Positions 1 to 64,000 of a stretch of 64,000 nt of DNA are shown piece after piece. Both the position numbers and the translations under genes were made by a program. Below the pieces are notes generated by a model. That model made no database searches. It was not told the DNA's origin and saw only the letters and a list, made by a program, of their open reading frames with translations. Origin of the DNA: Elusimicrobiota bacterium (lineage in GTDB: Bacteria > Elusimicrobiota > Elusimicrobia > Elusimicrobiales > UBA9959); the NCBI GenBank assembly GCA_026388155.1, contig JAPLKI010000025.1, positions 284,931 through 348,930 on the forward strand, given 5' to 3'. Numbering within the stretch: position 1 is the stretch's first letter; each line of letters starts with the position of its first letter.

Positions 1-1
1 G

Positions 2-919
2 ATAATAATCTCTTTGGCGCTGCTGCTGGCGGCGGGTTCCGCTTTTGCCGAAGAGCCGGCGGAAAAGAAAACCACCTATGAACTTGAACTGGACCCGTAC
101 TACTCGGCCTTCGGCGTGTATAACAGCCTTACCGGCAAACCCATACCGCACATGAAAGTGGCCTCCGAAGCGGAGATTTACAGGGAACTCATCCGGAAGT
201 TCTATCTGCCGCGCACTTTTGTGGTTGAAGCCAGTATTAACCCTCTGCCTTACGCCGGAACCCTGATAAAGAAGCACCAGTCCGGTTTTTACAATAACAT
301 GCAGCTGAACAGCAATTTTAACGCCGTGCAGGCCATTACCGCCGGCTTTGAGGAACCCTGGGCGCTGTCGTTTTTCTTCGGGAATGTGGTTTCTTTTGAC
401 TCGATAAAAAAAGCCTACGAGGGCAAGCGCAACGGCTATTCCGGTATACTTATAAACATAGGCAATTACCACATAAAGGACAACGTTTTAATAAAGGACA
501 ACTGGGTGGAAACCGAAGCCAAGCTTAAAGGCGAGCAGATACTGGCTGACCGCGAACTGCGCTGGAGCTTCCGCGTAGGGACAAAATTCCATGCCAATCC
601 GTACATAGCCGACTCATTTTATATAGGCTTCAGGCGCAGCCGCACGGATTTCAAGGAGAGCGGCAAAAGCAATTTTTGGCTGCACAACAGCGGGATCGAA
701 TATATTTCGGATTTTTCGCAGAAAACATTTAAACCCATACGCCACTACTTTCTGGTGGATAAGAAATTCCCAATGAAGAATTCGCGCCTGGCCTTCAGTC
801 TGGGGCTTGGCTTTATATGGACGGCGGACGAGAAATATTCCGGCCCTCTTTCCGACGCCGGGAAAATGAAAACCACCAGCGCTTTCCAATTCATATTACA
901 GCCGAATCTGGTGTTTTAG
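2..919 (+). CDS. Outer-membrane beta-barrel-like protein, N-terminus cut by window edge
   Basis: The frame is open to the left edge, so the true start lies outside the window. The first visible residues (ISLALLLAAGSAFA) are the hydrophobic end of a signal peptide with an A-x-A cleavage site before EEPAEKK. The remaining ~290 residues alternate aromatic and polar stretches (WSFRVGTKF, FYIGFRRSRTDF, LAFSLGLGFIW) and end in Phe, the usual look of an outer-membrane barrel. I do not recognise the family and no catalytic motif is visible. It is followed directly by an intergenic hairpin and is the only plus-strand gene in the first 20 kb, convergent with the aldolase gene. Confidence 0.6.
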   Translation: MIISLALLLAAGSAFAEEPAEKKTTYELELDPYYSAFGVYNSLTGKPIPHMKVASEAEIYRELIRKFYLPRTFVVEASINPLPYAGTLIKKHQSGFYNNMQLNSNFNAVQAITAGFEEPWALSFFFGNVVSFDSIKKAYEGKRNGYSGILINIGNYHIKDNVLIKDNWVETEAKLKGEQILADRELRWSFRVGTKFHANPYIADSFYIGFRRSRTDFKESGKSNFWLHNSGIEYISDFSQKTFKPIRHYFLVDKKFPMKNSRLAFSLGLGFIWTADEKYSGPLSDAGKMKTTSAFQFILQPNLVF

Positions 920-925
920 GTACAA

Positions 926-1007
926 CAGGGGCCGGCGGCTAGCGGATAGGGGTTTAGGGCAAGGAGTTCCTTATATCTTTGCCCTCTCCGCTAGCCGCTA
1001 GCCCCTG
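926..1007. repeat. Intergenic hairpin, word family GCTAGCGGATAG
   Basis: Long imperfect inverted repeat. The left arm starts CAGGGGCCGGCGGCTAGCGG and the right arm ends CCGCTAGCCGCTAGCCCCTG; the centre is AAGGAGTTCCTT. It lies between convergent genes, so it could act as a bidirectional terminator, but similar hairpins sit inside operons elsewhere in the window. Confidence 0.8.
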
Positions 1008-1911
1008 CACTATTGCTTTTCATGGTGTCAAAATATTGAACCTCGGCCTTTGACAGGAATATAGGCGTCAGCTTAAGCGCCTTCATACAATCCAAAATAT
1101 AGAAGAGCGCCGTAAGCACTTCGTTTACGGCTGCCATTTCCCCACGCCCCTCAAGCGACTCCGGGCCGCAATACAGAGCCTGGTCCGGCGAAAACACATT
1201 TTCAACCATGAACCGCACGCCGTAATGGGCAAGGCGGGCGGTATTATGCGGGGAAAGAACAGCCGCCGGCGCGATGACCGGGTAAGGCGGCAGACAGAGC
1301 CCGCGCCTTATGGTGTCATTTACCCGATCGCTAAGTTCCAGAGCGCCCGAAACGCCCGCGTTGGCCACGGCAAGGCCATGGTTGGCAAGAAAGAAAATTT
1401 GAGGCCCGCTGGCTCTTGCCCGGTCGTTTATTGCCGCGCATAATTGCGGCCCCGGGGATCTATAATGGATGAACTCCGCATCGGGAAACATTTTTTTGCC
1501 CAGGGAGTGACCTTCTGCGCTCATGTTAAGTATATTGGCGTAAACCGAATGAGTATGTATAACCGCCGTATTTAAAAGCGAATGGAAGCCGGTCTCAATG
1601 GACGGCTTGGCGGCTTTCACACCTTTAACCGGCAGGGACTGGGAACAGATGTAATCGGAAAACTCCCCCTCGCCGCCGGGACCGGAAGCTATGCGGCGGC
1701 GTATATTGCCGTAGTTTACCAGGGCGTAACCGCCCTCAGGCGACACATCTTTTAGTTTTACGCCTGAAGCCTTAATAAGCATGCGCTCGGAATTCAGCTT
1801 CAGTGAAACATTGCCGCCGCCGCCCTGCGTTAAATCCGGGCGCGCACCGGCGGCCCGGGCCAGGCGGGCCAGTATTTCGGGGGCATTGTCTAATGAGGTG
1901 TCAAAAGGCAT
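991..1911 (-). CDS. Class II aldolase/adducin-family protein
   Basis: About 306 aa. The class II aldolase fold is shown by a Gly-rich phosphate loop (GGGGNVSLKL), then GFHSLLNTAVIHTHS carrying the zinc-binding H-T-H pair, and a later FLANHGLAV with the third zinc His. Relatives (fuculose-, rhamnulose-1-phosphate aldolases, ribulose-5-phosphate epimerase) are ~215 aa, so this one has an extra ~80-residue C-terminal part (FSPDQALYCGPESLEG...) that I cannot place. Start chosen at MPFDTSL because the longer frame begins inside an intergenic hairpin; neither start has a clear Shine-Dalgarno. It is 34 kb from the microcompartment genes, so a link to them is not supported. Substrate unknown. Confidence 0.75.
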   Translation of the reverse strand: MPFDTSLDNAPEILARLARAAGARPDLTQGGGGNVSLKLNSERMLIKASGVKLKDVSPEGGYALVNYGNIRRRIASGPGGEGEFSDYICSQSLPVKGVKAAKPSIETGFHSLLNTAVIHTHSVYANILNMSAEGHSLGKKMFPDAEFIHYRSPGPQLCAAINDRARASGPQIFFLANHGLAVANAGVSGALELSDRVNDTIRRGLCLPPYPVIAPAAVLSPHNTARLAHYGVRFMVENVFSPDQALYCGPESLEGRGEMAAVNEVLTALFYILDCMKALKLTPIFLSKAEVQYFDTMKSNSAGASG

Positions 1912-2086
1912 ATAAGGGCAGGGGATAGCGGATAGCAAATAGCGAATAGTGGTTTAGTGCAGCGGGGAAAAGCAACATAAATTTACACCGATTTTTAACA
2001 GCCTTCCGCTTTATTCTCCGGTCTTTCCTTTAATTCAGCGTTTAATACCATCTTAAACCCTATCTTCTCACCCCTATACGCTATTT
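1912..2086. repeat. Intergenic hairpin, word family GATAGCGAATAG
   Basis: Left side has GGATAGCGGATAGCAAATAGCG; it is matched by a weaker right arm (AAACCCTATC...CCCTATACGCTATT). The same words recur at 11351-11455 and 26150-26221. It fills the gap between the aldolase and xerC genes. Confidence 0.55.
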
Positions 2087-2989
2087 TTTTGCCCTCGGAT
2101 GCGCCTTATCGTACACTTCCTTAAGGCGCTCAAGCGACATATGGGTGTAAATCTGAGTGGTGGCCAGGTTTTTGTGGCCGAGCATTTCCTGCACTGACTT
2201 GAGGTCGCAGCCGTGGTCCAGCAAATGCGTGGCGAAGGAATGCCTTATAGCGTGCGGGTTAAGAGTGCGCGTGAAGCGGGCCCGGCGGGCCATTTTCTTG
2301 ACAATGAACGCGACTCCCGCGTCGGTCAGCCTTGTGTTTATATGGTTTAAAAAAAGCGGCAGGCCGGGAGAAACCGGCTTTGGCCTGGTGTCGAGGTAAA
2401 CCCTTAAAGCCGTCAGCGCCTTATCCCCCACCGGCACAAGGCGCTCTCTTGAGCCCTTGCCCATCACGCGCGCGAACCCTCCGTAAAAATCCAGGTCACC
2501 TATATTGAGGCCCGACACTTCCGAACGCCTTAGCCCGCTTGAATACATAAGCGTGAAAATGGCAAAGTCCCTTGCCGCGAAAAAATAATTTTTTTCTTTG
2601 GCGTTTACCTGCCCGGGGGCGTTAGAGTCCTCAAGGCGGCCCACTTCGCCCTCGGTAAGGAAGCGGGGCAGGCGTTTCTCCGTTTTTGGTATGGTTACAA
2701 GCTCAAAGGGGTCGTTTTCCATTTCACCGTTTGAAAGCAGGTGGGACAAAAAAGACCGCACGGCGGAAATTTTCCTTAAAAGGGTGCTGCGCGACACCTT
2801 GCGCTCGCTTATGAACGCGATATAGCCGCGCACTTCCATGCGCCCGATTTTTTGAGGGGAATCAACGCCCAGACCTTTAAGGTAGCCGGCGAACTCTTTA
2901 AGGTCAAAGCTGTAAGCCTTTACCGTGTGCTTTGAAAAATTCCTCTGCGACTTTATGTGCAGCAGGAATTTTTCTATAAGAAAGTTCAT
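2081..2989 (-). CDS. xerC: Tyrosine recombinase XerC/XerD
   Basis: 302 aa, normal Xer length. Residues ~1-90 are the SAM-like core-binding domain (FSKHTVKAYSFDLKEF). The catalytic domain shows Arg in SSGLRRSEVSGL, the H-x-x-R box in NPHAIRHSFATHLLDHG, His in LGHKNLATTQIYTH and the nucleophilic Tyr in QIYTH. Xer enzymes resolve chromosome dimers at dif during division. XerC and XerD cannot be told apart here, and no second xer gene or dif site is visible nearby. An integron or phage integrase is less likely because the Xer C-terminal pattern is intact and no mobile genes adjoin it. Confidence 0.88.
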   Translation of the reverse strand: MNFLIEKFLLHIKSQRNFSKHTVKAYSFDLKEFAGYLKGLGVDSPQKIGRMEVRGYIAFISERKVSRSTLLRKISAVRSFLSHLLSNGEMENDPFELVTIPKTEKRLPRFLTEGEVGRLEDSNAPGQVNAKEKNYFFAARDFAIFTLMYSSGLRRSEVSGLNIGDLDFYGGFARVMGKGSRERLVPVGDKALTALRVYLDTRPKPVSPGLPLFLNHINTRLTDAGVAFIVKKMARRARFTRTLNPHAIRHSFATHLLDHGCDLKSVQEMLGHKNLATTQIYTHMSLERLKEVYDKAHPRAKK

Positions 2990-3006
2990 GAATCAGGTTG
3001 GTAAAT

Positions 3007-3086
3007 GCCATATGCTTTAAGCCATATGCCATAGGCTTGCAAGGAACTCCTTAAAAGCATATGGCTTAAGGCATACGGCTTAAAGC
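3007..3086. repeat. Intergenic hairpin, word family GCCATAAGCC, AAGGAACTCCTT centre
   Basis: Left arm words GCCATATGC, AAGCCATATGCC and ATAGGCTT face right arm words AGCATATGGCTT, AAGGCATACGGCTTAA across the centre GCAAGGAACTCCTT. Closely related hairpins are at 35586, 37631, 38103, 49302 and 56193. Sits between xerC and topA. Confidence 0.85.
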
Positions 3087-3088
3087 AG

Positions 3089-5221
3089 TTATGCCGCCTT
3101 GCCCGCGCCGCCGGTCAGCTTTTCCACCTCTTCGGGGGTTACTTTTACTATGTTGCGGCACTTCGGGAATCCGGAACAGGCGAGAAAAAATCCGCGCGCG
3201 CTTTTTCTGAGCAGCATGGCGTTTTTTTTGCATTTTTCGCAGGTTTTTTCGGTCTTGATGGGCGCAAAAAATTCCTGTTTATTGCCTTCCCTGTCCAGGG
3301 GCACCTTACCCTTGCATTTCGGAAAGCGCGAGCAGGAAAGGTATTTGCCGAAGCGGCTTTCCCGCAGGTCCATGGGCGACAGGCACAACGGGCATTTTTC
3401 TTCGGTCTTTATCACAGTGGGCCGGGTTTTAATCATGTCCTTTTCCGCCTTGGCAAGCGTTTTAGAGAAGGGAACATAAAATTCCCCCATCAGCTTCACC
3501 CAGTCCACGGTGCCGTCGGCCACGTCGTCCAGTTTGTCCTCGATGGAGGCGGTATAGGAAATTTCCATGATCTCGTGGAAAAAGCCTTTCAGCTTTTCGG
3601 TGACCAGCGCGCCAAGTTCGGTGATAAGCAGTTTGCGGTCTTTTTCTTTGTTTATATAGCCCCGTTCCACGATATTCCTGATTATGGCCGAGTAGGTAGA
3701 AGGACGGCCGATGCCGTTCTTTTCCAGCGTTTTTATCAGGCTGGCCTCGTTATAATTGGGAGGAGGGCTGGTTTTATGGGCGGTGGCCTCCACATCCTTC
3801 AGGTTCACGATATCCCCCTCTTTTAACGGCGGTATCGCGGCCTCTTCTTCGCCCTCGGCGTCAACATCCTCTTCCTTTTCCTCTATATAAACCTTCAGGT
3901 ATCCTTCAAATTTAACCGTGCGCCCGCTGGTGCGCAGAACCGCCGCGCCCTTTTCGTCCGAAAATTCAACGCTGACGGAGTCAAAAACGGCGTCTTCCAT
4001 CTGGCTTGCCACGAACCGCCGCCATATAAGGTCATACAGTTTGGCCTGTTCGCCTGTCAGGAACTTGCCCATGTCTTCGGGTTTTCGCGCTACGCCGGTG
4101 GGGTGTATCGCCTCGTGAGCTTCCTGGGCGCCTTTTACCTTTTTCAGGTAAAGCGGCGGCTTGGCGGGCACAAAATCCTTGCCGTAGAACTCCCCTATGA
4201 ACTTTGCGGTTTCTTTCTGCATCTCAAGGGCGACATTAAAAGAATCGGTCCTCATGTAGGTGATAAGGCCGGCGCTTTCGCCGCCCATTTCCACGCCCTC
4301 GTAAAGGCTCTGCGCCACCTTCATGGTGCGCTCCGAGGAAAAGCCGAGTTTATTGTAAGCGTCCTGCTGGAGCGTGCTTGTAATGAACGGGGGTTTCGGC
4401 TTCTGCCTTACTACCTTGGCTTCAAGCTTTGAAACCTTTAAAACGCTGCGGCGCAGAAGCGTGGCGGCCTCGACCGTATCTTCCATTTTTTTGAAAACAG
4501 AGGTCTTGTAGCGGTAATCCTCGGCGAAAAGCTTAAGCGTAATGGTCTGTTCCACCGGCTTTGCCTGCCAGCGGACAAGCTTAGCCTCAAAGGGCTTGCT
4601 TTCCCCCTTGGTCAGCATACCCGCCAGCGTGTAATAATCCTCTTCGTTGAAAGCCGCTATTTCTTTGGCGCGCTCTGCGATAAGGCGCACCGCCACCGAC
4701 TGCACGCGGCCGGCCGAAAGGCCGCTTTTTATCTTCGCCCAAAGAAGCGGCGAAAGTTTGTAGCCCACAAGGCGGTCTATCACGCGCCGCGCCTGCTGGG
4801 CGTTTACCATGTTCAGGTCAAGCTCACGCGGAGATTTAAGGGAGGCCGCGATGGCCGTTTTGGTTATTTCATGAAAGGAAATGCGTTTAAATTTGGCTTT
4901 GTCCGCGTTCATCACTTCGCGCAAATGCCAGGAAATGGCTTCCCCCTCGCGGTCGGGGTCGGTGGCAAGATAAATGACGTCCGCGCCCTTGGCAAGCGTG
5001 TTCAACTCCGCGATTATTCTTTTCGCGCGCTCAATTACCACATACTTCGGGGTAAAACCGTGTTCCACATCCACCCCAAGCTCCCCCTTGGGCAGGTCGC
5101 GCACGTGTCCGTACGAGCTTCTGACCGTGAAAGCGCCTTCAAGGAACCGGCTTATGGTTTTTTCCTTGGTGGGAGACTCGACAATAACAAGACTTCTGCC
5201 TGTTTTATTTTTTTCAGCCAT
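3089..5221 (-). CDS. topA: DNA topoisomerase I
   Basis: 710 aa type IA topoisomerase that relaxes negative supercoils. The N-terminal TOPRIM domain has LVIVESPTKEKTI and DPDREGEAISWHL; the active-site Tyr is in AGLITYMRTDSF (about residue 325). The C-terminus holds two Cys4 zinc ribbons: CPLC...CSRFPKC and CEKC...CSGFPKC. The start fits the family (VIVESP close to the N-terminus), but no Shine-Dalgarno precedes it. Upstream is a 500-bp gap with AT-rich DNA and repeat element A. It is oriented with xerC and dprA. Confidence 0.96.
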   Translation of the reverse strand: MAEKNKTGRSLVIVESPTKEKTISRFLEGAFTVRSSYGHVRDLPKGELGVDVEHGFTPKYVVIERAKRIIAELNTLAKGADVIYLATDPDREGEAISWHLREVMNADKAKFKRISFHEITKTAIAASLKSPRELDLNMVNAQQARRVIDRLVGYKLSPLLWAKIKSGLSAGRVQSVAVRLIAERAKEIAAFNEEDYYTLAGMLTKGESKPFEAKLVRWQAKPVEQTITLKLFAEDYRYKTSVFKKMEDTVEAATLLRRSVLKVSKLEAKVVRQKPKPPFITSTLQQDAYNKLGFSSERTMKVAQSLYEGVEMGGESAGLITYMRTDSFNVALEMQKETAKFIGEFYGKDFVPAKPPLYLKKVKGAQEAHEAIHPTGVARKPEDMGKFLTGEQAKLYDLIWRRFVASQMEDAVFDSVSVEFSDEKGAAVLRTSGRTVKFEGYLKVYIEEKEEDVDAEGEEEAAIPPLKEGDIVNLKDVEATAHKTSPPPNYNEASLIKTLEKNGIGRPSTYSAIIRNIVERGYINKEKDRKLLITELGALVTEKLKGFFHEIMEISYTASIEDKLDDVADGTVDWVKLMGEFYVPFSKTLAKAEKDMIKTRPTVIKTEEKCPLCLSPMDLRESRFGKYLSCSRFPKCKGKVPLDREGNKQEFFAPIKTEKTCEKCKKNAMLLRKSARGFFLACSGFPKCRNIVKVTPEEVEKLTGGAGKAA

Positions 5222-5418
5222 AATATTTGTATATTCTAGCTTTTTTCCCGTGGACGGAATAGGAAATTATAAAAAATGTAGCTATTTTTTTAAAATGTCA
5301 TACTTGTATTTTATATAGATATCAATAAAAAAAATTGCAACTAAAATCATTTTTTATTAAAAGTTACCTTTGCTTATCTAATCCTTTAACATATTCGGGC
5401 AAATGCCCTGCTAATTAT
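5222..5418. other. AT-rich gap upstream of topA
   Basis: No gene seen. The DNA is markedly A+T-rich with runs such as AAAAAAATTGCAA and CATTTTTTATTAAAAG; on the minus strand it has TATAAT-like sequence in front of topA, but no convincing -35 at proper spacing. It is likely the topA promoter region and the left flank of repeat element A. Confidence 0.4.
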
Positions 5419-5473
5419 AAGGCTGGCTGCGACTATTGGGTGGGCAATTTAGATGTATCGTAAAAAGGGCGGG
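5419..5473 (+). repeat. Leader repeat, copy 1 (before element A)
   Basis: Reads AAGGCTGGCTGCGACTATTG, then GGTGGGCAATTTAGATGTATC, then GTAAAAAGGGCGGG. Near-copies precede element B twice (23697 and 23792), and an inverted copy precedes the structured region upstream of mtaB (20705-20748). An A+T-rich patch follows each copy, so it could be a shared promoter region or one end of a mobile element. Confidence 0.7.
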
Positions 5474-5523
5474 ACAAACACCTATTAATTTAAAGAAGTG
5501 CCGGAGAAACGTGATAACTGAAA

Positions 5524-5657
5524 GGGGTGGCGAGGGTGTGGGTTCGGAGGGCCTTCACGCAGACCGAGGCTTGCGCAGCGCCGAGGCCGAGTGGTGAGGC
5601 GCGCGCACTGTGTGCGCGACGCCGTGCCCTCCGGGCCCACACCCTCGACAGGCCCCC
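5524..5657 (+). ncRNA. Structured GC-rich element A (candidate novel RNA)
   Basis: Nested helices: GAGGGTGTGGG (5532-5542) pairs perfectly with CCCACACCCTC (5636-5646); CGGAGGGC (5545-5552) pairs with GCCCTCCG (5626-5633); a central hairpin CGCGCAC-TGT-GTGCGCG (5602-5618) is closed by GGCG/CGCC with a bulged A. Flanking single-strand-like motifs GGGTGGC (5') and GACAGG (3') are conserved in elements B, C and D. Helix positions change in a compensated way between copies. Strand is assigned from the leader repeat and could be wrong. A shared tail (CCAAAGCCA...ACCCGGCGTT, 5678-5711) also recurs after element B. No known RNA family recognised. Confidence 0.6.
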
Positions 5658-5724
5658 AACCAACATATATACTTCAACCCAAAGCCATAAACCCGGCGTT
5701 ACAATTTCTAAAAAAAGTTGAAGG

Positions 5725-6888
5725 TTAAACGGAACGGGAATATTTGCCGCTTTTTAACACGATCAATTCCGAGGTTTCAAGCTCAAAAAGGGCCGCTCCC
5801 GCGCGCTGGACACCCCAGGCCGCGGCGCCCGGCGTTCCCGCCATGGAAAGCTTCAGCATCACTTCATCGGCGCAAAGGCCTTCGGGCGATTCTTTGAGCA
5901 CGGCCCAGGCCGCGTTGGCGTCTTCCGAAAGCGTTTTTAGAATACCGGCGCCGCCGTCCCCTTCCGGCTTTGAAAACGCCGAGGTTTTAAGGCCGAACAT
6001 AGCTTCCGGCGGAAAGCTTGAGATAATATCCAAAGCGTCTTCGGCCGGCGCGGCGCCGTTTTTAATAAGATAATTGGGCCCCCGTGCCACCGGGCAATCC
6101 ACCTGCCCCGGCACCGCCAGCACCTCCCTGCCCTGCTCAAGGGCCGCGCGGGCGGTAATCAACGCTCCGGATTTAAAATCGCCCTCCACCACCACTACGG
6201 CGCGAGAAAGCCCTGATATAACCCGGTTGCGCCTTGGGAAACTTACCGGCAGTGCGCCCGCCCCCATAGGGAATTCAGAAAAAACGGCCCCGCCTTTTTC
6301 AACTATTTCACGGGCAAGCCGGGTATTCTCACGCGGATAACAAATATTCAAGCCTGTGCCGATAACGGCCCATGTGACGCCGCCCGCCTTAAGCGCGGCC
6401 TCGTGGGCGGCCGTGTCTATCCCTCGCGCGAGCCCGCTTACCACGGTAACGCCGGCGCCGCAAAGTTCACATGCAAGCCGCGCGGCGGTTCTCAGTCCAT
6501 AGTTCGTGGCTTTGCGCGTACCCACCACGCCCACGGCAGGCGCCGCCGCGCTGAATTGCCCCTTTACATAAAGGACAAGCGGCGGGTCGTAAATGTCTTT
6601 AAGCAGCTGGGGGTAGTCGGGGTCAAGCGCGGTCAAAGCGCGCGCGCCGGCCTTAAGGGCAAGGTCAAGCTCTTTGACGGGGTCAAAAGTTTTAGTTTCC
6701 CTTACAAAACGCTCCGCGGTTTCAAGACTTAAGCCGCCGTCCGAGGACAATTCAGCCGGAGTTCTGTAAAGTATCTCGCGCGCCCCCCCGTAAAGCGCGA
6801 TAAGGCGCAGCGCCCAATCGCTTCTCAAGCAGGAAAAAGCGTTTATCCTCACCCTGGCCAGTTTTTCTTCTTCAGCTGAAACAGCCAT
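5725..6888 (-). CDS. dprA: DNA processing protein DprA
   Basis: 387 aa. The Rossmann-like DprA core has VVGTRKATNYG, VVSGLARGIDTAAHEAAL, AVIGTGLNICYPREN, FPRRNRVISGLSRAVVVVE and ALEQGREVLAVPGQ. An N-terminal helix-hairpin-helix/SAM-like part (residues 1-80) and a C-terminal winged-helix-like tail (EGLCADEVMLKLSM) complete the usual architecture. DprA loads RecA onto incoming single-stranded DNA during transformation. With comM 1.2 kb downstream this suggests natural competence. The stop codon lies just beyond the right end of repeat element A. Confidence 0.93.
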   Translation of the reverse strand: MAVSAEEEKLARVRINAFSCLRSDWALRLIALYGGAREILYRTPAELSSDGGLSLETAERFVRETKTFDPVKELDLALKAGARALTALDPDYPQLLKDIYDPPLVLYVKGQFSAAAPAVGVVGTRKATNYGLRTAARLACELCGAGVTVVSGLARGIDTAAHEAALKAGGVTWAVIGTGLNICYPRENTRLAREIVEKGGAVFSEFPMGAGALPVSFPRRNRVISGLSRAVVVVEGDFKSGALITARAALEQGREVLAVPGQVDCPVARGPNYLIKNGAAPAEDALDIISSFPPEAMFGLKTSAFSKPEGDGGAGILKTLSEDANAAWAVLKESPEGLCADEVMLKLSMAGTPGAAAWGVQRAGAALFELETSELIVLKSGKYSRSV

Positions 6889-6942
6889 ATTCCCCTAGAT
6901 ACTTTCCATTTTGCACTTTACACTTTGCATTTTCCCCCGCCT

Positions 6943-7923
6943 CTATTTCTTTTTCACCAGCAGGCCTTTGCGTATGGGAGTTGAAGCGTCCAGCACTTTT
7001 GCATTTACCCGGCTGCCGTCCACGCTTAAAACCTCAAGCATACCGGCGCGCTGCAGTTCAAAACCCAGCCTTTTGCCTTTTTTATCGTAAGCGGATGCCC
7101 CTTTTAGATAAGCGTCAAGATAATCGCCTTTTTTTACGGAATCTTTCGAGCGCAGGCCGACCAGCACTGTCTCACCGCTCAATGAAAAGCTGTCTTCCAT
7201 TTCGTTATTAGAGGCGGCTTTCGCGGTTATAACGCCGTCTTCGCGCCAGTTATCTCCGACTATTTTAACACCGGAACTCCATTCCTTCTGACCCTGAGGC
7301 ATATCTTCAGAAAGATCGCCGTCTTTGAATAATTCCTCCAGTTTTTCTGCCGGCTGCGGGAGCGGCTTCGTCTGAGCTCCGGTTGTGACGGCATCCGGGT
7401 TTGCGGGCGAGGAGGCCTCCTCCGCTGCTATAATTTCGGAGGACCTCAGCTCCGGCTCTTTTAGCGTTTCATCCTCGCCTATTATTAAGTTTTCGGTTAA
7501 GTCCGGGATTTCCAGCTTATTTTTAGGATAAATGAGGTCTGGATTTGAAATGGAATTGCGATTGGCGTTGTATAGCTTCCCCCACTTGAAAGGATCGCCG
7601 TAATATTTACGGGAAAGATCCCAAAGCGTGTCACCCCGGACCACGATGTGCCGCTTATTAACGGTGAGGCCGCCTCCGGTTTCAGGCTTGGCCGCGGCCG
7701 CAACGGGCCCGACCCGGGCCGCGGCAGGTTCAGTTTCCGCTTTTACGGCGGCGGTGGAAAGGTTTATGGCGGGTTTAACCTCAGGACCCGCCGGTGCGGA
7801 GCTTACGGCAACCCCGGCTTTGGATTTGTCAGCTGCTAATTCGATTTTCAGCGGTTGCGCCTGCTGCGCGTTAAGCCCGCCGCATAAAGCGCATAAAAGC
7901 GCCGCAAAAATAAATCTTTTCAT
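6943..7923 (-). CDS. Secreted LysM-domain protein
   Basis: 326 aa from the ATG preceded by ACGGAGGCTAT; the in-frame ATG further upstream overlaps that ribosome site. MKRFIFAALLCALCGGLNAQ is a signal peptide. An Ala/Pro-rich stretch is followed by one LysM domain (residues ~94-145: HIVVRGDTLWDLSRKYYGDP, then YPKNKLEIP), which binds peptidoglycan glycan. The C-terminal ~100 residues (VLVGLRSKDSVKKGDYLDAY...VLDASTPIRKGLLVKK) look like a small beta domain. It lies between comM and dprA on the same strand. Probably a periplasmic cell-wall-anchored factor, perhaps for pili or secretion; exact role unknown. Confidence 0.75.
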   Translation of the reverse strand: MKRFIFAALLCALCGGLNAQQAQPLKIELAADKSKAGVAVSSAPAGPEVKPAINLSTAAVKAETEPAAARVGPVAAAAKPETGGGLTVNKRHIVVRGDTLWDLSRKYYGDPFKWGKLYNANRNSISNPDLIYPKNKLEIPDLTENLIIGEDETLKEPELRSSEIIAAEEASSPANPDAVTTGAQTKPLPQPAEKLEELFKDGDLSEDMPQGQKEWSSGVKIVGDNWREDGVITAKAASNNEMEDSFSLSGETVLVGLRSKDSVKKGDYLDAYLKGASAYDKKGKRLGFELQRAGMLEVLSVDGSRVNAKVLDASTPIRKGLLVKKK

Positions 7924-7938
7924 ATAGCCTCCGTACAT

Positions 7939-8048
7939 GCGAACAATACTGCGAATCGATGAAAATGCGAATTTATGCGAATCAGCGATTTGTGACAGTA
8001 TTGGAATTTATTCGCATATCCTTCAATTCGCATCTGATTCGAATGAAA
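7939..8048. repeat. Intergenic hairpin, word family ATTCGCAT
   Basis: Repeated words CGAATCGATGAAAATGCGAAT and TGCGAATCAGCG on the left face ATTCGCATATCC, AATTCGCATCTGATTCG on the right. The same words make up 57574-57690, 50 kb away. Lies between the LysM gene and comM. Confidence 0.7.
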
Positions 8049-8051
8049 CAC

Positions 8052-9590
8052 TTACCTCAACCCCGACAACTCCGACGCCCTGTCAAGCATCCGGTATTGT
8101 ACGGCTTCTATTATATGTTCCCTTTTAATCTCTGCGGCGCCTTCCAAATCCGCGATGGTCCTTGAAATTTTGAGTATTTTGTCAAGCGAGCGGGCCGAGA
8201 AGCCCAGTTTGTTCATAGCCATTTCAAGCACGGCGGAAGCGCCTTCAGGAACGCGGCAATATTTTCGTATCTCCGATACGCCCATGAAGGCGTTGGCCCT
8301 CGTTTTTGAAACCGCGAAACGCTCCCGCTGTATGTTTATGGCTTTGAGCGCCCGCTCCGCTATGGCGCGCGAACTTTCGCCTTTGGGGATGGCTTCCCAG
8401 TCGGCGTATTTTATAGCGGAAAGCTGTATATGCAGATCTATGCGGTCAAGTATCGGCCCCGAAATTTTGCTCCTGTATTTATGCACCTGCAAAGGCGTGC
8501 AGGAGCATTCCTTGGTCGGGTGGCCAAGATAGCCGCAGGGGCAGGGGTTCATGGCGGCGACCAGCAGGAAGCGGGCGGGATAGACTACCGTTTCTTTAAC
8601 GCGGGATACCGTTACTTTCCAGGCCTCAAGCGGCTCACGCAAGGCCTCTATCGCCGGCCTTGAGAATTCCGTGAACTCGTCCAAAAATAACACCCCGTTA
8701 TGCGCCAGCGACACTTCGCCAGGCCTCGGGTTTGAGCCTCCGCCTATAAGCGCGGCATCCGAAATAGTGTGATGCGGCTCCCTGAAAGGGCGCTCGCTTA
8801 TCAGGCGCGAGCCCTTAACCAGGCCGCTGGCGGAATAAATTTTAGTGGTTTCGAGTTTTTCCTCAAAACTGAGCTCGGGCAAAAGCCCGCCGAAGCGGCG
8901 CGCCAGCATGCTTTTACCGGCGCCCGGCGGACCCACCATGATGACATTATGGAAACCGGCAACCGCTATCTCAAGGGCGCGCTTGGCGAAAACCTGATTT
9001 TTAACTTCGGAAAAATCCCCCAAAGAGTTTTCCGCGCGCGGCGCAGTATCCGCTTCGCAGGGTTTTAAAGGGCTGGTGCCGTTGACATAAGCCGCCACTT
9101 CCTTCAGGTTAGCCGCGTATAAACACTCAATGCCCGACGCCGCGGCTTCCCGGGAGTTGCCTTCCGGCACTATCACGGCTTTTACGGCTGTTTTTTTAAG
9201 TGAAACCAGCATTGGCAGCACTCCGGCCACGGGCCGCAGGCTGCCGTCAAGCGCAAGCTCGCCTATAAACGCCAGATTTTCAAGTTTTTCAAGAGAGGGT
9301 TTCTCAATTCCACCCGAAGCCGCAAGCACTCCCAGCGCTATGGGCAGATCGAAATGAGTGCCTGATTTTTTAAGCTCCGCCGGGGAGAGGTTCACCGTAA
9401 TTCTTTTTGAGGGAAAGTCAAAACCGGAATTCCGCACGGCGGCTATCACCCTGTCTTTAGACTCTTTTACGGCGGCATCAGGCAGGCCCACCACGGCGTA
9501 CGCCGGCAGTCCCGCGGCAATATCAACTTCGGCGCTTACATTGAAGCCGTCTATGCCCCGAAGGGCGAGAGTTCGTATTTTTGCCAGCAT
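8052..9590 (-). CDS. comM: Mg-chelatase-like AAA+ helicase ComM/YifB
   Basis: 512 aa. An N-terminal Lon-like domain (residues 1-170: GLPAYAVVGLPDAAVKESKDRV, INLSPAE-type NLSPAELKKSG) is followed by a Mg-chelatase AAA+ module with Walker A GPPGAGKSMLARR, Walker B GVLFLDEF, a Cys cluster CPCGYLGHPTKECSC and the C-terminal helical MgsI-like region. ComM is a hexameric helicase that promotes branch migration of integrating DNA in transformation. Together with dprA it supports a competence cluster. The start begins MLAKIRTLALRG, the standard family N-terminus. Confidence 0.93.
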   Translation of the reverse strand: MLAKIRTLALRGIDGFNVSAEVDIAAGLPAYAVVGLPDAAVKESKDRVIAAVRNSGFDFPSKRITVNLSPAELKKSGTHFDLPIALGVLAASGGIEKPSLEKLENLAFIGELALDGSLRPVAGVLPMLVSLKKTAVKAVIVPEGNSREAAASGIECLYAANLKEVAAYVNGTSPLKPCEADTAPRAENSLGDFSEVKNQVFAKRALEIAVAGFHNVIMVGPPGAGKSMLARRFGGLLPELSFEEKLETTKIYSASGLVKGSRLISERPFREPHHTISDAALIGGGSNPRPGEVSLAHNGVLFLDEFTEFSRPAIEALREPLEAWKVTVSRVKETVVYPARFLLVAAMNPCPCGYLGHPTKECSCTPLQVHKYRSKISGPILDRIDLHIQLSAIKYADWEAIPKGESSRAIAERALKAINIQRERFAVSKTRANAFMGVSEIRKYCRVPEGASAVLEMAMNKLGFSARSLDKILKISRTIADLEGAAEIKREHIIEAVQYRMLDRASELSGLR

Positions 9591-9639
9591 AAATCAGATC
9601 TCAATCAAATCAGCTCTGAAGCCCTGAAGCGCTGCTTTC

Positions 9640-10581
9640 CTACTTTGCCAACCGGCAGATATCTTTCGCCTTGGCGCCCGCGCTCGCGGCGCGCGTCAGT
9701 CTGGCTATAGAGCAATCCCCGGAATCGCCGCAATAACGGTCCACTTCCACCGAGCCGATATACTCTTCCCTATGGCCTATTACCAGATTGGAACCCGGGT
9801 CGCGTATTTCAGAACCCTGGTGGAAGCAATCAAGTTTCATGCCGGGCTTAACACCGGAGTCCTGTCCCGCGTTAAGGTAGAGCTCCTCACCGGAAGCGTC
9901 CGCTACCATGCAGGACCAGGCCTTTTTGTTGAGCTGACTGGCTATGTTGTCCACGAACTGCGCTATGGAAGCCCGCAGGGCCTCACCCTCAAGAGTTTCG
10001 TCATAGCCGCCTTTCGTGCCCATGCCGAGGAAACTCTTTTTTTTGGACTTAGCCTGCCCCTTGCCGGAATCGGCCATTAAAACCTGCCCGCTCTGCGTAT
10101 CTATCAGGCGGATGTCCACGGTAACATCGGCTACCTGCTGCTTTGACTGTGTTATAAGATAATCGGACCCTTCCGTTTTCACTCCGAATTGGGATACAGA
10201 GCCGACAATTATGGCCTCAAGCCCCATTATTTTACCCAGCTGCACCGCCGTCTGGGCGTCTATGGTACCCTGGGCCTGAAGCTTCTGCTCCTCCATTATT
10301 TTATTCATCTTGTCGCGTTCCACCACTATGAATTTGCCCGACTTTACCAGTTCGGTTATAAGGATGTCCGAGGCTGCCCCTCCAAGGCGCCCCTGGCCGT
10401 AGGCGGATTTATTTTCAAATTCCACCACGCCTATACGGCGCTTGGGGCCGGTGTATTTTGACTCGAGATGTTCTGTTTCATTGGCGCTCAGCGCCTGCTG
10501 CATTTTGACTGTTTTTGAAGGCGCGCAAGCGGCCGCCAGAATTACAAATCCGCTGAGTGCCACAAGTTTATTTCTAATCAT
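9640..10581 (-). CDS. CsgG-family lipoprotein
   Basis: 313 aa. Lipoprotein signal MIRNKLVALSGFVILAAACAP with lipobox LAAAC. The CsgG domain (residues ~48-215) has RRIGVVEFENKS, LITELVKSGKFIVVERDKM, the QGTIDAQTAVQLGKIMGLEAIIVG block and VDIRLIDTQSGQVLMADSG. A C-terminal ~90-residue extension (LYLNAGQDSGVKPGMKLDC...) resembles a SH3-like outer-membrane anchoring domain. It is last in a same-strand trio with a GNA1162-like and an LPP20-like lipoprotein, an arrangement known from Neisseria NMB1162-1164. Likely outer-membrane; may form a pore or assist envelope assembly. No curli genes (csgA/B/E/F) are nearby. Confidence 0.82.
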   Translation of the reverse strand: MIRNKLVALSGFVILAAACAPSKTVKMQQALSANETEHLESKYTGPKRRIGVVEFENKSAYGQGRLGGAASDILITELVKSGKFIVVERDKMNKIMEEQKLQAQGTIDAQTAVQLGKIMGLEAIIVGSVSQFGVKTEGSDYLITQSKQQVADVTVDIRLIDTQSGQVLMADSGKGQAKSKKKSFLGMGTKGGYDETLEGEALRASIAQFVDNIASQLNKKAWSCMVADASGEELYLNAGQDSGVKPGMKLDCFHQGSEIRDPGSNLVIGHREEYIGSVEVDRYCGDSGDCSIARLTRAASAGAKAKDICRLAK

Positions 10582-10605
10582 TTTCTCCTCCGGTAATTTT
10601 GATTT

Positions 10606-10697
10606 TGCTAGCAGGCTAGTATGCGAGTAGGCTTGTAAGCCTAATTTAGTAATCCCACAAAAAGCATACTAGCATACCAGCCTACACGCCTACCAGC
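10606..10697. repeat. Intergenic hairpin, word family TAGCATACTAG
   Basis: Left arm TGCTAGCAGGCTAGTATGCG and AGTAGGCTTG; right arm CATACTAGCATACCAGCC and TACACGCCTACCAGC. Between the CsgG and GNA1162-like genes, which are co-directional. Confidence 0.75.
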
Positions 10698-10705
10698 TCT
10701 GCTTC

Positions 10706-11341
10706 CTACCTTTTTGGCATCCTGTCAAACACATGGTTTACCGCCAGTTCAGCTTCCTGATGCAGCGGAGATTTGAAGATGTTTTCCACCAGTTTTACCG
10801 CCGCGTTTTCAACAAAAGCTTGTTTGGCATCTTCTTTATGCAGGTAGAATTTTATGTCCTTGCCCGCGCCCGAGGCCTCAAAAAGCGTCTCGCCGCTTGA
10901 GGCTGAAACGATTTTAAGCCGCAGGACCACGGACTTGCGCACCACGAATGCCAGATTCTGGAAAGTAAAGTCCTCAACATACCCATAACAAAGCAGATCC
11001 GTCCCCAGAACGGCCCCCAGCCGGGCCGGCGTAACAGAGGGAAGCTGGCCGCCGTCCGAGATGCCCATGCTTTTCAGTTTTTCGTCGGCATCCTCAAAAG
11101 CGACCGGCGCATATCCCCACTTTGAAAAATGCTCTCCGGAAAGTTTACGCATATATTCCGGGGCCGTAATATCGGTGGACTGGTTGTCAAAGGGCAGAAC
11201 CGCCACCCTTGAGTCCGCCGCCGTGCGCAGATTGGGGGAAACAAAATATGCCCCCCCCCCGGAAGCGCAGGCGCATAGTATGCCCAAAACTGAGGCAAAA
11301 GCGGCGTGTTTACCAAAATTCCGATTTTTTTTTTGCCTCAT
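10706..11341 (-). CDS. GNA1162-like (DUF799) lipoprotein
   Basis: 211 aa. Lipobox ILCACAS after a basic N-terminus (MRQKKNRNFGKH) marks a lipoprotein. The body has AVLPFDNQSTDITAPEYMRKL, a TolB-N/GNA1162-type fold opening, then a G-T-D-L-L-C-Y-G-Y segment and a C-terminal helix. GNA1162 is a Neisseria surface lipoprotein encoded beside a CsgG homologue, as here. Its suggested role is as an accessory of an outer-membrane export or envelope-stress apparatus; no direct evidence in the sequence says which. Assignment rests on the lipobox, length and neighbourhood. Confidence 0.7.
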   Translation of the reverse strand: MRQKKNRNFGKHAAFASVLGILCACASGGGAYFVSPNLRTAADSRVAVLPFDNQSTDITAPEYMRKLSGEHFSKWGYAPVAFEDADEKLKSMGISDGGQLPSVTPARLGAVLGTDLLCYGYVEDFTFQNLAFVVRKSVVLRLKIVSASSGETLFEASGAGKDIKFYLHKEDAKQAFVENAAVKLVENIFKSPLHQEAELAVNHVFDRMPKR

Positions 11342-11350
11342 ATCATAAGA

Positions 11351-11455
11351 CAGCGCATAGCGAATGGCAAATAGCGAATAGTGTGCAAATCCAGAAAATG
11401 AACATTAAATAAAGAACTCATTCCCTAACCGCTATCCCCTATTCGCTATTCGCTG
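11351..11455. repeat. Intergenic hairpin, word family TAGCGAATAG
   Basis: CAGCGCATAGCGAATGGC and AAATAGCGAATAGTG on the left pair with AACCGCTATCCCCTATTCG and CTATTCGCTG on the right. Centre contains AAAGAACTCATT, a decayed form of the AAGGAATTCCTT centre. Confidence 0.8.
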
Positions 11456-11458
11456 CCG

Positions 11459-12550
11459 TTACTTATTTGCTGAAAAAACCACTTCAGTCTGCGTCGCGCT
11501 TTCAAGTTCAAGGCCAAGTGCATCCTGACGCAGAAGAGCGCTTGCAAGCTCCTGCGGATCGGTATTTGCCGGAGAGATCATAAACACCGCTTCTCCGTCC
11601 GAGTAGCTTTCCAGTTGGAGGCTTTTGGCCCCCAGCTTATCCGCCTCGCCTTTCAGGATTTTAAGATTCTCAAACCCTCCCAGCTTTCTTACACGCAATG
11701 TTATTTCAACTGATTTTCTTGCCAGCCGCTCAAGGTTTAAGGCCGCGCTTTGGGCCATAAGTTCTCCGGTCGAGTAAAGCGACTTCGCGCCGGAAGCGGA
11801 CTCGGAGGAGTCAAGAGCGTTGGCCTGGGTGGACGCTTGGAAGAGCCGCTGCCCCGAGAGCGCGTCGTAAACAGACAGCTTCGCTTCCGAATTTATCGGG
11901 TAAAATCCGGTGGCTAGACCCGCGCCCGCCGGACGCGCCTGCGCTTCTACGTAAAAAAGAAGATCGGCTCCTGAATCCCGGGCCGGGATTAAAAGTTCTT
12001 CAGGCGGCTTACCCGCGGTGGAACCATCCTTCAGCCATGGGTAATTTTCGAACACCACCGCCCTGCCGCCCATGCTTTTTTTGAAAGCGGCGGCAAAGTT
12101 GTCTCCCGCGCCGGGCCCGCTCTCCGTAACCGCAAGCGCCGCCCTGGTTCCGGTCCGGCTCACGGCGAGCGAGGTGCGTTCGCGCAAGTCCGCGGCTATT
12201 TTTGAAAGTTCTACATAAGCCCTTACGCTCACTCTGTATGAACCGCCCTCCCTGACCTCGGAAAGCAGTTTATACTTCCGCATATAGGGATGAGGATTTG
12301 CGCCCAGGGCCGCAATTTCAGCGGGGTCTTGCGCAAAAAGCGAAGCGGCCGCAGTTACCGCGTTTTTAAAGGCGTCGGCCAACGCCGCGTTTTTTGAGGC
12401 GGCCAGATCCTTCTGGTTAAAATCGGCCAGGCCCCGCGTCTCAACGGGCTCAACAGACTCTTTAACGGCCAGCCGCGAGGTATGGGCGCAGGAAGAGAAA
12501 ACCAGCGCCACAAAGCAGGGGAAACTTAAACTTTTAATATTTTTTTTCAT
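11459..12550 (-). CDS. LPP20-like lipoprotein, third member of CsgG trio
   Basis: 363 aa. Signal peptide with lipobox FSSCAH. Residues 35-130 (AASKNAALADAFKNAVTAAASLF, then GGSYRVSVRAYVELSKIAADL) resemble the LPP20/flagellar-assembly-T N-terminal fold often found next to CsgG. The rest contains a CsgG/TolB-like block (GADLLFYVEAQARP...AKLSVYDALSGQRLFQAS) and a last ~75 residues (VEITLRVRKLGGFENLKILKGE) resembling a repeated small alpha/beta domain. First gene of the trio in transcription order. Function unknown; likely periplasm-facing outer-membrane lipoprotein. Confidence 0.6.
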   Translation of the reverse strand: MKKNIKSLSFPCFVALVFSSCAHTSRLAVKESVEPVETRGLADFNQKDLAASKNAALADAFKNAVTAAASLFAQDPAEIAALGANPHPYMRKYKLLSEVREGGSYRVSVRAYVELSKIAADLRERTSLAVSRTGTRAALAVTESGPGAGDNFAAAFKKSMGGRAVVFENYPWLKDGSTAGKPPEELLIPARDSGADLLFYVEAQARPAGAGLATGFYPINSEAKLSVYDALSGQRLFQASTQANALDSSESASGAKSLYSTGELMAQSAALNLERLARKSVEITLRVRKLGGFENLKILKGEADKLGAKSLQLESYSDGEAVFMISPANTDPQELASALLRQDALGLELESATQTEVVFSANK

Positions 12551-12631
12551 ATTTAAAACCGCCGTTTTAAGTAACTTCTCAGACGGATAGGCTGATAAAC
12601 CGCCATACGGCTTAAAGCAGTTGCTCTGCCT

Positions 12632-14569
12632 TCAGCCTTCATCCCTTACATCCCGCGTATCAGCCGGCAAGGCAAAAAAGAATTTGGCGCCCTGGCCCGG
12701 CTTTGATTCCAGCCAGATCTTGCCCCCGTGTTTTTCGATTATGGATTTTGAGATGGCAAGGCCGAGTCCCGTGCCGGGCACCTGATTGGCTCTTGTTTTG
12801 CCGCGATAAAATTTCTCGAAGATCAGTTTTTGCTCGGCCTCCGGTATGCCCGGACCGTTGTCTTCCACGCCTATTACCGCCGCTCCGCTCTTATCACGGC
12901 CGGTAACCATAATATTTGAGCCTTTGCCGGAATATTTTATGGCGTTCAAGATCAGGTTGTCTATCACCTGGATTATCCAGCGCGGGTCGCCATGAACGGC
13001 AGGCAGCGCGTCGTCCACGGAACTTGCGAGCGTCACGCCGCTTTCGCGGGCTTTAAGCATCATGTTTGAAACGGAAGTTCTAATCAATTCGCCCAGGATC
13101 ACCGGCTGGAACTCCATTTCCACTTTGCTGTTAAGGCGGGAGATGTCAAGCAGATTTGAAATAAGATGCGTGAGGCGGTTGACGGACTGATCCGCGATAT
13201 TTAAAAAATTCGACTGTTGCTCGTTTAAAGGGCCCACCTCGCCGCTTAATATCACCGAAACAAAGCCTTTTATGGTGGTAAGCGGGGTTTTAAGCTCGTG
13301 GCTGACGGTGGAAAGGAACTCATCTTTCAGGCGGTTAAGCTGGGCCAGTTCCTCGGCCTTGCGCGAAATATTGTCGTATAGCGTGACCATTTCTATTATT
13401 ATGGCGAGCTCGTCCGCTATAATGGTAAGGAACTCCAGATTATCCTGCGTAAAATAATTAATTTTGCGGCTGCCCACGCGCAAGACCCCTATAACGCGAT
13501 CGCCGGTGGAGATCGGCACCAGCATCAGCGAATGGATGTTAGAACGCTTGGAGTAGGTGCTTAAAACCTCGGGATCGTTCTGCGCGTCGGGAGAGATAAA
13601 GGGCTTTCGCGTCAGGAAAGTCCGGACCGAAGCTGAAGCGTTGTTTGAAACCGGTATGCTGTAGAACGCGCGTTCCGCGTCCAGAATGCCGTAAGGGCCG
13701 GGGCCGACGCTAAGCTCACCCGCCGCTTCGTCAAAAAGCAGGCAGGCCACCACATCGGCCTCCACTATTTTTGCCACTATGTTAAGTATGGCGGAGCAGC
13801 CGACCTGGGCGTCTTTCTCGCTGCCGGTAACCTTAGTCACCACTTCATAGAGCGCCTTCCGCTCCTTGGCCCGCTGTATCAAGCGGGAACCGGCCATATC
13901 AAGCTCCCTGACAACGGCGTTAAGCTCGGCTTTCAGGTGGTCGGTTTCCTTTTTCAGCGCAAATACTCTCTCTTTTATTTTAAAAACCGAGTTCAGCTGC
14001 AAAGCGATGAATTGCAGGTGTGTTTCGGCCAGTTCAAAATCCGCGGGCGTTCGCGCCCCGAAAACCAGCAGCCGCTGGTAGCCTTCCGGCGCCGAGGGCA
14101 TGAACGGGCAGATAACGGCGGCCTGAATGTCAAAAACGGCCAGCAGTTCCGCCGACGACCCTGCGCCTGAAATGGAGTCAAGCCGTATGGTCTCGCCGTG
14201 GCGCGCGCTGCTGTCAAGCGCGGCCCAATTACAGCTGCTCATAAGTTTCGGCTCAACCTTGAAATTTTTAAGGTAATTTATCAGCTTCCAGCCGCCCTCC
14301 TCTTTTTCAAAAACCAGCATGGAACTGTCGGGGAAAAGCTTGTGGAGTTTGATCAGATAGTAGTTTGTGATATCGCCGTAATGTTCAAGGGAATCCGGAA
14401 TATAAGTGTGGTCCAGTATTTCTTTTGAAAAAGCCATGAAGCCGGAAAAGGCGCGCTCGTATCCTTTAAGGCGGCTCTCGACCGGCAGCAGAAATCTGAA
14501 TTTTATGTACCAGTAGACGGCAAATCCTAAAACCGCCCCAAGAACAAGTACGGGGATGAAATAGTTCAT
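12632..14569 (-). CDS. Membrane sensor histidine kinase with GAF domain
   Basis: 645 aa. One N-terminal membrane helix (residues ~3-22), then a GAF-like region without clear motifs (~60-195), a coiled coil (~197-235, KETDHLKAELNAVVRELDMA), a GAF domain (~235-385), HisKA with the phospho-acceptor His in FLSTVSHELKTPLTTIKGF, and HATPase_c with N box (NLILNAIKYSGKG), G1 (VEDNGPGIP), F box and G2 (GTGLGLAISKSIIEKHGG). It autophosphorylates on His and should pass phosphate to a receiver protein, but no response regulator gene is in the window. Next to it, on the same strand, is the DnaA-like ATPase gene. Confidence 0.9.
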   Translation of the reverse strand: MNYFIPVLVLGAVLGFAVYWYIKFRFLLPVESRLKGYERAFSGFMAFSKEILDHTYIPDSLEHYGDITNYYLIKLHKLFPDSSMLVFEKEEGGWKLINYLKNFKVEPKLMSSCNWAALDSSARHGETIRLDSISGAGSSAELLAVFDIQAAVICPFMPSAPEGYQRLLVFGARTPADFELAETHLQFIALQLNSVFKIKERVFALKKETDHLKAELNAVVRELDMAGSRLIQRAKERKALYEVVTKVTGSEKDAQVGCSAILNIVAKIVEADVVACLLFDEAAGELSVGPGPYGILDAERAFYSIPVSNNASASVRTFLTRKPFISPDAQNDPEVLSTYSKRSNIHSLMLVPISTGDRVIGVLRVGSRKINYFTQDNLEFLTIIADELAIIIEMVTLYDNISRKAEELAQLNRLKDEFLSTVSHELKTPLTTIKGFVSVILSGEVGPLNEQQSNFLNIADQSVNRLTHLISNLLDISRLNSKVEMEFQPVILGELIRTSVSNMMLKARESGVTLASSVDDALPAVHGDPRWIIQVIDNLILNAIKYSGKGSNIMVTGRDKSGAAVIGVEDNGPGIPEAEQKLIFEKFYRGKTRANQVPGTGLGLAISKSIIEKHGGKIWLESKPGQGAKFFFALPADTRDVRDEG

Positions 14570-14583
14570 AGTTGTAACTGCTC

Positions 14584-14681
14584 AGGTAGCCAGAAGTCAG
14601 AATTCAGGAGTCAGAATGAGAACGCAGACGACGAGAAAGGTTCCGCTATTCTGAATTCTGACTACTGAATCCTGTCTACCT
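14584..14681. repeat. Intergenic hairpin, word family CAGAATTCAGGAGTC
   Basis: Left AGGTAGCCAGAAGTCAGAAT and TCAGGAGTCAGAATG; right CTATTCTGAATTCTGACT and ACTGAATCCTGTCTACCT. It lies between the histidine kinase and DnaA-like genes, which are co-directional. Confidence 0.8.
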
Positions 14682-14699
14682 ATGTAGTAACTCATAGTT

Positions 14700-16610
14700 C
14701 TAAATGAGGTCCATGAGCGTTTTAGTGTAAACGGCCTGTGATTTGATCCGTTCAGCCGGTATCCACGCGCCCTTGAGCAGATAGCTGTCAAGGATCTTGA
14801 ACGTGATATGCTTGAACTCCGCCTCCTGCGAGCCCAGAGCGGAAGAGGGCTGGGGACCCAGCACTATAACCCCGTTCACGCCGCGCTCCGCGGCGTAATT
14901 CCCTATCTTGAAAGGAATCCCGTAAGTTTCGTCGGAATTGTATTCCTCCATAAAAACCTGCGTCCATTCGGCCCTGAGACCCAATTCAGCTGCGCGTTCG
15001 TGCATTTTATAAAGGACAAATCTCGCCTCCCTTTCCATAGACTGGGGATAAAAAATCCCCCACTTGAACCAGGCGCTGGACCCCGGCTGCGACCAATTTT
15101 TGGCTTTAGAGTATTCATCGTCGGTCAAGGTGCTGCCCATATCGGTTTCCCCCGTCCCAAGCAGCATCTCGACCAATTGGGAGTGGGAAGAACTGTTGCT
15201 GGCGTTAACCGTCATTTTTTCAAGTTTTTTCATGCTCTCAAGGACTTTAACGACTTCCCCGAAAGGCATGCTTTTTTGCACGAAAATATTATTAAGCTCA
15301 TCCTCGGAAAGTTTGACGTCCATGCTCTGCAAAAGCTGGCTCAGGATAAGCTTGTAGGAGGAGGCGGCGGGAAGCTTAAGGTCAACCATCCACCCCTGCG
15401 TAAATTGAAACCCCACGGCATCCTCCAGGCCCGAAAGGGACTTGGGCGGAAAGACAGAGGTAAGCATTATCTGCTTGTTCTGGGCCACGAAATCATTGAG
15501 CCATTTTGAAATATATCTTTTATTGGACGGGGAAATCATCAGCAGATGAATGTCGTCTATAATAAGCGCCTTGATCTTTGAAAACATTTCCTCAAGCCTG
15601 GCTATTGTGCCCTCATTAATGGCCATTTCCACGCCCTTTGACAATTTTATCCCGTCGGTGACAAAGATATTATTCTGGCCTATTGAGGAGGAAAGCCCGT
15701 AGGAAACGGAGTGCACAAAATGAGTTTTTCCGGTGCCCGGCACGCCGAAAACCAGCAGCGGATTATAAATAACCCCCGGATTTTCCACCACGGCCATGGC
15801 GGCGGCGTGCGCGAAACGGTTATGCGATCCCGCCACCAGCGTCTGAAAACTGTAAGTGGGAATAAGCGGCAGTTCCATGGACCAGCGCGCCTTTAACTTT
15901 GAGGCCGGAGCCGGAGCCGGTTCAGGGGCGGAGGCGGGTTTAATATCCTCCTTCGGGGCCTTAGCGCGATCCGATTCCTCTTTTTTAGCCCTGGCCGTTT
16001 CTGAAGGCATGAAATTCATGGACGGCGCGGCACTGGCCGGTCCGGCCGCGGGCGGCATGGCTAGCCCGCTATCCGCCCGCCCGAATTTGGAGGGCCCTTT
16101 CGGCTCCGCAGCGGGTGGCGGGGTTATTTCCGGTTTCCGCGGCTCAGGCGCGGGAGACGCTTTCCGGGGAGGGGGCGCGGCGGCCGGCTCCTGGCGCGGA
16201 GCGGGGGCCTGGGTGCTGCGCGCAGCTGCGACGGGCGGTTTAGCCACAGCAGGTCTGGGCTCCGGCTCAATTTTTATTTTTTTCTTCGGCAGTTCAAACA
16301 GCTCAGGAGCCGCTTCCGGCGCGTCGGCGTGTCCGGAACCCGCGCCGCTGTCCGGGGCCTTTGACTGCGCCGCGGCGCCGGCGCTAAGCTCCCCCATTAC
16401 TTCTTTGAGCTTGGTCATGGTCTCCATTTCAAGTTTAGACAGATAGATGGTAAAATTAAACTCGCCGGAGGCTTTCTCCGGCCGGGAACAAAGGCCCCCC
16501 AGCTTCTTGACGATCAGAAAGATGTCTTTCATCTCCCCTTTTATCAAAAGCTTATGCCGCGCGGAATTTTTTTCGCTTGGCGCGGGGGAAACTTCCCATT
16601 TTTTGATCAT
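14700..16610 (-). CDS. DnaA-like AAA+ ATPase without DnaA DNA-binding domain
   Basis: 636 aa. An N-terminal small domain (1-75: HKLLIKGEMKDIFLIVKKLG) is followed by ~130 Pro/Ala-rich residues and a DnaA-type AAA+ domain (~245-470): PTYSFQTLVAGSHNRFAHAA mirrors the DnaA start, Walker A is GVPGTGKTHF, Walker B LIIDDIHLL, sensor-like MLTSVFPPKSL. The DnaA domain IV signature that binds DnaA boxes is absent. Instead the last ~150 residues form an unrecognised alpha/beta domain (YAAERGVNGVIVLGPQPSSAL...). So this is not the replication initiator. It is 10 bp from the Pro-rich protein gene upstream and likely co-transcribed and functionally linked. Role unknown; DnaA/Hda relatives act as ATP-dependent loaders or regulators. 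Confidence 0.72.
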   Translation of the reverse strand: MIKKWEVSPAPSEKNSARHKLLIKGEMKDIFLIVKKLGGLCSRPEKASGEFNFTIYLSKLEMETMTKLKEVMGELSAGAAAQSKAPDSGAGSGHADAPEAAPELFELPKKKIKIEPEPRPAVAKPPVAAARSTQAPAPRQEPAAAPPPRKASPAPEPRKPEITPPPAAEPKGPSKFGRADSGLAMPPAAGPASAAPSMNFMPSETARAKKEESDRAKAPKEDIKPASAPEPAPAPASKLKARWSMELPLIPTYSFQTLVAGSHNRFAHAAAMAVVENPGVIYNPLLVFGVPGTGKTHFVHSVSYGLSSSIGQNNIFVTDGIKLSKGVEMAINEGTIARLEEMFSKIKALIIDDIHLLMISPSNKRYISKWLNDFVAQNKQIMLTSVFPPKSLSGLEDAVGFQFTQGWMVDLKLPAASSYKLILSQLLQSMDVKLSEDELNNIFVQKSMPFGEVVKVLESMKKLEKMTVNASNSSSHSQLVEMLLGTGETDMGSTLTDDEYSKAKNWSQPGSSAWFKWGIFYPQSMEREARFVLYKMHERAAELGLRAEWTQVFMEEYNSDETYGIPFKIGNYAAERGVNGVIVLGPQPSSALGSQEAEFKHITFKILDSYLLKGAWIPAERIKSQAVYTKTLMDLI

Positions 16611-16620
16611 ATAGAAAAAC

Positions 16621-18825
16621 TTAACGCAGCATAAGTTCGAGTATCAGGTCCAGCGCGGAAGAGTGGTTGAAATTTTCGGCGGTCAGATGCCGTAAAAAGA
16701 GGCCTGACGGGGAAAAAACATTTTCCAGGTCATCGAACTTTTCCGAGGGGATATCACCCGTGCAAATAAGTCCGGCGGCTTTGGAGGCTGAAACGTTTTT
16801 CAGTATAAAATTAGGATTTGCATCCTGTTCATAAACTTTAACAAAGGCGCGGCGCACAAACATCGGCTTGGTCTCGGATTTCAGGCAAATAGCGTCAAGC
16901 TCTGAAAGTATTGAGGTCATCAATGACTCATTCCCCTCCGAATAGAGAAACGCCACGGTTATTATCCGCTCTTGCGGAACAGCCGCGGGCGGCTGTTTTT
17001 TAGAGAGCGTATCCAAGCTGCGGCTTTGTGAGCGCTTCGAAAAGTCGGACTGGCCGGGTTCGTCACTGACCGCATGTTCATACTCTCCGGAGGACGAGGA
17101 TGAAGCAATTACAAGCGTCTTGTCGTCTTCGAAAGGATTTTTACCGGCAGGAGCGGCGCCGGGTTCTTCTATCACCAGGCCGCCGTCCTCGGGCGGCAGT
17201 GGGGCCCCGGCAACCGGCTTAGCGGGAGAAACGGCCGGAGCCGGTTCCAGCTCAAGGCCGCCGTAGCCGGACGGAGTCTGTTCCGCGCCGGCAGCTGTTG
17301 GCGCAGCCGCAGGTGTCTTATCGTCTCCAAAAGGATTTTTACCGGCAGGAGCGGCGCCGGGTTCTTCTATCACCAGGCCGCCGTCCTCGGGCGGCAGTGG
17401 GGCCCCGGCAACCGGCTCAGCGGGAGAAATGGCCGGAGCCGGAGCCGGTTCCAGCCCAAGGCCGTCAGAGTCGGACAACACAAGCCCCTGTATTTCGGCT
17501 TCGGTCGGATTAAGCTCCGGCTTTTTTTCACTTAAAGTCGTGGATGCGGCCTCTTCGCCGGTAACTGTTGCAGGTTCCGCCGCAGGCCTGGCAGTTTGCC
17601 CGAAGGCGTCAGCCAGGGTATCGGCATTTTGCGGCCCGGTTTGGCCTTCATCGGTTAATGCGGGTTTGTCAAGCTTCTGCTCCGGAGTTTCAGCGCCGGA
17701 TGGATTAGATCCTATCGGAGAAGATTCCGTATCCGGCTGGCTGACCCCGCTCTTTTGGGGTAAACTGTCGGTTTTCAACATATCGTTGGGAAGGTTACTC
17801 CCCTCTTCCTGTGCCAAAAGGGCGGGGCCTGGCACATTCGGGTCAGACTCTTTCCCCTGCAAAATATTAAACATGCCATCTGCGTCAGGGATACCGGGAT
17901 CTGCGGTTGCCTCATAAGAACCGGCGCCCCCGCCCGCTTTTCCGGCTTCAGGCGCTTCGGAGGCCAACTCAGGTGGGCTGGTTTCAGTATCCTGCGAGGG
18001 CAGCTCGGCGGAAACTGTATCCCCCGCATCTGCGGCAGATGTTGGAGTGAAACTGCCCTGCACCCCCTCCCCGGCGGCTGTGACACTGGCCTGTCGCTGG
18101 CCTATGGCGTTGTCAGCGACTGAAGCATCGGGCGGATTTACCGGTCCCTCTTCCGGAGCGGAAAGTCCATCTTCAATATCCCGCCCGCCTGTATTACCAA
18201 AAAGCGGAGCCGCCTCTATAGGCGCTGGACCCAAAGGTTCATTTTCAACAGGTTCAGGCGCCAGATCAGAAGCGCCATCCCGGCCCGAGGCAATCAAAGG
18301 TTTTTCAGGAGTTTCCTTACGGGTTTCAGCCTTGGCCGCTATTTCTTCCAGGGTAAATTCTGCGGGCACGGAAAGCCCGATTGGCTTAGTTTCCAAACCC
18401 GCATTTTTAAAACCGCTCTCCAAAACCCCAGCTTCCTGTTTTTCAGGCAAGGGTTCATTCTTTTTCGGCCCTGTTTCATCCCCGGCAAACAAAGACTCGC
18501 CAAGGCTTTGGATCACGATTTTTTCAGGTTCCGCCCCGGCAGGGGAATCGGGCGCCTTAAGGGAAACGGGTTCTTGCGCGGCCGGTGTTTGCAATTCGCT
18601 CTCTGTTTCGGCTTCGAGCCGGGTTTTTTGTTCCCGCGGGGAGGAATCCGGCGGCTCCGGCGGCGTTGCCGCCTTTTGCTCATTGGCGGGGCTTTCAAAC
18701 ACCACCGGTTTAAGCTCCGGCAGCTTTATGCCGTCAAGAAGTGAAGGCATGCGGTTAAGCAGCCCGTTTAAATCAGAGAGAATGTCGTGTATGGACTCTT
18801 TTTTCTTGCCGTTTTTCTCTGCCAT
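16621..18825 (-). CDS. Large Pro/Ala/Glu-rich protein with C-terminal domain and in-frame repeat inserts
   Basis: 734 aa. Residues 1-40 (ESIHDILSDLNGLLNRMPSL) are a short helical domain; ~45-620 are low-complexity, acidic and Pro-rich; the last ~115 residues form a folded alpha/beta domain (ERIITVAFLYSEGNESLMTS...GLICTGDIPSEKFDDLENVF). A ~45-residue block (PVAGAPLPPEDGGLVIEE..., ending PAGKNPF-x-DDKT) occurs twice, at 17118-17256 and 17315-17459 in DNA. Two dispersed elements are translated inside it: R2a (~234-248, VADNAIGQRQAS) and S1 (~332-361, PALLAQEEGSNLPND...). Ten bases separate it from the DnaA-like gene, which shares its Pro/Ala linker style. No signal peptide. Function unknown; likely a scaffold. 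Confidence 0.7.
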   Translation of the reverse strand: MAEKNGKKKESIHDILSDLNGLLNRMPSLLDGIKLPELKPVVFESPANEQKAATPPEPPDSSPREQKTRLEAETESELQTPAAQEPVSLKAPDSPAGAEPEKIVIQSLGESLFAGDETGPKKNEPLPEKQEAGVLESGFKNAGLETKPIGLSVPAEFTLEEIAAKAETRKETPEKPLIASGRDGASDLAPEPVENEPLGPAPIEAAPLFGNTGGRDIEDGLSAPEEGPVNPPDASVADNAIGQRQASVTAAGEGVQGSFTPTSAADAGDTVSAELPSQDTETSPPELASEAPEAGKAGGGAGSYEATADPGIPDADGMFNILQGKESDPNVPGPALLAQEEGSNLPNDMLKTDSLPQKSGVSQPDTESSPIGSNPSGAETPEQKLDKPALTDEGQTGPQNADTLADAFGQTARPAAEPATVTGEEAASTTLSEKKPELNPTEAEIQGLVLSDSDGLGLEPAPAPAISPAEPVAGAPLPPEDGGLVIEEPGAAPAGKNPFGDDKTPAAAPTAAGAEQTPSGYGGLELEPAPAVSPAKPVAGAPLPPEDGGLVIEEPGAAPAGKNPFEDDKTLVIASSSSSGEYEHAVSDEPGQSDFSKRSQSRSLDTLSKKQPPAAVPQERIITVAFLYSEGNESLMTSILSELDAICLKSETKPMFVRRAFVKVYEQDANPNFILKNVSASKAAGLICTGDIPSEKFDDLENVFSPSGLFLRHLTAENFNHSSALDLILELMLR
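17118..17459 (-). repeat. Internal duplication inside the Pro-rich protein gene
   Basis: 17118-17256 and 17315-17459 are near-identical, about 200 bp apart, and both encode PVAGAPLPPEDGGLVIEEP followed by GAAPAGKNPF. They differ only at a few bases, so the duplication is recent relative to the rest of the low-complexity region. Confidence 0.85.
17741..17829. repeat. Palindromic element S1, inserted in frame in coding sequence
   Basis: ~89 bp with terminal inverted repeats (ACCCCGCTCTTTTGG ... CCAAAAGGGCGGGGCC). It aligns without gaps, at about three quarters identity, to S2 in mtaB (19184-19272), and its ends match S3 (47916-48003). Read on the minus strand it encodes PALLAQEEGSNLPNDMLKTD, followed by SLPQKSGVS, the same frame as S2. 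Confidence 0.85.
18080..18123. repeat. Dispersed element R2a in coding sequence
   Basis: Contains CTGGCC...GGCCTATGGCGTTGTCAGCGAC. The minus-strand reading gives VADNAIGQRQAS. Related copies: 61473-61522 (TDIAIGPWQAS), 47899-48033 (ADSAIGPRQA) and an intergenic copy at 59488-59519. Confidence 0.75.
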
Positions 18826-18973
18826 ATCAGTTCCCCCGCCGCAGCGCTCCGCCGATTCAACAAAAGGCGGAGCCTTTTAGAATATTAATGATAAATAATA
18901 CGCAAAGCCCGTTTATTTGGCTTTGTAATTAATTATAGCAAGTTTTTTGAAAGTTCTTGGGTAGGACAAAGAC

Positions 18974-19050
18974 AGTAATCGGTAGCCGGTAATCCGTAAC
19001 CAGTGTGAAAGACCACCTTTACAACCGCTTACCGGTTATTGGTTACGGCT
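18974..19050. repeat. Intergenic hairpin, word family GGTAACCGGTAAC
   Basis: AGTAATCGGTAGCCGGTAAT, CCGTAACCAG on the left; AACCGCTTACCGGTTATTGG, TTACGGCTT on the right. The same words occur at 51629-51667. Between mtaB and the Pro-rich protein gene. Confidence 0.75.
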
Positions 19051-20391
19051 TCCCGCTCCCACAACTTCCCCGAGGCAACAGCCGCTTTCGGCGCCTGTAA
19101 TTTTTACATTGTAAAGCCCGCCAGGTTCAAGGCGGCCCTCCACGGAGATATTTAAAAAATTATCAGCCAGCCCAAGCGAGCGGCTTGCCCCGCCCTTTTG
19201 GGGAAAGCTGCCGGTGTGGAATATATCGGCGGGAGGGTTAAGCTCCGCTTCCCGGGCCAAAAGGGCGGGGTCCGCCTGATTTTTGAGTATAAGAACTTCA
19301 AGCTCTCCGCCTATCATGGAGGCCGCGAAAACGGCCCTTAGTTCCGCATCCAGTTCATGCAGCGCGGCTGAGCGGGCTTTTACGATTTGGGGGCTAAGCG
19401 GTTTAAGGGACGCGGCCGCGGTGCCGGGCCTGCTTGAATAGCTGAAAATATGCAGCCCGGAAAACTCACAGCGCTTTATAAACGCCAGTGTGTCGTCAAA
19501 ATCTTGCAGGGTTTCGCTGGGGTAGCCGGTTATAACGTCGGTGTAAAGACCCGCGCACGGAAAAACCGCCCTTATAAAGCCGACTTTACACAGGTAAGAG
19601 GCCGTGTCATAGGGGCGGCGCATCTCTTTTAAAACCTTGTCCGAACCGGACTGCAGGGGCAGGTGAAAATACGGGCAGAATTTTTTCCCGCCGCGCGCGA
19701 GGATCGTCATCAGACCCTCGGAAATCTCCATCGGCTCGAGCGAAGAGAACCTTAAACGGAACTCGCCTGGAAGTGCCAGCAGGCGCTCCATTAAACCGCC
19801 CAGATCAAGGCCGGTTTCAGGGCAGTTATACATGCCAAGCCGCGTGCCGCAAAGCACTATTTCTTTAAATCCCGCCATGATCAGATTTTTAATTTCATTT
19901 TCAGCCGCCAAAGCGGGCTTTGAACTTATAGAACTGCGCGCTTTGGGAACCAGGCAGTAACTGCATACCAGATTGCAGCCATCCTGCAATTTCACAAAAG
20001 CCCGCGTGCGACCTTCAAAACGGCTTACGGCGAAAGCATCGGGCTTGAAAGGCGCGCCGCAAAGTTCGAATGGGATCTTTTCTTTGTCGGTGTTGTTGAA
20101 AATAAGCGCGGCGGGCGCGATGGAAAGTATTTTTTTGGGGTCAAGGGTGGCCAGGCAGCCGGTGACGGCTATGCGCGCTTTGGGGTTTGAGCCGGCTATC
20201 TTTTTAAGGAATTTTACGGCGTCGCGATCGGCGTATTCGGTGACGCTGCAGGAATTGATCAGTACCAGGTCCGCCGAAACCAGGTCCGAGGTGGCGCTGT
20301 GCCCCAGGGCGGCGAACTTTTCAAGCAGGCTCTGAGTTTCCACCTGATTAACGCGGCACCCAATGGTTTTAAAGTAAACTTTCACCCCCAC
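19036..20391 (-). CDS. mtaB: tRNA t6A37 methylthiotransferase MtaB
   Basis: 451 aa radical-SAM methylthiotransferase that makes ms2t6A at tRNA position 37. The N-terminal UPF0004 domain has FKTIGCRVNQVETQSL and further Cys at NSCSVTEYAD and VTGCLA. The radical-SAM Cys triad is GCNLVCSYCLVPKARS. TIGCRVNQVET is the MtaB rather than MiaB form. The C-terminal TRAM domain is split: after GGELEVLILKN comes a ~30-residue insert (~373-402) encoded by palindromic element S2, then SLGLADNFLNISVEG continues the domain. Start is a GTG; the next in-frame GTG two codons later is also possible. Upstream lies a 270-bp structured region on the same strand. Confidence 0.9.
   Translation of the reverse strand: MGVKVYFKTIGCRVNQVETQSLLEKFAALGHSATSDLVSADLVLINSCSVTEYADRDAVKFLKKIAGSNPKARIAVTGCLATLDPKKILSIAPAALIFNNTDKEKIPFELCGAPFKPDAFAVSRFEGRTRAFVKLQDGCNLVCSYCLVPKARSSISSKPALAAENEIKNLIMAGFKEIVLCGTRLGMYNCPETGLDLGGLMERLLALPGEFRLRFSSLEPMEISEGLMTILARGGKKFCPYFHLPLQSGSDKVLKEMRRPYDTASYLCKVGFIRAVFPCAGLYTDVITGYPSETLQDFDDTLAFIKRCEFSGLHIFSYSSRPGTAAASLKPLSPQIVKARSAALHELDAELRAVFAASMIGGELEVLILKNQADPALLAREAELNPPADIFHTGSFPQKGGASRSLGLADNFLNISVEGRLEPGGLYNVKITGAESGCCLGEVVGAGSRNQ
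19184..19272. repeat. Palindromic element S2, inserted in frame in mtaB
   Basis: ~89 bp; ends TTGCCCCGCCCTTTTGG and CCAAAAGGGCGGGGTCC are inverted repeats. Minus-strand translation PALLAREAELNPPADIFHTG, then SFPQKGGAS, matches S1 residue for residue at PALLA, N-x-P-x-D, T-x-S and PQK-x-G-x-S. The insertion falls between two TRAM-domain strands, where a loop could absorb it. Confidence 0.88.
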
Positions 20392-20414
20392 ATTCTACAA
20401 ATTCCCGTGCGCTC

Positions 20415-20690
20415 GAAGTAAGGAGAGCCGATGGGTTCTCCGCGCGCTCCAATACTTGTGTAGGTGCCGTATCAAGGACGGTGTCCATCAGACGGCCAAG
20501 ACCGGGTTTTTGGGTGGTAAGTCCGGGGTCCTCCGCCGGCTCCGGAACGCGCCGGCCCGCACAGCGGTCCGGCTTGAACGGTCCTCGCCGTCCCTCATGG
20601 TAGGGATACGCTCCAGACCCCGGCCTTAAAATCCTACAAGGAGCGCGCGAAAAACCCGCCGGCTCTTTCTTATCTCTTAATTGTGAAAAT
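20415..20690 (-). ncRNA. Structured region upstream of mtaB (candidate RNA E)
   Basis: Read on the minus strand: GAGCCGGCGGG...CGCGCGCTCC (20641-20665) closes with GGAGCGCGCG...CGGCTC (20423-20450); CTTGTAGG pairs with CCTACACAAG; CCGGGGTC pairs with GACCCCGG. A TATAAT (20702-20697) sits just upstream, after an inverted leader repeat. It may be an independent RNA or the mtaB 5' leader. On the plus strand GGTAAGTCCGGGG and AGACCCCGGCCTTA resemble the RNase P P4 strands, with the same nesting order, but it is too short and lacks other conserved blocks, so I do not call rnpB. Confidence 0.4.
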
Positions 20691-20696
20691 TTTTTT

Positions 20697-20702
20697 ATTA
20701 TA
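20697..20702 (-). promoter_or_regulatory. Candidate -10 (TATAAT) for RNA E / mtaB
   Basis: Perfect TATAAT on the minus strand, 12 bases or so ahead of the closing helix. The -35 is weak (TGTCAA at 18 bp). It lies directly downstream of the inverted leader repeat. Confidence 0.35.
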
Positions 20703-20704
20703 AT

Positions 20705-20748
20705 GTCCCCCGCCCTTATTTTGACACTTCTGATTTACCCACCCATTA
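20705..20748 (-). repeat. Leader repeat, inverted copy
   Basis: On the minus strand ATGGGTGGGTAAATCAGAAG then TGTCAAAATAAGGGCGGGG, matching the leader copies at 5419, 23697 and 23792 in order and spacing. It precedes RNA E in the same way the others precede elements A and B. Confidence 0.6.
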
Positions 20749-20800
20749 GGAGGTGACGGGTGATTTTTTTGTATTATGGTCTTTTACGCGGAGTATGATT

Positions 20801-21466
20801 ATGAAAAATAACGAAAGACCTTCATTATGGCAGTTGTTCAGGGATGAATTGCATCGAGAACATAAAGGGATGGCCGCGTATACCCGTCTGGGAATAGTTT
20901 CATATTACGCGATATTGGTGATTTTTACTTTTATTGAAAAAATTGCTTCTACCGAAGGCTTTTTTATCGGTATGGGCAGGATATTGGCGGTGGCTGTCCT
21001 TGTTGCTCTCTTCATGTTTTCCACCAGTGAAAGCTCCGTAAGTGATATAGAAGGCACGCTCAATGAAGGGAACGGCGGAGGTTATACGGACTGGTTGTGG
21101 CACCGGGCCAGTCTGGTTCTGTTATTGGCTTCGCTCATCGCAACAGCGTACGAATTTTACAGGGGCAATATCTGGGGCGGGGTGCTCTATCTTGGCTATC
21201 CGGCGTGGAAGTGCTGGTTAATGCTTGAATTGCGCAGGACGCGCATATCCCACGCAATGATACGCACCTGGCGTGGCTGGCGGACGGTTCTAATGGTTTG
21301 CGGGACCGGGGCCGCGATTTTTGCGGTACTGCTGTTCTTAACCGGCGGCGGGCCATACCTGCCGACGACCATTAGGATCCAGATCTATCCCGCCGGGCTT
21401 ATTGTCTGTCTGTTAGGAGTTGTTTTTTCCGTCATCGCCGCCGGCGACGACTTGCTCTTACCTTAA
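20801..21466 (+). CDS. Multi-pass membrane protein, unknown family
   Basis: 221 aa from the ATG at 20801, which has GCGGAG seven bases upstream; a GTG at 20753 overlaps a second AGGAGG and would add 16 residues. About six hydrophobic segments are visible: SYYAILVIFTFIEKI, ILAVAVLVALFMF, ASLVLLLASLIATAY, WGGVLYLGYPAWKCW, VLMVCGTGAAIFAVLLFL, IYPAGLIVCLLGVVFSVIAA. No transporter, enzyme or receptor motif is seen. It is alone on its strand, between RNA E and the restriction-modification genes, and ends at a hairpin terminator (21492-21512). Confidence 0.65.
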   Translation: MKNNERPSLWQLFRDELHREHKGMAAYTRLGIVSYYAILVIFTFIEKIASTEGFFIGMGRILAVAVLVALFMFSTSESSVSDIEGTLNEGNGGGYTDWLWHRASLVLLLASLIATAYEFYRGNIWGGVLYLGYPAWKCWLMLELRRTRISHAMIRTWRGWRTVLMVCGTGAAIFAVLLFLTGGGPYLPTTIRIQIYPAGLIVCLLGVVFSVIAAGDDLLLP

Positions 21467-21491
21467 CCTGCGGAACTCAAAAGGGAACTCA

Positions 21492-21512
21492 AAAGGTAGC
21501 GTCTACCTTTTT
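21492..21512. terminator. Hairpin AAAGGTAGCGTCTACCTTT, copy 1
   Basis: Eight-base stem with loop CGT and T-run on both strands, so it can terminate both the membrane protein gene (+) and the restriction gene (-). The identical hairpin, preceded by GGGAAyTCAA, recurs at 23669 and 23764, so the restriction-modification pair lies between direct copies. Confidence 0.75.
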
Positions 21513-21545
21513 GTATAGACAGGCTCAGAATCTAAAACAACACCT

Positions 21546-22481
21546 TTATTTACCCACTGGTTTAATCTGAGCCACGATAGCGGTTTTGTTAAGGAGAGTC
21601 CAAAGGTCTTTGAATAAAAAATGATCAAATGTACGAATATGATCTTTGAGGATTTTTTCCGTGAGCATATTAGGACGGATATCAAAATAATAAACGCCAT
21701 CCAGGGGGTTCAGCTTAATCGTATATCCCTTGAAGTGCCCCGGCAGGAAGGTGGCGTTTACGCCGTATTCTTTTGGCGTCTTCCCTTTTCTCTGGACATC
21801 GTTAAGAAATATAGCGATGTGTGGAACATTTTTACCTGTAAGCCGGGCTAATAGGAACTTATCTACGAAGATCTTGTCCAATCTGTCTTTGCTGCTTGTT
21901 TTTACCGACCCAATAATTTTTACAAGCGCCCCAGACTTAATAATCAGGTCGTGCTGGTAGCTCATTATAAAATCTGCGTCGCCGTCTTTCATTTTAACAG
22001 GGACACTAACGACCCCTGACGTGCAATCAATACCAACCCGGACTAAAATCAGCCGGATAAGCCGTTCAAATAAATCGCCATTAATTTTACGGGCTTTATT
22101 GGAAAGCCCTGCCGGCAAAGCATCTAAAGAGGCCCCTATTGACTGCTGAATTGTGTAGACGGCGCGGTTAACAACTTCTCGGTTCATGGGTGTGTCCATC
22201 CCCTTCACCCCGTCGAGGACCTTAAGAAACTGAATCAGCTGCTGCTTTGCTGTCTTGCCCGTATATAGCAGATCGTAATTCAAAGGTCTTGTTACGCTGA
22301 ATGTCTCATTCTTAAATTGGAGGAATCGATAATGTGTTTCATTTCGTGAAACGATTTCGGCTTGAATATTGCTTGGTGTTCCTACGAAGTCCATAAAGGC
22401 TTCGCAGAATTCAACATAGTTTTTTAAATCTTTGAAATTTTCTTTATTGGAGGCAATTTTAACCAATTTATTTAAGGTCAT
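21546..22481 (-). CDS. Type II restriction endonuclease (PD-(D/E)XK-like)
   Basis: 311 aa, unnamed specificity. Residues ~145-205 look like a PD-(D/E)XK core: ARKINGDLFERLIRLILVRV helix, DGDADFIMSY with the candidate catalytic Asp, then KIIGSVKTSSKDR with Lys. The usual E-x-K is S-V-K, as in the Cfr10I/NgoMIV group where the acid is displaced; Asp ~13 residues further could supply it. The gene overlaps the methyltransferase stop by 4 bp (ATGA), as expected of a coupled restriction-modification pair. G+C is visibly lower than in flanking genes, suggesting transfer. An alternative is another nuclease of the same fold. Confidence 0.7.
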   Translation of the reverse strand: MTLNKLVKIASNKENFKDLKNYVEFCEAFMDFVGTPSNIQAEIVSRNETHYRFLQFKNETFSVTRPLNYDLLYTGKTAKQQLIQFLKVLDGVKGMDTPMNREVVNRAVYTIQQSIGASLDALPAGLSNKARKINGDLFERLIRLILVRVGIDCTSGVVSVPVKMKDGDADFIMSYQHDLIIKSGALVKIIGSVKTSSKDRLDKIFVDKFLLARLTGKNVPHIAIFLNDVQRKGKTPKEYGVNATFLPGHFKGYTIKLNPLDGVYYFDIRPNMLTEKILKDHIRTFDHFLFKDLWTLLNKTAIVAQIKPVGK

Positions 22482-23563
22482 CGGATGCTCTCTCTTCTTT
22501 TGGCTATATCAGCATCGAATTTTATCCATTCTTGAACTGAACGTCTACTTATAGAATTAAGACGATTAACAGCAAATTCATTATACTCTTTGCTGTAATC
22601 ACATCCATACCATCGCCTGCCAAGTTGTTCCGCAGCAACTAATGTCGTTCCTGAACCAGAAAAAGGATCCACTATAAGGTCTCCCGGATTTGAGGAGGCT
22701 AATACAATCTTTCGGAGAAGTTCTTCTGGCTTTTGTGTCGGATGTGGTGTCTTTTCTCCCATTCCATTACATGTTGTAGGAATATCCATTACATCTTTAG
22801 GCTTAGCGCCTTTTGGATTCGGGATCCAATTCTCGCGGGGTTTATTGTTTGCACTTTTACCGTACTGGCTTGTTTCAGCTTGAGGATGACTGGGATATTT
22901 TAGCGTGTGGGCACCATAAGGAATTCTTACGGCATCAATATTAAAGATAAAGTTTTTTCCTTTTCTGAAATGGACAATGCTTTCGTGGGAGCGGCCCCAA
23001 TCATTTCCAAGATTCGCTTTGTTTTTGTAATGCCATATAATCCACCTGCAACTTTCAAAGAAAGGCATTGCTGCAACCTTAATATCTGCCAGAATTTCCG
23101 TAAACCCACATATGTATAATGTGCCGTTTGGTTTTAATATCCTCGCTGATTCTTTAATCCACTCTTTTGACCATGAGACATAATGGTCGGAGCTTTCGAA
23201 TCTATCCCAATCAGCTTTTTTAATATTGTATGGCGGGTCAGCGAAGACGAGATCAACTGATTCAGCTTGTAAACTCTTTAGCCAGACAAGAGAGTCGCCG
23301 AGAAAGAGCTTCCCTTGTTGTTTTTTATAATATAATTGGACAGATTTATCAGGGTTCTTTTCCCCCTCAAGTTTTGTCAAGAAAGGGTTTTTCCCTCTAG
23401 GCGGTGAGTGAAAGTGGATTGGTAATACAAGAGGATTTATTATGGTAGAGGATTTTGCCTTAGCCATGGTGGACATATCTATATTATAACTAATTTGGAA
23501 TAACCCCTCTTGTACAAGCTTTTCCTTTGAGATGGAAGGAGTTCCTTTCTCTAACTTAAACAT
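22478..23563 (-). CDS. DNA methyltransferase, beta class
   Basis: 361 aa from the ATG with a strong ACGGAGGAATT site; a longer frame (to 23608) starts without one and overlaps a palindrome. Catalytic motif IV DLVFADPPYNIKKADWD (~residue 115) precedes the SAM-binding motif I DPFSGSGTTLVAAEQLGRR near the C-terminus, the order of beta-class amino-methyltransferases. DPPY favours N6-adenine over N4-cytosine. A ~90-residue N-terminal extension precedes the catalytic core. It protects host DNA from the partner nuclease. A+T-rich codons set it apart from its neighbours. Confidence 0.9.
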   Translation of the reverse strand: MFKLEKGTPSISKEKLVQEGLFQISYNIDMSTMAKAKSSTIINPLVLPIHFHSPPRGKNPFLTKLEGEKNPDKSVQLYYKKQQGKLFLGDSLVWLKSLQAESVDLVFADPPYNIKKADWDRFESSDHYVSWSKEWIKESARILKPNGTLYICGFTEILADIKVAAMPFFESCRWIIWHYKNKANLGNDWGRSHESIVHFRKGKNFIFNIDAVRIPYGAHTLKYPSHPQAETSQYGKSANNKPRENWIPNPKGAKPKDVMDIPTTCNGMGEKTPHPTQKPEELLRKIVLASSNPGDLIVDPFSGSGTTLVAAEQLGRRWYGCDYSKEYNEFAVNRLNSISRRSVQEWIKFDADIAKRRESIR

Positions 23564-23597
23564 AATTCCTCCGTATTTATTAAATAGCATAGCAGAC

Positions 23598-23623
23598 CAA
23601 CGCGACAACTGGTTGTCGCGTTG
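23598..23623. promoter_or_regulatory. 26-bp palindrome upstream of the methyltransferase
   Basis: Two perfect 12-base arms, CAACGCGACAAC and GTTGTCGCGTTG, with centre TG, 34 bp ahead of the chosen methyltransferase start. It is followed on the plus strand by GAAAAAAGC. It could be an operator (many restriction-modification systems autoregulate) or a terminator; no C-protein gene is visible. Confidence 0.55.
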
Positions 23624-23668
23624 AAAAAAGCTATTTTTGAAGTTTTTTGGGAAAATTAGAGGGAATTC

Positions 23669-23689
23669 AAAGGTAGCGTCTACCTTTTT
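23669..23689. terminator. Hairpin AAAGGTAGCGTCTACCTTT, copy 2
   Basis: Same hairpin as 21492-21512, on the other side of the restriction-modification pair and again preceded by GGGAATTCAA. It starts a ~95-bp unit that is tandemly repeated. Confidence 0.75.
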
Positions 23690-23850
23690 GCCGTTTAAGG
23701 CTGGCTTCGACCGACGGGTGGGATATTGTGATGTATCGTGAAAAAGGGCGGGGATATTTATGAAAAGGTAGCGTCTACCTTTTTGCCGTTTAAGGCTGGC
23801 TTCGACTGACGGGCGGGATATTGTGATGTGTCGTAAAAAGGGCGGGGCTA
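23669..23850 (+). repeat. Tandem pair of hairpin + leader units
   Basis: Two ~90-bp units, period 95 (hairpins at 23669 and 23764; leaders at 23697-23753 and 23792-23846). Each reads hairpin, then TTGCCGTTTAAGGCTGGCTT, then a GACGGGYGGGATATTGTGAT stretch and AAAAAGGGCGGGG. They are nearly identical, so the duplication is recent. Confidence 0.85.
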
Positions 23851-23905
23851 TTTATATTTTTAAGGAAGCGCCGGGGGATAGGCCCAAGAAAGGTGATAAG
23901 CCAAG

Positions 23906-24033
23906 GGGTGGCGAGGGTGCGGGTTCGGCGGGCCTTCACGGAGGCCGAGGCTTGCGCAGCGCCGAGGCCGAGTGGTGAGGCGCGCGCACTGTGTGCGCGA
24001 CGCCGCGCCCGACGGGCCCGCACCCTCGACAGG
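23906..24033 (+). ncRNA. Structured GC-rich element B (candidate novel RNA)
   Basis: Outer helix GAGGGTGCGGG (23913-23923) pairs with CCCGCACCCTC (24017-24027). Compared with element A one T-A pair has become C-G on both sides. The central hairpin CGCGCAC-TGT-GTGCGCG with bulged A, the 5' GGGTGGC and the 3' GACAGG (24028-24033) are conserved. Its tail (CCAAAGCCACTCAACCCGGC, 24103-24122) matches the tail of A. Two leader repeats precede it. Confidence 0.6.
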
Positions 24034-24070
24034 CCCCCGCACTTTTTCCAACGGAGGCCAAAGTGCGGGG
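24034..24070. repeat. Hairpin CCCCGCACTTT, copy in element B tail
   Basis: Perfect 11-base stem CCCCGCACTTT / AAAGTGCGGGG. It is absent from element A at this position. A related, slightly decayed copy lies upstream of the pilin gene (61961-61999), so it is a separate dispersed hairpin. Confidence 0.7.
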
Positions 24071-24162
24071 CAAGCCCCGACTATAATTCTCGCGGTTCTC
24101 AAATCCAAAGCCACTCAACCCGGCGTTTCAGCTTCTCCGGGGCACGTGAAACTTGGGAGTGT

Positions 24163-24873
24163 TTATCCGAGGGTGTTCAGGAGGGCGCAGGTGCCGGCCA
24201 GACAGGCGGTTTCGGCCCTCAGGGTATACTTTCCGAGATCAAGCGGCAGCACGCCTTTTCCGGCGGCAAAATCAAGCTCGCCTTTGGTAAAGCCGCCCTC
24301 CGGCCCCACAAAAAGCCGGATATCCGTTTTCCCGGCGAGAGCGAGCGCGATTTCCGCCGCGCTTTTTCCTCCCGGCATAGCCAAAACGGAAGGAACACCC
24401 TCCAAAAGCAGATCGTCAAATTTCCGGGGCTTCTCAAGGCCGGGCAGACGGCCGCGGCCGCACTGCTTTGAAGCTGAAAGAATTATATTATTAAGACGCA
24501 AGGACCTGCGCTTCCAGTCGCTGAAAAGGTCGAACTGCGACCTGGAACTCATTACCGGCTGGAAAGTTTCCACCCCCGCCTCGGTGCAGTGCTCAAGCAG
24601 GCTCTCCATCGCAGCGCGGGAAACCACTGCAAAACAAAGAGTAAGTTTGAGCTTATAATAAGAACTTTCTATGTCATCTTGAATGGAGCCTGAAACGATA
24701 CCGTCCTCTATTTCTTCTATTAAAGCCGAATAACGGACTCCCTGCCCGTCAAAAATCTCTATCCGGTCGCCTTTTTTCCCGCGGGCGGCTCTGACTATGT
24801 GGCGGGACTCTTCTTCGCCTGCAAAAAATCGTCCGTCCCTGATATTTTCCCTGGGAATAAAGTATTGGGGCAT
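24163..24873 (-). CDS. rsmE: 16S rRNA m3U1498 methyltransferase RsmE
   Basis: 236 aa SPOUT methyltransferase that methylates U1498 of 16S rRNA. The N-terminal PUA-like domain has RHIVRAARGKKGDRIEIFDG; the SPOUT knot shows FVGPEGGFTKGELDFA and LDLGKYTLRAETACLAGTCALL, both signature blocks. Length is normal. It is last in the heat-shock cluster, a common position. The stop lies just beyond the tail of element B. Confidence 0.93.
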   Translation of the reverse strand: MPQYFIPRENIRDGRFFAGEEESRHIVRAARGKKGDRIEIFDGQGVRYSALIEEIEDGIVSGSIQDDIESSYYKLKLTLCFAVVSRAAMESLLEHCTEAGVETFQPVMSSRSQFDLFSDWKRRSLRLNNIILSASKQCGRGRLPGLEKPRKFDDLLLEGVPSVLAMPGGKSAAEIALALAGKTDIRLFVGPEGGFTKGELDFAAGKGVLPLDLGKYTLRAETACLAGTCALLNTLG

Positions 24874-24897
24874 GGTCTTTTTATTGAAATCGACAAA

Positions 24898-25017
24898 TTA
24901 GTGTAGAGTAAATAGTGTAGAGTGTAGAGATCAAGGCAAAAATTTAAGATTTAAGATTTTTAAATTTATATTCTCTGTCTTTATACTCTACACTATCTAC
25001 TATCCACTCTACACTAA
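24898..25017. repeat. Intergenic hairpin, word family GTGTAGAGTG
   Basis: TTAGTGTAGAGTAAATAGTG and TAGAGTGTAGAGA on the left; TACTCTACACTATCTACTAT and CCACTCTACACTAA on the right. The A+T-rich centre (AATTTAAGATTTAAG...) differs from the others. Between dnaJ and rsmE, inside an operon. Confidence 0.8.
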
Positions 25018-26138
25018 CCAAGTATCTTTTTAAAAAAACTTTTTTCTTCTTCTTTGTGCTGCGGCGGAGGCGTTTCCCCGAAAGAGGCGGCAAGGGCTTC
25101 AAAGAGCTCGCGCTGTTTCGGGGTGAGATCGTGCGGGATCTCGACTTTTACCCTTACAAGCAGATCCCCCCTTTTTTTAAGGCCGGCCGCGGGCATCCCT
25201 TTTTCATGCACGCGCAAAACCTTGCCGTGCTGCGTGCCCTGCGGAAGTCTTAATTTTACCCGGCTGCCTTCTATCACAGGCACCTCAACTTCCGCGCCAA
25301 GAGCGGCCTGCGCCACGCTTACAGGGCACTCATAAACCAGATCCGAGCCCTGCCGTTCAAAATGCGTATTATGCTTTATCGCGACCTGTATATAAAGGTC
25401 GCCGGAGGCCCCGTCGCGCGACCCCGCGTCGCCCGCGCCGGAAACCCTGAGCACGGTGCCTTCCTCAACGCCGGCCGGAATTTTTATATTCAGCGAAGCG
25501 GCTTTCCTTTTGCGCCCCGAACCGCCGCAATCCCTGCAGGGAGAGCTTACAACCTCTCCCTGGCCGCCGCAATCGGGGCAGGTCTGGCTGAAGGAAAAAA
25601 AGCCCTGCGCGTACTGCACACGGCCGGAGCCGCGGCAGGTGGGGCATTTTTTAAGGCTGGTTTTGGGCTTTGCCCCTGTGCCGCCGCAGATCTCGCAGAT
25701 CTCGGTGCGGTCAAAATTCACCGGGACTTTCACCCCGTTGAAGGCCTCTTCCAGCGTGATCTCTGTGCCGTACTTCAGATCCGCGCCGCGCCTTTGGCGG
25801 GGGCTGCGGCTGCGCCCGCCCTGCTCGAAAAAGTTATCAAAAATGTCGCCGAAAATGTCCCCGAAGTCCGCGTTCTGGAAGCCTCCGAACCCTCCGGCTC
25901 CGCCGCGGCCGGCCTTCAGACCTTCCGCGCCGAACTGGTCGTAAATTCTGCGTTTCTCGACGTTGGATAATACGCCGTAGGCCTCGTTTATTTCCTTAAA
26001 GACGCCCTCGGAATCTTTATTGCCGGGGTTGCGGTCCGGGTGGTGTTTAAGCGCCAGATTGCGGTAGGCCGTTTTTATCTCATCCGGGCCGGCGTTTCTG
26101 GCCACGCCAAGAAGTCTATAATAATCGGTTGAGGACAT
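25014..26138 (-). CDS. dnaJ: Chaperone protein DnaJ
   Basis: 374 aa. J domain (1-70) with the KHHPDRNPG loop that stimulates DnaK ATPase; a Gly/Phe-rich linker ([16 protein letters not shown]); four CxxCxGxG zinc repeats ([32 protein letters not shown]; ~145-215); and the C-terminal substrate-binding beta domains. A type I DnaJ. It acts with DnaK and GrpE encoded upstream on the same strand. No Shine-Dalgarno is visible at the start. Confidence 0.96.
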
Positions 26139-26149
26139 AATATAAAGAC

Positions 26150-26221
26150 AGCGTACAGGGGCCAGCGTATAGGGGTTAGTACTACAACTCGCTATACGCT
26201 ATCCCCTGGCCGCTATACGCT
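26150..26221. repeat. Intergenic hairpin, word family CAGCGTATAGGGG
   Basis: AGCGTACAGGGGCCAGCGTA and TAGGGGTTAGT on the left; TCGCTATACGCTATCCCCTG and GCCGCTATACGCT on the right. It separates dnaK from dnaJ; a place where differential expression of the two chaperones could be set. Confidence 0.85.
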
Positions 26222-28112
26222 ACTTCTTCTCATCCACCACTTCGGCGTCCACTACATCTTCTTTTTTCGCGCCGGCTGAGGCCTTAGCGCCTTCTGGTTC
26301 CACGCCCGGCGCGCCCTGAGGGTCCGCCTGAGCTCCGGCTCCGCCCGGACCGGCCTTCTCCTGGGAATCCTTGTATATAGCCTCGCCCAGTTTCTGCGAG
26401 ACCGTAAGCGTTTCTTCCTTGGCTTTGCGCATCTTTTCGGGGTCGTCGCCTTTAATCGCTTCCTTCAGCTCGCCCACAGCGCGCTCTATGGCAAGGCGGT
26501 CATCGGCGGAAACTTTATCGCCGTGTTCCTTAAGGGCCTTCTCGGTGGAGTAGAGCACGGTGTCGGCCTCGTTTTTGGCCTCCACTTTCTCTTTGTATTT
26601 TTTATCCTGCTCCGAAAACTGCTCGGCCTGTTTCACGAACTTGTCTATGTCGGCTTTGGACAGCTTGTTCGGGGCCGAGATGGTGATGTGCTGGGCCTTG
26701 CCGGTGCCCAGGTCTTTGGCGGAAACCTGGAGCAGGCCGTTGGCGTCTATATCAAAAGTCACCTCTATCTGCGGCCTGCCGCGCGGCGCCGGAGGTATGC
26801 CGTCCAGGTCGAACTTTCCCAAAGGCACATTGTCGCCGGCCATAGCGCGCTCACCCTGCAGCACATGTATGGTAACGGCCGGCTGGTTGTCCGCCGCGGT
26901 CGAGAACACCTGCGTCTTTTTTACCGGGATGGTGGTGTTCTTGTCTATCAGGCGGGTCATCACACTGCCGAGCGTTTCAATCCCGAGCGAGAGCGGAGTG
27001 ACATCCAGCAGAAGAACATCTTTGACATCGCCGGTGAGCACTGCGGCCTGCACGGCCGCGCCCGAAGCCACGCATTCCATGGGGTCTATGCCGTGCTCGA
27101 TCTTTTTGCCCACGGAATCCTCGACGAAGCGGTGCACGATAGGCATGCGGGTGGGGCCGCCCACGAATATGATGCGATGGATGTCGGAGCTTTTAAGCTT
27201 GGCATCGGCGAAAGCGGTGTCTATGGACTTCTGGCAGCGCTTTACTATGGGTTCGACCAGAGATTCAAGCTTGGCGCGGGAGAACTTCAGCGCCATGTGC
27301 TTCGGGCCCGAGGCGTCGGCCGACAGGAAAGGCAGATTGATCTCGGTTTCCATCACGGTTGAAAGCTCGATTTTGGCTTTCTCGGAAGCTTCCCGGATCC
27401 TCTGCATGGCGGTCGAATCTTTTTTCAGGTCAATCCCGGTGTCTTTGCGGAACTCGTCGGTAATATACTCCACCATGGCGTTATCCATGTCGGTGCCGCC
27501 AAGCTGGGTATCGCCGGAAGTGGAAATAACGTCAAAAGTGCCTTCCTTTCCGAGTTCCATAATAGTGACATCCAGCGTGCCGCCGCCGAGGTCAAACACC
27601 ATTATCTTCTGGTCCTTGCCCTCTTTGTCTATGCCATAGGCGAGCGCGGCCGCCGTGGGCTCGTTTACCAGGCGCACGACCTCAAGACCCGCTATCGTGC
27701 CGGCGTCTTTGGTGGCCTGACGCTGGTTATCGTTAAAGTAAGCGGGCACGGTGATAACGGCCTTTTCGATCTTTTCACCCAGGAAAGCCTCGGCGTCCTT
27801 CTTGACTTTCTGCAGAAGGTAAGCCGAAAGCTGCTGGGGCGTAAACTTTTTTCCGCCTATCGTGTATTCGTGGCCGGTTCCCATTTTACGTTTAAAGGCT
27901 GAAACTGTGCCTTCCGGATTTGCCACGGCCTGACGGCGGGCAGGTTCGCCGACCAGCATCTGGCCGTCTTTTGTAAAAGCCACATAGGACGGAAAAGCCT
28001 TGCCGCCCAGAGTGGTGCCCTCGGCCGACGGAATGATGGTGGTCTTTCCGCCTTCCATCACCGCCGCCGCGGTATTTGAAGTTCCCAAGTCTATTCCTAT
28101 TATCTTTGACAT
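26220..28112 (-). CDS. dnaK: Chaperone protein DnaK (Hsp70)
   Basis: 630 aa. Start placed at [15 protein letters not shown], preceded by TTGGAGGAAACTAAT; the ATG five codons upstream is part of that ribosome site. The ATPase domain has [38 protein letters not shown] and FVGGPTRMP; the substrate domain follows [12 protein letters not shown] (~residue 385). The C-terminal tail ends [13 protein letters not shown], the usual acidic finish. ATP-driven folding with DnaJ and GrpE. Confidence 0.98.
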
Positions 28113-28150
28113 ATTAGTTTCCTCCAAAAATACTTGTTTTACTTAAATTT

Positions 28151-28831
28151 TTACTCCCCAAATTCTGATTTTTCATTTTTCACTTCCCCCGTTTCTTCCG
28201 CCGGGGGCGGCGCTTTCTTCCTGGCTATTTTTACTCTTGCCGGCCTGAGCACTTTGTCGCCGTAATAAAACCCTTTCTGCAGTTCCTCCGTTACCAGGCC
28301 GTCGTTGGATTCGTCTCCGTCCACCACGCCAAGTATATCGGTGGCCATCGGGTCGTAAGGCTTGCCGACCGGTTCCATGGGCCTGATGCCTTCGTCTTCA
28401 AAAACCTTTGAAAACGCCTTGAATATCATTTCAAGGCCCTTTACTACATCCTCCACCTGTTTCACCTCCGCGCCGTCCTGCAATTTTCCCACATGCTGAT
28501 GGGCCGCCAGCAGCATATCATAGAGCGGCAGGAACCTTAATATCGCCTCCGACTTTCCCCAGTTGATAAGCGAAGGGCGCTCTTTTTCCATCCGCTTGCG
28601 GTAATTTTCAAAATCCGCCTTCAATTGCACAAGCTGGGCATAATAATCAGGCGGCTCTTTTGCGCCCCCGGGCGGCACGGTGTCACCCACGGCGGCGGCG
28701 TTTTTGGGCGCCCCGGACTTGAGCGTATTCAAGCCGTCGCCGCAAACACACTCGCAGTTTTCCACGCCGGGCTGTCCGTTTTCCTGCTCTTTTTGCGTTT
28801 CCTGCGCTTTATGTTTTTTACTTTTATCCAT
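28151..28831 (-). CDS. grpE: Nucleotide exchange factor GrpE
   Basis: 226 aa, starting MDKSKKHKAQETQKE; a start 16 codons earlier would overlap the hrcA end. After a variable N-terminus containing three Cys (NCECVCGDG, uncommon in GrpE), a long helix (YYAQLVQLKADFENYRKRME) leads to LPLYDMLLAA, GLEMIFKAFSKVFEDEGI and the C-terminal beta wing (DGLVTEELQKGFYYGDKVLR, the GrpE signature). It exchanges ADP on DnaK. 16 bp after hrcA, 38 bp before dnaK. Confidence 0.94.
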   Translation of the reverse strand: MDKSKKHKAQETQKEQENGQPGVENCECVCGDGLNTLKSGAPKNAAAVGDTVPPGGAKEPPDYYAQLVQLKADFENYRKRMEKERPSLINWGKSEAILRFLPLYDMLLAAHQHVGKLQDGAEVKQVEDVVKGLEMIFKAFSKVFEDEGIRPMEPVGKPYDPMATDILGVVDGDESNDGLVTEELQKGFYYGDKVLRPARVKIARKKAPPPAEETGEVKNEKSEFGE

Positions 28832-28847
28832 AATGTTCCCATACTTC

Positions 28848-29960
28848 TTATTCTTCAAAGTCCATTCCTTCCCATTCACCCAGCATCTCCTCCACCATGG
28901 AACTTACATTGTCCACTATGGAGATCATGCGCGGGTATTCCATACGCTTGTAGCCGAGTATCCCCACAAGCCCTATCGCCCTGTTGTTTACGCAGTAGGA
29001 AGATGATACCAGGCTGAAATTCTTGAACTCCTTCACGGCATTCTCCGAGCCGATAGTGACATCCACCTGGTGTTTATGTTCCTCCGGGCCGGTCAGGGAA
29101 CGGCTCTTAAGGGCGCAATCCCGCAGGCGCTCCCTGAGCATGCCGGAAAATCTATCTTTTTCCTCCATCAGTCGTGCCACGCTGCGGATATCCTCGAAAT
29201 TATCAGCTTCAATATTCTCATAAATGCGGTTGAGGCCTTCAAAATAAAGCTGGTCGTCGTTCTTCGCCAGATTACTGAAATAATCGGCAAGTTTTCCAAG
29301 CAATTCGTCCTGGCCGGAGCCGCCCGATTTGCGCGGGAATTCTTTCCAGATAACTCGGGGGATATCGGCCACGGGCAGGTCTTTCAGTCGCCTGTTTAAT
29401 TTTATGGAGAGCGTTTTTACCGCGCTTTTTTCAAGCGGTTTATCAAGCTGGAAAGCCGCGTGCTTCATAAGCCCCGAATGAGCGAACAGCACTGACAGCA
29501 CGCTTTTCGGGCCCAGGCTTATAAGGTCAATGCGCTTTAAGCTGTCCTGGTCCATATCTGCTGAAATAACAAAACCGGCCCACTTCGACATGTCCGCCAG
29601 CATTTTTGAGGTATGTTTTAAAAAGCCGTCCAGCTGCTCAACGCGGCGCTCATAATCGTCTTCCACGCGCCCTTTCTCCGTGACGGCGAGCTTCTGCAGG
29701 CGGAGGATATTGTCCACATAGGCGCGGTAACCCCTGTCGGAAGGGATGCGGCCGCCGGAGGTGTGGGCCTGGAACAGGTAGCCGGTTTCTTCAAGCTCCT
29801 TTAATATGTTCCTTATAGTGGCGCTGGAAACATTAAAGCGCCCCTCGGAAGCTATAAGCTCGGAGCTTACCGGGCGGCCGGTGCTTACATAGTTATACAC
29901 CACCCAGTTAAGGATCTTGTCTCTGCGGTCCTGAGCCGCTTCGGGTTTTAAAACTCTCAT
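28848..29960 (-). CDS. hrcA: Heat-inducible transcription repressor HrcA
   Basis: 370 aa. The longer frame to 30032 runs through the CIRCE operator, so the start is set at MRVLKPEAAQDRRDKILNWV, preceded by GAGGATTGCC. Winged helix-turn-helix (residues 5-85): YVSTGRPVSSELIASEGRF, then SSATIRNILKELEETGYL and AHTSGGRIPSDRGYR are HrcA hallmarks. A GAF-like domain follows, ending in GLVGILGYKRMEYPRMISIV. HrcA binds CIRCE and represses this operon; GroE or misfolded protein levels tune it. The operator overlaps its own upstream region. Confidence 0.96.
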   Translation of the reverse strand: MRVLKPEAAQDRRDKILNWVVYNYVSTGRPVSSELIASEGRFNVSSATIRNILKELEETGYLFQAHTSGGRIPSDRGYRAYVDNILRLQKLAVTEKGRVEDDYERRVEQLDGFLKHTSKMLADMSKWAGFVISADMDQDSLKRIDLISLGPKSVLSVLFAHSGLMKHAAFQLDKPLEKSAVKTLSIKLNRRLKDLPVADIPRVIWKEFPRKSGGSGQDELLGKLADYFSNLAKNDDQLYFEGLNRIYENIEADNFEDIRSVARLMEEKDRFSGMLRERLRDCALKSRSLTGPEEHKHQVDVTIGSENAVKEFKNFSLVSSSYCVNNRAIGLVGILGYKRMEYPRMISIVDNVSSMVEEMLGEWEGMDFEE

Positions 29961-29989
29961 GGCAATCCTCAAAAACCGCCCGATTATTT

Positions 29990-30016
29990 TTAGCAATCGA
30001 TATGTCCGACTGCTAA
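29990..30016. promoter_or_regulatory. CIRCE operator
   Basis: TTAGCAATC-N9-GACTGCTAA. Against the consensus TTAGCACTC-N9-GAGTGCTAA there is one change in each arm and these two still pair less well, but the 9-base spacing is exact. It lies 5 bp downstream of the -10 box and 30 bp ahead of hrcA, ideal for blocking transcription. Confidence 0.92.
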
Positions 30017-30020
30017 AAAT

Positions 30021-30049
30021 ATTATACACCATGCGCTCTTAATTGTCAA
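30021..30049 (-). promoter_or_regulatory. sigma-70 type promoter of the hrcA-grpE-dnaK-dnaJ operon
   Basis: On the minus strand a perfect TTGACA (30049-30044), 17-bp spacer and perfect TATAAT (30026-30021). CIRCE follows at the transcription start. A second TTAGC...GTGCTAA half-palindrome lies at 30054-30069, just upstream. Confidence 0.9.
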
Positions 30050-30065
30050 TAGGTTAGCCTGAGTG

Positions 30066-31232
30066 CTAATTATGCCGGATAGGCTCCTGCTTTTCTTCCA
30101 GCGTGCCGGCTACTTTGGGCATCCATTCGCTTATAGGTATTTTCTGCGGGCATTTTTCCACGCAGGCCCGGCAGCCCACACAGGTTTTGGCCCGTTCGCA
30201 TTCATCCATAAAACGCATGTACCTGAAACGGGCGGCTTTAACATCCTCATAAATTTCAGCCGCGTTATACAGCTCAAAATTGAACGGGATATTCACGCCG
30301 TTCGGGCAAGGCATGCAATAGCCGCATCGAGTGCACGGAACAGCCGTTCTTTCTTCCAGTTTTTTTCTCGCGTTCGCGATAAGAGCCAGCTCTTCAGCTT
30401 TCAGGGAATTCACCTCCGCGGCTCCCGCTGTGCGGAGATTTTCCTCAAGCTGCGCCATCGCGCCCATGCCGCTCAGCAGAAGAGAAACTTCCGGCTGGTT
30501 CCAAACCCAGCGCAGCGCCCAATCGGCCGGGGTACGCTTTTTCGGAAATGCCTCAAATACTTTTTTTACCGCCGCCGGAGGACTGGCCAAAGCGCCGCCC
30601 CTGAGCGGCTCCATCACTATTACGCCAAGCCCCTTTGAAGCCGCGTATTTCAGACCTTTTGCGCCGGCCTGGTAATCCGTGTCCATGTAGTTATATTGTA
30701 TTTGGCAGAAAGTCCAGCCGTCATAGGCGTCAACTATCTTCGGGAAAGCCTCGCAGCTGTCATGGAAAGAAAAACCCAAATGCCCTATCCTGCCGTCCTT
30801 GATAGCGGCTTGCGCCCTTTCCAGCATTTTAAATCTGAGCACCAGTTCCCAGCGCTCTTCGCTGAGGGCGTGCAGCAGATAAAAATCGATATGGTCCGTC
30901 CGGAGTTTCTTCAACTGCTCATTTAAGAACATGTCAAAATCTTCCGGCTTTTTTATAAGCCACACAGGCGATTTTGTGGCAAGCTTCACTTTCCGCCTGT
31001 AGCCGTCCATCAGGGCTTTACCCAGCACAAGTTCGCTGTTGCCGTTGTGATACGGATAGGCAGTGTCCACATAATTTATCCCGCGCTCTATGCCGCAGCG
31101 TATCATCTTTATGGCTCCGGCCTCGTCTATATTAGGGCTGGACGGCGCGCCGTCAACGCAGGGCAGGCGCATACAGCCGAAGCCCAGCGCCGAAGGTTTC
31201 CAGTCAAGTTTGCCGAAATTCCTGTATTTCAT
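30066..31232 (-). CDS. Aldo/keto reductase with C-terminal 4Fe-4S domain
   Basis: 388 aa. Residues 1-290 are an AKR barrel: GFGCMRLPC, the catalytic Asp/Tyr segment NYVDTAYPYHNGNSE, Lys in KLATKSPVW and His in DFYLLHALSEERW. The C-terminal ~90 residues add ferredoxin-like Cys motifs CTRCGYCMPCPNGVNIP and CVGCRACVEKCPQKIPI for iron-sulfur clusters. Such fused enzymes are common in anaerobes, where they are thought to couple aldehyde or ketone reduction to ferredoxin. Substrate unknown. It begins 19 bp upstream of the SDR gene end. Confidence 0.88.
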   Translation of the reverse strand: MKYRNFGKLDWKPSALGFGCMRLPCVDGAPSSPNIDEAGAIKMIRCGIERGINYVDTAYPYHNGNSELVLGKALMDGYRRKVKLATKSPVWLIKKPEDFDMFLNEQLKKLRTDHIDFYLLHALSEERWELVLRFKMLERAQAAIKDGRIGHLGFSFHDSCEAFPKIVDAYDGWTFCQIQYNYMDTDYQAGAKGLKYAASKGLGVIVMEPLRGGALASPPAAVKKVFEAFPKKRTPADWALRWVWNQPEVSLLLSGMGAMAQLEENLRTAGAAEVNSLKAEELALIANARKKLEERTAVPCTRCGYCMPCPNGVNIPFNFELYNAAEIYEDVKAARFRYMRFMDECERAKTCVGCRACVEKCPQKIPISEWMPKVAGTLEEKQEPIRHN

Positions 31233-31251
31233 AATTGTAAGGCTGAAGCCC

Positions 31252-32070
31252 TCAGCCTCTTAAAGCAAACCGCAGGGCCGCGTCCAGCACACGGTCGGGC
31301 AGCAGCCATTTAATGAACAGTATCGCTTTGGCCTGAAAAGTCACTACGTAGCGGGCGGCCGGACATTTGGAGCGAAGGGCCTTAAGGATTACCACGGCCA
31401 CGGCTTCCGGCCCTGGCGCCCCCTTCCGGTAACCGGCCCTGAATTTATTGGTCAGATTATCGGCAAGCCGGGCATAAGGGCCTGAACCGGAGTATTTTGA
31501 AAGGTTCGCCAGCGTCACTCCGTCCCATTCGGTTTTTATCGGGCCCGGTTCTATAATTATTATCTTTATCCCGAAGCGGCCGACCTCAAGGCGCAGGGCG
31601 TCGGAGTATGCTTCAACGGCATGTTTGGTGGCGTGGTACCAGCCGCCAAGCGGCGTGGTTAGCTTGCCGGCGATGGAAGAAATGTTTATTATTTTGCCTG
31701 AACCCTGCTTGCGCATTATGGGCAGAACCAGCTGGGTAAGGCGGGCCAGGCCAAAAACATTCACATCGAACTGGCGGCGGGCTTCGGACATAGGTACATC
31801 TTCAATGGCGCCGTGGGCTCCGTAGCCGGCGTTGTTTATAAGTATGTCAATACGACCCTCCGCCCTAAACACAGTGTCTACAGCATTGTTTAAAGACGCC
31901 TCATCGGTCACATCAAGTGATAAGATTTCGGCGCCAAGCGGCTCAAGTTCTTTAAGCTTATCAATCCGGCGCGCACCCGCGTAAACCGTATATCCCTTTT
32001 TTAGCAGCAGTTCCGCCGTGGCCCTGCCGATACCGGACGACGCGCCAGTTACCAGAACGATCTCAGCCAT
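31252..32070 (-). CDS. Short-chain dehydrogenase/reductase
   Basis: 272 aa classical SDR. NAD(P)-binding VTGASSGIGRATA at the N-terminus, an NNAGYGAHG segment, catalytic Ser in NISSIAGK and the Y-x-x-x-K pair in WYHATKHAVEAYSD. The C-terminus ends in hydrophobic LLPDRVLDAALRFAL. Substrate cannot be told; lipid-type or carbonyl reductases are closest in feel. Same strand as the GH84 and pyrimidine-dimer glycosylase genes upstream, 10 bp after the latter. Confidence 0.85.
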   Translation of the reverse strand: MAEIVLVTGASSGIGRATAELLLKKGYTVYAGARRIDKLKELEPLGAEILSLDVTDEASLNNAVDTVFRAEGRIDILINNAGYGAHGAIEDVPMSEARRQFDVNVFGLARLTQLVLPIMRKQGSGKIINISSIAGKLTTPLGGWYHATKHAVEAYSDALRLEVGRFGIKIIIIEPGPIKTEWDGVTLANLSKYSGSGPYARLADNLTNKFRAGYRKGAPGPEAVAVVILKALRSKCPAARYVVTFQAKAILFIKWLLPDRVLDAALRFALRG

Positions 32071-32080
32071 AGTTCAGTCC

Positions 32081-32410
32081 TTATGCGCGGCAGGCGCAGC
32101 CTTTTTCCCGCAACAGTTTCAACTGCCTCCGTGGTGGATCTATATATTTATTTTGCGTGGCCCGGCCCGTGGCCAGCCGCTTGTCCAAAGGGCTTCTGTG
32201 GGAATAGCCCCTACAAGCCATCTCAGCAACCAGCCTTGCATGGCGCAGATACAGAGCCTTTAGACTGCCGTGCCAGCGCAGCGTCTCAGGATGCCTGGCA
32301 TAGCCTTTTTTCCCCTGCGTCAGTATTACCCAGACCGCATGGAGCTCCCGGTGCTCGCCAAGCAGATGATTGCGGCAAAGCCTGCGCGGAGCCACGTCCC
32401 ATATTCTCAT
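32081..32410 (-). CDS. Pyrimidine dimer DNA glycosylase (T4 endonuclease V family)
   Basis: 109 aa. Start at MRIWDVAPRRLCRNHLLGEH; this ATG overlaps the stop of the GH84 gene (ATGA), so translation is coupled, while the longer frame begins inside that gene. HLLGEHREL matches the T4 enzyme segment that holds catalytic Glu; KALYLRHARLVAEM and GYSHRSPL are typical of bacterial members. These enzymes cut DNA at UV dimers with an N-terminal amine. Residue 2 is Arg, not Thr, so Met would probably remain. The Lys/Arg-rich C-terminus fits DNA binding. Confidence 0.82.
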   Translation of the reverse strand: MRIWDVAPRRLCRNHLLGEHRELHAVWVILTQGKKGYARHPETLRWHGSLKALYLRHARLVAEMACRGYSHRSPLDKRLATGRATQNKYIDPPRRQLKLLREKGCACRA

Positions 32411-33501
32411 TGCGTCAGGAATAAATCTTTTGTCACCGTGTATTTTCCATCCAGCCAGTCTATTATTTCCTGCGCGGCCTGGGCGGTAAAATTCTGCTTT
32501 GAGGCCAGAAAAGGGCGGTAGGCTTTGCGCAGTTGTTCTTTTTCTTCTTCCGGCAGCTGGTCCAGGCCCCTGTCCATAAAAGCCGGCAGATCGCCATCCA
32601 GCCAACTGGCCATTTCCTGGCAGGTTACCGTTTCGGCGGCGCTCAGGAAAGCCATATCGGGGCGGTAAGCCGCGCCCTGTTCGTAGCTCAGCTTAAGAGT
32701 GAGCAGCACGATTTTAGAAAGCGCAGGCTGATTCATGGGGTTAACCGAATGGGCGGACAGCCATTTGCCGATTTCGGCGGGACGGCCTGTCATTGGCCGC
32801 AGGTGCAGGAACTTGCACATCCTGGGTCCGTCATTAACCGGGTAATTGTCCCAAAGGAAGGGTTTGCGCCCAAGGAACCCGGCGGCGGCGCGCAGATGTT
32901 CTTCGCTGTAAGATTTTGAGCAGACCAGCTCCCCCGTCCAGAAAAGGCTGACTTTTGCGTCCAGGCCGCGGCCCAGACTCCCCAGATAATCCTCCGGCAT
33001 TTTGCCGAAGAGTTTTTCAAGCACGGGGTCCAGTGAATAATAGGTCGGGCAAAAAATGAATTGTTTCGCGGTGGAACGCGAGGCTATCCAGTTCACTATC
33101 TCTATCTGGCGTTCGGCAAGGTTCGGCAAGTCGCCTTTCATGTCATCCATCAGTATGCCGAGTTTATCAACGCCTATGCGGTTGAAGGCGTCTATGCGGT
33201 TCCGCAAAAGGCCGCGCACTTCGTCGTTAAACGGCGAGAGGTAAATTTCGTACGGACTGAAACCCAGGCCGAATTCTATGCCGGCGGCGCGGCACTGCGC
33301 GGACAGGCGCGTCAGGTTTTCTTCAAGGTCTTTGGGGAACGGCTCGCGCCATTTCTTGCGCAGGCAGGCGTCGGCCTTCGGGGCATAGATGTAAAAGGAA
33401 AACCCGTGCTCTTTAAGGAAAGCTGCCCACCCGGCCCGCTCCGCCCAGCTCCACGGCTCACCGTAAAACCCCTCAATCACGCCGATTTGAGTGTTAGTCA
33501 T
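32407..33501 (-). CDS. GH84-family beta-N-acetylglucosaminidase
   Basis: 364 aa, start at MTNTQIGVIEGFYG. The GH84 (O-GlcNAcase/hyaluronidase) N-terminal signature is clear: GVIEGFYGEPWSWAERAGW, then FYIYAPKADACLRKKWREP and the catalytic Asp pair in LGILMDDMKGD. WDNYPVNDGPR is also family-like. It should remove N-acetylglucosamine by substrate-assisted catalysis. No signal peptide, so cytoplasmic; bacterial relatives are usually secreted and larger. A second hexosaminidase (NagZ) is encoded at 51896. Confidence 0.88.
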   Translation of the reverse strand: MTNTQIGVIEGFYGEPWSWAERAGWAAFLKEHGFSFYIYAPKADACLRKKWREPFPKDLEENLTRLSAQCRAAGIEFGLGFSPYEIYLSPFNDEVRGLLRNRIDAFNRIGVDKLGILMDDMKGDLPNLAERQIEIVNWIASRSTAKQFIFCPTYYSLDPVLEKLFGKMPEDYLGSLGRGLDAKVSLFWTGELVCSKSYSEEHLRAAAGFLGRKPFLWDNYPVNDGPRMCKFLHLRPMTGRPAEIGKWLSAHSVNPMNQPALSKIVLLTLKLSYEQGAAYRPDMAFLSAAETVTCQEMASWLDGDLPAFMDRGLDQLPEEEKEQLRKAYRPFLASKQNFTAQAAQEIIDWLDGKYTVTKDLFLTQ

Positions 33502-33691
33502 TGTATCCCTCTGCATTTAAGCGTTTAAACGGCATCTTTTAAACTGGTCAATTCTATCGGTTAAGATCTGGATTATTCTGCTTCTCCCAAAGTCCGAGGA
33601 ATTCAACGGAATACTATTTGCCGGCCGATTGCTGCCAAGCGATCGCCATGTTTTTTCCGGAACACCCTGATTGATAAATTCAATGTGGCGT

Positions 33692-33738
33692 AAAAAAAGG
33701 CTCCTGCCGACTTTTGACCCCAAAAGTCGGCAGGAGCC
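33692..33738 (-). terminator. Rho-independent terminator after the TPR gene
   Basis: Perfect 18-base stem (33699-33716 / 33721-33738, arm GGCTCCTGCCGACTTTTG) with a 4-base loop, followed on the minus strand by seven T. Ends the transcript of the TPR gene; the 160 bp between it and the GH84 start hold no feature I can name. Confidence 0.93.
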
Positions 33739-33747
33739 CGATATTTC

Positions 33748-35193
33748 CTATTTGAACGCTATAGAATCAAAATATTTCTGCGCTTTTTTAGCCAACGGGT
33801 CTTCGGGATATTTTTCCGTGATCTTCGTGTAGTATTCCCTGGCTTTGTCAAAGTTCTTGTTTTTTTCGAAGGCCTGGCCGGCCGTAAGAATGGCTTTCGG
33901 AGCCTGCGCATTGTCCGGATAATCGGCCGCTATTCTGTCATACATCTGAATTTCAGTATCCAGGTCTTTCATATCCTTCCTGGCTATTTCGGCGGCTAAG
34001 TAGAGCGCGTCTATGGCTTTCCCGCCTTTAAATTTATCCGCCAGCCTGCCCAGCACATCCACAGCCTCCTTAGGTTTCGACATCTCATCGCGCAGGATAC
34101 GGGCTTCGGAATTGAAGGCGGTATACACCTCCGTTTTATCCGGATAAAGCGTGATCATTTTTTCATAAACATCCACGGCAAGAGGATACTGTTTCTGGTG
34201 TTCCGAAAGCCTGGCCAGCTGGCGATAAGCCATCCACGCTTCGTCGGTTCCGGGGAAGTTAGCGGCGATATCCTGATAGACTTTTATCGCGGCATTATAA
34301 TCCTTGATGTTATTTGCAAGCACCCCGCCCAGCGAGCTTTTGGCCCTGAGCAGGAACCGGCTGTCCGGGTAAACCTGGATCAATCTTTCATAAGCCAGTC
34401 TGGCGGAGAGATATTCTTCTTTTTTGGAATGAAGATTCCCAAGCACAAGCTGCACTCCATCCCGCCCGGCGTACAAAGGGAACCTGCTGAAAAATTCCCG
34501 GAATTCCGCCGCGGCAGGCACATAAAAAACTTCTCCGGCGCCGTCCGCCAGCTTTTCAAGGAACAGCGCAATCCTTTCCGCTTTATCACCTGTCTCAGGG
34601 GCTGTCGCTATTTCATTTAACACGGGTTTTGTTTTTTTATCTATTTTCTTTTCGATCGTTTCATTCAGAAGCTTCCTGACATCCGCGTTGAATTTGGAGT
34701 CCGGATATTCCTGCGTATGTTTTAAAAGGTCCACGATCGCGGATTTATAGTCTCCCAGTTTCAGATGGAGGCGGGCTTTTAAAAGCCGGGCCTCATCGGC
34801 ATATTCGCTGTCGGGATAAAGCTTCAGCCAGTCGGTCAGCTGCACAAGTATGGCGGCCGCGACATCCTCATCCTTATCTTCCCCGTATGTTTTAAGGAAT
34901 TTCCACTCAACTTCCATAATGCCCGCGGGCGCCGCGGCTTTGAGCCCGATGTTCGCGGGCGCAGACAAAGGCCTTTCCTGCGGTTCCGCATTTTCGGCAA
35001 CGGACACGGACTCTTTTGACTGTTCGGATAATTTCCGGGGCGCGGACTCAACTCCGGTCGAAGCGGGCGGGGTGGCGTCGCCGCTGATAACGGCGGCAGC
35101 ATCTTTCTCCGCGGGTTCATCCTGGGCCGGGGTCTGCGCAATGCAGACAAACGGCAAGATTAACAATAAAATAAAAACCTTGGACCGTATCAT
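33748..35193 (-). CDS. Secreted TPR-repeat protein
   Basis: 481 aa. Signal peptide MIRSKVFILLLILPFVCIAQ, ~70 residues of linker, then at least eight tetratricopeptide units recognisable by the PDS motif (KLYPDSEYADEARL, TQEYPDSKFNADV, IQVYPDSRFLLRA, ANFPGTDEAWMAY, ITLYPDKTEVYTA, AADYPDNAQAPKA, TEKYPEDPLAKKA). This spacing resembles BamD/YbgF-type periplasmic TPR proteins, which hold envelope complexes together. No lipobox. It has its own terminator downstream. Which complex it serves cannot be told. Confidence 0.8.
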   Translation of the reverse strand: MIRSKVFILLLILPFVCIAQTPAQDEPAEKDAAAVISGDATPPASTGVESAPRKLSEQSKESVSVAENAEPQERPLSAPANIGLKAAAPAGIMEVEWKFLKTYGEDKDEDVAAAILVQLTDWLKLYPDSEYADEARLLKARLHLKLGDYKSAIVDLLKHTQEYPDSKFNADVRKLLNETIEKKIDKKTKPVLNEIATAPETGDKAERIALFLEKLADGAGEVFYVPAAAEFREFFSRFPLYAGRDGVQLVLGNLHSKKEEYLSARLAYERLIQVYPDSRFLLRAKSSLGGVLANNIKDYNAAIKVYQDIAANFPGTDEAWMAYRQLARLSEHQKQYPLAVDVYEKMITLYPDKTEVYTAFNSEARILRDEMSKPKEAVDVLGRLADKFKGGKAIDALYLAAEIARKDMKDLDTEIQMYDRIAADYPDNAQAPKAILTAGQAFEKNKNFDKAREYYTKITEKYPEDPLAKKAQKYFDSIAFK

Positions 35194-35317
35194 TAATGTT
35201 TCCTCCGAATAAATTCTTATTGACTATATTAGCTATTTAAGGCAAGGCTTCACAAGGAACGGGAAAAACCGGAAACGGAATTTATTTAATGGCGGAAATT
35301 TTACCTGAAAGATCATT

Positions 35318-35563
35318 TTATCCGCGGACGATCTCTATACCGTTATATTCCAGCCAATCAAGGGCCATAGGACTGATAATCGCGTTGGCGGGGACTGTTA
35401 CGGCGCGCGCCCCGGGTTTGAACAGGCGGCGCATTTCCCAGTCGCTCAGGAAAACTTTTTTCCCCAGCTCAGCAATTTTTTTTGAAACGGGCGCCGCCCC
35501 CCCCGGATACGGCCGGGAGAGGTGCAGCATTATAATGTCTTCGACAGCGCCCTTGGTAAGCAT
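35318..35563 (-). CDS. Small BMC-locus protein (81 aa)
   Basis: Last gene of the BMC operon. The C-terminal half, MRRLFKPGARAVTVPANAII, then SPMALDWLEYNGIEIVRG, matches a short module (position-x-P-x-x-A-I-I-T/S-P-x-A-x-D-W-L) seen at the N-termini of EutT-like and other microcompartment-associated proteins. Here it stands alone. The role is unknown: possibly a cargo adaptor or regulator. No Cys or obvious catalytic residues. Confidence 0.6.
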   Translation of the reverse strand: MLTKGAVEDIIMLHLSRPYPGGAAPVSKKIAELGKKVFLSDWEMRRLFKPGARAVTVPANAIISPMALDWLEYNGIEIVRG

Positions 35564-35585
35564 AATGGATGCGACCGAACTGCAC

Positions 35586-35669
35586 TAAGCCATATGCCGT
35601 ATGCCTTAGGCCATAAGCTTGTTAAGGAATTCCTTTAAGCCTATGGCGTATGGCTTAAGGCTTATGGCA
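35586..35669. repeat. Intergenic hairpin, GCCATAAGC family, AAGGAATTCCTT centre
   Basis: TAAGCCATATGCCGTATGCC and TTAGGCCATAAGCTTG face AAGCCTATGGCGTATGGC and TTAAGGCTTATGGCA. The centre is the perfect palindrome AAGGAATTCCTT. Between the 81-aa gene and a BMC-H gene. Confidence 0.9.
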
Positions 35670-35680
35670 GTCCCCTATGA

Positions 35681-35977
35681 CTAACTGACTTTTACGGATA
35701 TTCTGGCCATATACTTATCCAGGTCGTCATGCGGCCGCGGAATGACATGAATGGCCACAAGTTCGCCGACTTTCTGCGCGGCGGCTCCTCCGGCTTCAAC
35801 AGCGGCCCGCACCGCACCCACTTCGCCCGTGCAAAGCGTAGTAACATAGCCCGAGCCTATTTTTTCATAGCCTATAAGGCGCACATTGGCGGCCTTGGCC
35901 ATGGCGTCCGACGCCTCTATCATGCCTATGAAGCCCTTTGTTTCGATCATTCCCAACGCTGGTTTCGGTTCTGACAT
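35681..35977 (-). CDS. BMC-H hexameric shell protein
   Basis: 98 aa from [15 protein letters not shown], preceded by AAGGAGCAAAAC; a longer frame starts in the hairpin. Single BMC domain: [40 protein letters not shown] with the pore-loop [16 protein letters not shown] and a C-terminal VIPRPHDDL. Forms flat hexamer tiles of the shell. Its closest visible relative is the BMC-H at 41200. Confidence 0.95.
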
Positions 35978-35992
35978 GTTTTGCTCCTTGTG

Positions 35993-36073
35993 TGTGGAGA
36001 GTAGATAGTGAATAGTGGAGAGATTATTCAAGGAACCACCTTAAACGCTCTACACTCTCGACTCTACACTCTA
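35993..36073. repeat. Intergenic hairpin, GTGGAGAGTAG family
   Basis: GTGGAGAGTAGATAGTGAAT and AGTGGAGAG on the left; CGCTCTACACTCTCGACTC and TACACTCT on the right; centre CAAGGAACCACCTTA. Same words as 24898-25017. Between deoC and BMC-H. Confidence 0.8.
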
Positions 36074-36081
36074 AACTTCTT

Positions 36082-37083
36082 CTAATACTGCCCCTTCACA
36101 GCCTGTCCGCCTGAAATTATGGCGATGCTTGCGCTGGTTCCAAGGCGGGTAGCCCCGGCCTTTATCATGGCCTCCGCGATCTTCGCGTCTTTTATGCCGC
36201 CGGAAGCCTTGACGCCCATCTCCGGCCCCACTGTTTCGCGCATAAGGGCCACGTCTTCAACGGTGGCGCCGGCGGAGCCGAAACCGGTGGAAGTTTTCAC
36301 GAAGTCGGCGCCGGCCTGTTTCGACATGCGGCAGGCGCGCACTTTTTCATCCTTGGTAAGATAGGAAGTTTCAATGATAACCTTTAAAACCTTGCCGCGG
36401 GTGGCATCGCGCACGGCCTTAATATCGTCAAGCACGATCTGGTCGTTGCCTGACTTGAGCGCGCCGATGTTTATCACCATGTCTATTTCGTCGGCGCCAT
36501 TCGCCATGGCGTCGCGCGCCTCAATGGCCTTTACCGTGGGGGTGGTGGAACCGAGCGGAAAACCGATCACAGTGCAGACTTTAACGCGGCTGCCCCGCAG
36601 CAGCCGCGCGGACATGGCCACATAACCGGGGTTCACGCAAACCGAAGCGAACCCGTATTTGCGCGCTTCTTCGCAAAGTTTGCCTATTTCTTCCTGTGTG
36701 GCGTTGGCCTTAAGCAGAGTGTGGTCTATCATGCCGGCAATTGAAGCGCTTTGGGAATCGGGGTTGCAGAAACTTACCCTGTCCACGCCCATGTCTTTGA
36801 CCTGCTGGGCGCTGTAGCTGTTAAGCGGATTGCACTTCTGACAGCTTGGACCGCAGGTATTTTCCTCCAGGCGGCACTCGTTTTGCGGGGAGGGACAGGG
36901 TTTGGCAGGCGCCGGCCTTTGGGCATTTCCGACAGGGTTAACCAGCGGGTGCTGAAAGACCTTGCCGGCCGTTCCTATGGTCACCGAATCCCCGGGCATT
37001 TGCCGCAAAGCCGCGCCCCGGCCTTTTTCGTTTAAAATTTTGGCCACCTCAGCCGCTATCTTTTTTATATCTTCATCGTTCAT
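36082..37083 (-). CDS. deoC: Deoxyribose-phosphate aldolase with encapsulation peptide and Cys-rich linker
   Basis: 333 aa from [20 protein letters not shown], with AAGGAAGG seven bases upstream. Residues 1-18 are an amphipathic helix like that of the aldehyde dehydrogenase, the mark of a BMC cargo protein. A linker with five Cys ([16 protein letters not shown] and one before) precedes the class I aldolase barrel (~115-333): [12 protein letters not shown], Asp in [11 protein letters not shown], Schiff-base Lys in FVKTSTGFG and second Lys in [10 protein letters not shown]. It cleaves 2-deoxyribose 5-phosphate to acetaldehyde and glyceraldehyde 3-phosphate, the presumed signature reaction of this compartment. 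Confidence 0.95.
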
Positions 37084-37115
37084 AAGCAAACCTTCCTTAT
37101 TGTCGGCCACAAGTT

Positions 37116-37289
37116 TCAGCCTCGCCGTCGCTCGGCTGAACTCGCGGTCCCTACTCGCAATTTCGTCTGACCTATGGGCGTGCCGTAACAATGGCTATGC
37201 CCGACAGACGGCCTGCTGACTCGATATTGCTCCGCCTTTTGAATCCCTACACAGGCCAAGCAGTTGGCCTGTTCCCTCTCGTTCGAGAG
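37116..37289 (-). other. Hairpin-rich gap between BMC-P and deoC
   Basis: The 246-bp gap holds three short perfect stems: TCAGCC/GGCTGA (37116-37139), CAGGCCAA-GCAG-TTGGCCTG (37252-37271) and CTCTCG-TT-CGAGAG (37276-37289). No gene is supported. Being inside the operon, it may be an mRNA leader or processing region for deoC. Confidence 0.5.
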
Positions 37290-37329
37290 AGAGGAGGGAT
37301 TAAAACCCAGTACTGCACAGCGCGCGGAT

Positions 37330-37611
37330 TTATCGCTTTATGTATACCTTATCAACTATGCCGGCCACCACTGTGCGAACCGGCGCCTTGGAATTTTTTA
37401 AAATTTTACGGGCGGAGCCGCCCTCGTCAACTATAAGCACGGTGTCACCCACGCCCGCGCCCTGGTTCCCGTCCACGGCAAGCGTCGCCTCACCTGTCAG
37501 CTTGCCAGGGACTGAAACATCCACCGCTTTCACAATAAGCAAGGTGGCGTTTTTAAGCCCCGCGTGCTTGCGGGTGGCCCAGACATTGCCGATAACTTTA
37601 GCGATGAACAT
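37330..37611 (-). CDS. eutN: BMC-P (EutN/CcmL) pentameric vertex protein 1
   Basis: 93 aa. MFIAKVIGNVWATRKHAGL, then LLIVKAVD, VDGNQGAGVGDTVLIVDEGG and AGIVDKVYI are the EutN/CcmL blocks. Pentamers close the twelve vertices of the shell. One of three BMC-P paralogues in this locus. Confidence 0.93.
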   Translation of the reverse strand: MFIAKVIGNVWATRKHAGLKNATLLIVKAVDVSVPGKLTGEATLAVDGNQGAGVGDTVLIVDEGGSARKILKNSKAPVRTVVAGIVDKVYIKR

Positions 37612-37630
37612 AATTTATTGGTACGGCTAT

Positions 37631-37741
37631 TGCCATATGCTTAACGCCATAGGCCATCACTGCCATAAGCCTTAAGCCATACGCCATAGGCTTAAAGGAA
37701 TTCCTTAACAAGCTTATGGCTTAAAGCGTACGGCATATGGC
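37631..37741. repeat. Intergenic hairpin, GCCATAAGC family, AAGGAATTCCTT centre
   Basis: TGCCATATGCTTAACGCCAT, ATAAGCCTTAAGCCATACGC and CATAGGCTTAAAGG on the left; CCTTAACAAGCTTATGGC and TTAAAGCGTACGGCATATGG on the right. The longest left arm of the family; a further copy of the word (GCATGGCTTATGGC) follows to 37770. Between two BMC-P genes. Confidence 0.88.
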
Positions 37742-37783
37742 CCGGTTGAAACAACCGCATGGCTTATGGCAAACATCCACGCT

Positions 37784-38083
37784 CTATGCGCGGATGTTTT
37801 TGCCATCAATTATTCCGACTATCGCCGCGTCCACCGGGGGCAGCGGCGTGTTAACAGCCGTCCCGCCTTCCCAGTTCTCAAAAGCCACTATGGCTTCGCG
37901 CGAAGCCACAAAAAAAACCGTCTCACCCGCCCCAGCTCCGACAGTGTCGCCGGCCACCAAAGGTTCCCCGGCCGGCTGGTCCGTTTCCCAGTCAAGCGGC
38001 TGTATTAAAAGCAGGGTTTTACTATCCATGCCGCAGCATTGTCTTGCGCAAAACACCCGCCCGATGACCTTGGCTTGTTTCAT
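37784..38083 (-). CDS. eutN: BMC-P (EutN/CcmL) vertex protein 2
   Basis: 99 aa from MKQAKVIGRVFCARQCCGMD; an in-frame ATG 5 codons earlier is possible. Carries LLLIQPLDWETDQPAGEPLV, DTVGAGAGETVFFVASREA and AAIVGIIDGKNI. It differs from the other two vertex proteins by three N-terminal Cys (CARQCCG) and an insertion around EAIVAFENWEGG. Confidence 0.92.
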   Translation of the reverse strand: MKQAKVIGRVFCARQCCGMDSKTLLLIQPLDWETDQPAGEPLVAGDTVGAGAGETVFFVASREAIVAFENWEGGTAVNTPLPPVDAAIVGIIDGKNIRA

Positions 38084-38102
38084 AAAATTTTGATACATCC
38101 AT

Positions 38103-38183
38103 TGCCATAAGCTTTAAGCCTTATGCCATAAGCTTGTCAAGGAGTTCCTTAAAAGCTTACGGCCTAAAGCATACGGCATATGG
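38103..38183. repeat. Intergenic hairpin, GCCATAAGC family, AAGGAGTTCCTT centre
   Basis: TTGCCATAAGCTTTAAGCCT and TATGCCATAAGCTTG face AAAGCTTACGGCCTAAAGC and ATACGGCATATGGC. Between BMC-P and the RpiB-like gene. Confidence 0.88.
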
Positions 38184-38189
38184 CGATTC

Positions 38190-38636
38190 TTAACAGCAGC
38201 GCTGCTCTATCGCAGTTATTTTATCAAGACGCTTCTGGTATTTGCCGCCCTCGAACGGGGTAGTAAGCCACACTTTCAGCATTTCCTGCAGGGCCAGCTC
38301 TCCGTGCGTTTTGCCGCCCAGGCACAGCACATTGCAATCCTCGTGGGCCGCGGCAAAGCGCGCGGAGATAATATCGTATGCGCCTACCGCCCTGATGCCG
38401 TGAATTTTATTGGCCGCAAGCGGCATGGCGCCGTTGAAACCATCCACCAGAACGCCTTTTTCAAATTCTTTTTTACGCACAGCGTCGCCGACCAGCATGG
38501 CGATATCCGGGAAATCCACGGATTCCGTTGAATAGCAGCCGAAATCCGTCACCTCGTGCCCAAGCCCCTGAAGAAACTTTTTAATTTTTTCTTTCGCCTC
38601 AAAACCCGCGTGATCGGCGCCGATAACAAGTTTCAT
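38190..38636 (-). CDS. rpiB: RpiB/LacAB-family sugar-phosphate isomerase homologue
   Basis: 148 aa. Fold is clear: VIGADHAGFEAKEKIKKFL, HEVTDFGCYSTESVDFPD, then AANKIHGIRAV and AAAHEDCNVLCLGGKTHGE. RpiB interconverts ribose and ribulose 5-phosphates. However, the active-site segment I-C-G-T-G-I-G of E. coli RpiB reads V-D-G-F-N-G-A here, so the catalytic Cys is Asp, and the Glu used instead by mycobacterial RpiB is Met or Pro. It may have another substrate or a non-catalytic role. RpiB homologues are common in sugar-phosphate BMC loci. It has no encapsulation peptide. Confidence 0.85.
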   Translation of the reverse strand: MKLVIGADHAGFEAKEKIKKFLQGLGHEVTDFGCYSTESVDFPDIAMLVGDAVRKKEFEKGVLVDGFNGAMPLAANKIHGIRAVGAYDIISARFAAAHEDCNVLCLGGKTHGELALQEMLKVWLTTPFEGGKYQKRLDKITAIEQRCC

Positions 38637-38644
38637 AAAATCTC

Positions 38645-38716
38645 CTTACCTGACCTGTCAGAGCGGAAGCAACATCCAAAGGACTTCAGCGCTTCAGGTC
38701 TTCAGCACTTCAGCGC
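38645..38716. repeat. Intergenic word repeat, CTTCAGCGCTTCAG family
   Basis: Direct words CTTCAGCGCTTCAGGTC and TTCAGCACTTCAGCGCTAG. The same words in the opposite sense stand at 39296-39353, and further copies at 45078-45126 and 9600-9632. Between RpiB and BMC-T genes. Confidence 0.65.
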
Positions 38717-39270
38717 TAGAATATCGCCCCGGCGATATCCTCATGGGCATTCGGTATTACGATGCGGCTTACTATTGCGTCTTCGCCCACCGCTTTAACG
38801 GCGGCTGAAACCGCTGTGCGCACCGCCCCGACCTCACCGGTAATAGTCAGGTAACCCTTGCCGCCTATCCCGCGCCCGGTATTGACTTCAACCACATGCA
38901 CAAAGGCGGCCTTGGCGGCGGCATCGGCGGCAAACAGCGCCGGCAGGGCTTCTTTGGTTTCAACTATGCCTACGGCCTCAAGCTTTACTCCGGACTTAAC
39001 ACGTTTGTTAAGCGCGGCCAGCGCCCCCGCGTGGATATTCCGTATGATATGTTTCGCCACAAGGGTACTACCGGCTATTTCCACGCCTTTTGACATGGCC
39101 GACTCCACTTCCCCCACGGGGCCGGACACGGCTATAATATATTTACCCTTGGAAATTGCCAGGTGCAGATCGGGCGTGACCCCCGCCGCCTTGCACATGG
39201 CGTCAAGCGTTTCCACACCTTTGGCTATGGAGGAAGTTTCAATAAGTCCGACAGCGATATTTGCCTGCAT
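38716..39270 (-). CDS. BMC-T trimeric shell protein (tandem BMC domains)
   Basis: 184 aa from MQANIAVGLIETSSIAKGVE. Two fused BMC domains: IAVGLIETSSIAKG...GPVGEVESAMSKGVEIAG (1-95) and LEAVGIVETKEALPALFAAD...GEVGAVRTAVSAAVKAVG (97-184). BMC-T trimers mimic hexamers and can form gated pores. No Cys is positioned at the pore loops (SKGKYII), so an iron-sulfur role like that of PduT is unlikely. Confidence 0.93.
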   Translation of the reverse strand: MQANIAVGLIETSSIAKGVETLDAMCKAAGVTPDLHLAISKGKYIIAVSGPVGEVESAMSKGVEIAGSTLVAKHIIRNIHAGALAALNKRVKSGVKLEAVGIVETKEALPALFAADAAAKAAFVHVVEVNTGRGIGGKGYLTITGEVGAVRTAVSAAVKAVGEDAIVSRIVIPNAHEDIAGAIF

Positions 39271-39295
39271 ATAAATCATCTCCTTGCCTAACCTA

Positions 39296-39353
39296 GCTCT
39301 GAAGATCTGAAGCGCTGAAGACCTGAAGTAACACCGCAGACAGCTTCAGCGCT
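39296..39353. repeat. Intergenic word repeat, GAAGCGCTGAAG family
   Basis: CTGAAGATCTGAAGCGCTG and AAGACCTGAAG on the left; CAGCTTCAGCGCTAT on the right. It mirrors 38645-38716 on the other side of the BMC-T gene. Between BMC-T and the aldehyde dehydrogenase. Confidence 0.65.
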
Positions 39354-39356
39354 ATA

Positions 39357-40772
39357 TTACGCGATCCTGAAATAGCCCACCAGACTGCATTGCAGCGGCC
39401 GGGAAAAATGGCCGGTTTTGGTTATGCCGTCGCCGGTGGGCGTACCTATGGACATTGAGGCGTAGCCCTCGCCAAGACCCAGACCGTGCAATGTGCAGGC
39501 GTTTTTCACGAATATAGAACAAGCCATGCGCCGGCCCATTTTTGTCATATTGCGCACATCAGTAGAATACATTCCCGCGGTGTGGTGATTTTCCCCCTCC
39601 GCGTAATAAGCAAGTTCAATTGCGGCGTCTATATCCCTTACCGCCGTTACGGGCAGCACCGGGCTGAGCTGCTCCGTCAGCACATAGGGATGATCGTTCG
39701 GCACTTCGGCCCAAAGCACGCGGATATCGTCCGAAATATCAAGGCCGATGGCTTTAGCCATCACGCTCGGGTTCTTACCCACGAAATCGCGGTTAAGCTT
39801 CGGCTCGCGGCCGGATTCAAGTATGGCGAGCTTCGTAAGCTGATCAATCTGCCTTGATGAAAGTTCATAAGCCCGCGGGTCTTTTCTCATGCACTCGAAG
39901 AAACCAGCCTTGGCTTTTTCGGTCACTATCACTTCTTTTTCCGCTATGCAAAGGACATTATTGTCAAAACCGCAGCCGGTTATTATCTCACGCGCACAAT
40001 CGGGGAAAACCGCGGTTTCATCCACCACGATGGGCGGATTGCCGGGGCCGGCCGCTATGGTTTTGCAGGCCTTGCCCGCGGTCATAGCCACTTTTACGAT
40101 GGCCGGACCGCCGGTCACGATGTTCATGCGCCCTTTCGGATGGGCCAACAGCTCGCGGGTGCTTTCCTGCGTGGGATTCGCCACGGTGGCGATAAGATCA
40201 GCCGGACCGCCGGCGGAGCGAACAACGCGTTCAAGGATGATCACCGCGTCCTGAACGCACTTTTTTGCCGCGGGATGCGGAGAAAACACAACGGAATTTC
40301 CGGCGGCAAGTATGCCTATCGCGTTGCTGATAATTGTAGCCACGGCGTTCGTTGAGGGTGTGATGGAGGCGACCACGCCGAACGGCGCGTATTCAACTAA
40401 AGTCAGGCCTTTGTCGCCGGTGTAGGACAGAGAGCGCAGGTCTTCAACTCCGGGAGTTTTTTTCGCCACCAGCAAATTTTTCTGTATTTTATCCGCCACG
40501 CGGCCCATGCCGGTTTCGGCCACCGCCATTGCGGCCCAGCGCCCGGCGTTTTCAATTGATGCGGCGCGCATGGCGGCTATTATTTTCTCTCTCGCCTCAA
40601 GACCAAGCTCCTGAAAAATTATCTGCGATTTTTCAGCCGCCTTGACGGCGGAATCCACCGTGTTAAATACCGGACCCTCACCCGCCGGCTCCGCGCCCGC
40701 GCTAAGACCGGGGTCCAGATTTTTTACCACCTCGGCGACTATTTTTTTAAGCTCTTCTTCGCTTATGGGCAT
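39357..40772 (-). CDS. CoA-acylating aldehyde dehydrogenase (PduP/EutE type)
   Basis: 471 aa. Residues 1-20 (MPISEEELKKIVAEVVKNLD) form an amphipathic encapsulation helix, followed by a linker and the dehydrogenase fold. SITPSTNAVATIISNAIGIL is the PduP/EutE-type cofactor segment and the catalytic Cys is in FDNNVLCIAEKEVIV. It oxidises acetaldehyde (from DeoC) with NAD+ and CoA to acetyl-CoA within the compartment. Related enzymes serve propanediol and ethanolamine compartments, but DeoC next door points to acetaldehyde. The start is 12 bp after a BMC-P gene. Confidence 0.95.
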   Translation of the reverse strand: MPISEEELKKIVAEVVKNLDPGLSAGAEPAGEGPVFNTVDSAVKAAEKSQIIFQELGLEAREKIIAAMRAASIENAGRWAAMAVAETGMGRVADKIQKNLLVAKKTPGVEDLRSLSYTGDKGLTLVEYAPFGVVASITPSTNAVATIISNAIGILAAGNSVVFSPHPAAKKCVQDAVIILERVVRSAGGPADLIATVANPTQESTRELLAHPKGRMNIVTGGPAIVKVAMTAGKACKTIAAGPGNPPIVVDETAVFPDCAREIITGCGFDNNVLCIAEKEVIVTEKAKAGFFECMRKDPRAYELSSRQIDQLTKLAILESGREPKLNRDFVGKNPSVMAKAIGLDISDDIRVLWAEVPNDHPYVLTEQLSPVLPVTAVRDIDAAIELAYYAEGENHHTAGMYSTDVRNMTKMGRRMACSIFVKNACTLHGLGLGEGYASMSIGTPTGDGITKTGHFSRPLQCSLVGYFRIA

Positions 40773-40784
40773 ATTTTACCCTGT

Positions 40785-41093
40785 TCAAACGCTCATTTTG
40801 TCGGTTTTCTTTGTAAATACCGCTTTACCGTCTTTTTCAATAGTGTCGACTATGGCAAAGATAGTGCAGTCAACAGGGGTATTCTCGGTTTTGGACGTCT
40901 GACGCGCGCTTGAACCCTGCACGATAAGCACCAGTTCCCCCTCACCGGCGCCGACAGAGTCGATACCGACCAAAGTATTGCCTTTCGGTTTGTCATCAAG
41001 GCCCACCGGCTGAACCATCAACAGCTTGGTACCCACCAGTTTGTCATCCTTACGGGTGCAAACGACATTGCCTACAACTCGTGCAAATAGCAT
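40785..41093 (-). CDS. eutN: BMC-P (EutN/CcmL) vertex protein 3
   Basis: 102 aa. MLFARVVGNVVCTRKDDKLV, LLMVQPVGLDDKPKGNTLVG, DSVGAGEGELVLIVQGSSAR and IFAIVDTIEKDG are typical EutN/CcmL blocks; the GSSAR motif is shared with many vertex proteins. It lies 12 bp before the aldehyde dehydrogenase, the only BMC junction with no hairpin. Confidence 0.94.
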   Translation of the reverse strand: MLFARVVGNVVCTRKDDKLVGTKLLMVQPVGLDDKPKGNTLVGIDSVGAGEGELVLIVQGSSARQTSKTENTPVDCTIFAIVDTIEKDGKAVFTKKTDKMSV

Positions 41094-41109
41094 GATTCCT
41101 CCAAAACGA

Positions 41110-41201
41110 AGTCTAAGAGTCTTGGGGTCGAGAGTCCTGGCGTCTTTATAAAGCGCGGCATTCCGCGGCTCTCAGACTCTTAGGCTCCCGACTCTCAGAC
41201 T
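41110..41201. repeat. Intergenic hairpin, word family AGTCTGAGAGTC
   Basis: AGTCTAAGAGTCTTGGGGTC and GAGAGTCCTGG on the left; CTCTCAGACTCTTAGGCTCC and CGACTCTCAGACT on the right. Between BMC-P and BMC-H genes. Confidence 0.8.
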
Positions 41202-41484
41202 ATTTCTTACGCGCTTCGCTTATCGGCAGTTTGCCTTCCAGATCCTGATGCGGCTGCGGTATCACATGCACGGAAACGAGTTCTCCCACTTTCTGCGCGG
41301 CGGCGGCGCCGGAGTCGCAGGCGGCCCTGCAGGCGGCAACTTCGCCCCTGAAAAGAATGGTAACAAGGCCAGAACCGATTTTCTCGTAGCCGACAATTTT
41401 TACATTGGCGGCTTTCACGGCGGCGTCAGCCGCTTCCACACAGGCCACTAAACCTTTTGTTTCTATCATTCCTAATGCTTCCAT
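41200..41484 (-). CDS. BMC-H hexameric shell protein
   Basis: 94 aa from [20 protein letters not shown], eight bases after ACGGAGG; an ATG two codons earlier leaves only two bases of spacing. Standard single BMC domain: [20 protein letters not shown] with the GSG pore loop, [20 protein letters not shown] and [11 protein letters not shown] Cys-rich short core (three Cys) distinguishes it from the BMC-H at 35681. Forms hexamer tiles. Confidence 0.95.
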
Positions 41485-41509
41485 TTTCATATCCTCCGTT
41501 CGACTGTAT

Positions 41510-41617
41510 AGTGATTCAGTAATTCAGCGATTAAGTGATTAAGCATTAAAAATCCCGACGAATACTAACCCCTTTTCTTGAACTCAATCACTCATCACTC
41601 AATTATTTAATCACTTT
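41510..41617. repeat. Intergenic hairpin, word family AGTGATTCAGTAATT
   Basis: AGTGATTCAGTAATTCAGCG and ATTAAGTGATTAAGC on the left; CAATCACTCATCACTCAATT and ATTTAATCACTTTC on the right. Between BMC-H and pduL. Confidence 0.75.
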
Positions 41618-41619
41618 CC

Positions 41620-42252
41620 TCACACTATATACACCGGGTCGCTGTTTTTAAGGCCGGCGGCATTGGATTCTTCCACATCCAAGTGCAATTCCAAAGCGAA
41701 TTTCTCGGAAACACGGCAAAGGACCCTTTCAAAAATAGCTTCACGGTCGGTGCCGGCGCCGCAGCGCACGCGCACATGCTCACCGTCTTTGATCTTAAAA
41801 ATTTCGGCGTCTTTGGGATGAAAATGTATATGCCGCTTTGAAAGAATTACGCCGTTTTTTGTTGTAATGGTCCCCTTGGGGCCTGTTATTCTGATACCGG
41901 GAGAGTTTTCAAGTTTACCTGAGTCCCTTATGGGCGGCTCCAGTCCCAGGACTTTTGAGTCGGCCAGCGAAACTTCCACCTGAGTATAGGGACGGTAAGG
42001 GCCTATCATGCGCACATTTTTTATAGCGCCCTTCGGCCCCTCTATAGAAACAAGTTCGTTACAGGCGTAAAAACCCGGCTGGCGCAGCTGGCGGTACAGC
42101 ACAGGCTCGGCATCCGCGCCAAAGAGGGCTTTAAAATCCTCTTTGGTAAAGTGCACATGCCGGTTAGAAACTCCGACCGGCACCGGTTTATCCGCCCGTT
42201 CCTGCCGGAGTTTAAGGTCCTGCACTATTTCCTTCACCAGTTTTTCATCCAT
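41620..42252 (-). CDS. pduL: Phosphate propanoyl/acetyl transferase PduL
   Basis: 210 aa. The N-terminal MDEKLVKEIVQDLKLRQERA is an amphipathic encapsulation helix. Two PduL domains follow with the metal-binding histidines: VPVGVSNRHVHFTKEDFKAL, and ILSKRHIHFHPKDAEIFKIK followed by GEHVRVRCG. It converts acetyl-CoA and phosphate to acetyl phosphate, recycling CoA inside the shell. No acetate kinase gene is in the window, so ATP would be made from acetyl phosphate by an enzyme encoded elsewhere. Confidence 0.95.
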   Translation of the reverse strand: MDEKLVKEIVQDLKLRQERADKPVPVGVSNRHVHFTKEDFKALFGADAEPVLYRQLRQPGFYACNELVSIEGPKGAIKNVRMIGPYRPYTQVEVSLADSKVLGLEPPIRDSGKLENSPGIRITGPKGTITTKNGVILSKRHIHFHPKDAEIFKIKDGEHVRVRCGAGTDREAIFERVLCRVSEKFALELHLDVEESNAAGLKNSDPVYIV

Positions 42253-42257
42253 AAAAT

Positions 42258-42323
42258 CAGGCTTTAGGCTGAAGGAGAAGAAGCAGAATGCTGTTTGTTT
42301 ATCTTCCGCCTTCAGCCTAGCTT
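42258..42323. repeat. Intergenic hairpin, word family AGGCTGAAGGC
   Basis: TCAGGCTTTAGGCTGAAGG on the left pairs with CCGCCTTCAGCCTAGC on the right; purine-rich loop. Between pduL and tpiA. Confidence 0.7.
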
Positions 42324-42332
42324 TCTTAGCGC

Positions 42333-43109
42333 CTATCTCACCACCGCTTCCTGATAATGTATCACGCGCAGGAATTTATCCGCCTTGAGACTTTCTCCGC
42401 CGACCAGCGCGCCGTCGATATCGGGCTGGGCCATCAGTTCATCCACATTGTCGGCTTTAACCGAGCCTCCGTAAAGCACGCGCACGGCAAGCGCGAAATC
42501 TTTGCCGTATATGCGCTCGGCCTGCTTACGCACGAAAACATGCGCGTCCTGAGCCTGCTCCGGGGTGGCTGTCTTGCCGGTGCCGATGGCCCATACCGGC
42601 TCGTAAGCGATAATGACTTTAGCCGCGTCTGAAACCGGAATGCCGGAGAAAGCGCCGTTCAACTGGGTTTCAAGCACACGGTAGGTCTTCTGCGACTCCC
42701 GCTCTTCAAGCGTTTCACCTATGCAGAGCACCGGCGTAATCCCGGCTTTGATAACCGCTTTCATCTTTTTGTTTACGACCTCATCGGTTTCAAGAAAGAT
42801 CTTGCGCCGTTCCGAATGTCCTATTATGGCGTGGGTGCAGCCGGCGTCCAAAAGCTGCGAAGGCGAAACCGCGCCGGTAAAAGCCCCCTTTTCCTCCCAG
42901 CACACATCCTGTGAGGACAAAAATATCTTTGAACCGGCTATGGCTTCCTTCACAGCGTGCAAATTGGTGAATGTGGGGGCAAGCAGAACTTCGTGTTTCA
43001 GATCGGGGTCAAGCCCTTTTTTAATGGCGGCGGCGAGCTCGCGCGCCTCTTTAACGGTCAGGTGCATTTTCCAGTTCCCTGCTATAAGCGGTATTCTGTT
43101 TTTATTCAT
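42333..43109 (-). CDS. tpiA: Triose-phosphate isomerase
   Basis: 258 aa. AGNWKMHLTVKEA with catalytic Asn and Lys, His in AIIGHSERRKIFLE, Glu in IIAYEPVWAIGTGKTATPEQ, loop 7 VLYGGSVKADN and the LVGGESL end. It interconverts glyceraldehyde 3-phosphate and dihydroxyacetone phosphate, so it would drain the triose made by DeoC. TPI inside a BMC operon is unusual. It has no encapsulation helix and probably acts in the cytosol. A purine-rich AGAGG precedes the start. Confidence 0.96.
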   Translation of the reverse strand: MNKNRIPLIAGNWKMHLTVKEARELAAAIKKGLDPDLKHEVLLAPTFTNLHAVKEAIAGSKIFLSSQDVCWEEKGAFTGAVSPSQLLDAGCTHAIIGHSERRKIFLETDEVVNKKMKAVIKAGITPVLCIGETLEERESQKTYRVLETQLNGAFSGIPVSDAAKVIIAYEPVWAIGTGKTATPEQAQDAHVFVRKQAERIYGKDFALAVRVLYGGSVKADNVDELMAQPDIDGALVGGESLKADKFLRVIHYQEAVVR

Positions 43110-43130
43110 GGTTTTTCAGACCTCTGTGTT

Positions 43131-44465
43131 TTATTTTTTTAAACTCCGTTGCGCCAGATCTATAAAGCCGGCCGGATTCAGCACGTTCCCGTATTTTCCC
43201 GGCGAAGCGCTTTTTATCAGCATTTCTTTTACGGCCTCCGGGGTAAGCCCGGGATTAACCTGAAAACCCAAAGCCGCTACCCCTGCCAGATACGGCGTTG
43301 ACCAGCTTCTGCCCCCGACCGCATCAAATACGTACAGCTCAGCGCCCTGATAGCTTGCCCTGGTACGGCGGCCTCCGGGCACCCATAAAGGATATTTTCC
43401 CGTATCCCAGCTTTCCGGCATATAACTTTCCGGAAAATCCATGTCTTTCTCCAGATCCCTGGTGAGGTTCCCGAATTTTATTGTGTCCGGGTCGCAGGTT
43501 ATCATCAAAATATTATTTCCTTCGGCCTTATGCAGCGCCTCCAGCCATTTATCATAATTTTTAAACTGCCTGAACATTCCGGTGGATATGCTGACGACCC
43601 GTATTTTTTCATTGGCCGGAAGGCTTTTATTCATCTCAATGATAGTATTGAGCGCGTCCGTATAGTAAACATTATCCGCTTTCCAGGAGGGCACGGCCAG
43701 ATAATACAAGACCGCCTCCGGAGCCGTTCCTATGTTTTCGCCGACAGCGAAACTCGCGACTGACGGGCCATGCATTTGCGGACCGACTTCAGCCAATCCA
43801 GCCGCGTTATAATAAATGATGCGGGACACGTATTCTTTATGGCCGAGCAGAAGCGGCTGGTCTATAATGGCTATCCCCACTCCGCGCCCGGTAATTCCCG
43901 CTTTATGCAGTTTTTTTATGCCAAGTCCCGGGTTTTCACCGTTTTCCAATATCCGCGCAGGATCAAATCCGGCGGGAAGTTTTTCTTTGGCCGGCCATTC
44001 GGTTAGCGAGTCGAATGACATGTTCAGAAGGAACTCTTTGCTGTCCCGGAGATCCAGTTTGGCAAGAGAAACTCCCTGCAGGCCGAGGAAGCTGTCCAGC
44101 TTAAGCAGATCGGACGTATCTCGCAGCAAAGGCTTGCCTAAATCCACAGTTCGGCCGTTCACAAAAAGACGCGACAAAACGATGGGGCTGTCAGTTTGCA
44201 TTTGTTTGAACCATGCCGCGCCGCCATCCGGGTAAGCCAATTTAGTAAAAGTGCCGCCGCCGTCCGGGGCCGTTTCCTCATTGATCGGAGCACCGAACAT
44301 GTTTTTAAATTCACTTATATCCGTAACCCTGCGGATAATATTCCCTTTGACGATCTCAGCCTGAACCATCCCGGCAAAATCCCTGGTTTTATCGCCGTTC
44401 TCCACAGCAAAAGTCGAACCCGGCAGCAACAAAATCAAGGTCAATATAAAAGATTTGTTTTTCAT
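43131..44465 (-). CDS. Subtilisin-like (S8) serine peptidase, secreted
   Basis: 444 aa. Signal peptide MKNKSFILTLILLLPGSTFA. The S8 triad can be placed: Asp in GVGIAIIDQPLLLGH, His in MHGPSVASFAVG and Ser in RSWSTPYLAGVAALG, where the usual G-T-S-M-A is S-T-P-Y-L-A (Ser of W-S-T as nucleophile is likely). A ~150-residue N-terminal region precedes the catalytic domain and could be a propeptide. It sits between tpiA and pduT on the operon strand, odd for a compartment locus, since it should leave the cytosol. Confidence 0.78.
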   Translation of the reverse strand: MKNKSFILTLILLLPGSTFAVENGDKTRDFAGMVQAEIVKGNIIRRVTDISEFKNMFGAPINEETAPDGGGTFTKLAYPDGGAAWFKQMQTDSPIVLSRLFVNGRTVDLGKPLLRDTSDLLKLDSFLGLQGVSLAKLDLRDSKEFLLNMSFDSLTEWPAKEKLPAGFDPARILENGENPGLGIKKLHKAGITGRGVGIAIIDQPLLLGHKEYVSRIIYYNAAGLAEVGPQMHGPSVASFAVGENIGTAPEAVLYYLAVPSWKADNVYYTDALNTIIEMNKSLPANEKIRVVSISTGMFRQFKNYDKWLEALHKAEGNNILMITCDPDTIKFGNLTRDLEKDMDFPESYMPESWDTGKYPLWVPGGRRTRASYQGAELYVFDAVGGRSWSTPYLAGVAALGFQVNPGLTPEAVKEMLIKSASPGKYGNVLNPAGFIDLAQRSLKK

Positions 44466-44511
44466 AGTTATCCAAAAAACCGCACGCTGCGTTATATCGC
44501 AAACAGAGCAA

Positions 44512-45060
44512 TTATATCATTTCACTTAACAACTCTTTCCTGGGCTGGGGTATTACAACTTTTTCCACCAGCAAGCCCTTTTTCGCCACTACGGCGGCTC
44601 CGGCCTCCACGGCAGTTTGCGCCGCGGCGACAGTGCCCGTAAGCGTTACAAAAGCCTTTCCGCCCAGCGCCATGGCAAGGCGGATCTCAAGCAGCTTCAC
44701 CGAAGCGGATTTAACGGCGGCATCGGCCGCCTCTATAAGAGCTGAAACTGAAAACGCTTCTATAATGCCAAGCGACTCAAGCTCGCCCTCCGGAACCGTG
44801 CCCGCTATCGCCGGAAACACATCCGGGTGTATATTAGGGATTGCGAAGCTGTCCACAAGCGCATGAGCTGCTTTATTCGCCCCGGCTTCCACGGCGGCAT
44901 TTACATCGGCAACCGTGCCCGCCACAAGAATTATGTATTTCCCCGGGCATATCGATCTGGAAAGCAAAAGCTTGATATTGGATGTTTTCAGCATGGCATC
45001 GGCGGTCTCAAACCCCTTGGCCACGCTTGAAAGTTCAACGCCGCCTATAGAATTTAGCAT
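44512..45060 (-). CDS. pduT: BMC-T shell protein PduT (Fe-S type)
   Basis: 182 aa from MLNSIGGVELSSVAKGFETA, six bases after AGGA. Two BMC domains: first GGVELSSVAKGFETADAM, second ESLGIIEAFSVSALIEAADA. The first carries SRSICPGKYIILVAG; the Cys in this S-x-C-P-G-K-Y loop binds a [4Fe-4S] cluster at the trimer pore in PduT. It should conduct electrons across the shell to or from PduS, encoded just upstream. Confidence 0.93.
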   Translation of the reverse strand: MLNSIGGVELSSVAKGFETADAMLKTSNIKLLLSRSICPGKYIILVAGTVADVNAAVEAGANKAAHALVDSFAIPNIHPDVFPAIAGTVPEGELESLGIIEAFSVSALIEAADAAVKSASVKLLEIRLAMALGGKAFVTLTGTVAAAQTAVEAGAAVVAKKGLLVEKVVIPQPRKELLSEMI

Positions 45061-45077
45061 AGTCATTCCTGTTTGTT

Positions 45078-45126
45078 AGCGCTGAAGCCTGATGAATTTA
45101 CTTCAGCACTTCAGCGCTTCAGCTCT
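45078..45126. repeat. Intergenic hairpin, GCGCTGAAGC family
   Basis: AGCGCTGAAGCCTGATGAAT on the left; CTTCAGCACTTCAGCGCTTC on the right. Between pduT and pduS. Same words as 38645 and 39296. Confidence 0.75.
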
Positions 45127-45132
45127 TAAGTG

Positions 45133-46479
45133 CTATCTCACTATCTCCACGTATTTCTCGTTAACCTTCGCCACCGTGCCGGAAATGCTCGCGTGAACGG
45201 GGCAGCCAAGTTTATCCTCCGGCACACAACCCACCACCGCGCCTTTTTGCACGATTTCACCCGGCTTAACCGCCGGGACACAGGGAACTCCTATGTGCTG
45301 GGTCATTAAAATTTTCACCCCGGCAGGTTTATAGTCCGTATCAAGCCAGGGCGCATCCACATTGTATTCCGCAAGCCCCAGGCGCTTTATAAGTTTTGAA
45401 ACCGGAACCTTTCTAAAATCCCGGAGCGGGTGTACCGCATCCCCGCGCGGTGAACCCAAAGATGAGTTCTTTATATTTATCTTTTGTTCGCGCAGATCCG
45501 CCTTGGCGGAAACGCAGGCAGCCGACGGGTGCAGCCCTTCAGGGCAGGAATACAGACTGCAAAGAGAACACTCGCAGCAAAGCAGGGAGTACTGGCTGTG
45601 CAATTTGCGCTCCGGACCCGAGAAAAGCAGGTTGCGCATTACCCGGTGCGGCTGAACATTGTGGCCCAGTAAATACCGGGGACAGAGTTCGGTGCAGAAA
45701 GAACATTGGTCGCAGACGGACCTGCCTATGCGCGAGAACACGGAACGGCTTTGCGCCTTTTTGGCTATAAGCGGATGGCTGCGCGGCAAAACTATCAACC
45801 CTCCCGAGGCCTTGGTTATCGGAACATTAAGATCCAGTAAAACCTTGCCCATCATGGGCCCGCCGTCTATGGCGGCAACCGGCTCTTTTATTTTGGCTCC
45901 GCCGGCTATTTCAACGGCTTCGGCGTAGGAGATGCCGACCGGGACCTTTATGGTGCAGGGTTTTTTGACCGCGCCCGTGATGGTTACCCATTTTTCCGTC
46001 ACGGGGCAGTTTCGCGCAAGGGCCGCGTTGTAGAGCGTCTCCACATTGTTCACCACGCAGCCCGCTTCAAGCGGCAGGCCGCCCGGCGGAACAACGCGGC
46101 CCGTAACCTCGTAAACCAGACATTGCTCGTCGCCGGCCGGATAGTAGTCGCCAAGCTTTACCACGCGGATATTTTTTCTTGCGCGGGCTATTTCCTCAAG
46201 ACGCAGGATGGTTTTTTCGTGTTTTTTCTTGATGCCGACCACGCCCTCTCTTGCGCCGGTGGAGAGCATCATCAGCTCAAGGCCGTCAAAAACTTTTTCA
46301 GGGAAATATTCAAGCAGTTTCTGGTCTTTTTTCAGCAGCGGCTCGCATTCCGCCGCGTTCACAATAACGCAGTCGGCGCGGCTTTGCGCCTTAATATATG
46401 CCGGAAAGCCCGCTCCGCCGGCGCCCACCACGCCCGCAGCTCTCAGAACCCGGCCAAATTCAGAGGAAAAATCGGACAT
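45133..46479 (-). CDS. pduS: PduS/RnfC-like flavin iron-sulfur NADH dehydrogenase
   Basis: 448 aa. N-terminal FMN/NADH-binding RnfC-like part: GVVGAGGAGFPAYIKAQSRA, VNAAECEPLLKKDQ, GDYYPAGDEQCLVYEVTGR, PPGGLPLEAGCVVNNVETL. Then two 4Fe-4S motifs, CDQCSFCTELCPRYLLGH and CCECSLCSLYSCPEGL, and a C-terminal barrel-sandwich (PCVPAVKPGEIVQKGAVVG). It reoxidises NADH from the aldehyde dehydrogenase and passes electrons to the PduT cluster. First gene of the operon in transcription order, starting downstream of the aminotransferase. Confidence 0.95.
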   Translation of the reverse strand: MSDFSSEFGRVLRAAGVVGAGGAGFPAYIKAQSRADCVIVNAAECEPLLKKDQKLLEYFPEKVFDGLELMMLSTGAREGVVGIKKKHEKTILRLEEIARARKNIRVVKLGDYYPAGDEQCLVYEVTGRVVPPGGLPLEAGCVVNNVETLYNAALARNCPVTEKWVTITGAVKKPCTIKVPVGISYAEAVEIAGGAKIKEPVAAIDGGPMMGKVLLDLNVPITKASGGLIVLPRSHPLIAKKAQSRSVFSRIGRSVCDQCSFCTELCPRYLLGHNVQPHRVMRNLLFSGPERKLHSQYSLLCCECSLCSLYSCPEGLHPSAACVSAKADLREQKINIKNSSLGSPRGDAVHPLRDFRKVPVSKLIKRLGLAEYNVDAPWLDTDYKPAGVKILMTQHIGVPCVPAVKPGEIVQKGAVVGCVPEDKLGCPVHASISGTVAKVNEKYVEIVR

Positions 46480-46488
46480 AGTAAATTT

Positions 46489-46552
46489 GAGGGTAGAGTA
46501 TAAGGAGTTCCCAATATCTCTACCCTCTACACTAACCCCTATACCCTATTTT
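46489..46552. repeat. Intergenic hairpin, GAGGGTAGAGTA family
   Basis: GAGGGTAGAGTATAAGGAG on the left; TCTCTACCCTCTACACTAAC on the right; centre TAAGGAGTTCCCAA. Between pduS and the aminotransferase gene. Confidence 0.75.
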
Positions 46553-47772
46553 ACGACCATGCACTTTTTCACGGTATTGGCCAGGCGTTTTATGCCTTCT
46601 TCTATTTCATTTACGGTCGGATAGGAAAAATTCAGCCGCATGGTGTTTTTACCGGAACCATCGCAGTGAAAAGCGGAACCGATCACATAAGCGACATTTT
46701 CTTTTATCGCCTCCTTGAACATATCGTCGGCGCTCATCGCTTCCGGCAGGCGCACCCACAGGAAAAGGCCGCCCTCCGGCTTTGTCCAGGTAACGCCGTC
46801 AGGCATATACTTCTCAAGAGCGCCCACCATAGTGTCCTTCTTCAATTTATAGGTTTTTTTTATCACCTCTATGTGTTTTTCAAAATAACCAGTGCGCAGG
46901 AAGTCGGCCGCTATCAGCTGGTTCAGGCTGGAAGTGCAGAGGTCGAGCGACTGCTTGAGGATCTCCATCTTCTTTACGATCTGGGGATGGGCAAGTATTA
47001 CGCCGAGGCGCAGGCCCGGCGCGAAAGTTTTTGAGAACGTGAACAGGGAGATGATGTTGTCGGTCTTTCTGGAATTCTGGTCCAGGCGGTAAAGCATATC
47101 AGGCGCCTTTCCCTCAAAGCGTATTTGCCGGTAGGGAGAATCCTCTATGACGGCCACGTTATATTTTTCAGAAAGCTCTATGATTTTTTTTCGCTTTTCA
47201 CCGGAAAGGGTGACGCCGCTGGGATTCTGGAAGTCCGGCACCAGGTAGACGAACTTGTAATGCTCGTCCTGGTTCTTGAGCCAGTTAAGTTTTTCTTCAA
47301 GCACTTCAGTGCTTACCCCGTCGTCCTCAAGCTTTACACCCACGAAATCCGCGCCGTAGGACTTAAAAACCTGGAGCCCGCCCATGTAGCTCGGCATTTC
47401 CACCAGCACGGGGTCTGAGGCGTCAATAAAAAGACGGCCCACCAGGTCAAGCGCCTGCTGTGAGGCCGTGGTAACTATGAGATTTTCAGGCTTGGCGGTT
47501 ATCCCCTCGTATTTTTTCAGAAATTTTATAAATTCTTCTTTCAATTCCGGCAGGCCGTCGGTGGGGCCGTACTGCAGGGCCACCCTGCCTTTTTTAGCCA
47601 TTATTTCTTTTACGGATTCAGCCACAAAATCGTAAGGGAAATGTTCCGGATCCGGCAGGCCGCCGGCGAACGAGATGACACCCGGCTTGTTGGTCAGTTT
47701 AAGCAGCTCTCTTATTACGGATGCCTTGGTGCGCCTGGGCGCGGTTGCGAGATTTTTTGTTATATCGATCAT
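46546..47772 (-). CDS. PLP-dependent aminotransferase (class I/II, LysN-like)
   Basis: 408 aa fold-type I aminotransferase of the 2-aminoadipate/aromatic group. VISFAGGLPDPEHFP, LQYGPTDGLPELKEEF, TASQQALDLVGRLF, PDFQNPSGVTLS, and the PLP Lys in FTFSKTFAPGLRLG with Arg beyond. The closing NFSYPTVNEIEEGIKRL carries the substrate-carboxylate Arg nearby. Substrate not certain (2-aminoadipate, aromatic or alanine type). It precedes pduS with a 66-bp hairpin gap and could share its promoter; no functional tie to the compartment is evident. ACGGAGG precedes the start. Confidence 0.88.
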   Translation of the reverse strand: MIDITKNLATAPRRTKASVIRELLKLTNKPGVISFAGGLPDPEHFPYDFVAESVKEIMAKKGRVALQYGPTDGLPELKEEFIKFLKKYEGITAKPENLIVTTASQQALDLVGRLFIDASDPVLVEMPSYMGGLQVFKSYGADFVGVKLEDDGVSTEVLEEKLNWLKNQDEHYKFVYLVPDFQNPSGVTLSGEKRKKIIELSEKYNVAVIEDSPYRQIRFEGKAPDMLYRLDQNSRKTDNIISLFTFSKTFAPGLRLGVILAHPQIVKKMEILKQSLDLCTSSLNQLIAADFLRTGYFEKHIEVIKKTYKLKKDTMVGALEKYMPDGVTWTKPEGGLFLWVRLPEAMSADDMFKEAIKENVAYVIGSAFHCDGSGKNTMRLNFSYPTVNEIEEGIKRLANTVKKCMVVK

Positions 47773-47898
47773 AGGGTCCTCCGTGAGATTATCCGCCGTG
47801 TCCTTATTACACTACATTTATAATTTACTCAATTAAAATTTATAATTCAAGAAGAAAGATTCATCTTGCTGCCCAAAGCCGACCCGGCCCCCTGTGCG

Positions 47899-48033
47899 GC
47901 GGCGGTGCCGCTGGCCTGCCCCGCTCTTTTGCCGCGATCGCTGGCAATGGGAGGTTCGGTTGGGGGGTAAGCCACGCGTCCCAAGTCAAAAGGGCGGGGC
48001 CTGCCGCGGGCCTATGGCGCTGTCCGCGGCGGA
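47899..48033. repeat. Element R2c with palindromic element S3 nested inside
   Basis: GGCGGTGCCGCTGGCCTGCC (47901-47920) and CCTGCCGCGGGCCTATGGCG (48000-48019) are the two halves of an R2-type element (compare the uninterrupted copy at 61473-61522). Between them sits S3 (47916-48003), with ends CTGCCCCGCTCTTTTG and CAAAAGGGCGGGGCCTG. The overlap supplies the end of the 47986 gene. Confidence 0.65.
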
Positions 48034-49278
48034 GAAGTAATTAAAATTTTCCATATAATATTCGAACTTATCCGGGTCTTTTTCAAGCCCCGCTTTTTTG
48101 GCGTACCAGGCCGCCGCTTCGGGATAGTTTTTTTCGCGCAAAGCCGAAAGGCCGGGCGGGAAGGGCCGCGCAGTTTTAAGGCAGGCTTTTTCAACGGCCT
48201 TCAAGTGCTGGCTGAGTATTTCCAAAGACATGTTTTTAGCTCGGTCGCGGATAAAGTCCGCCGCCTCAAGTATCGCAAGCGCCCCCTTGGTTTTAAGGGA
48301 CATCAGTTCGTCCTGCGGCGCGCTGTATTTAACCGCGTTTTCATCGGCCACCGCAAGGCAGTCCAGCGCAAGCGGATAATTTTTAACTTCAAGCGCCGCC
48401 GAACCCACGAAAAGCAGCGCCTCCGCGCTGAAAGCGGGCCAGCGCTTCAGGTAAAAGTCCTCCAGATAGCGGCCATAGGCGTTTTTCTCAAGCTGCAGCA
48501 GCGCAAGCGCCGCTGTTTCGCCGATATAATCCTCCACGCGTCCGGACGCGTAAGAAAGTATTTTCGCATCCTGCACGCTGTTTTTTTTATAGATCTCGGC
48601 CTTTTCAAAACTAAGATACCCGCCCGCTTCGTCTTCATATTTTTTGCGGATGCGCTCGCGATAGGCGGCGGGGTCGAGCGACAGCGTGAGATAACCGCCC
48701 ATGGCGTTTTCGGTGTAGATGTCGTAATAAGCCCCGCTTATGAAAGCCTTCAGCAGTTTTGGCGAGCGTTTCATTTTTTCATGAGTATACAAGTCTTCGG
48801 TAAAATAGGCTTCATATTCGAATTCAAGCGGGATGGCCGCCGCTGAGACGCTATAACCGGGATAAAGATAGCTTTGCAGGGCGTGAATCAGCTCGTGCAG
48901 ATAAACGGAATCGGCGCGTTTTACGAACTCGGCGCGGGCTTTGGGATTTTTAAGCAGGATCTCGATTATTTCCCGGTCTTCATAACCTTTCACTCCGAAA
49001 AATCTGGTTATGGACCTGGAATTGAAATAGATGGCGTTTTCCCGGCAGGAGAAATAAGCGAGCCACGGCCCGTTATCACGGCGCAGAAACACACGGCGTT
49101 GAGAGTTTTTAACCCCCGAGCCTGCGAGCTTTGAATAAACCTCAAGACCGCGGGGCAGGCTCTTTATGATTTTTTCAAAATCCCCGGCCAAAACCGCCCC
49201 TAACCTCTCATCATATTGGTAGGCGCGCGCCGTACCCGCCAGAGGCAGTAAAAAAACAAAAAACAACAGGCTCCGCAT
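47986..49278 (-). CDS. Secreted HExxH-motif putative metallopeptidase
   Basis: 430 aa. Signal peptide MRSLLFFVFLLPLAGTARA. Residues ~135-165 hold YLHELIHALQSYLYPGYS with H-E-x-x-H, followed ~20 residues later by FEYEAYFTED, so a gluzincin-like third ligand Glu is possible. The C-terminal half is helical with TPR-like character (ALEVKNYPLALDCLAVADEN). The last ~15 residues, SAADSAIGPRQAPPF, are encoded by elements R2c/S3, so the native C-terminus has been replaced or extended. Family not recognised. Confidence 0.6.
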   Translation of the reverse strand: MRSLLFFVFLLPLAGTARAYQYDERLGAVLAGDFEKIIKSLPRGLEVYSKLAGSGVKNSQRRVFLRRDNGPWLAYFSCRENAIYFNSRSITRFFGVKGYEDREIIEILLKNPKARAEFVKRADSVYLHELIHALQSYLYPGYSVSAAAIPLEFEYEAYFTEDLYTHEKMKRSPKLLKAFISGAYYDIYTENAMGGYLTLSLDPAAYRERIRKKYEDEAGGYLSFEKAEIYKKNSVQDAKILSYASGRVEDYIGETAALALLQLEKNAYGRYLEDFYLKRWPAFSAEALLFVGSAALEVKNYPLALDCLAVADENAVKYSAPQDELMSLKTKGALAILEAADFIRDRAKNMSLEILSQHLKAVEKACLKTARPFPPGLSALREKNYPEAAAWYAKKAGLEKDPDKFEYYMENFNYFSAADSAIGPRQAPPF

Positions 49279-49301
49279 AAGATAATTTTACAATATAAGA
49301 C

Positions 49302-49383
49302 TGCCATAAGCTTTAAGCCGTATGCTATATGCTTTTTGTTAGGAATTCCCTCAGAACTTATGGCCTCCGGCGTAGGGCATATG
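49302..49383. repeat. Intergenic hairpin, GCCATAAGC family, decayed centre
   Basis: TGCCATAAGCTTTAAGCCGT and ATGCTATATGC face AACTTATGGCCTCCGGCG and TAGGGCATATG. Centre TAGGAATTCCCT. Between divergent or unlinked genes, just left of element C. Confidence 0.75.
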
Positions 49384-49508
49384 ACGCGGCCGCAACAGCC
49401 GCATGACCTGCGCGCGTCACAATAGAAGTGTTTAGCGTATAATTTTTGCCATTTTCAATAGGCAAAATATGATTTGGAAGGATAAGCCCCTGGCGATGTA
49501 GATGGAGC

Positions 49509-49634
49509 GGGTGGCAGGGGAGCCGGATAAGCGGAACCGTCCGGAGGCCGAGCATACGAAGCGCGGAGGCCGAGGAATGGAGGCGCGCGCACGGTGTGCG
49601 CGACGCCGGTTCCGCGTTCCGGGCCCCTGACAGG
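49509..49634 (+). ncRNA. Structured GC-rich element C (candidate novel RNA)
   Basis: CAGGGG (49515-49520) pairs with CCCCTG (49624-49629); CCGGA (49523-49527) with TCCGG (49618-49622); GCGGAACCG (49531-49539) with CGGTTCCGC (49607-49615); the central CGCGCAC-GGT-GTGCGCG hairpin with bulged A is as in A and B. GGGTGGC (5') and GACAGG (3') are conserved, and GATAAGC sits unpaired between helices, as in D. It lies upstream of ytxH, on the same strand, 60 bp before that promoter. Confidence 0.6.
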
Positions 49635-49699
49635 ACCCGCGAACCCTGCAACTGGGAAATTACACAGAAGTCTTGATGTTACTGTCAGATGGACGGAAT

Positions 49700-49726
49700 T
49701 TGACAAACTCCCCCGCAATGTATAAG
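49700..49726 (+). promoter_or_regulatory. Candidate promoter of ytxH-like gene
   Basis: TTGACA (49700-49705) and TATAAG (49721-49726), spacing 15; TAAGAT two bases later would give 17. Located 45 bp before the start codon. Confidence 0.55.
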
Positions 49727-49771
49727 ATTAAGGAAAGGTAATTTCCGCATTTATTTTTTCAGGAGGATACA

Positions 49772-49993
49772 ATGTCTGAGAACAGAACCGGTGAGGTAGT
49801 AAGCGCGTTTTTACTGGGCGGACTTATAGGCGCGGCCCTGGGCATACTTTTTGCCCCGGCCTCCGGCAAAGAAACCCGCGAAAAGGTCGGCGACTGGATG
49901 GACGAAACCAAAGAAAAAGCCAAAGAAAAACTGGCAAAACTGGAAGAAGAAATAAAGCACCGCAAAGACCAGCTGCTCAAGCACCAGAATTAA
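49772..49993 (+). CDS. YtxH-domain small membrane protein
   Basis: 73 aa. One N-terminal membrane helix with the YtxH motif (AFLLGGLIGAALGILFAPAS, then GKETREKVGDW), followed by a highly charged helix (DETKEKAKEKLAKLEEEIKH) typical of general-stress YtxH proteins. AGGAGGATACA precedes the ATG. Its own promoter and a strong terminator make it a single-gene unit. Function in the family is unclear, stress-related. Confidence 0.88.
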   Translation: MSENRTGEVVSAFLLGGLIGAALGILFAPASGKETREKVGDWMDETKEKAKEKLAKLEEEIKHRKDQLLKHQN

Positions 49994-50012
49994 GGGTTCC
50001 TGCGTTGTATTT

Positions 50013-50044
50013 AAAACCACGCGTTTAATTAAACGCGTGGTTTT
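50013..50044. terminator. Bidirectional terminator between ytxH and the symporter gene
   Basis: Perfect palindrome with 16-base arms (AAAACCACGCGTTTAA and its complement), A-run before and T-run after on both strands, placed between convergent genes. Confidence 0.92.
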
Positions 50045-51528
50045 TCATTTGCGCTCAGCACCGCGGGATTTTCACTTTTTCCGAGAATCCAGCCGAAAGC
50101 GAAAGTGCAGACGGTGCCAAGCACTATCATCCAGCTCCAGCCGAGGGCCAGGCGGCCTGTTTCCGAAAGATAAAGCGCCACTCCCGCCAGCCCCGCACTG
50201 ATAAACATAGCGGCCACATTCCCCAGATTGGCGCGCCTTTTGGTAAGCAGGCCGAGTAAAAAGACCCCGAGCAAACTGCCCGCGGTCACTCCGTTGACCT
50301 TATATGCAAGCCACAGCATTCCCTCGGTTTTACGGCAGTAATAGGCGATACCGGCCAGCAACAGGCCAAAAACCGCCACGCTCAGGCGCGAAATCAGCAG
50401 ATAATGTTTTTCAGTCCCGTCTTTTTTGATCAAAGGCCGGTAAATATCCGTGACAAAAGACGAGCTTAACGAGCTTAACGGGGAATCAATGCTTGCAAGT
50501 ATCACCGCGGTCAGCACCAGGCCCTTAAGCCCCTGCGGTAAAACATGCACAGTGAAATGCGAAAGTATCTTGTCGGAATTGTCCGGAAGCGGCAGGCCCG
50601 GGTTCTGGCCGTAAAAGACAAAAAGAAGCGTCCCCACCGAAAGATAGAGGATTAGCAGCGGGATGGTGGCGAATATGGTGGCTATTATGGTCCGCTGGCT
50701 GGCCTCCCTTGTTTCCAGAGTAAGCAGGCGCTGCATCAGTTCCTGGTCGGTTCCGAAAGACGCCATGGAACCGAAAACGCCGTTCAGGATGGCTATCCAA
50801 AGCACATTGGGATCCTTCGCGCTCCAGCCCAGGTTAAAAAGCGAAAGCTTGCCGGCCGCGCCCGCCGTTCTGAATATTTCCCCGAAACCGCCGTGTATAT
50901 GTGCAAAAAGATAAAGCAGCACCGCCCCGCCGGCCAGATAAAAACTCATGGCCTCAAAAGTGCCGGTCCAGATAACAGCCCTGATACCGCCAAAACCTAT
51001 AAACAGCACGCTTATCACGGTAAAGAAGGCAAGTGTCCAGGAAAGAGGCCAGCCCATAATAACCGAAACCGCGAGCGACGCCGCGTAAAGCCGCAGGCCG
51101 GAGGCGAAAAGCCTGGTGAGAAAAAAGAAAAATGAGCCGGCATACTGAGTTTGCGGGCCAAAGCGGTGTTTGAGAAATTCATAAATGGTGGTGCAGTTAT
51201 ACTTGTAAAACGCGGGGATGAACAGGTAGGCGATAATTATGCGCGCCGCGGCGGAACCGATAAAGAACTGAAGATATTGCCAATTCTCCTTGAACCCCGT
51301 GGCCGGAACTCCGACTATGGTCATGGCGCTTATTTCCGTGGCCACAAAAGAGAGCGTAGCCGCCCAGATCGGTATCCTGCGCCTGCCCAGAAAGAAGTCC
51401 TGCGTGTCGGTTTCTCCCCTTCCCTTGAAATAGGAAATAAGAAGCAAAGCCGCCACCGCGATGCACACCAGAGAATAATCGGGCCACCCCAGGCCGGTTA
51501 CTTTTTCAAGCGCTGAAATTTCTTCCAT
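50029..51528 (-). CDS. Sodium:solute symporter (SSS family)
   Basis: 499 aa from MEEISALEKVTGLGWPDYSL, preceded by TTGGAG six bases upstream. About 13 membrane segments are visible. SSS signatures include FFLGRRRIPIWAATLSFVAT, EISAMTIVGVPATGF and, near the middle, FGTDQELMQRLLTL and ASIDSPLSSLSSSFVTDIYR, the sodium-site and SSS pattern. Couples Na+ to uptake of a sugar, sialic acid, amino acid or similar; specificity not readable. NagZ encoded next door hints at amino sugars, weakly. Confidence 0.9.
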   Translation of the reverse strand: MEEISALEKVTGLGWPDYSLVCIAVAALLLISYFKGRGETDTQDFFLGRRRIPIWAATLSFVATEISAMTIVGVPATGFKENWQYLQFFIGSAAARIIIAYLFIPAFYKYNCTTIYEFLKHRFGPQTQYAGSFFFFLTRLFASGLRLYAASLAVSVIMGWPLSWTLAFFTVISVLFIGFGGIRAVIWTGTFEAMSFYLAGGAVLLYLFAHIHGGFGEIFRTAGAAGKLSLFNLGWSAKDPNVLWIAILNGVFGSMASFGTDQELMQRLLTLETREASQRTIIATIFATIPLLILYLSVGTLLFVFYGQNPGLPLPDNSDKILSHFTVHVLPQGLKGLVLTAVILASIDSPLSSLSSSFVTDIYRPLIKKDGTEKHYLLISRLSVAVFGLLLAGIAYYCRKTEGMLWLAYKVNGVTAGSLLGVFLLGLLTKRRANLGNVAAMFISAGLAGVALYLSETGRLALGWSWMIVLGTVCTFAFGWILGKSENPAVLSANEKPRV

Positions 51529-51628
51529 ATAAACTCCAATCTGCAAGGCCGTTTGTTGGCCATAGGCCCCGATACGGCATTGCCATAGGCTTGTCACAGG
51601 TCTCAAGTCACACGAGCACAGGTCAGAA

Positions 51629-51667
51629 ACAATAGGTTACCGGCTACTTTACCGTTTACCGATTACG
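51629..51667. repeat. Word repeat GGTTACCGGCTAC
   Basis: GGTTACCGGCTACTTTACCG and TTTACCGATTACGG share the words of 18974-19050. Together with a GCCATAGGC word at 51558-51595 it fills the gap between the symporter gene and element D. Confidence 0.45.
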
Positions 51668-51713
51668 GTCCTTTCGGATTCTCCGTCGGTTCCCTGTTGG
51701 GACCAAATGGAGC

Positions 51714-51840
51714 GGGTGGCGGGGAAGCTGGATAAGCAAAACCCTCCGGAACCCGACGCTTGCATAGCGCGGAAGGCGAGGATGGGAAGGGCGGGCACGG
51801 TGTGCCCGACCCTGGTTTTGCGTTCCAGTTCCCCGACAGG
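51714..51840 (+). ncRNA. Structured GC-rich element D (candidate novel RNA)
   Basis: GGGGAA (51721-51726) pairs with TTCCCC (51829-51834); CTGGA (51728-51732) with TCCAG (51824-51828); GCAAAACC (51736-51743) with GGTTTTGC (51814-51821); central hairpin CGGGCAC-GGT-GTGCCCG with bulged A. Relative to C, several helix pairs changed on both sides (G-C to A-T in the third helix; C-G to G-C in the central hairpin). GGGTGGC, GATAAGC and GACAGG are unchanged. Strong evidence of a conserved fold. Confidence 0.65.
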
Positions 51841-51895
51841 ACCTCGGACCCTGTCAACAGCTACCCACAATTACTTACTACTATAACCGTATTCC

Positions 51896-53398
51896 TCAGC
51901 CCTCATGCAGATCCACCGGCATTACGCCTTTGGCCTCAACCTGTTCGGTCAGAACGCGCGCGGCCGCCTTCTGAAAATCCGCCAGCGCGCAAAAAGCGGC
52001 CAGGCCGGCGGACGGGGCTTTCTCAAAACCGGCCAGCACGAAAGGGCTGCCGAAGGCGACAAAGGCGCAGTCGGACGCGTTTTTAAAAACTTCCTGAAGC
52101 GCGGTTTTTTCTTCGGCAGCCAGGTTGATGCTTCCGCTATAAGCGCGCGGTCTTGAAAAATCGGCGGCCACGGCCTTTTGTGTTTTTCCCGCTTCGCAGG
52201 GCCGGACATTCACGCCGAGACGGCGGAGCTCTTCCACAAAAATCCGCCCTTTCCAGTCTTTTTGCGCGGTGAGCGGCTCATAATAACCCACAGTCTCGCC
52301 CGCTTTCACCCGGAACGCCCCGCCGCCATAGCCCCATGCCAGGCACTGCGGCGCGGCCTCCGCCGCAAAAGAGCGGTGCCCGGAGCAATAGACCACATCG
52401 CGCGGCGGAGGTGAAAGCCTTGAAAGGGAAAGCTTTAAAAGCATCGTCTCCTGTTTTTTTATGGCGGAGTCCGCAAGCGCCTCTGTTATAAGACCGTCGC
52501 GCGCGGCGCGCAGAAGGGCGTCGTAAAGTTTGAACGGGTCTTCCGGCACAAGCAGTATATCGGCCCCGGCCAAAAGAGCCTTCACACCGGTTACCCCGGC
52601 CTGCCGCCTGCCGCCGCCCGGCGTCACTTCTTCGGAAATGGCTTTCATGTTCAACGCGTCGGTAATAACGCAGCCGCCGTAATTAAGCGCTTTGCGCAGC
52701 AACCCCGTGATAATTTTTCCAGAAAGAGAAGAGATGTTGTCAGGGTCAAGCGCCGGGATATTGAGATGGCCGACCATCACTGAATCCGCCTGACGGACCA
52801 GAGCCCTGTATGGTTTTAAATCATCCTGTTCCATGGCCTCGCGGCTCTTAGCGACAGTCGGGAGTGTAAGGTGGGAGTCGGCCTCCGTATCGCCGTGGCC
52901 CGGAAAATGTTTCAGGCAGGACAGGGCGTTGTGCGAGCTAAGCCCCGAAAGATACGCTCCCGCCAGCCGCGTTACCAGCGCGCGGGAACTGCCGAATGAA
53001 CGGGCGTTTACTATAGGGTTGCCCGGGCGGTAAGCCAGATCCACCACAGGAGCGAAAATCCAGTCAATCCCCAGAGCCCTCGCTTCAAGCGCGGTTATTT
53101 CCGCCTTGCGGCGCGCCAAAGCTTCGGAGCCGGAAGCCCCTATCGCCATGTTGGTGGGAAGTTCGGTGGCCTCTTTCAGCCATTGCCCCGCGCCGTTTTC
53201 GTAATCAGCCGCGAAGATAAGCGGAGTGACGGAGGCGGATCTGAGAATTTTTACGGTTTCATAAACCTCGCTTACCGTGCCGCCGTAAAAGCAAAACCCC
53301 CCCACCCCGGCCTCAACCAGTTTAAGGGCGTAATCAAGCGGAGTGTGCCCGAAACGGAATTCCGGGTAGATCAGCCTGGCAATTTTTCCGGGGGTCAT
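51896..53398 (-). CDS. nagZ: GH3 beta-N-acetylhexosaminidase (NagZ-like)
   Basis: 500 aa from MTPGKIARLIYPEFRFGHTP; this ATG overlaps the mazG stop (ATGA), so the longer frame is rejected. The GH3 barrel has the NagZ signature CLKHFPGHGDTEADSHLTLP, whose loop Asp-His acts as acid/base, and nucleophile Asp in CVITDALNMKAISEE. A C-terminal ~150-residue domain (ending KGVMPVDLHEG) is extra relative to the ~340-aa E. coli NagZ. It releases N-acetylglucosamine in muropeptide recycling. No signal peptide, so cytosolic. Confidence 0.88.
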   Translation of the reverse strand: MTPGKIARLIYPEFRFGHTPLDYALKLVEAGVGGFCFYGGTVSEVYETVKILRSASVTPLIFAADYENGAGQWLKEATELPTNMAIGASGSEALARRKAEITALEARALGIDWIFAPVVDLAYRPGNPIVNARSFGSSRALVTRLAGAYLSGLSSHNALSCLKHFPGHGDTEADSHLTLPTVAKSREAMEQDDLKPYRALVRQADSVMVGHLNIPALDPDNISSLSGKIITGLLRKALNYGGCVITDALNMKAISEEVTPGGGRRQAGVTGVKALLAGADILLVPEDPFKLYDALLRAARDGLITEALADSAIKKQETMLLKLSLSRLSPPPRDVVYCSGHRSFAAEAAPQCLAWGYGGGAFRVKAGETVGYYEPLTAQKDWKGRIFVEELRRLGVNVRPCEAGKTQKAVAADFSRPRAYSGSINLAAEEKTALQEVFKNASDCAFVAFGSPFVLAGFEKAPSAGLAAFCALADFQKAAARVLTEQVEAKGVMPVDLHEG

Positions 53399-53832
53399 TT
53401 TTTCCGCCGCAGGATAAGTTTCTCTTTTTCGGCTTTTTTTATTCTGCGCCATTGAACCAGCACCTGGGCGGAAGTGGAAAGCTTTTTCCCGCCGAAAACG
53501 TGAGGATGCCGCCGCACCAGTTTGGCGTTAATGGTCCGTATCACGTCAGAAAGCTTAAAATGCCCCTCCCGCTCGGCGAGAGCGCTGTGAAAGACCACCT
53601 GCAACAAGACATCGCCCAACTCTTCCTTCAGGTTTTCCCAATCGCTCTTTTTAACCGCCTGGTCGACCTCGAACGCTTCCTCATGGAGATTTTTTAAAAG
53701 CGTGCGGTGCGTCTGCTTACGGTCCCAGGGACATCCCCCTGGCGCCAGCAGCGCGTCCATTATGCGCGCGAGCGCGCGCAGACTTGAACTGTCCGCAGGT
53801 TTTCCGGCTTTTCGGCAAAAGTTAGGTTTCAC
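53395..53832 (-). CDS. mazG: MazG-family nucleotide pyrophosphohydrolase
   Basis: 145 aa, one MazG domain (E. coli MazG has two). GGCPWDRKQTHRTLLKNLHE, EEAFEVDQAV, the metal-binding EELGDVLLQVVFHSALAE (E-x-x-D) and RRHPHVFGG are all family motifs. Hydrolyses NTPs to NMP and PPi, a house-cleaning or stress-response activity. The C-terminal Lys/Arg-rich tail overlaps the nagZ start by 4 bp. Confidence 0.9.
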   Translation of the reverse strand: MKPNFCRKAGKPADSSSLRALARIMDALLAPGGCPWDRKQTHRTLLKNLHEEAFEVDQAVKKSDWENLKEELGDVLLQVVFHSALAEREGHFKLSDVIRTINAKLVRRHPHVFGGKKLSTSAQVLVQWRRIKKAEKEKLILRRKK

Positions 53833-53921
53833 TATCTATTCTTCTTTCATTTGAATCTTGAAAAGTATATAATTTTATCGCAGATTTGCAAAAAAGCGGC
53901 CTTTACAGCCGCGGAGGGCGT

Positions 53922-54620
53922 ATGATAGAAACAGAGAAGAAATCTGACAAAGGCCTGTACCAGGTGCTGGATAAAGGCTTTGTGAAACTGGTGGATTTCA
54001 TGGGAGGCGACCTTCGGGCGGTGCAATCCGCGAGGGTAACTTTCGGCTCACAGACCAAGGGCGAGGAAAAAGACAAAAGACTTATAGAGTACCTGCTGGC
54101 CCACGATCACCACACGCCGTTCGAGCACTGCGTTTTTCAATTCCACATAAAATGCCCCATTTTCGTAGCCAGGCAGTGGATGCGCCACCGCATGGCTTCT
54201 TATAACGAGGTCAGCGCGCGCTACACCGAGGTAGCCGAGGAATTTTACACGCCCAAAGCTTTTCGGGCGCAGGACAGAATAAACCGGCAGGGCTCCACAG
54301 CCTCGCCTGAGCTTAATCAGTCAAAAATGCTGGCCGTCTACGAAGCCAGCGTGAAGGCCTCTTACCAGGCCTACAGGAAACTGCTTGAGGCCGGAGCGGC
54401 CAGAGAAATGGCCCGCATGGCTCTGCCGGTATCGCAATACACCCAGTTCTATTGGAGCGTTAACGCGCGCAGCCTGCTTAACTTCCTGTCGCTTCGGATG
54501 GACGCTCACGCGCAGTCGGAGATACGGGATTACGCCAACGCCATTTCGGAAATTTTCAGGGATAAAATGCCCTGGACCTGGGAGGCTTTTTTAAAACTAC
54601 ATGCCAAATCCGCCAATTAG
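53922..54620 (+). CDS. thyX: Flavin-dependent thymidylate synthase ThyX
   Basis: 232 aa from MIETEKKSDKGLYQVLDKGF, after GCGGAGGGCG. The ThyX motif R-H-R-x-x-S-x-N-x-x-S-x-R is intact in RHRMASYNEVSARY, with HTPFEHCVFQFHIKCP before it. It methylates dUMP to dTMP with FAD and methylene-tetrahydrofolate. A TATAAT at 53868-53873 with no good -35 may be its promoter. The last 20 bp overlap the next gene. Confidence 0.95.
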   Translation: MIETEKKSDKGLYQVLDKGFVKLVDFMGGDLRAVQSARVTFGSQTKGEEKDKRLIEYLLAHDHHTPFEHCVFQFHIKCPIFVARQWMRHRMASYNEVSARYTEVAEEFYTPKAFRAQDRINRQGSTASPELNQSKMLAVYEASVKASYQAYRKLLEAGAAREMARMALPVSQYTQFYWSVNARSLLNFLSLRMDAHAQSEIRDYANAISEIFRDKMPWTWEAFLKLHAKSAN

Positions 54621-55512
54621 GATTCTCCTTGCCGCGCTCTGCCTCGCGTTTACGCGCCCGGCCCAGGCTCAATCGCCGGATAAGCCGCCTGCGGGCGCCC
54701 CGGCGGTTTCCTCCGCTCCGATAATGGTAGGCGACATTGAAAACGAACTCAAAAGAAGCGATATTGAGATCTACACGAAAGTCACCGGCATCGCCACAGC
54801 GCAGGACACTTACGACGTGCTCGCCCCCTTTGACGGCAGGATAGAAGAGATAACGCCCGAGCTGTTTGACTTTGTCACCCCGGAAAACGCGGTTACCCGC
54901 CTGGTATCCACGGAAATGGCGGCGCTCCTTGACGCAACCACCCCGGAGGAGCGAAAGCAGACCGAGAGGCGCTGGAAGGATGTCTATAAGTATTACGATG
55001 TCAAGCCCGAAAACCAGGGCATAGTCCTCAATATTTATGTTCAGCCGAAAGCCCGGGTTTACAAGGGCGACCGCCTTTTTACCGTGGCCAGGAAAATAAT
55101 AATTGTCGGCAAAACCACGGACCCCCTTTATTCACCGCTGGCTCCCGGCATTACCGCTGACATGCTTTATTCCAGGGACGAAGCCGTTAAACTTAAAACC
55201 ACGCTTACCAGTTTTATGCCCATCCAGAGCAGCCCGCTTTATAACCGCATCTGGCTGGAGGCGATGGAACTTCGCTCCGGCATAAAGATTGGAGAGCGTT
55301 TTAACGGCTACATGTTCGTGGCCAGAAGCGAAAACACCCACGTGGTGCCCAAGAACTCGCTGATAGATAAAAACGGCCGCAAATATCTCATCCTGGAAGT
55401 GGAAACCGGGCTGGCCACCGCGACCGAAATAGAGATCCGCAACAACGGCCTGCATTATTTGAGCCCGGCAGGCACGGAGCAAACCCATGGAAAAGATAAA
55501 AAAGCAGAATAA
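54601..55512 (+). CDS. Secreted protein, possible adaptor-like, unknown family
   Basis: 303 aa. Signal peptide MPNPPIRILLAALCLAFTRP, then cleavage at AQA. Body segments such as YDVLAPFDGRIEEITPELFD and GIVLNIYVQPKARVYKGDRL recall the biotinyl-lipoyl-like and beta-barrel pieces of periplasmic adaptor (HlyD/RND) proteins, but no coiled-coil hairpin is seen. It overlaps thyX by 20 bp and the next gene by 26 bp, so it is part of a thyX operon. Function not assigned. Confidence 0.6.
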   Translation: MPNPPIRILLAALCLAFTRPAQAQSPDKPPAGAPAVSSAPIMVGDIENELKRSDIEIYTKVTGIATAQDTYDVLAPFDGRIEEITPELFDFVTPENAVTRLVSTEMAALLDATTPEERKQTERRWKDVYKYYDVKPENQGIVLNIYVQPKARVYKGDRLFTVARKIIIVGKTTDPLYSPLAPGITADMLYSRDEAVKLKTTLTSFMPIQSSPLYNRIWLEAMELRSGIKIGERFNGYMFVARSENTHVVPKNSLIDKNGRKYLILEVETGLATATEIEIRNNGLHYLSPAGTEQTHGKDKKAE

Positions 55513-56185
55513 TATTTACTCGAATTTCATGTTCATCAAGCTGGACCCGGCTTTCAGGCGCCTTATTTCAAACGAAAAAATAGCCGCCAAGCAGGAATTT
55601 GAAAATATGGTGGCCGCATGCCAGGAAAAGCTTTTTTTGCGCACTTACATGATCGCCGGCCTGCGCGCCGATTCCGACATCCTCTTCTGGCGCATGTCCG
55701 ACGACCTGGAATTTCTCCAGGAAAACTGCGCCCGCACCTTCTCCACCGGAGCCGGGCGGTACTTTTTGAACATCCACTCCTTCCTGGGCGTGCATCAGGC
55801 GCCGGAACAGTCCGCCCCTAAAAAAGACCTGGAATTCGGCTTTCTGCCCAAGGAGTCCTTCGGCCTTTATAAATTCATGCTCATACACCCGGTGGTCAAG
55901 TCCCATGTCTGGTACGAGCTCTCGGAAGAGGAGCGCAACGCCATGATCTCGGAACGCTCCTGCGTGATAGGCCGCTACCACGAGATACGGGAGAATTTTT
56001 TCACTTCCTTCGGTCTGGACGAGCAGGAAATGATAGTGGCGCGCGAGTCCCGGCACCTGGACGAACTGATAAGCGCCACCAGGGAACTGCGCGAACTGCG
56101 CATAAAAAATTACACAGCCGCCGACAAGCCGGTGTTTTTATGCGTGGGCCGTGACCTGAGGGAAATACTTGACGCGATAAGTTAA
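55487..56185 (+). CDS. Chlorite dismutase-superfamily protein
   Basis: 232 aa. DSDILFWRMSDDLEFLQENC and FGLDEQEMIVARESRHLDEL are typical of the Cld/HemQ superfamily, whose members bind haem (chlorite dismutase, coproheme decarboxylase) or are non-haem. IGRYHEIRENFFTSFGLDEQ is also family-like. The haem-ligand His cannot be assigned with confidence: near the position where I recall His in HemQ, this protein has ISERSCVIG. No other haem-synthesis gene is in the window. Co-operonic with the secreted protein gene, overlapping it by 26 bp. Confidence 0.75.
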   Translation: MEKIKKQNNIYSNFMFIKLDPAFRRLISNEKIAAKQEFENMVAACQEKLFLRTYMIAGLRADSDILFWRMSDDLEFLQENCARTFSTGAGRYFLNIHSFLGVHQAPEQSAPKKDLEFGFLPKESFGLYKFMLIHPVVKSHVWYELSEEERNAMISERSCVIGRYHEIRENFFTSFGLDEQEMIVARESRHLDELISATRELRELRIKNYTAADKPVFLCVGRDLREILDAIS

Positions 56186-56192
56186 GAAGCTT

Positions 56193-56302
56193 TGCCATAA
56201 GCAAAAGGTTGCCATAAGCTTTAGGCCGTAAGCCATAGGCTTTACAAGGAAGTTCCTTTACGGTTATTTCTGCGTATGGCCTATGGCGTATAACCTATGG
56301 CA
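56193..56302. repeat. Intergenic hairpin, GCCATAAGC family, AAGGAAGTTCCTT centre
   Basis: TTGCCATAAGCAAAAGG, TTGCCATAAGCTTTAGGCC and GTAAGCCATAGGC on the left; GCGTATGGCCTATGGCG and TATAACCTATGGCAA on the right, around CAAGGAAGTTCCTTT. Between the Cld-family gene and glgC. Confidence 0.88.
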
Positions 56303-56357
56303 ATAGCCGTATCTAAAACTTACGTCTTAAGACAGGCAACTTTCCAGGGAGAAATTT

Positions 56358-57569
<1,212 letters not shown>

Positions 57570-57573
57570 ATCC

Positions 57574-57690
57574 AATGCGAATTTTACGCGAATGAATTCG
57601 AATTCTTATATGTTTTGCACACATTCGCATATTCGTCATTCGTAGTATGTTCGAAGGTCCTTTAATTCGCCGGTTATTCGCATAGCTGTT
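57574..57690. repeat. Intergenic hairpin, ATTCGCAT family
   Basis: AATGCGAATTTTACGCGAAT and GAATTCGAATTC on the left; ACATTCGCATATTCGTCATT and TTATTCGCAT on the right. Shares words with 7939-8048. Between glgC and ybeY. Confidence 0.75.
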
Positions 57691-57693
57691 AAA

Positions 57694-58134
57694 ATGCCGA
57701 TAAAAATATTTTTTGAAACGCCGGCCCCCGCCGCGATAAAGCGCGCCCCGGCGCTTTTAAAAAGAGCGCTGCGCAAGGCCCTCGGGGCCCGGTTCGCAAA
57801 ACGCGGCGTATGCCTGATCTTCACAGGCGACTCCGGCATAAAAGAACTGAATAAAAAATTTCTCGGCAGGGACCGCGTCACGGATGTCATCGCTTTCAAC
57901 TACCCCGCCCCGCCCGGCTTCGACGCCCCCCCCGTATTTGGCGACATTTATGTGTGCCTGCCTCAGGCTGTCAGGCAGGCGCAGGCCATGGGCCACTCGC
58001 TTTTAACGGAACTCTTGATACTTTCCGCGCACGGAGCGCTGCATCTGGCCGGAATGGACGATGCCACCCCCGTGTTGCGCCGCCGCATGAATCTGAAAAC
58101 TGCCGCCATACTGAAGAAGCTGGTCTATCCGTAG
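57694..58134 (+). CDS. ybeY: Endoribonuclease YbeY, altered zinc site
   Basis: 146 aa. Fold and motifs of YbeY: FTGDSGIKELNKKFLGRD, TDVIAFNYP, GDIYVCLPQA and the metal site HGALHLAGMDD. The canonical pattern is H-G-x-L-H-L-x-G-Y-D-H; here the third zinc ligand His is Asp. YbeY matures rRNA 3' ends and acts in ribosome quality control. Asp may still bind zinc, but with different chemistry. No Shine-Dalgarno is visible. Confidence 0.88.
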   Translation: MPIKIFFETPAPAAIKRAPALLKRALRKALGARFAKRGVCLIFTGDSGIKELNKKFLGRDRVTDVIAFNYPAPPGFDAPPVFGDIYVCLPQAVRQAQAMGHSLLTELLILSAHGALHLAGMDDATPVLRRRMNLKTAAILKKLVYP

Positions 58135-58178
58135 ATCTGAAAGATCAGTCGTCAGCCGGAAGCGGGTCTGCAACGCAT

Positions 58179-59414
58179 ATGACAAAAGAAAAGATAAACG
58201 AACTATTTTCGGAAGAGGAAAAGGCCGGCGAACAGAAAGTAAACATAATACGCCTTGCCGCTATAGCGGTTTTTTTTGCGGATGAAATGCTCAACTATTA
58301 TCTGCTGGGGGCTGTGGAACTCAGGATACATATCCGCACCATATGGACGCTCGCCGCCTGGGAATTGTTTGCGTTCGCCGCTTGGCGGCAGGTTAACCTG
58401 CGGGGAGGTTACGCCAGGTGGATGAAGTACGTATCCACCAGCGTGGATGTTCTTTTCCTGACTTTTATAATAATCGCGCTCGAGGCCAACAGCGGCCCGC
58501 TGATCTCGCTTTACTACCTTTTAATCGCGCACTCGGCCCTCCGCTACAGCAGGCGCGCGATTTTCGCCGTTACGGGGCTTTCTGCCGCCGGCTACGCGGC
58601 AGTGTGGTGGTTCTCGTTCGGGAACCCGCGCATACAGCCGGTTCCCGCCTATGCGGCGGGAATTAACATAATCGCGATGGTCGTGATGGGCGTGATCGTG
58701 GGTTATGTGGTAATGAAGATGCGGGGGCTTGTTCTTAAATTCGCCGATAACCTTGTGCGCAGGGAACTGGCCGAAAACGCCCTGTTGCGCTATGTTTCGC
58801 ACCAGGTCGCGCGGCAGATACTGGATTCCCCGGACGGCGGCGCAATAATGCGGGACGGCCGGCGCACGCATGTGGCCATCCTTATTTCCGATATACGCGG
58901 CTTCACCCCCATGTCGGAAGCGATGGCGCCGGAAGCACTGCTTAAACTGCTCAACGCTTACTTCCGCCGCATGGTGGACGTTGTGTTCAAGCACAACGGC
59001 ACGCTGGATAAATTTGTCGGCGACGCGCTCATTGTGGTTTTCAACGACCCGTTCGACCAGCCGGACGCGGAAAAACGCGCTGTAATCTGCGCCGCGGAGA
59101 TGCAGAAAGAGATCGCCCGCTTCAACAGGGAGCAGGAAGCCGCGGGCGGAAAAATCCTGGGCGTAGGGATAGGCGTGCACTGCGGCCCCGTGATAGCCGG
59201 GAATGTCGGGTCCGAATCCCGTATGGATTACACGGTAATGGGCGATACGGTAAATTTCACTTCCCGGCTGCAGGGCAAAGCTCCGGCCGGGACGGTTTAT
59301 GTTTCCTCGGCGGTTCAAAAGAAAACCATGGCGGACTTCACCTACCACAGCCTGGGCGCCATGGAATTCAAAGGCTATAGCGAGCCGGCCGAAATCCACG
59401 AATTGCTGAATTAA
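58179..59414 (+). CDS. Class III adenylate cyclase with membrane domain
   Basis: 411 aa from MTKEKINELFSEEEKAGEQK; the longer frame runs out of ybeY. Five or six membrane helices (residues ~25-190) are followed by a linker helix and a class III cyclase domain: metal Asp in LISDIRGFTPMSEAM and LDKFVGDALIVVFNDP, purine-binding Lys in DKFVGD and T in DYTVMGDTVNFTSRLQG, the Lys/Thr pairing favouring ATP over GTP, transition-state N and R in VNFTSR. It makes cAMP; the membrane part is the likely sensor. No cAMP receptor is in the window. Confidence 0.9.
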   Translation: MTKEKINELFSEEEKAGEQKVNIIRLAAIAVFFADEMLNYYLLGAVELRIHIRTIWTLAAWELFAFAAWRQVNLRGGYARWMKYVSTSVDVLFLTFIIIALEANSGPLISLYYLLIAHSALRYSRRAIFAVTGLSAAGYAAVWWFSFGNPRIQPVPAYAAGINIIAMVVMGVIVGYVVMKMRGLVLKFADNLVRRELAENALLRYVSHQVARQILDSPDGGAIMRDGRRTHVAILISDIRGFTPMSEAMAPEALLKLLNAYFRRMVDVVFKHNGTLDKFVGDALIVVFNDPFDQPDAEKRAVICAAEMQKEIARFNREQEAAGGKILGVGIGVHCGPVIAGNVGSESRMDYTVMGDTVNFTSRLQGKAPAGTVYVSSAVQKKTMADFTYHSLGAMEFKGYSEPAEIHELLN

Positions 59415-59487
59415 CCGGGCCGTGAGCCCCGCTTTTGACGTGACCCTTTCCGGGGATTTGCCGCAATGGGATACCGCACTGCGGTTT

Positions 59488-59519
59488 CCCCTGCCTATGG
59501 CGCTGTCCGCGACTGGCGG
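59488..59519. repeat. Element R2d, intergenic copy
   Basis: CCTGCCTATGGCGCTGTCCG, then CGACTGGCGG: the R2 core without a coding role. A CCCCGCTTTTGAC segment just before it (59433) may be a decayed S-type element. Minus-strand reading would give VADSAIG. Confidence 0.65.
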
Positions 59520-59632
59520 ACACCTGCACAGTTGTCAGCCGGGACGGATTCTATAATTTCATGTGGATCCGCCCGCGGACAACCGTCCGGCGCACCGAAG
59601 ACGGCGAAGGCAGATAAGAAGGAGTCGAAATA

Positions 59633-59977
59633 ATGCCAGGATATAAACATCCGTGCCGCTATTGCGGCGAGCTTGTGCCGCCGGACGCCAACGCCTGCCC
59701 GGCCTGCGCTAAAATAAATCCCTATGGGGATTTCCGCTGCCACAAATGCCGCGCGCCGGTAAAAGAAGGCTGGAAGGCCTGCGCTTCCTGCGGGCTTAAA
59801 CTGGAGACAGAATGCCCCAACTGCGGGGGCGCCGTCTTTTTCGGAGACTATTGCTCGAAATGCGGGGCGCGTCTTACCGTGGTCTGCCCGAACAAGAGCT
59901 GCGGAGAAGAACAGCCGCCTGTCACGCCAAATTGCCGAAAATGCGGAAAACCGCTTAATAACAAGGGAGGAGAATAA
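59633..59977 (+). CDS. Zinc-ribbon protein (double zinc ribbon type)
   Basis: 114 aa with eight or nine C-x-x-C knuckles: CRYCG, CPAC, CHKC, CASCG, CPNCG, CSKCG, CPNKSC, CRKCG. They pair into four treble-clef or double-zinc-ribbon units. No enzymatic domain. Such proteins usually mediate protein-protein contact. GAAGGAG precedes the ATG. It is 1 bp from the next gene, also a zinc-ribbon protein. Confidence 0.8.
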   Translation: MPGYKHPCRYCGELVPPDANACPACAKINPYGDFRCHKCRAPVKEGWKACASCGLKLETECPNCGGAVFFGDYCSKCGARLTVVCPNKSCGEEQPPVTPNCRKCGKPLNNKGGE

Positions 59978-59978
59978 A

Positions 59979-60647
59979 ATGTCAGAGAACCTTATAGGCT
60001 TCACCAGCAATTTCGCGGACAACAGCACCGAGGCCGGCTTCCAGTTCACCTTCTTCTGCGACACCTGCAAGGAAGGCTATAAAACCCGCTTCACTGAATC
60101 CAAAACATACAAGAAAAAGAAATTCTTTAAAGGGCTGGGGGATGTCATCGGCGCTGTGGCGCAGATGGCCGGGAAGTCCGGCCTGGGCTATGGCATATCG
60201 CGCGGCACCGATGCCATAAGCGAACGCTTTACCGGCATGTCCCCTGAATGGCACAAAGAGCATGAAACAGCTTTTGAACTGGCGCAAAACGAAGCCAGGG
60301 GATATTTCAAGCGATGCCCCAAGTGCAATAAATGGGTTTGCGAAACCTGCTGGAACGAGCAGGAAGGGCTCTGCGTTACGGACGCGCCCAGGGCGAATGT
60401 GGAAATAGCCGCGGCAAAATCCAGGAAAATGGTGCAGGACATAGACGCGGCGGCCGCCGCCACGCCGGTATTTACCGGCAAGGTGGAAAGCAAGCAGACC
60501 ATCTGCCCCAAATGCGGCAAGCCCGCCGGCGAGGGAAAATTCTGCGGCAACTGCGGCGCCCCGCTGGGGCTGGTAAAATGCCCGAAGTGCGGCGCGCAGA
60601 ACCAGCAGGGCGTCAACTTCTGCGGCGAATGCGGAACTAAGATCTGA
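59979..60647 (+). CDS. Zinc-ribbon protein with N-terminal domain
   Basis: 222 aa. N-terminal part (1-130) has CDTCKEGYKTRF, a hydrophobic region (FFKGLGDVIGAVAQMAGKSG) and KRCPKCNKWVCETCWN; the C-terminal ~60 residues are two zinc ribbons (CPKCGKPAG...CGNCG and CPKCGAQN...CGECG). GGGAGGAGA precedes the ATG, one base after the upstream stop. Likely works with its partner; function unknown. Confidence 0.75.
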   Translation: MSENLIGFTSNFADNSTEAGFQFTFFCDTCKEGYKTRFTESKTYKKKKFFKGLGDVIGAVAQMAGKSGLGYGISRGTDAISERFTGMSPEWHKEHETAFELAQNEARGYFKRCPKCNKWVCETCWNEQEGLCVTDAPRANVEIAAAKSRKMVQDIDAAAAATPVFTGKVESKQTICPKCGKPAGEGKFCGNCGAPLGLVKCPKCGAQNQQGVNFCGECGTKI

Positions 60648-60668
60648 TAAAGCAAAAGACGGGCTTTA

Positions 60669-61562
60669 TTACTTGGCCATATCCACTTTTGCCTTTGCGC
60701 GCAGTTCGGCCAGCAGCTTCGGTATTTCCTTTGATAAGGCCTGGTTCAGGAGGGATGCCTTTATGTTTTCTTTGGCGGTTTCATAGCTTACTTCCTGCCG
60801 GGGTTTTAACTCTTCCAGCTTCAGTATGCTGTATCCGGCGCCGGTTGGCAGGGGTTTGGTATATTCGCCCGGCTTTAGCGCGAAAACCTCTTTTTCAATC
60901 CCCGGCAGCAGCCTGCCTTTTGAGACGAAGCCCATTTTCCCGCCGTTTTTCTTAAGGTTCTCGTCCGTGGATTTAGTGCTTGCGAGCTCGGCAAAATCGG
61001 CTCCGGCTTTGAGCGCCAGGTAAGCGTCATCGGCTTCGGTCTTGGTATCAACGAATATTTGAAGAAGGTTCGCGGATTCGGGCGTGATAAAATTTTCTTT
61101 GTTCTTAGTATAGTAGTTTTGGGCGTCTTCATCCGTTACGGTTATCGTTCCCGCCTTAATCACGGTGTTCCTGATGGTTATCTGGTTCCGTATAAGGTTT
61201 TTCAGGTCCTGCTCGCTCCAGTTCACGGCCGTGAGGCTGTGTTCAAATTCCGCCTTGTCTTTGTAATTGGCGCGCAGTTCCTCAAGTTTTTTATCCACTT
61301 CCTTTTCATCCGCCGTCACTTTCCGGCGTGAGGCCTCCTCCAGCAAAAGGTGATCGTCCATAATATCGGAAAGAGTCTGTGTGGCATGCTGCCACCAAAG
61401 GCGCATTGTAACCTCGTCGGCGGTTATGGCCTTCCCGTTTACGGTGGCCACAACCTTGGGCCCGGCCGCCCAGGCGGCGGCGCTGGCCTGCCACGGGCCT
61501 ATGGCTATGTCCGTAACTGTGAAGCCAGCCAACAGCGCGGTAAAAAATATTGTTTTTTTCAT
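60669..61562 (-). CDS. PpiC/SurA-type periplasmic peptidyl-prolyl isomerase
   Basis: 297 aa. N-terminal signal peptide (MKKTIFFTALLAGF...AAAWAAG) split by R2b (TVTDIAIGPWQASA). SurA-like N domain (ATVNGKAITADEVTMRLWWQ), then parvulin (~150-245): TPESANLLQIFVDTKTEADD, KSTDENLKKNGGKMGFVSKG, LKPGEYTKPLPTGAGYSILK. It helps fold outer-membrane or pilus proteins. AAGGAGG precedes the start. Confidence 0.88.
   Translation of the reverse strand: MKKTIFFTALLAGFTVTDIAIGPWQASAAAWAAGPKVVATVNGKAITADEVTMRLWWQHATQTLSDIMDDHLLLEEASRRKVTADEKEVDKKLEELRANYKDKAEFEHSLTAVNWSEQDLKNLIRNQITIRNTVIKAGTITVTDEDAQNYYTKNKENFITPESANLLQIFVDTKTEADDAYLALKAGADFAELASTKSTDENLKKNGGKMGFVSKGRLLPGIEKEVFALKPGEYTKPLPTGAGYSILKLEELKPRQEVSYETAKENIKASLLNQALSKEIPKLLAELRAKAKVDMAK
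61473..61522. repeat. Element R2b inside the PpiC signal peptide region
   Basis: GGCGGCGGCGCTGGCCTGCC, then ACGGGCCTATGGCTATGTCC and GTAACTGTGA. On the minus strand it encodes TVTDIAIGPWQASA, close to VADNAIGQRQAS (R2a) and AADSAIGPRQA (R2c). Confidence 0.7.
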
Positions 61563-61960
61563 ATATCCTCCTTAGTTATGGAAAGAACCGGGGTAGAATA
61601 GGATTTTCCTTGCGCAAACCAACAATATGCCGCCCTCTTTTTAGCGGAATCCGCAGGCGGCATAAAACCCGTTATCATAAGTTTTTCACTCATCCGAAGC
61701 TTCAGAACGCCTCCGAAGGTTTTCAAAAAGCAATCCTCTACCTCTATAATACAAAAAGTCAGGGTGTTTTTATAAAATCCCGAAACATCCTCCCATGCCC
61801 GGCGGCCTTCCGGGCGGGCGGGTGCAGTTCACAATCGTCGTCCGGCGGACCACAGGCATGTTCATTTATTATACCGGCGATTCCGCTATTTTCCGGCATT
61901 GTCCAGAAGGTTGACAAAAGCAGGTCTGTACCGTTTTTAAAAAGGGTGTAAAGGGACTAT

Positions 61961-61999
61961 GCCCCGCACTTTTTTCCAAAAAGGGCCTAAAGTGAGGGA
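61961..61999. repeat. Hairpin CCCCGCACTTT, second copy
   Basis: GCCCCGCACTTTTTTCC and AAAGTGAGGGAC form an imperfect stem; the twin at 24034-24070 is perfect. Confidence 0.55.
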
Positions 62000-62133
62000 C
62001 AATGTCCAATATACGGCCAAAAGCCGCCAATTATGCCTGTATTTGCTGGAAGTCCATTCTATCTGGAACCATGACATTTTAAAAAAATCGCTGCAAGTAA
62101 CTTTTATTTAACCTTTATATAACCTTTAAGCCA

Positions 62134-62163
62134 TTGACAAAATCGGTAATGGTCAGGTATACT
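62134..62163 (+). promoter_or_regulatory. Promoter of the type IV pilin gene
   Basis: TTGACA (62134-62139), 18-bp spacer, TATACT (62158-62163). It lies ~107 bp before the start codon, giving a 5' leader of about 100 bases. A+T-rich upstream DNA could enhance it. Confidence 0.85.
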
Positions 62164-62270
62164 ATGGGACGGTAATAGTTTTCCGGGTATCATGTTATAT
62201 ATTATCCCGGGAACTTCTTATCGCATGTGACGGGTGTTCCGGCACATAGGTTATCTTAGGAGGTAGAAAA

Positions 62271-62726
62271 ATGAAACTCCATAGGAAGGGCTTCACCCTG
62301 ATAGAACTCATGATCGTGGTGGCTATCATCGGTATTCTGGCGGCTATTGCCATACCGAAGTTCGCCGACCTCATCAATAAAGCCAAGGAAGGGGCTACCA
62401 AGGGAGCGATCTCGTCGATAAGGGGCGCTCTGCAGGTGTATTATGCCGATAACGAAGGCTGGTTCCCGACCGATACGCTTGGTTGTCTTACACGTAACGG
62501 CAAATACATCAGCAGCATACCTGCGGCCAAGACTCCCACCCGTCACTACGATTCTTCGTATATACAACCGGTGGTAAACATCACCACAGATGCACCCACC
62601 CCGACCTTTGATGCAGGCGGTTGGCTATATTTTAACGACAACACCGACGCTACTAACTGGGGCACTATATGGGTGAACTGCTCCCATTCTGACATCAAAG
62701 GGACAGATCTCTGGTATAATTTCTAA
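62271..62726 (+). CDS. pilA: Type IV pilin / type II secretion pseudopilin
   Basis: 151 aa. Short basic leader MKLHRKG, cleaved before [18 protein letters not shown] (prepilin peptidase site with Glu5), then the pilin helix and a C-terminal globular domain with a Cys pair (GCLTRNG and WVNCSH) that could close a disulfide. A strong promoter, an AGGAGG site and its own terminator suggest a major, abundant pilin. With dprA and comM it would suit a transformation pilus. Confidence 0.92.
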
Positions 62727-62746
62727 TCAACCGTGTGGCCTTTAAA

Positions 62747-62770
62747 AAGCCCCCCCTCCGAGGGGGGCTT
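62747..62770 (+). terminator. Terminator of the pilin gene
   Basis: AAGCCCCCC pairs with GGGGGGCTT around a CTCCGA loop, followed by a T-run (CTTTTTATTT). Confidence 0.93.
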
Positions 62771-62922
62771 TTTATTTAACAGCCTGGCGGGCCCACCTGA
62801 TTGAGGCCCCGCTCTTAATCTGATAAAATGAATAGTTGGCGGTGTAACCAGTAAACTCTTTCGCCGGCACTTCATGGTTCCTTCGGCTTTTAGAGCTGGA
62901 ACTGAATAGACGGAGGCGCATT

Positions 62923-63585
62923 ATGTTTTTTTATGCCTTTTTTTCGGTCTTTCTTTTTATGCCGTCGGCCCTGCCGGCTTTCGCCGAGGAACCGGCCACG
63001 GAGACGAACGCTTCTGAAAAGCTGGACCAGGACCTTTCAGCCAGCATAGACGGCTGGTTAGGCCAGATAACCGCCAAGCTTAATTCCGACAAGGCGGTAA
63101 CCCCCGCCGATTTTGACGCGATGTTCAACGATGATTTTTTCTCCAACTCCTCCACTCCCTTCAAGGACATTGAACTGCTTGAAAAAAAAGTGAACGACCG
63201 CCTGGAAAACCAAAAAAAGCAATTTGGAAATTCATACCACAAATGGGTGGCGGACCGTCTTGAGGTAAACGACCTGGAGCCGGACATAATAAACGGCGAA
63301 GACACCGTGGCGCTTGATTTTAAAACGCCCCAGGCGCAGAATGATTCCATCAAGATAGACATTAACAAGGCCCGCATAAAAATGGCCTATGCCGCCAAAG
63401 ACGAGCAGGAGATAAAAAGGCCGGACGGCACTTATATGAAGACCTCTTTCTTAAAGCGCCATGAAAAAATAATGGCCCTGCCCGCCGGCGTAAATCCGGC
63501 AAAATATAAAGTGGAACAGGCCCCGGGCCGCGTGCGCATAATTTTCAACAAACTGAAAGGCAAAAAAGCGGAGGCCGTAAAGTGA
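62923..63585 (+). CDS. Secreted protein of unknown function upstream of leuS
   Basis: 220 aa. Signal peptide [20 protein letters not shown] then AEEPAT. The body is charged and largely helical early ([20 protein letters not shown]), with a later beta-rich part ([32 protein letters not shown]). No motif recognised. GACGGAGG precedes the ATG. It overlaps leuS by 4 bp (GTGA), so the two are co-translated, an odd pairing of an exported protein with a tRNA synthetase. Confidence 0.65.
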
Positions 63586-64000
63586 AAACACCAGCCGACA
63601 TGCCGGATTTCAGGGACATAGACAGGAAACAACAGGACAAGTGGCGCTCCTCCGGCGCTTTCGGCGCCGCGGCCAGACCGGGAGCCAAAAAGTTTTATTG
63701 TCTTGACATGTTTCCCTACCCCTCCGGAGACGGGATGCATGTGGGGCACTCCGAAGGCTACACCGCCTCCGATATTCTCTGCCGGTTCAAACGCATGAAC
63801 GGCTTTGACGTGCTGCACCCTATGGGCTGGGACGCGTTCGGCCTGCCCGCCGAAAATTACGCCATCAGCACCGGTATACATCCCCGCCTGACCACGGAAA
63901 AATTTATTTCCAAGTTCCGGCGCCAGATAGACTCGCTCGGATTAAGCTACGACTGGAGCCGGGAAATAAACACCACCGACCCGGACTATTACCGCTGGAC
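63582..64000 (+). CDS. leuS: Leucyl-tRNA synthetase, C-terminus beyond window
   Basis: The frame begins at GTG (63582), overlapping the previous stop, and runs to the right edge (139 codons seen). An in-frame ATG six codons in is an alternative. The class I synthetase HIGH motif is MHVGH in [20 protein letters not shown]; the following [20 protein letters not shown] and PAENYAI are diagnostic of LeuRS. The enzyme charges tRNA-Leu. Confidence 0.95.

What the first reader, a model, noticed from the sequence alone, without database searches (positions are those of the whole stretch)
20415..20750. Structured region E shares its leader with elements A and B but has another fold
On the minus strand, leader repeat, TATAAT and then a closed multi-helix region up to mtaB. 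In A and B the same leader precedes the plus-strand fold. If the leader is a promoter, this would be one promoter-like module driving different structured RNAs. The plus strand shows a loose likeness to the RNase P P4 strands with the right nesting.
Basis: partly seen in the sequence, partly recalled or inferred. Interest (0 to 1): 0.55.

Follow-up and report, generated by a model that had tools for sequence, protein, structure and literature searches.

The report
Dispersed structured RNA element, shared leader
This stretch is one of about twenty scattered copies of an undescribed structured element that shares its front end with a differently folded element and recurs in two bacterial phyla; copies differ between close relatives, so it looks like a small mobile element that is made as RNA.

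Summary
On the minus strand a 36-nt leader (20709-20744) and a TATAAT (20697-20702) precede a closed, branched fold (20420-20668). Of 39 leader-pattern hits in the genome, 29 are leader-like; 8 precede the E fold and 18 the A/B fold. E is no known RNA: no Rfam family matches, and rnpB lies elsewhere. It is one of 20 full copies here, found in 24 of 37 genomes of its family, 0 of 24 of a sister family, and, by a second model, 35 of 193 Omnitrophota genomes. Covariation is very strong (61 of 69 pairs changed on both sides), and G-U exceeds A-C on the leader strand 126:37, so that strand is probably the one folded. Copies are gained and lost between congeners, including E itself, have no common neighbour gene and show no target-site duplication at the closing stem. 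Best reading: a non-autonomous, mobile, transcribed structured element, comparable to BOX/ERIC repeats but a new family, with exchangeable folds behind one leader. Promoter activity, transcription and the mobilising enzyme are not shown. E carries a 47-nt REP-like insert.

The parts
20709..20744 (-). Leader repeat GGGYGGG-N22-GGGYGGG (36 nt)
20697..20702 (-). TATAAT hexamer after the leader (possible -10)
   Evidence: read; weak enrichment over 45 leaders; no sigma-70 site
20420..20668 (-). E element: closed branched fold, 249 nt with insert
20640..20668 (-). Closing stem P1, 5' arm
20420..20450 (-). Closing stem P1, 3' arm
20628..20635 (-). P2, 5' arm
20501..20511 (-). P2, 3' arm
20615..20627 (-). 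P3, 5' arm
20519..20531 (-). P3, 3' arm
20590..20609 (-). Apical hairpin 1
   Evidence: coordinates read
20573..20579 (-). GTTCAAG, 5' side of the conserved internal loop
20551..20572 (-). Variable hairpin 2, replaced wholesale between copies
20545..20550 (-). GCGTTC, 3' side of the conserved internal loop
20451..20497 (+). 47-nt repeat inserted in E (GTAG then hairpin on the + strand); solo and tandem copies elsewhere
19036..20391 (-). MtaB-like MiaB/RimO-family methylthiotransferase gene downstream of E
   Evidence: over the subfamily cut-off, 341.2 bits against 357.05 for MtaB itself
20753..21466 (+). Divergent open reading frame, no NCBIfam family
5438..5473 (+). Leader before A
5527..5660 (+). 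A fold (different from E)
5679..5700 (+). Tail CCAAAGCCATAAACCCGGCGTT after A
23716..23752 (+). First leader before B
23811..23846 (+). Second leader before B
23903..24038 (+). B fold, 94% identical to A

Best explanation
E is a copy of a non-autonomous, mobile, structured element. The shown steps: it is dispersed, its leader is shared with a second fold, its secondary structure is kept by compensatory change, and copies come and go between congeneric species. The inferred steps: the leader starts a transcript; that transcript, read in the leader direction, folds into a long closing stem with a branched head and is needed for spread or persistence of the element; an enzyme supplied from elsewhere mobilises leader plus fold; and recombination or template switching between copies exchanges the fold behind the leader. 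The resident copy at mtaB is probably dispensable.
For: 20 sense copies in this genome; 24 of 37 genomes of its family and 0 of 24 of a sister family. Covariation: 79 distinct copies, 95.9% of cells paired, 61 of 69 pairs changed on both sides, 870 such cells against 124-206 in slid controls; separately in Omnitrophota 38 of 45 pairs, 443 cells against 43-67. Strand: G-U 126 against A-C 37 in the closing stem under a strand-neutral alignment, 46 copies against 7, also 192:73 over the whole fold. Turnover: the site of copy L075 is continuous in both congeners; E itself is a remnant in G001 and absent in G002; L083 is a remnant in G002 and not found beside its flank in G001. Fold exchange at the MFS-groEL gap. 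No common neighbour gene around 29 copies.
Against: No mobilising gene was found bracketed by the element; the five inverted pairs whose open reading frames were listed enclose ordinary genes. No target-site duplication at the closing stem: repeats of 4 nt or more in 9 of 77 copies against 7.5 in the control. No transcript data. No sigma-70 site by scan. In Omnitrophota the inner helices show no strand bias (26:23), and the outer stem only 66:44, p 0.09. C-to-T bias on a transcribed strand could give the same G-U excess without selection. Some copies are retained: L076 in both congeners and the groEL-side copy in G001.
Confidence: 0.55

Rival explanations
1. A multi-copy trans-acting ncRNA gene family with a host function, each copy driven by the leader; copy-number change is gene birth and death.
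For: Strong covariation and a nearly invariant loop (TGTYTGA/GAGTT in 34 and GTTCAA/GCGTT in 38 of 83 Elusimicrobiota rows; TGTYTGA/GAGTT in 36 of 56 Omnitrophota rows), strand bias, leader linked to most copies, some copies retained between congeners.
Against: 13 of 37 family genomes have none by the model; turnover within the genus; in orthologous pairs broken pairs outnumber compensations (0 compensations and 3 breaks; 4 and 6); only 1 to 12 copies in the Omnitrophota genomes that have it, and 158 of 193 with none.
Confidence: 0.25
2. A plain DNA-level MITE: the stems matter only as inverted repeats, and RNA is irrelevant.
For: Long closing inverted repeat, about 200 nt, intergenic, dispersed; in one Omnitrophota genome three copies lie inside a larger inverted-repeat unit, with 8-9 nt direct repeats at two of them by eye and the core inverted in the third.
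Against: Inner hairpins covary as strongly as the ends; G-U over A-C asymmetry; no duplication at the closing stem; in several relatives a conserved tail continues past the stem.
Confidence: 0.14
3. A cis-regulatory 5' leader of mtaB.
For: E ends 29 nt upstream of mtaB and is on the same strand.
Against: Neither congener has an intact E before mtaB; the other copies have unrelated neighbours, the downstream one on the opposite strand in 12 of 18 own copies.
Confidence: 0.03
4. A diverged copy of a known RNA (RNase P, 6S, tmRNA).
Against: No Rfam match above chance for E or diverse relatives; rnpB found elsewhere at 195.9 bits.
Confidence: 0.01

Closest known systems
BOX elements of Streptococcus pneumoniae (PMC3049150, passages seen)
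   Same: Dispersed, modular, tightly folded, transcribed in some cases, convergent intergenic places, insertion of short extra modules.
   Different: BOX has terminal repeats that duplicate their target, few related hosts, and no shared leader in front of unrelated folds; here copies occur in two phyla, and no duplication was found at the closing stem.
ERIC and Correia/NEMIS elements (PMC2229807, passages seen)
   Same: Small non-coding mobile elements of 100-200 bp with a long stem closed by end pairing; some carry promoters.
   Different: Branched head with a conserved internal loop, strong two-sided covariation, exchangeable folds, external leader.
GTAG-tagged REP elements and RAYT transposases (PMC3733652, abstract seen)
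   Same: The 47-nt insert reads GTAG followed by a hairpin and is dispersed; three REP-transposase-like genes are in the genome.
   Different: 47 nt rather than 20-40; the genes score 57.9-72.2 bits against a cut-off of 80 and have no copy of the insert within the fetched 1.5 kb flanks. E itself is far larger.

Membership tests
MITE | Small (under about 200 bp), non-coding, dispersed, intergenic | tested here: met
   197-206 nt cores, 20 copies; leader and tail make the unit larger
MITE | Terminal inverted repeats | tested here: inconclusive
   29-bp closing stem, but leader upstream and tail downstream lie outside it
MITE | Target-site duplication | tested here: not met
   at the closing stem of 77 copies; the outer ends of leader and tail were not tested
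MITE | Mobility shown by filled and unoccupied sites | tested here: met
   L075 site unoccupied in two congeners, one site with both flanks
MITE | Parental transposon with matching ends | not tested
   only Y1 transposases were looked for; no other transposase family was searched
GTAG REP (for the 47-nt insert) | GTAG tag at the foot of a 20-40 bp palindrome | tested here: inconclusive
   GTAG and hairpin read directly; 47-nt unit
RNase P RNA | Match to the RF00010 model or conserved P4 core | tested here: not met
6S RNA and tmRNA | Match to Rfam models; tRNA-like part for tmRNA | tested here: not met
Cis-regulatory RNA of mtaB | Conserved upstream of the gene in relatives | tested here: not met
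   remnant in one congener, absent in the other
Trans-acting ncRNA | Transcription as a separate RNA | not testable with these tools
   no expression data

The most novel reading that the evidence does not exclude
A bacterial SINE-like system: one promoter-bearing leader is coupled to interchangeable, covarying RNA folds that spread through an RNA (or single-stranded) intermediate, with fold exchange by template switching, kept up across Elusimicrobiota and Omnitrophota.
Probability: 0.18. Interest if true: 0.88.

Novelty: new variant of a known kind. Interest (0 to 1): 0.6.

Why it matters
Small dispersed repeats are usually described as simple hairpins with terminal repeats. Here is a family whose whole branched fold, including hairpins far from the ends, is kept by compensatory change, with a bias that singles out one strand, and which sits behind a leader shared with another fold. 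It occurs in two phyla known mostly from metagenomes and is absent from Rfam release 15. If the RNA drives its own spread, it would be a bacterial counterpart of SINEs; if it has a host function, it is a new multi-copy ncRNA class. The two readings are separable by RNA-seq and by a transposition assay.

Tried and rejected
RNase P, 6S and tmRNA: no Rfam match above chance, rnpB elsewhere. Regulation of mtaB: neither congener keeps an intact E there. A transposon with E at both ends: the inverted pairs in relatives looked like composite elements, but the genes between are ordinary. Target-site duplication at the closing stem: none. RAYT bracketed by the 47-nt repeat: none within the fetched flanks. 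Viral contigs: 0 matches to the strict pattern. A common tail for all units: found 4 times in this genome, 3 of them with at most one mismatch, so it does not bound every copy. Cross-phylum alignment A5 is wrong in the 5' half for Omnitrophota and was not used for pair counts; a separate model was built instead. Literature: listings showed no paper on such an element in Elusimicrobiota or Omnitrophota; the whole-word setting made two stems unmatchable, so that call says little. The library holds open-licence papers only.

The 17 loci were chosen by a pattern that contains part of the conserved loop, so conservation of those letters in them is no evidence; the counts use model hits, though model R2 was itself built from such loci.

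Full report
Setting. The window lies in a 3.36-Mb genome of 25 contigs. E lies between an MtaB-like gene on the minus strand (19036-20391; over the MiaB/RimO subfamily cut-off, just under that for MtaB) and a divergent open reading frame without a family match.

The observation. On the minus strand come the leader (20709-20744), TATAAT (20697-20702), and a closed branched fold (20420-20668) that ends 29 nt before mtaB. The minus strand folds at z -5.9 and the plus strand at z -4.1. No Rfam family reaches its gathering score in the window; at E up to 10 the region gives three matches, all far below the gathering scores.

The leader and its folds. The pattern GGGYGGG-N18-30-GGGYGGG has 39 hits in this genome. 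By length and inner motif 29 are leader-like. Downstream of these the script assigned 18 to the A type (GGGGTGRC...CAGG-CCC closing) and 7 to E; one of the four left open, C14:26673, is an E copy with an insert by the covariance model, giving 8 E and 18 A, with 3 unassigned. The E model does not match A or B. Two leaders with near-identical following sequence, one before an A fold (L061) and one before an E fold (L110, a congener), can be seen. At the MFS-groEL gap this genome has an A fold where the congener G001 has an E fold; the right flank matches at 84% and the left only by a 19-nt stretch, E 0.04.

The fold. In 11 own copies RNAalifold gives 69 pairs, 31 of them with two-sided changes. 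With 79 distinct copies from ten genomes, 95.9% of cells pair, 61 of 69 pairs have two-sided changes and 870 cells carry them; sliding the partners gives 41-52% and 124-206 cells, and none of 500 shuffles reaches the observed values. The shuffles do not keep relatedness. The apical hairpin is replaced wholesale between copies while staying paired. Next to it lies a conserved internal loop in two forms: TGTYTGA/GAGTT in 34 and GTTCAA/GCGTT in 38 of 83 rows, neither by the strict pattern in 11. E has the second form.

Strand. In the sense direction G-U outnumbers A-C 192 to 73 over the whole fold, 40 pairs against 15. Because the model could favour G-U, I aligned the two arms of the closing stem with a strand-neutral score: 126 G-U against 37 A-C in 75 copies (shorter or poorly paired copies were dropped), 46 copies against 7, the rest ties. 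So the leader strand is the folded one, by selection for the RNA or for one single DNA strand, or by C-to-T bias on a transcribed strand; the last would still mean transcription of this strand.

Distribution. 20 full sense copies in this genome, 2 fragments and 17 antisense echoes of the palindrome make up the 39 matches. Of 61 relatives 24 have it: 24 of 37 in the family, 0 of 24 in the other family of the order. An exact pattern in 84,980 species genomes gave 17 stretches: 6 in Elusimicrobiota, 10 in Omnitrophota, 1 in an unnamed bacterium; none in viral contigs. A model from nine Omnitrophota sequences finds 35 of 193 Omnitrophota genomes, up to 12 copies with 12 candidates scored, and 56 of its copies show 38 of 45 pairs with two-sided changes. 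By eye the Omnitrophota copies lack the GGGYGGG leader. The strand bias is absent in their inner helices (26:23) and weak in their outer stem (66:44).

Turnover. Upstream of mtaB, G001 has a short 3' remnant of E plus other repeats, and G002 has no element. Flanks of seven other own copies were sought in G001 and G002. The site of L075 is continuous in both, so that about 320 nt of leader remnant, E and following sequence are extra here. L076 is present in both. L083 is a remnant in G002 and not beside the matched flank in G001. L080 is not beside the matched flank in either, and L074 and L092 are not in G001; these last rest on one flank. L079 gave only a short unrelated-looking match. Two orthologous pairs of copies show 0 compensations with 3 broken pairs, and 4 with 6: resident copies decay.

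Neighbours and ends. Around 29 copies no gene type recurs; in 18 own copies the upstream gene points toward the element in 13 and the downstream gene points against it in 12 (a simple open-reading-frame caller). At the closing stem no target-site duplication is seen: 9 of 77 with 4 nt or more against 7.5 in re-paired controls. In several relatives a tail continues past the stem. In one Omnitrophota genome three copies lie within a larger inverted-repeat unit; the core is inverted in one of them relative to the flanks, and two have 8-9 nt direct repeats outside, read by eye.

How it most likely works. Shown: dispersal, shared leader, exchange of fold at least by linkage, maintenance of the fold, strand bias, turnover. 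Inferred: the leader is a promoter; the transcript folds; the folded transcript matters for spread or persistence; an enzyme from elsewhere mobilises it. The promoter step is the weakest: no sigma-70 site by scan, and TATAAT-like hexamers after 23 of 45 leaders against 11.3 in shuffles.

Comparison. Small mobile repeats such as BOX, ERIC and Correia elements are the nearest known kind (PMC3049150 and PMC2229807, passages; PMC10969869, passages). E shares size, dispersal and a closing stem, but failed the duplication test where I could place the ends, so it is not filed as a MITE. The 47-nt insert in E resembles a GTAG REP (PMC3733652, abstract); three REP-transposase-like genes are in the genome, all under the curated cut-off.

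Verdict. The finding is real and better than described: a new family of structured dispersed elements with a leader shared by unrelated folds. Its transcription and mechanism remain to be tested.

Noticed in passing
window 20451-20497; G000:C14:65098-65193 and C10:284574-284672: A 47-nt repeat (GTAG plus hairpin on the window + strand) inserted in E, in about 20 further places and in head-to-tail pairs with a 47-nt period.
   Followed up: partly
L259, L271, L272 (Omnitrophota genome G063): The E-like core sits in opposite orientations within the same larger inverted-repeat unit; 8-9 nt direct repeats flank two of the units by eye.
   Followed up: partly
window 23666-23690 and 23757-23784; L060, L066, L013: Palindrome AAAGGTAGCGTCTACCTTT recurs just upstream of leaders.
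   Followed up: no
L042, L048, L052, L055, L061 (downstream of leaders): A further structured unit of about 100 nt (TGGGGTTGCTCTGGAGCC...GGGCAACCCCA) is nested inside A-type hairpins or stands alone after a leader.
   Followed up: no
L010, L013, L050 and window 24038-24070: A small palindrome (CCCCGCACTTTTTCC...GGCCAAAGTGCGGGG) is inserted inside or beside leaders.
   Followed up: no
window 3001-3086, 35574-35741, 37608-37741, 38098-38184, 49297-49385, 56205-56325: Arrays of GCCATAAGCTTTAAGCC-like short repeats in inverted pairs between genes.
   Followed up: no
G015:C61, G015:C98, G015:C114, G025:C27, G001:C51: Pairs of E copies 1.1-2 kb apart in diverging orientation enclose one or two ordinary genes.
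   Followed up: partly
window 49502-49608 and 51707-51814: Further relatives of the A/B fold.
   Followed up: no
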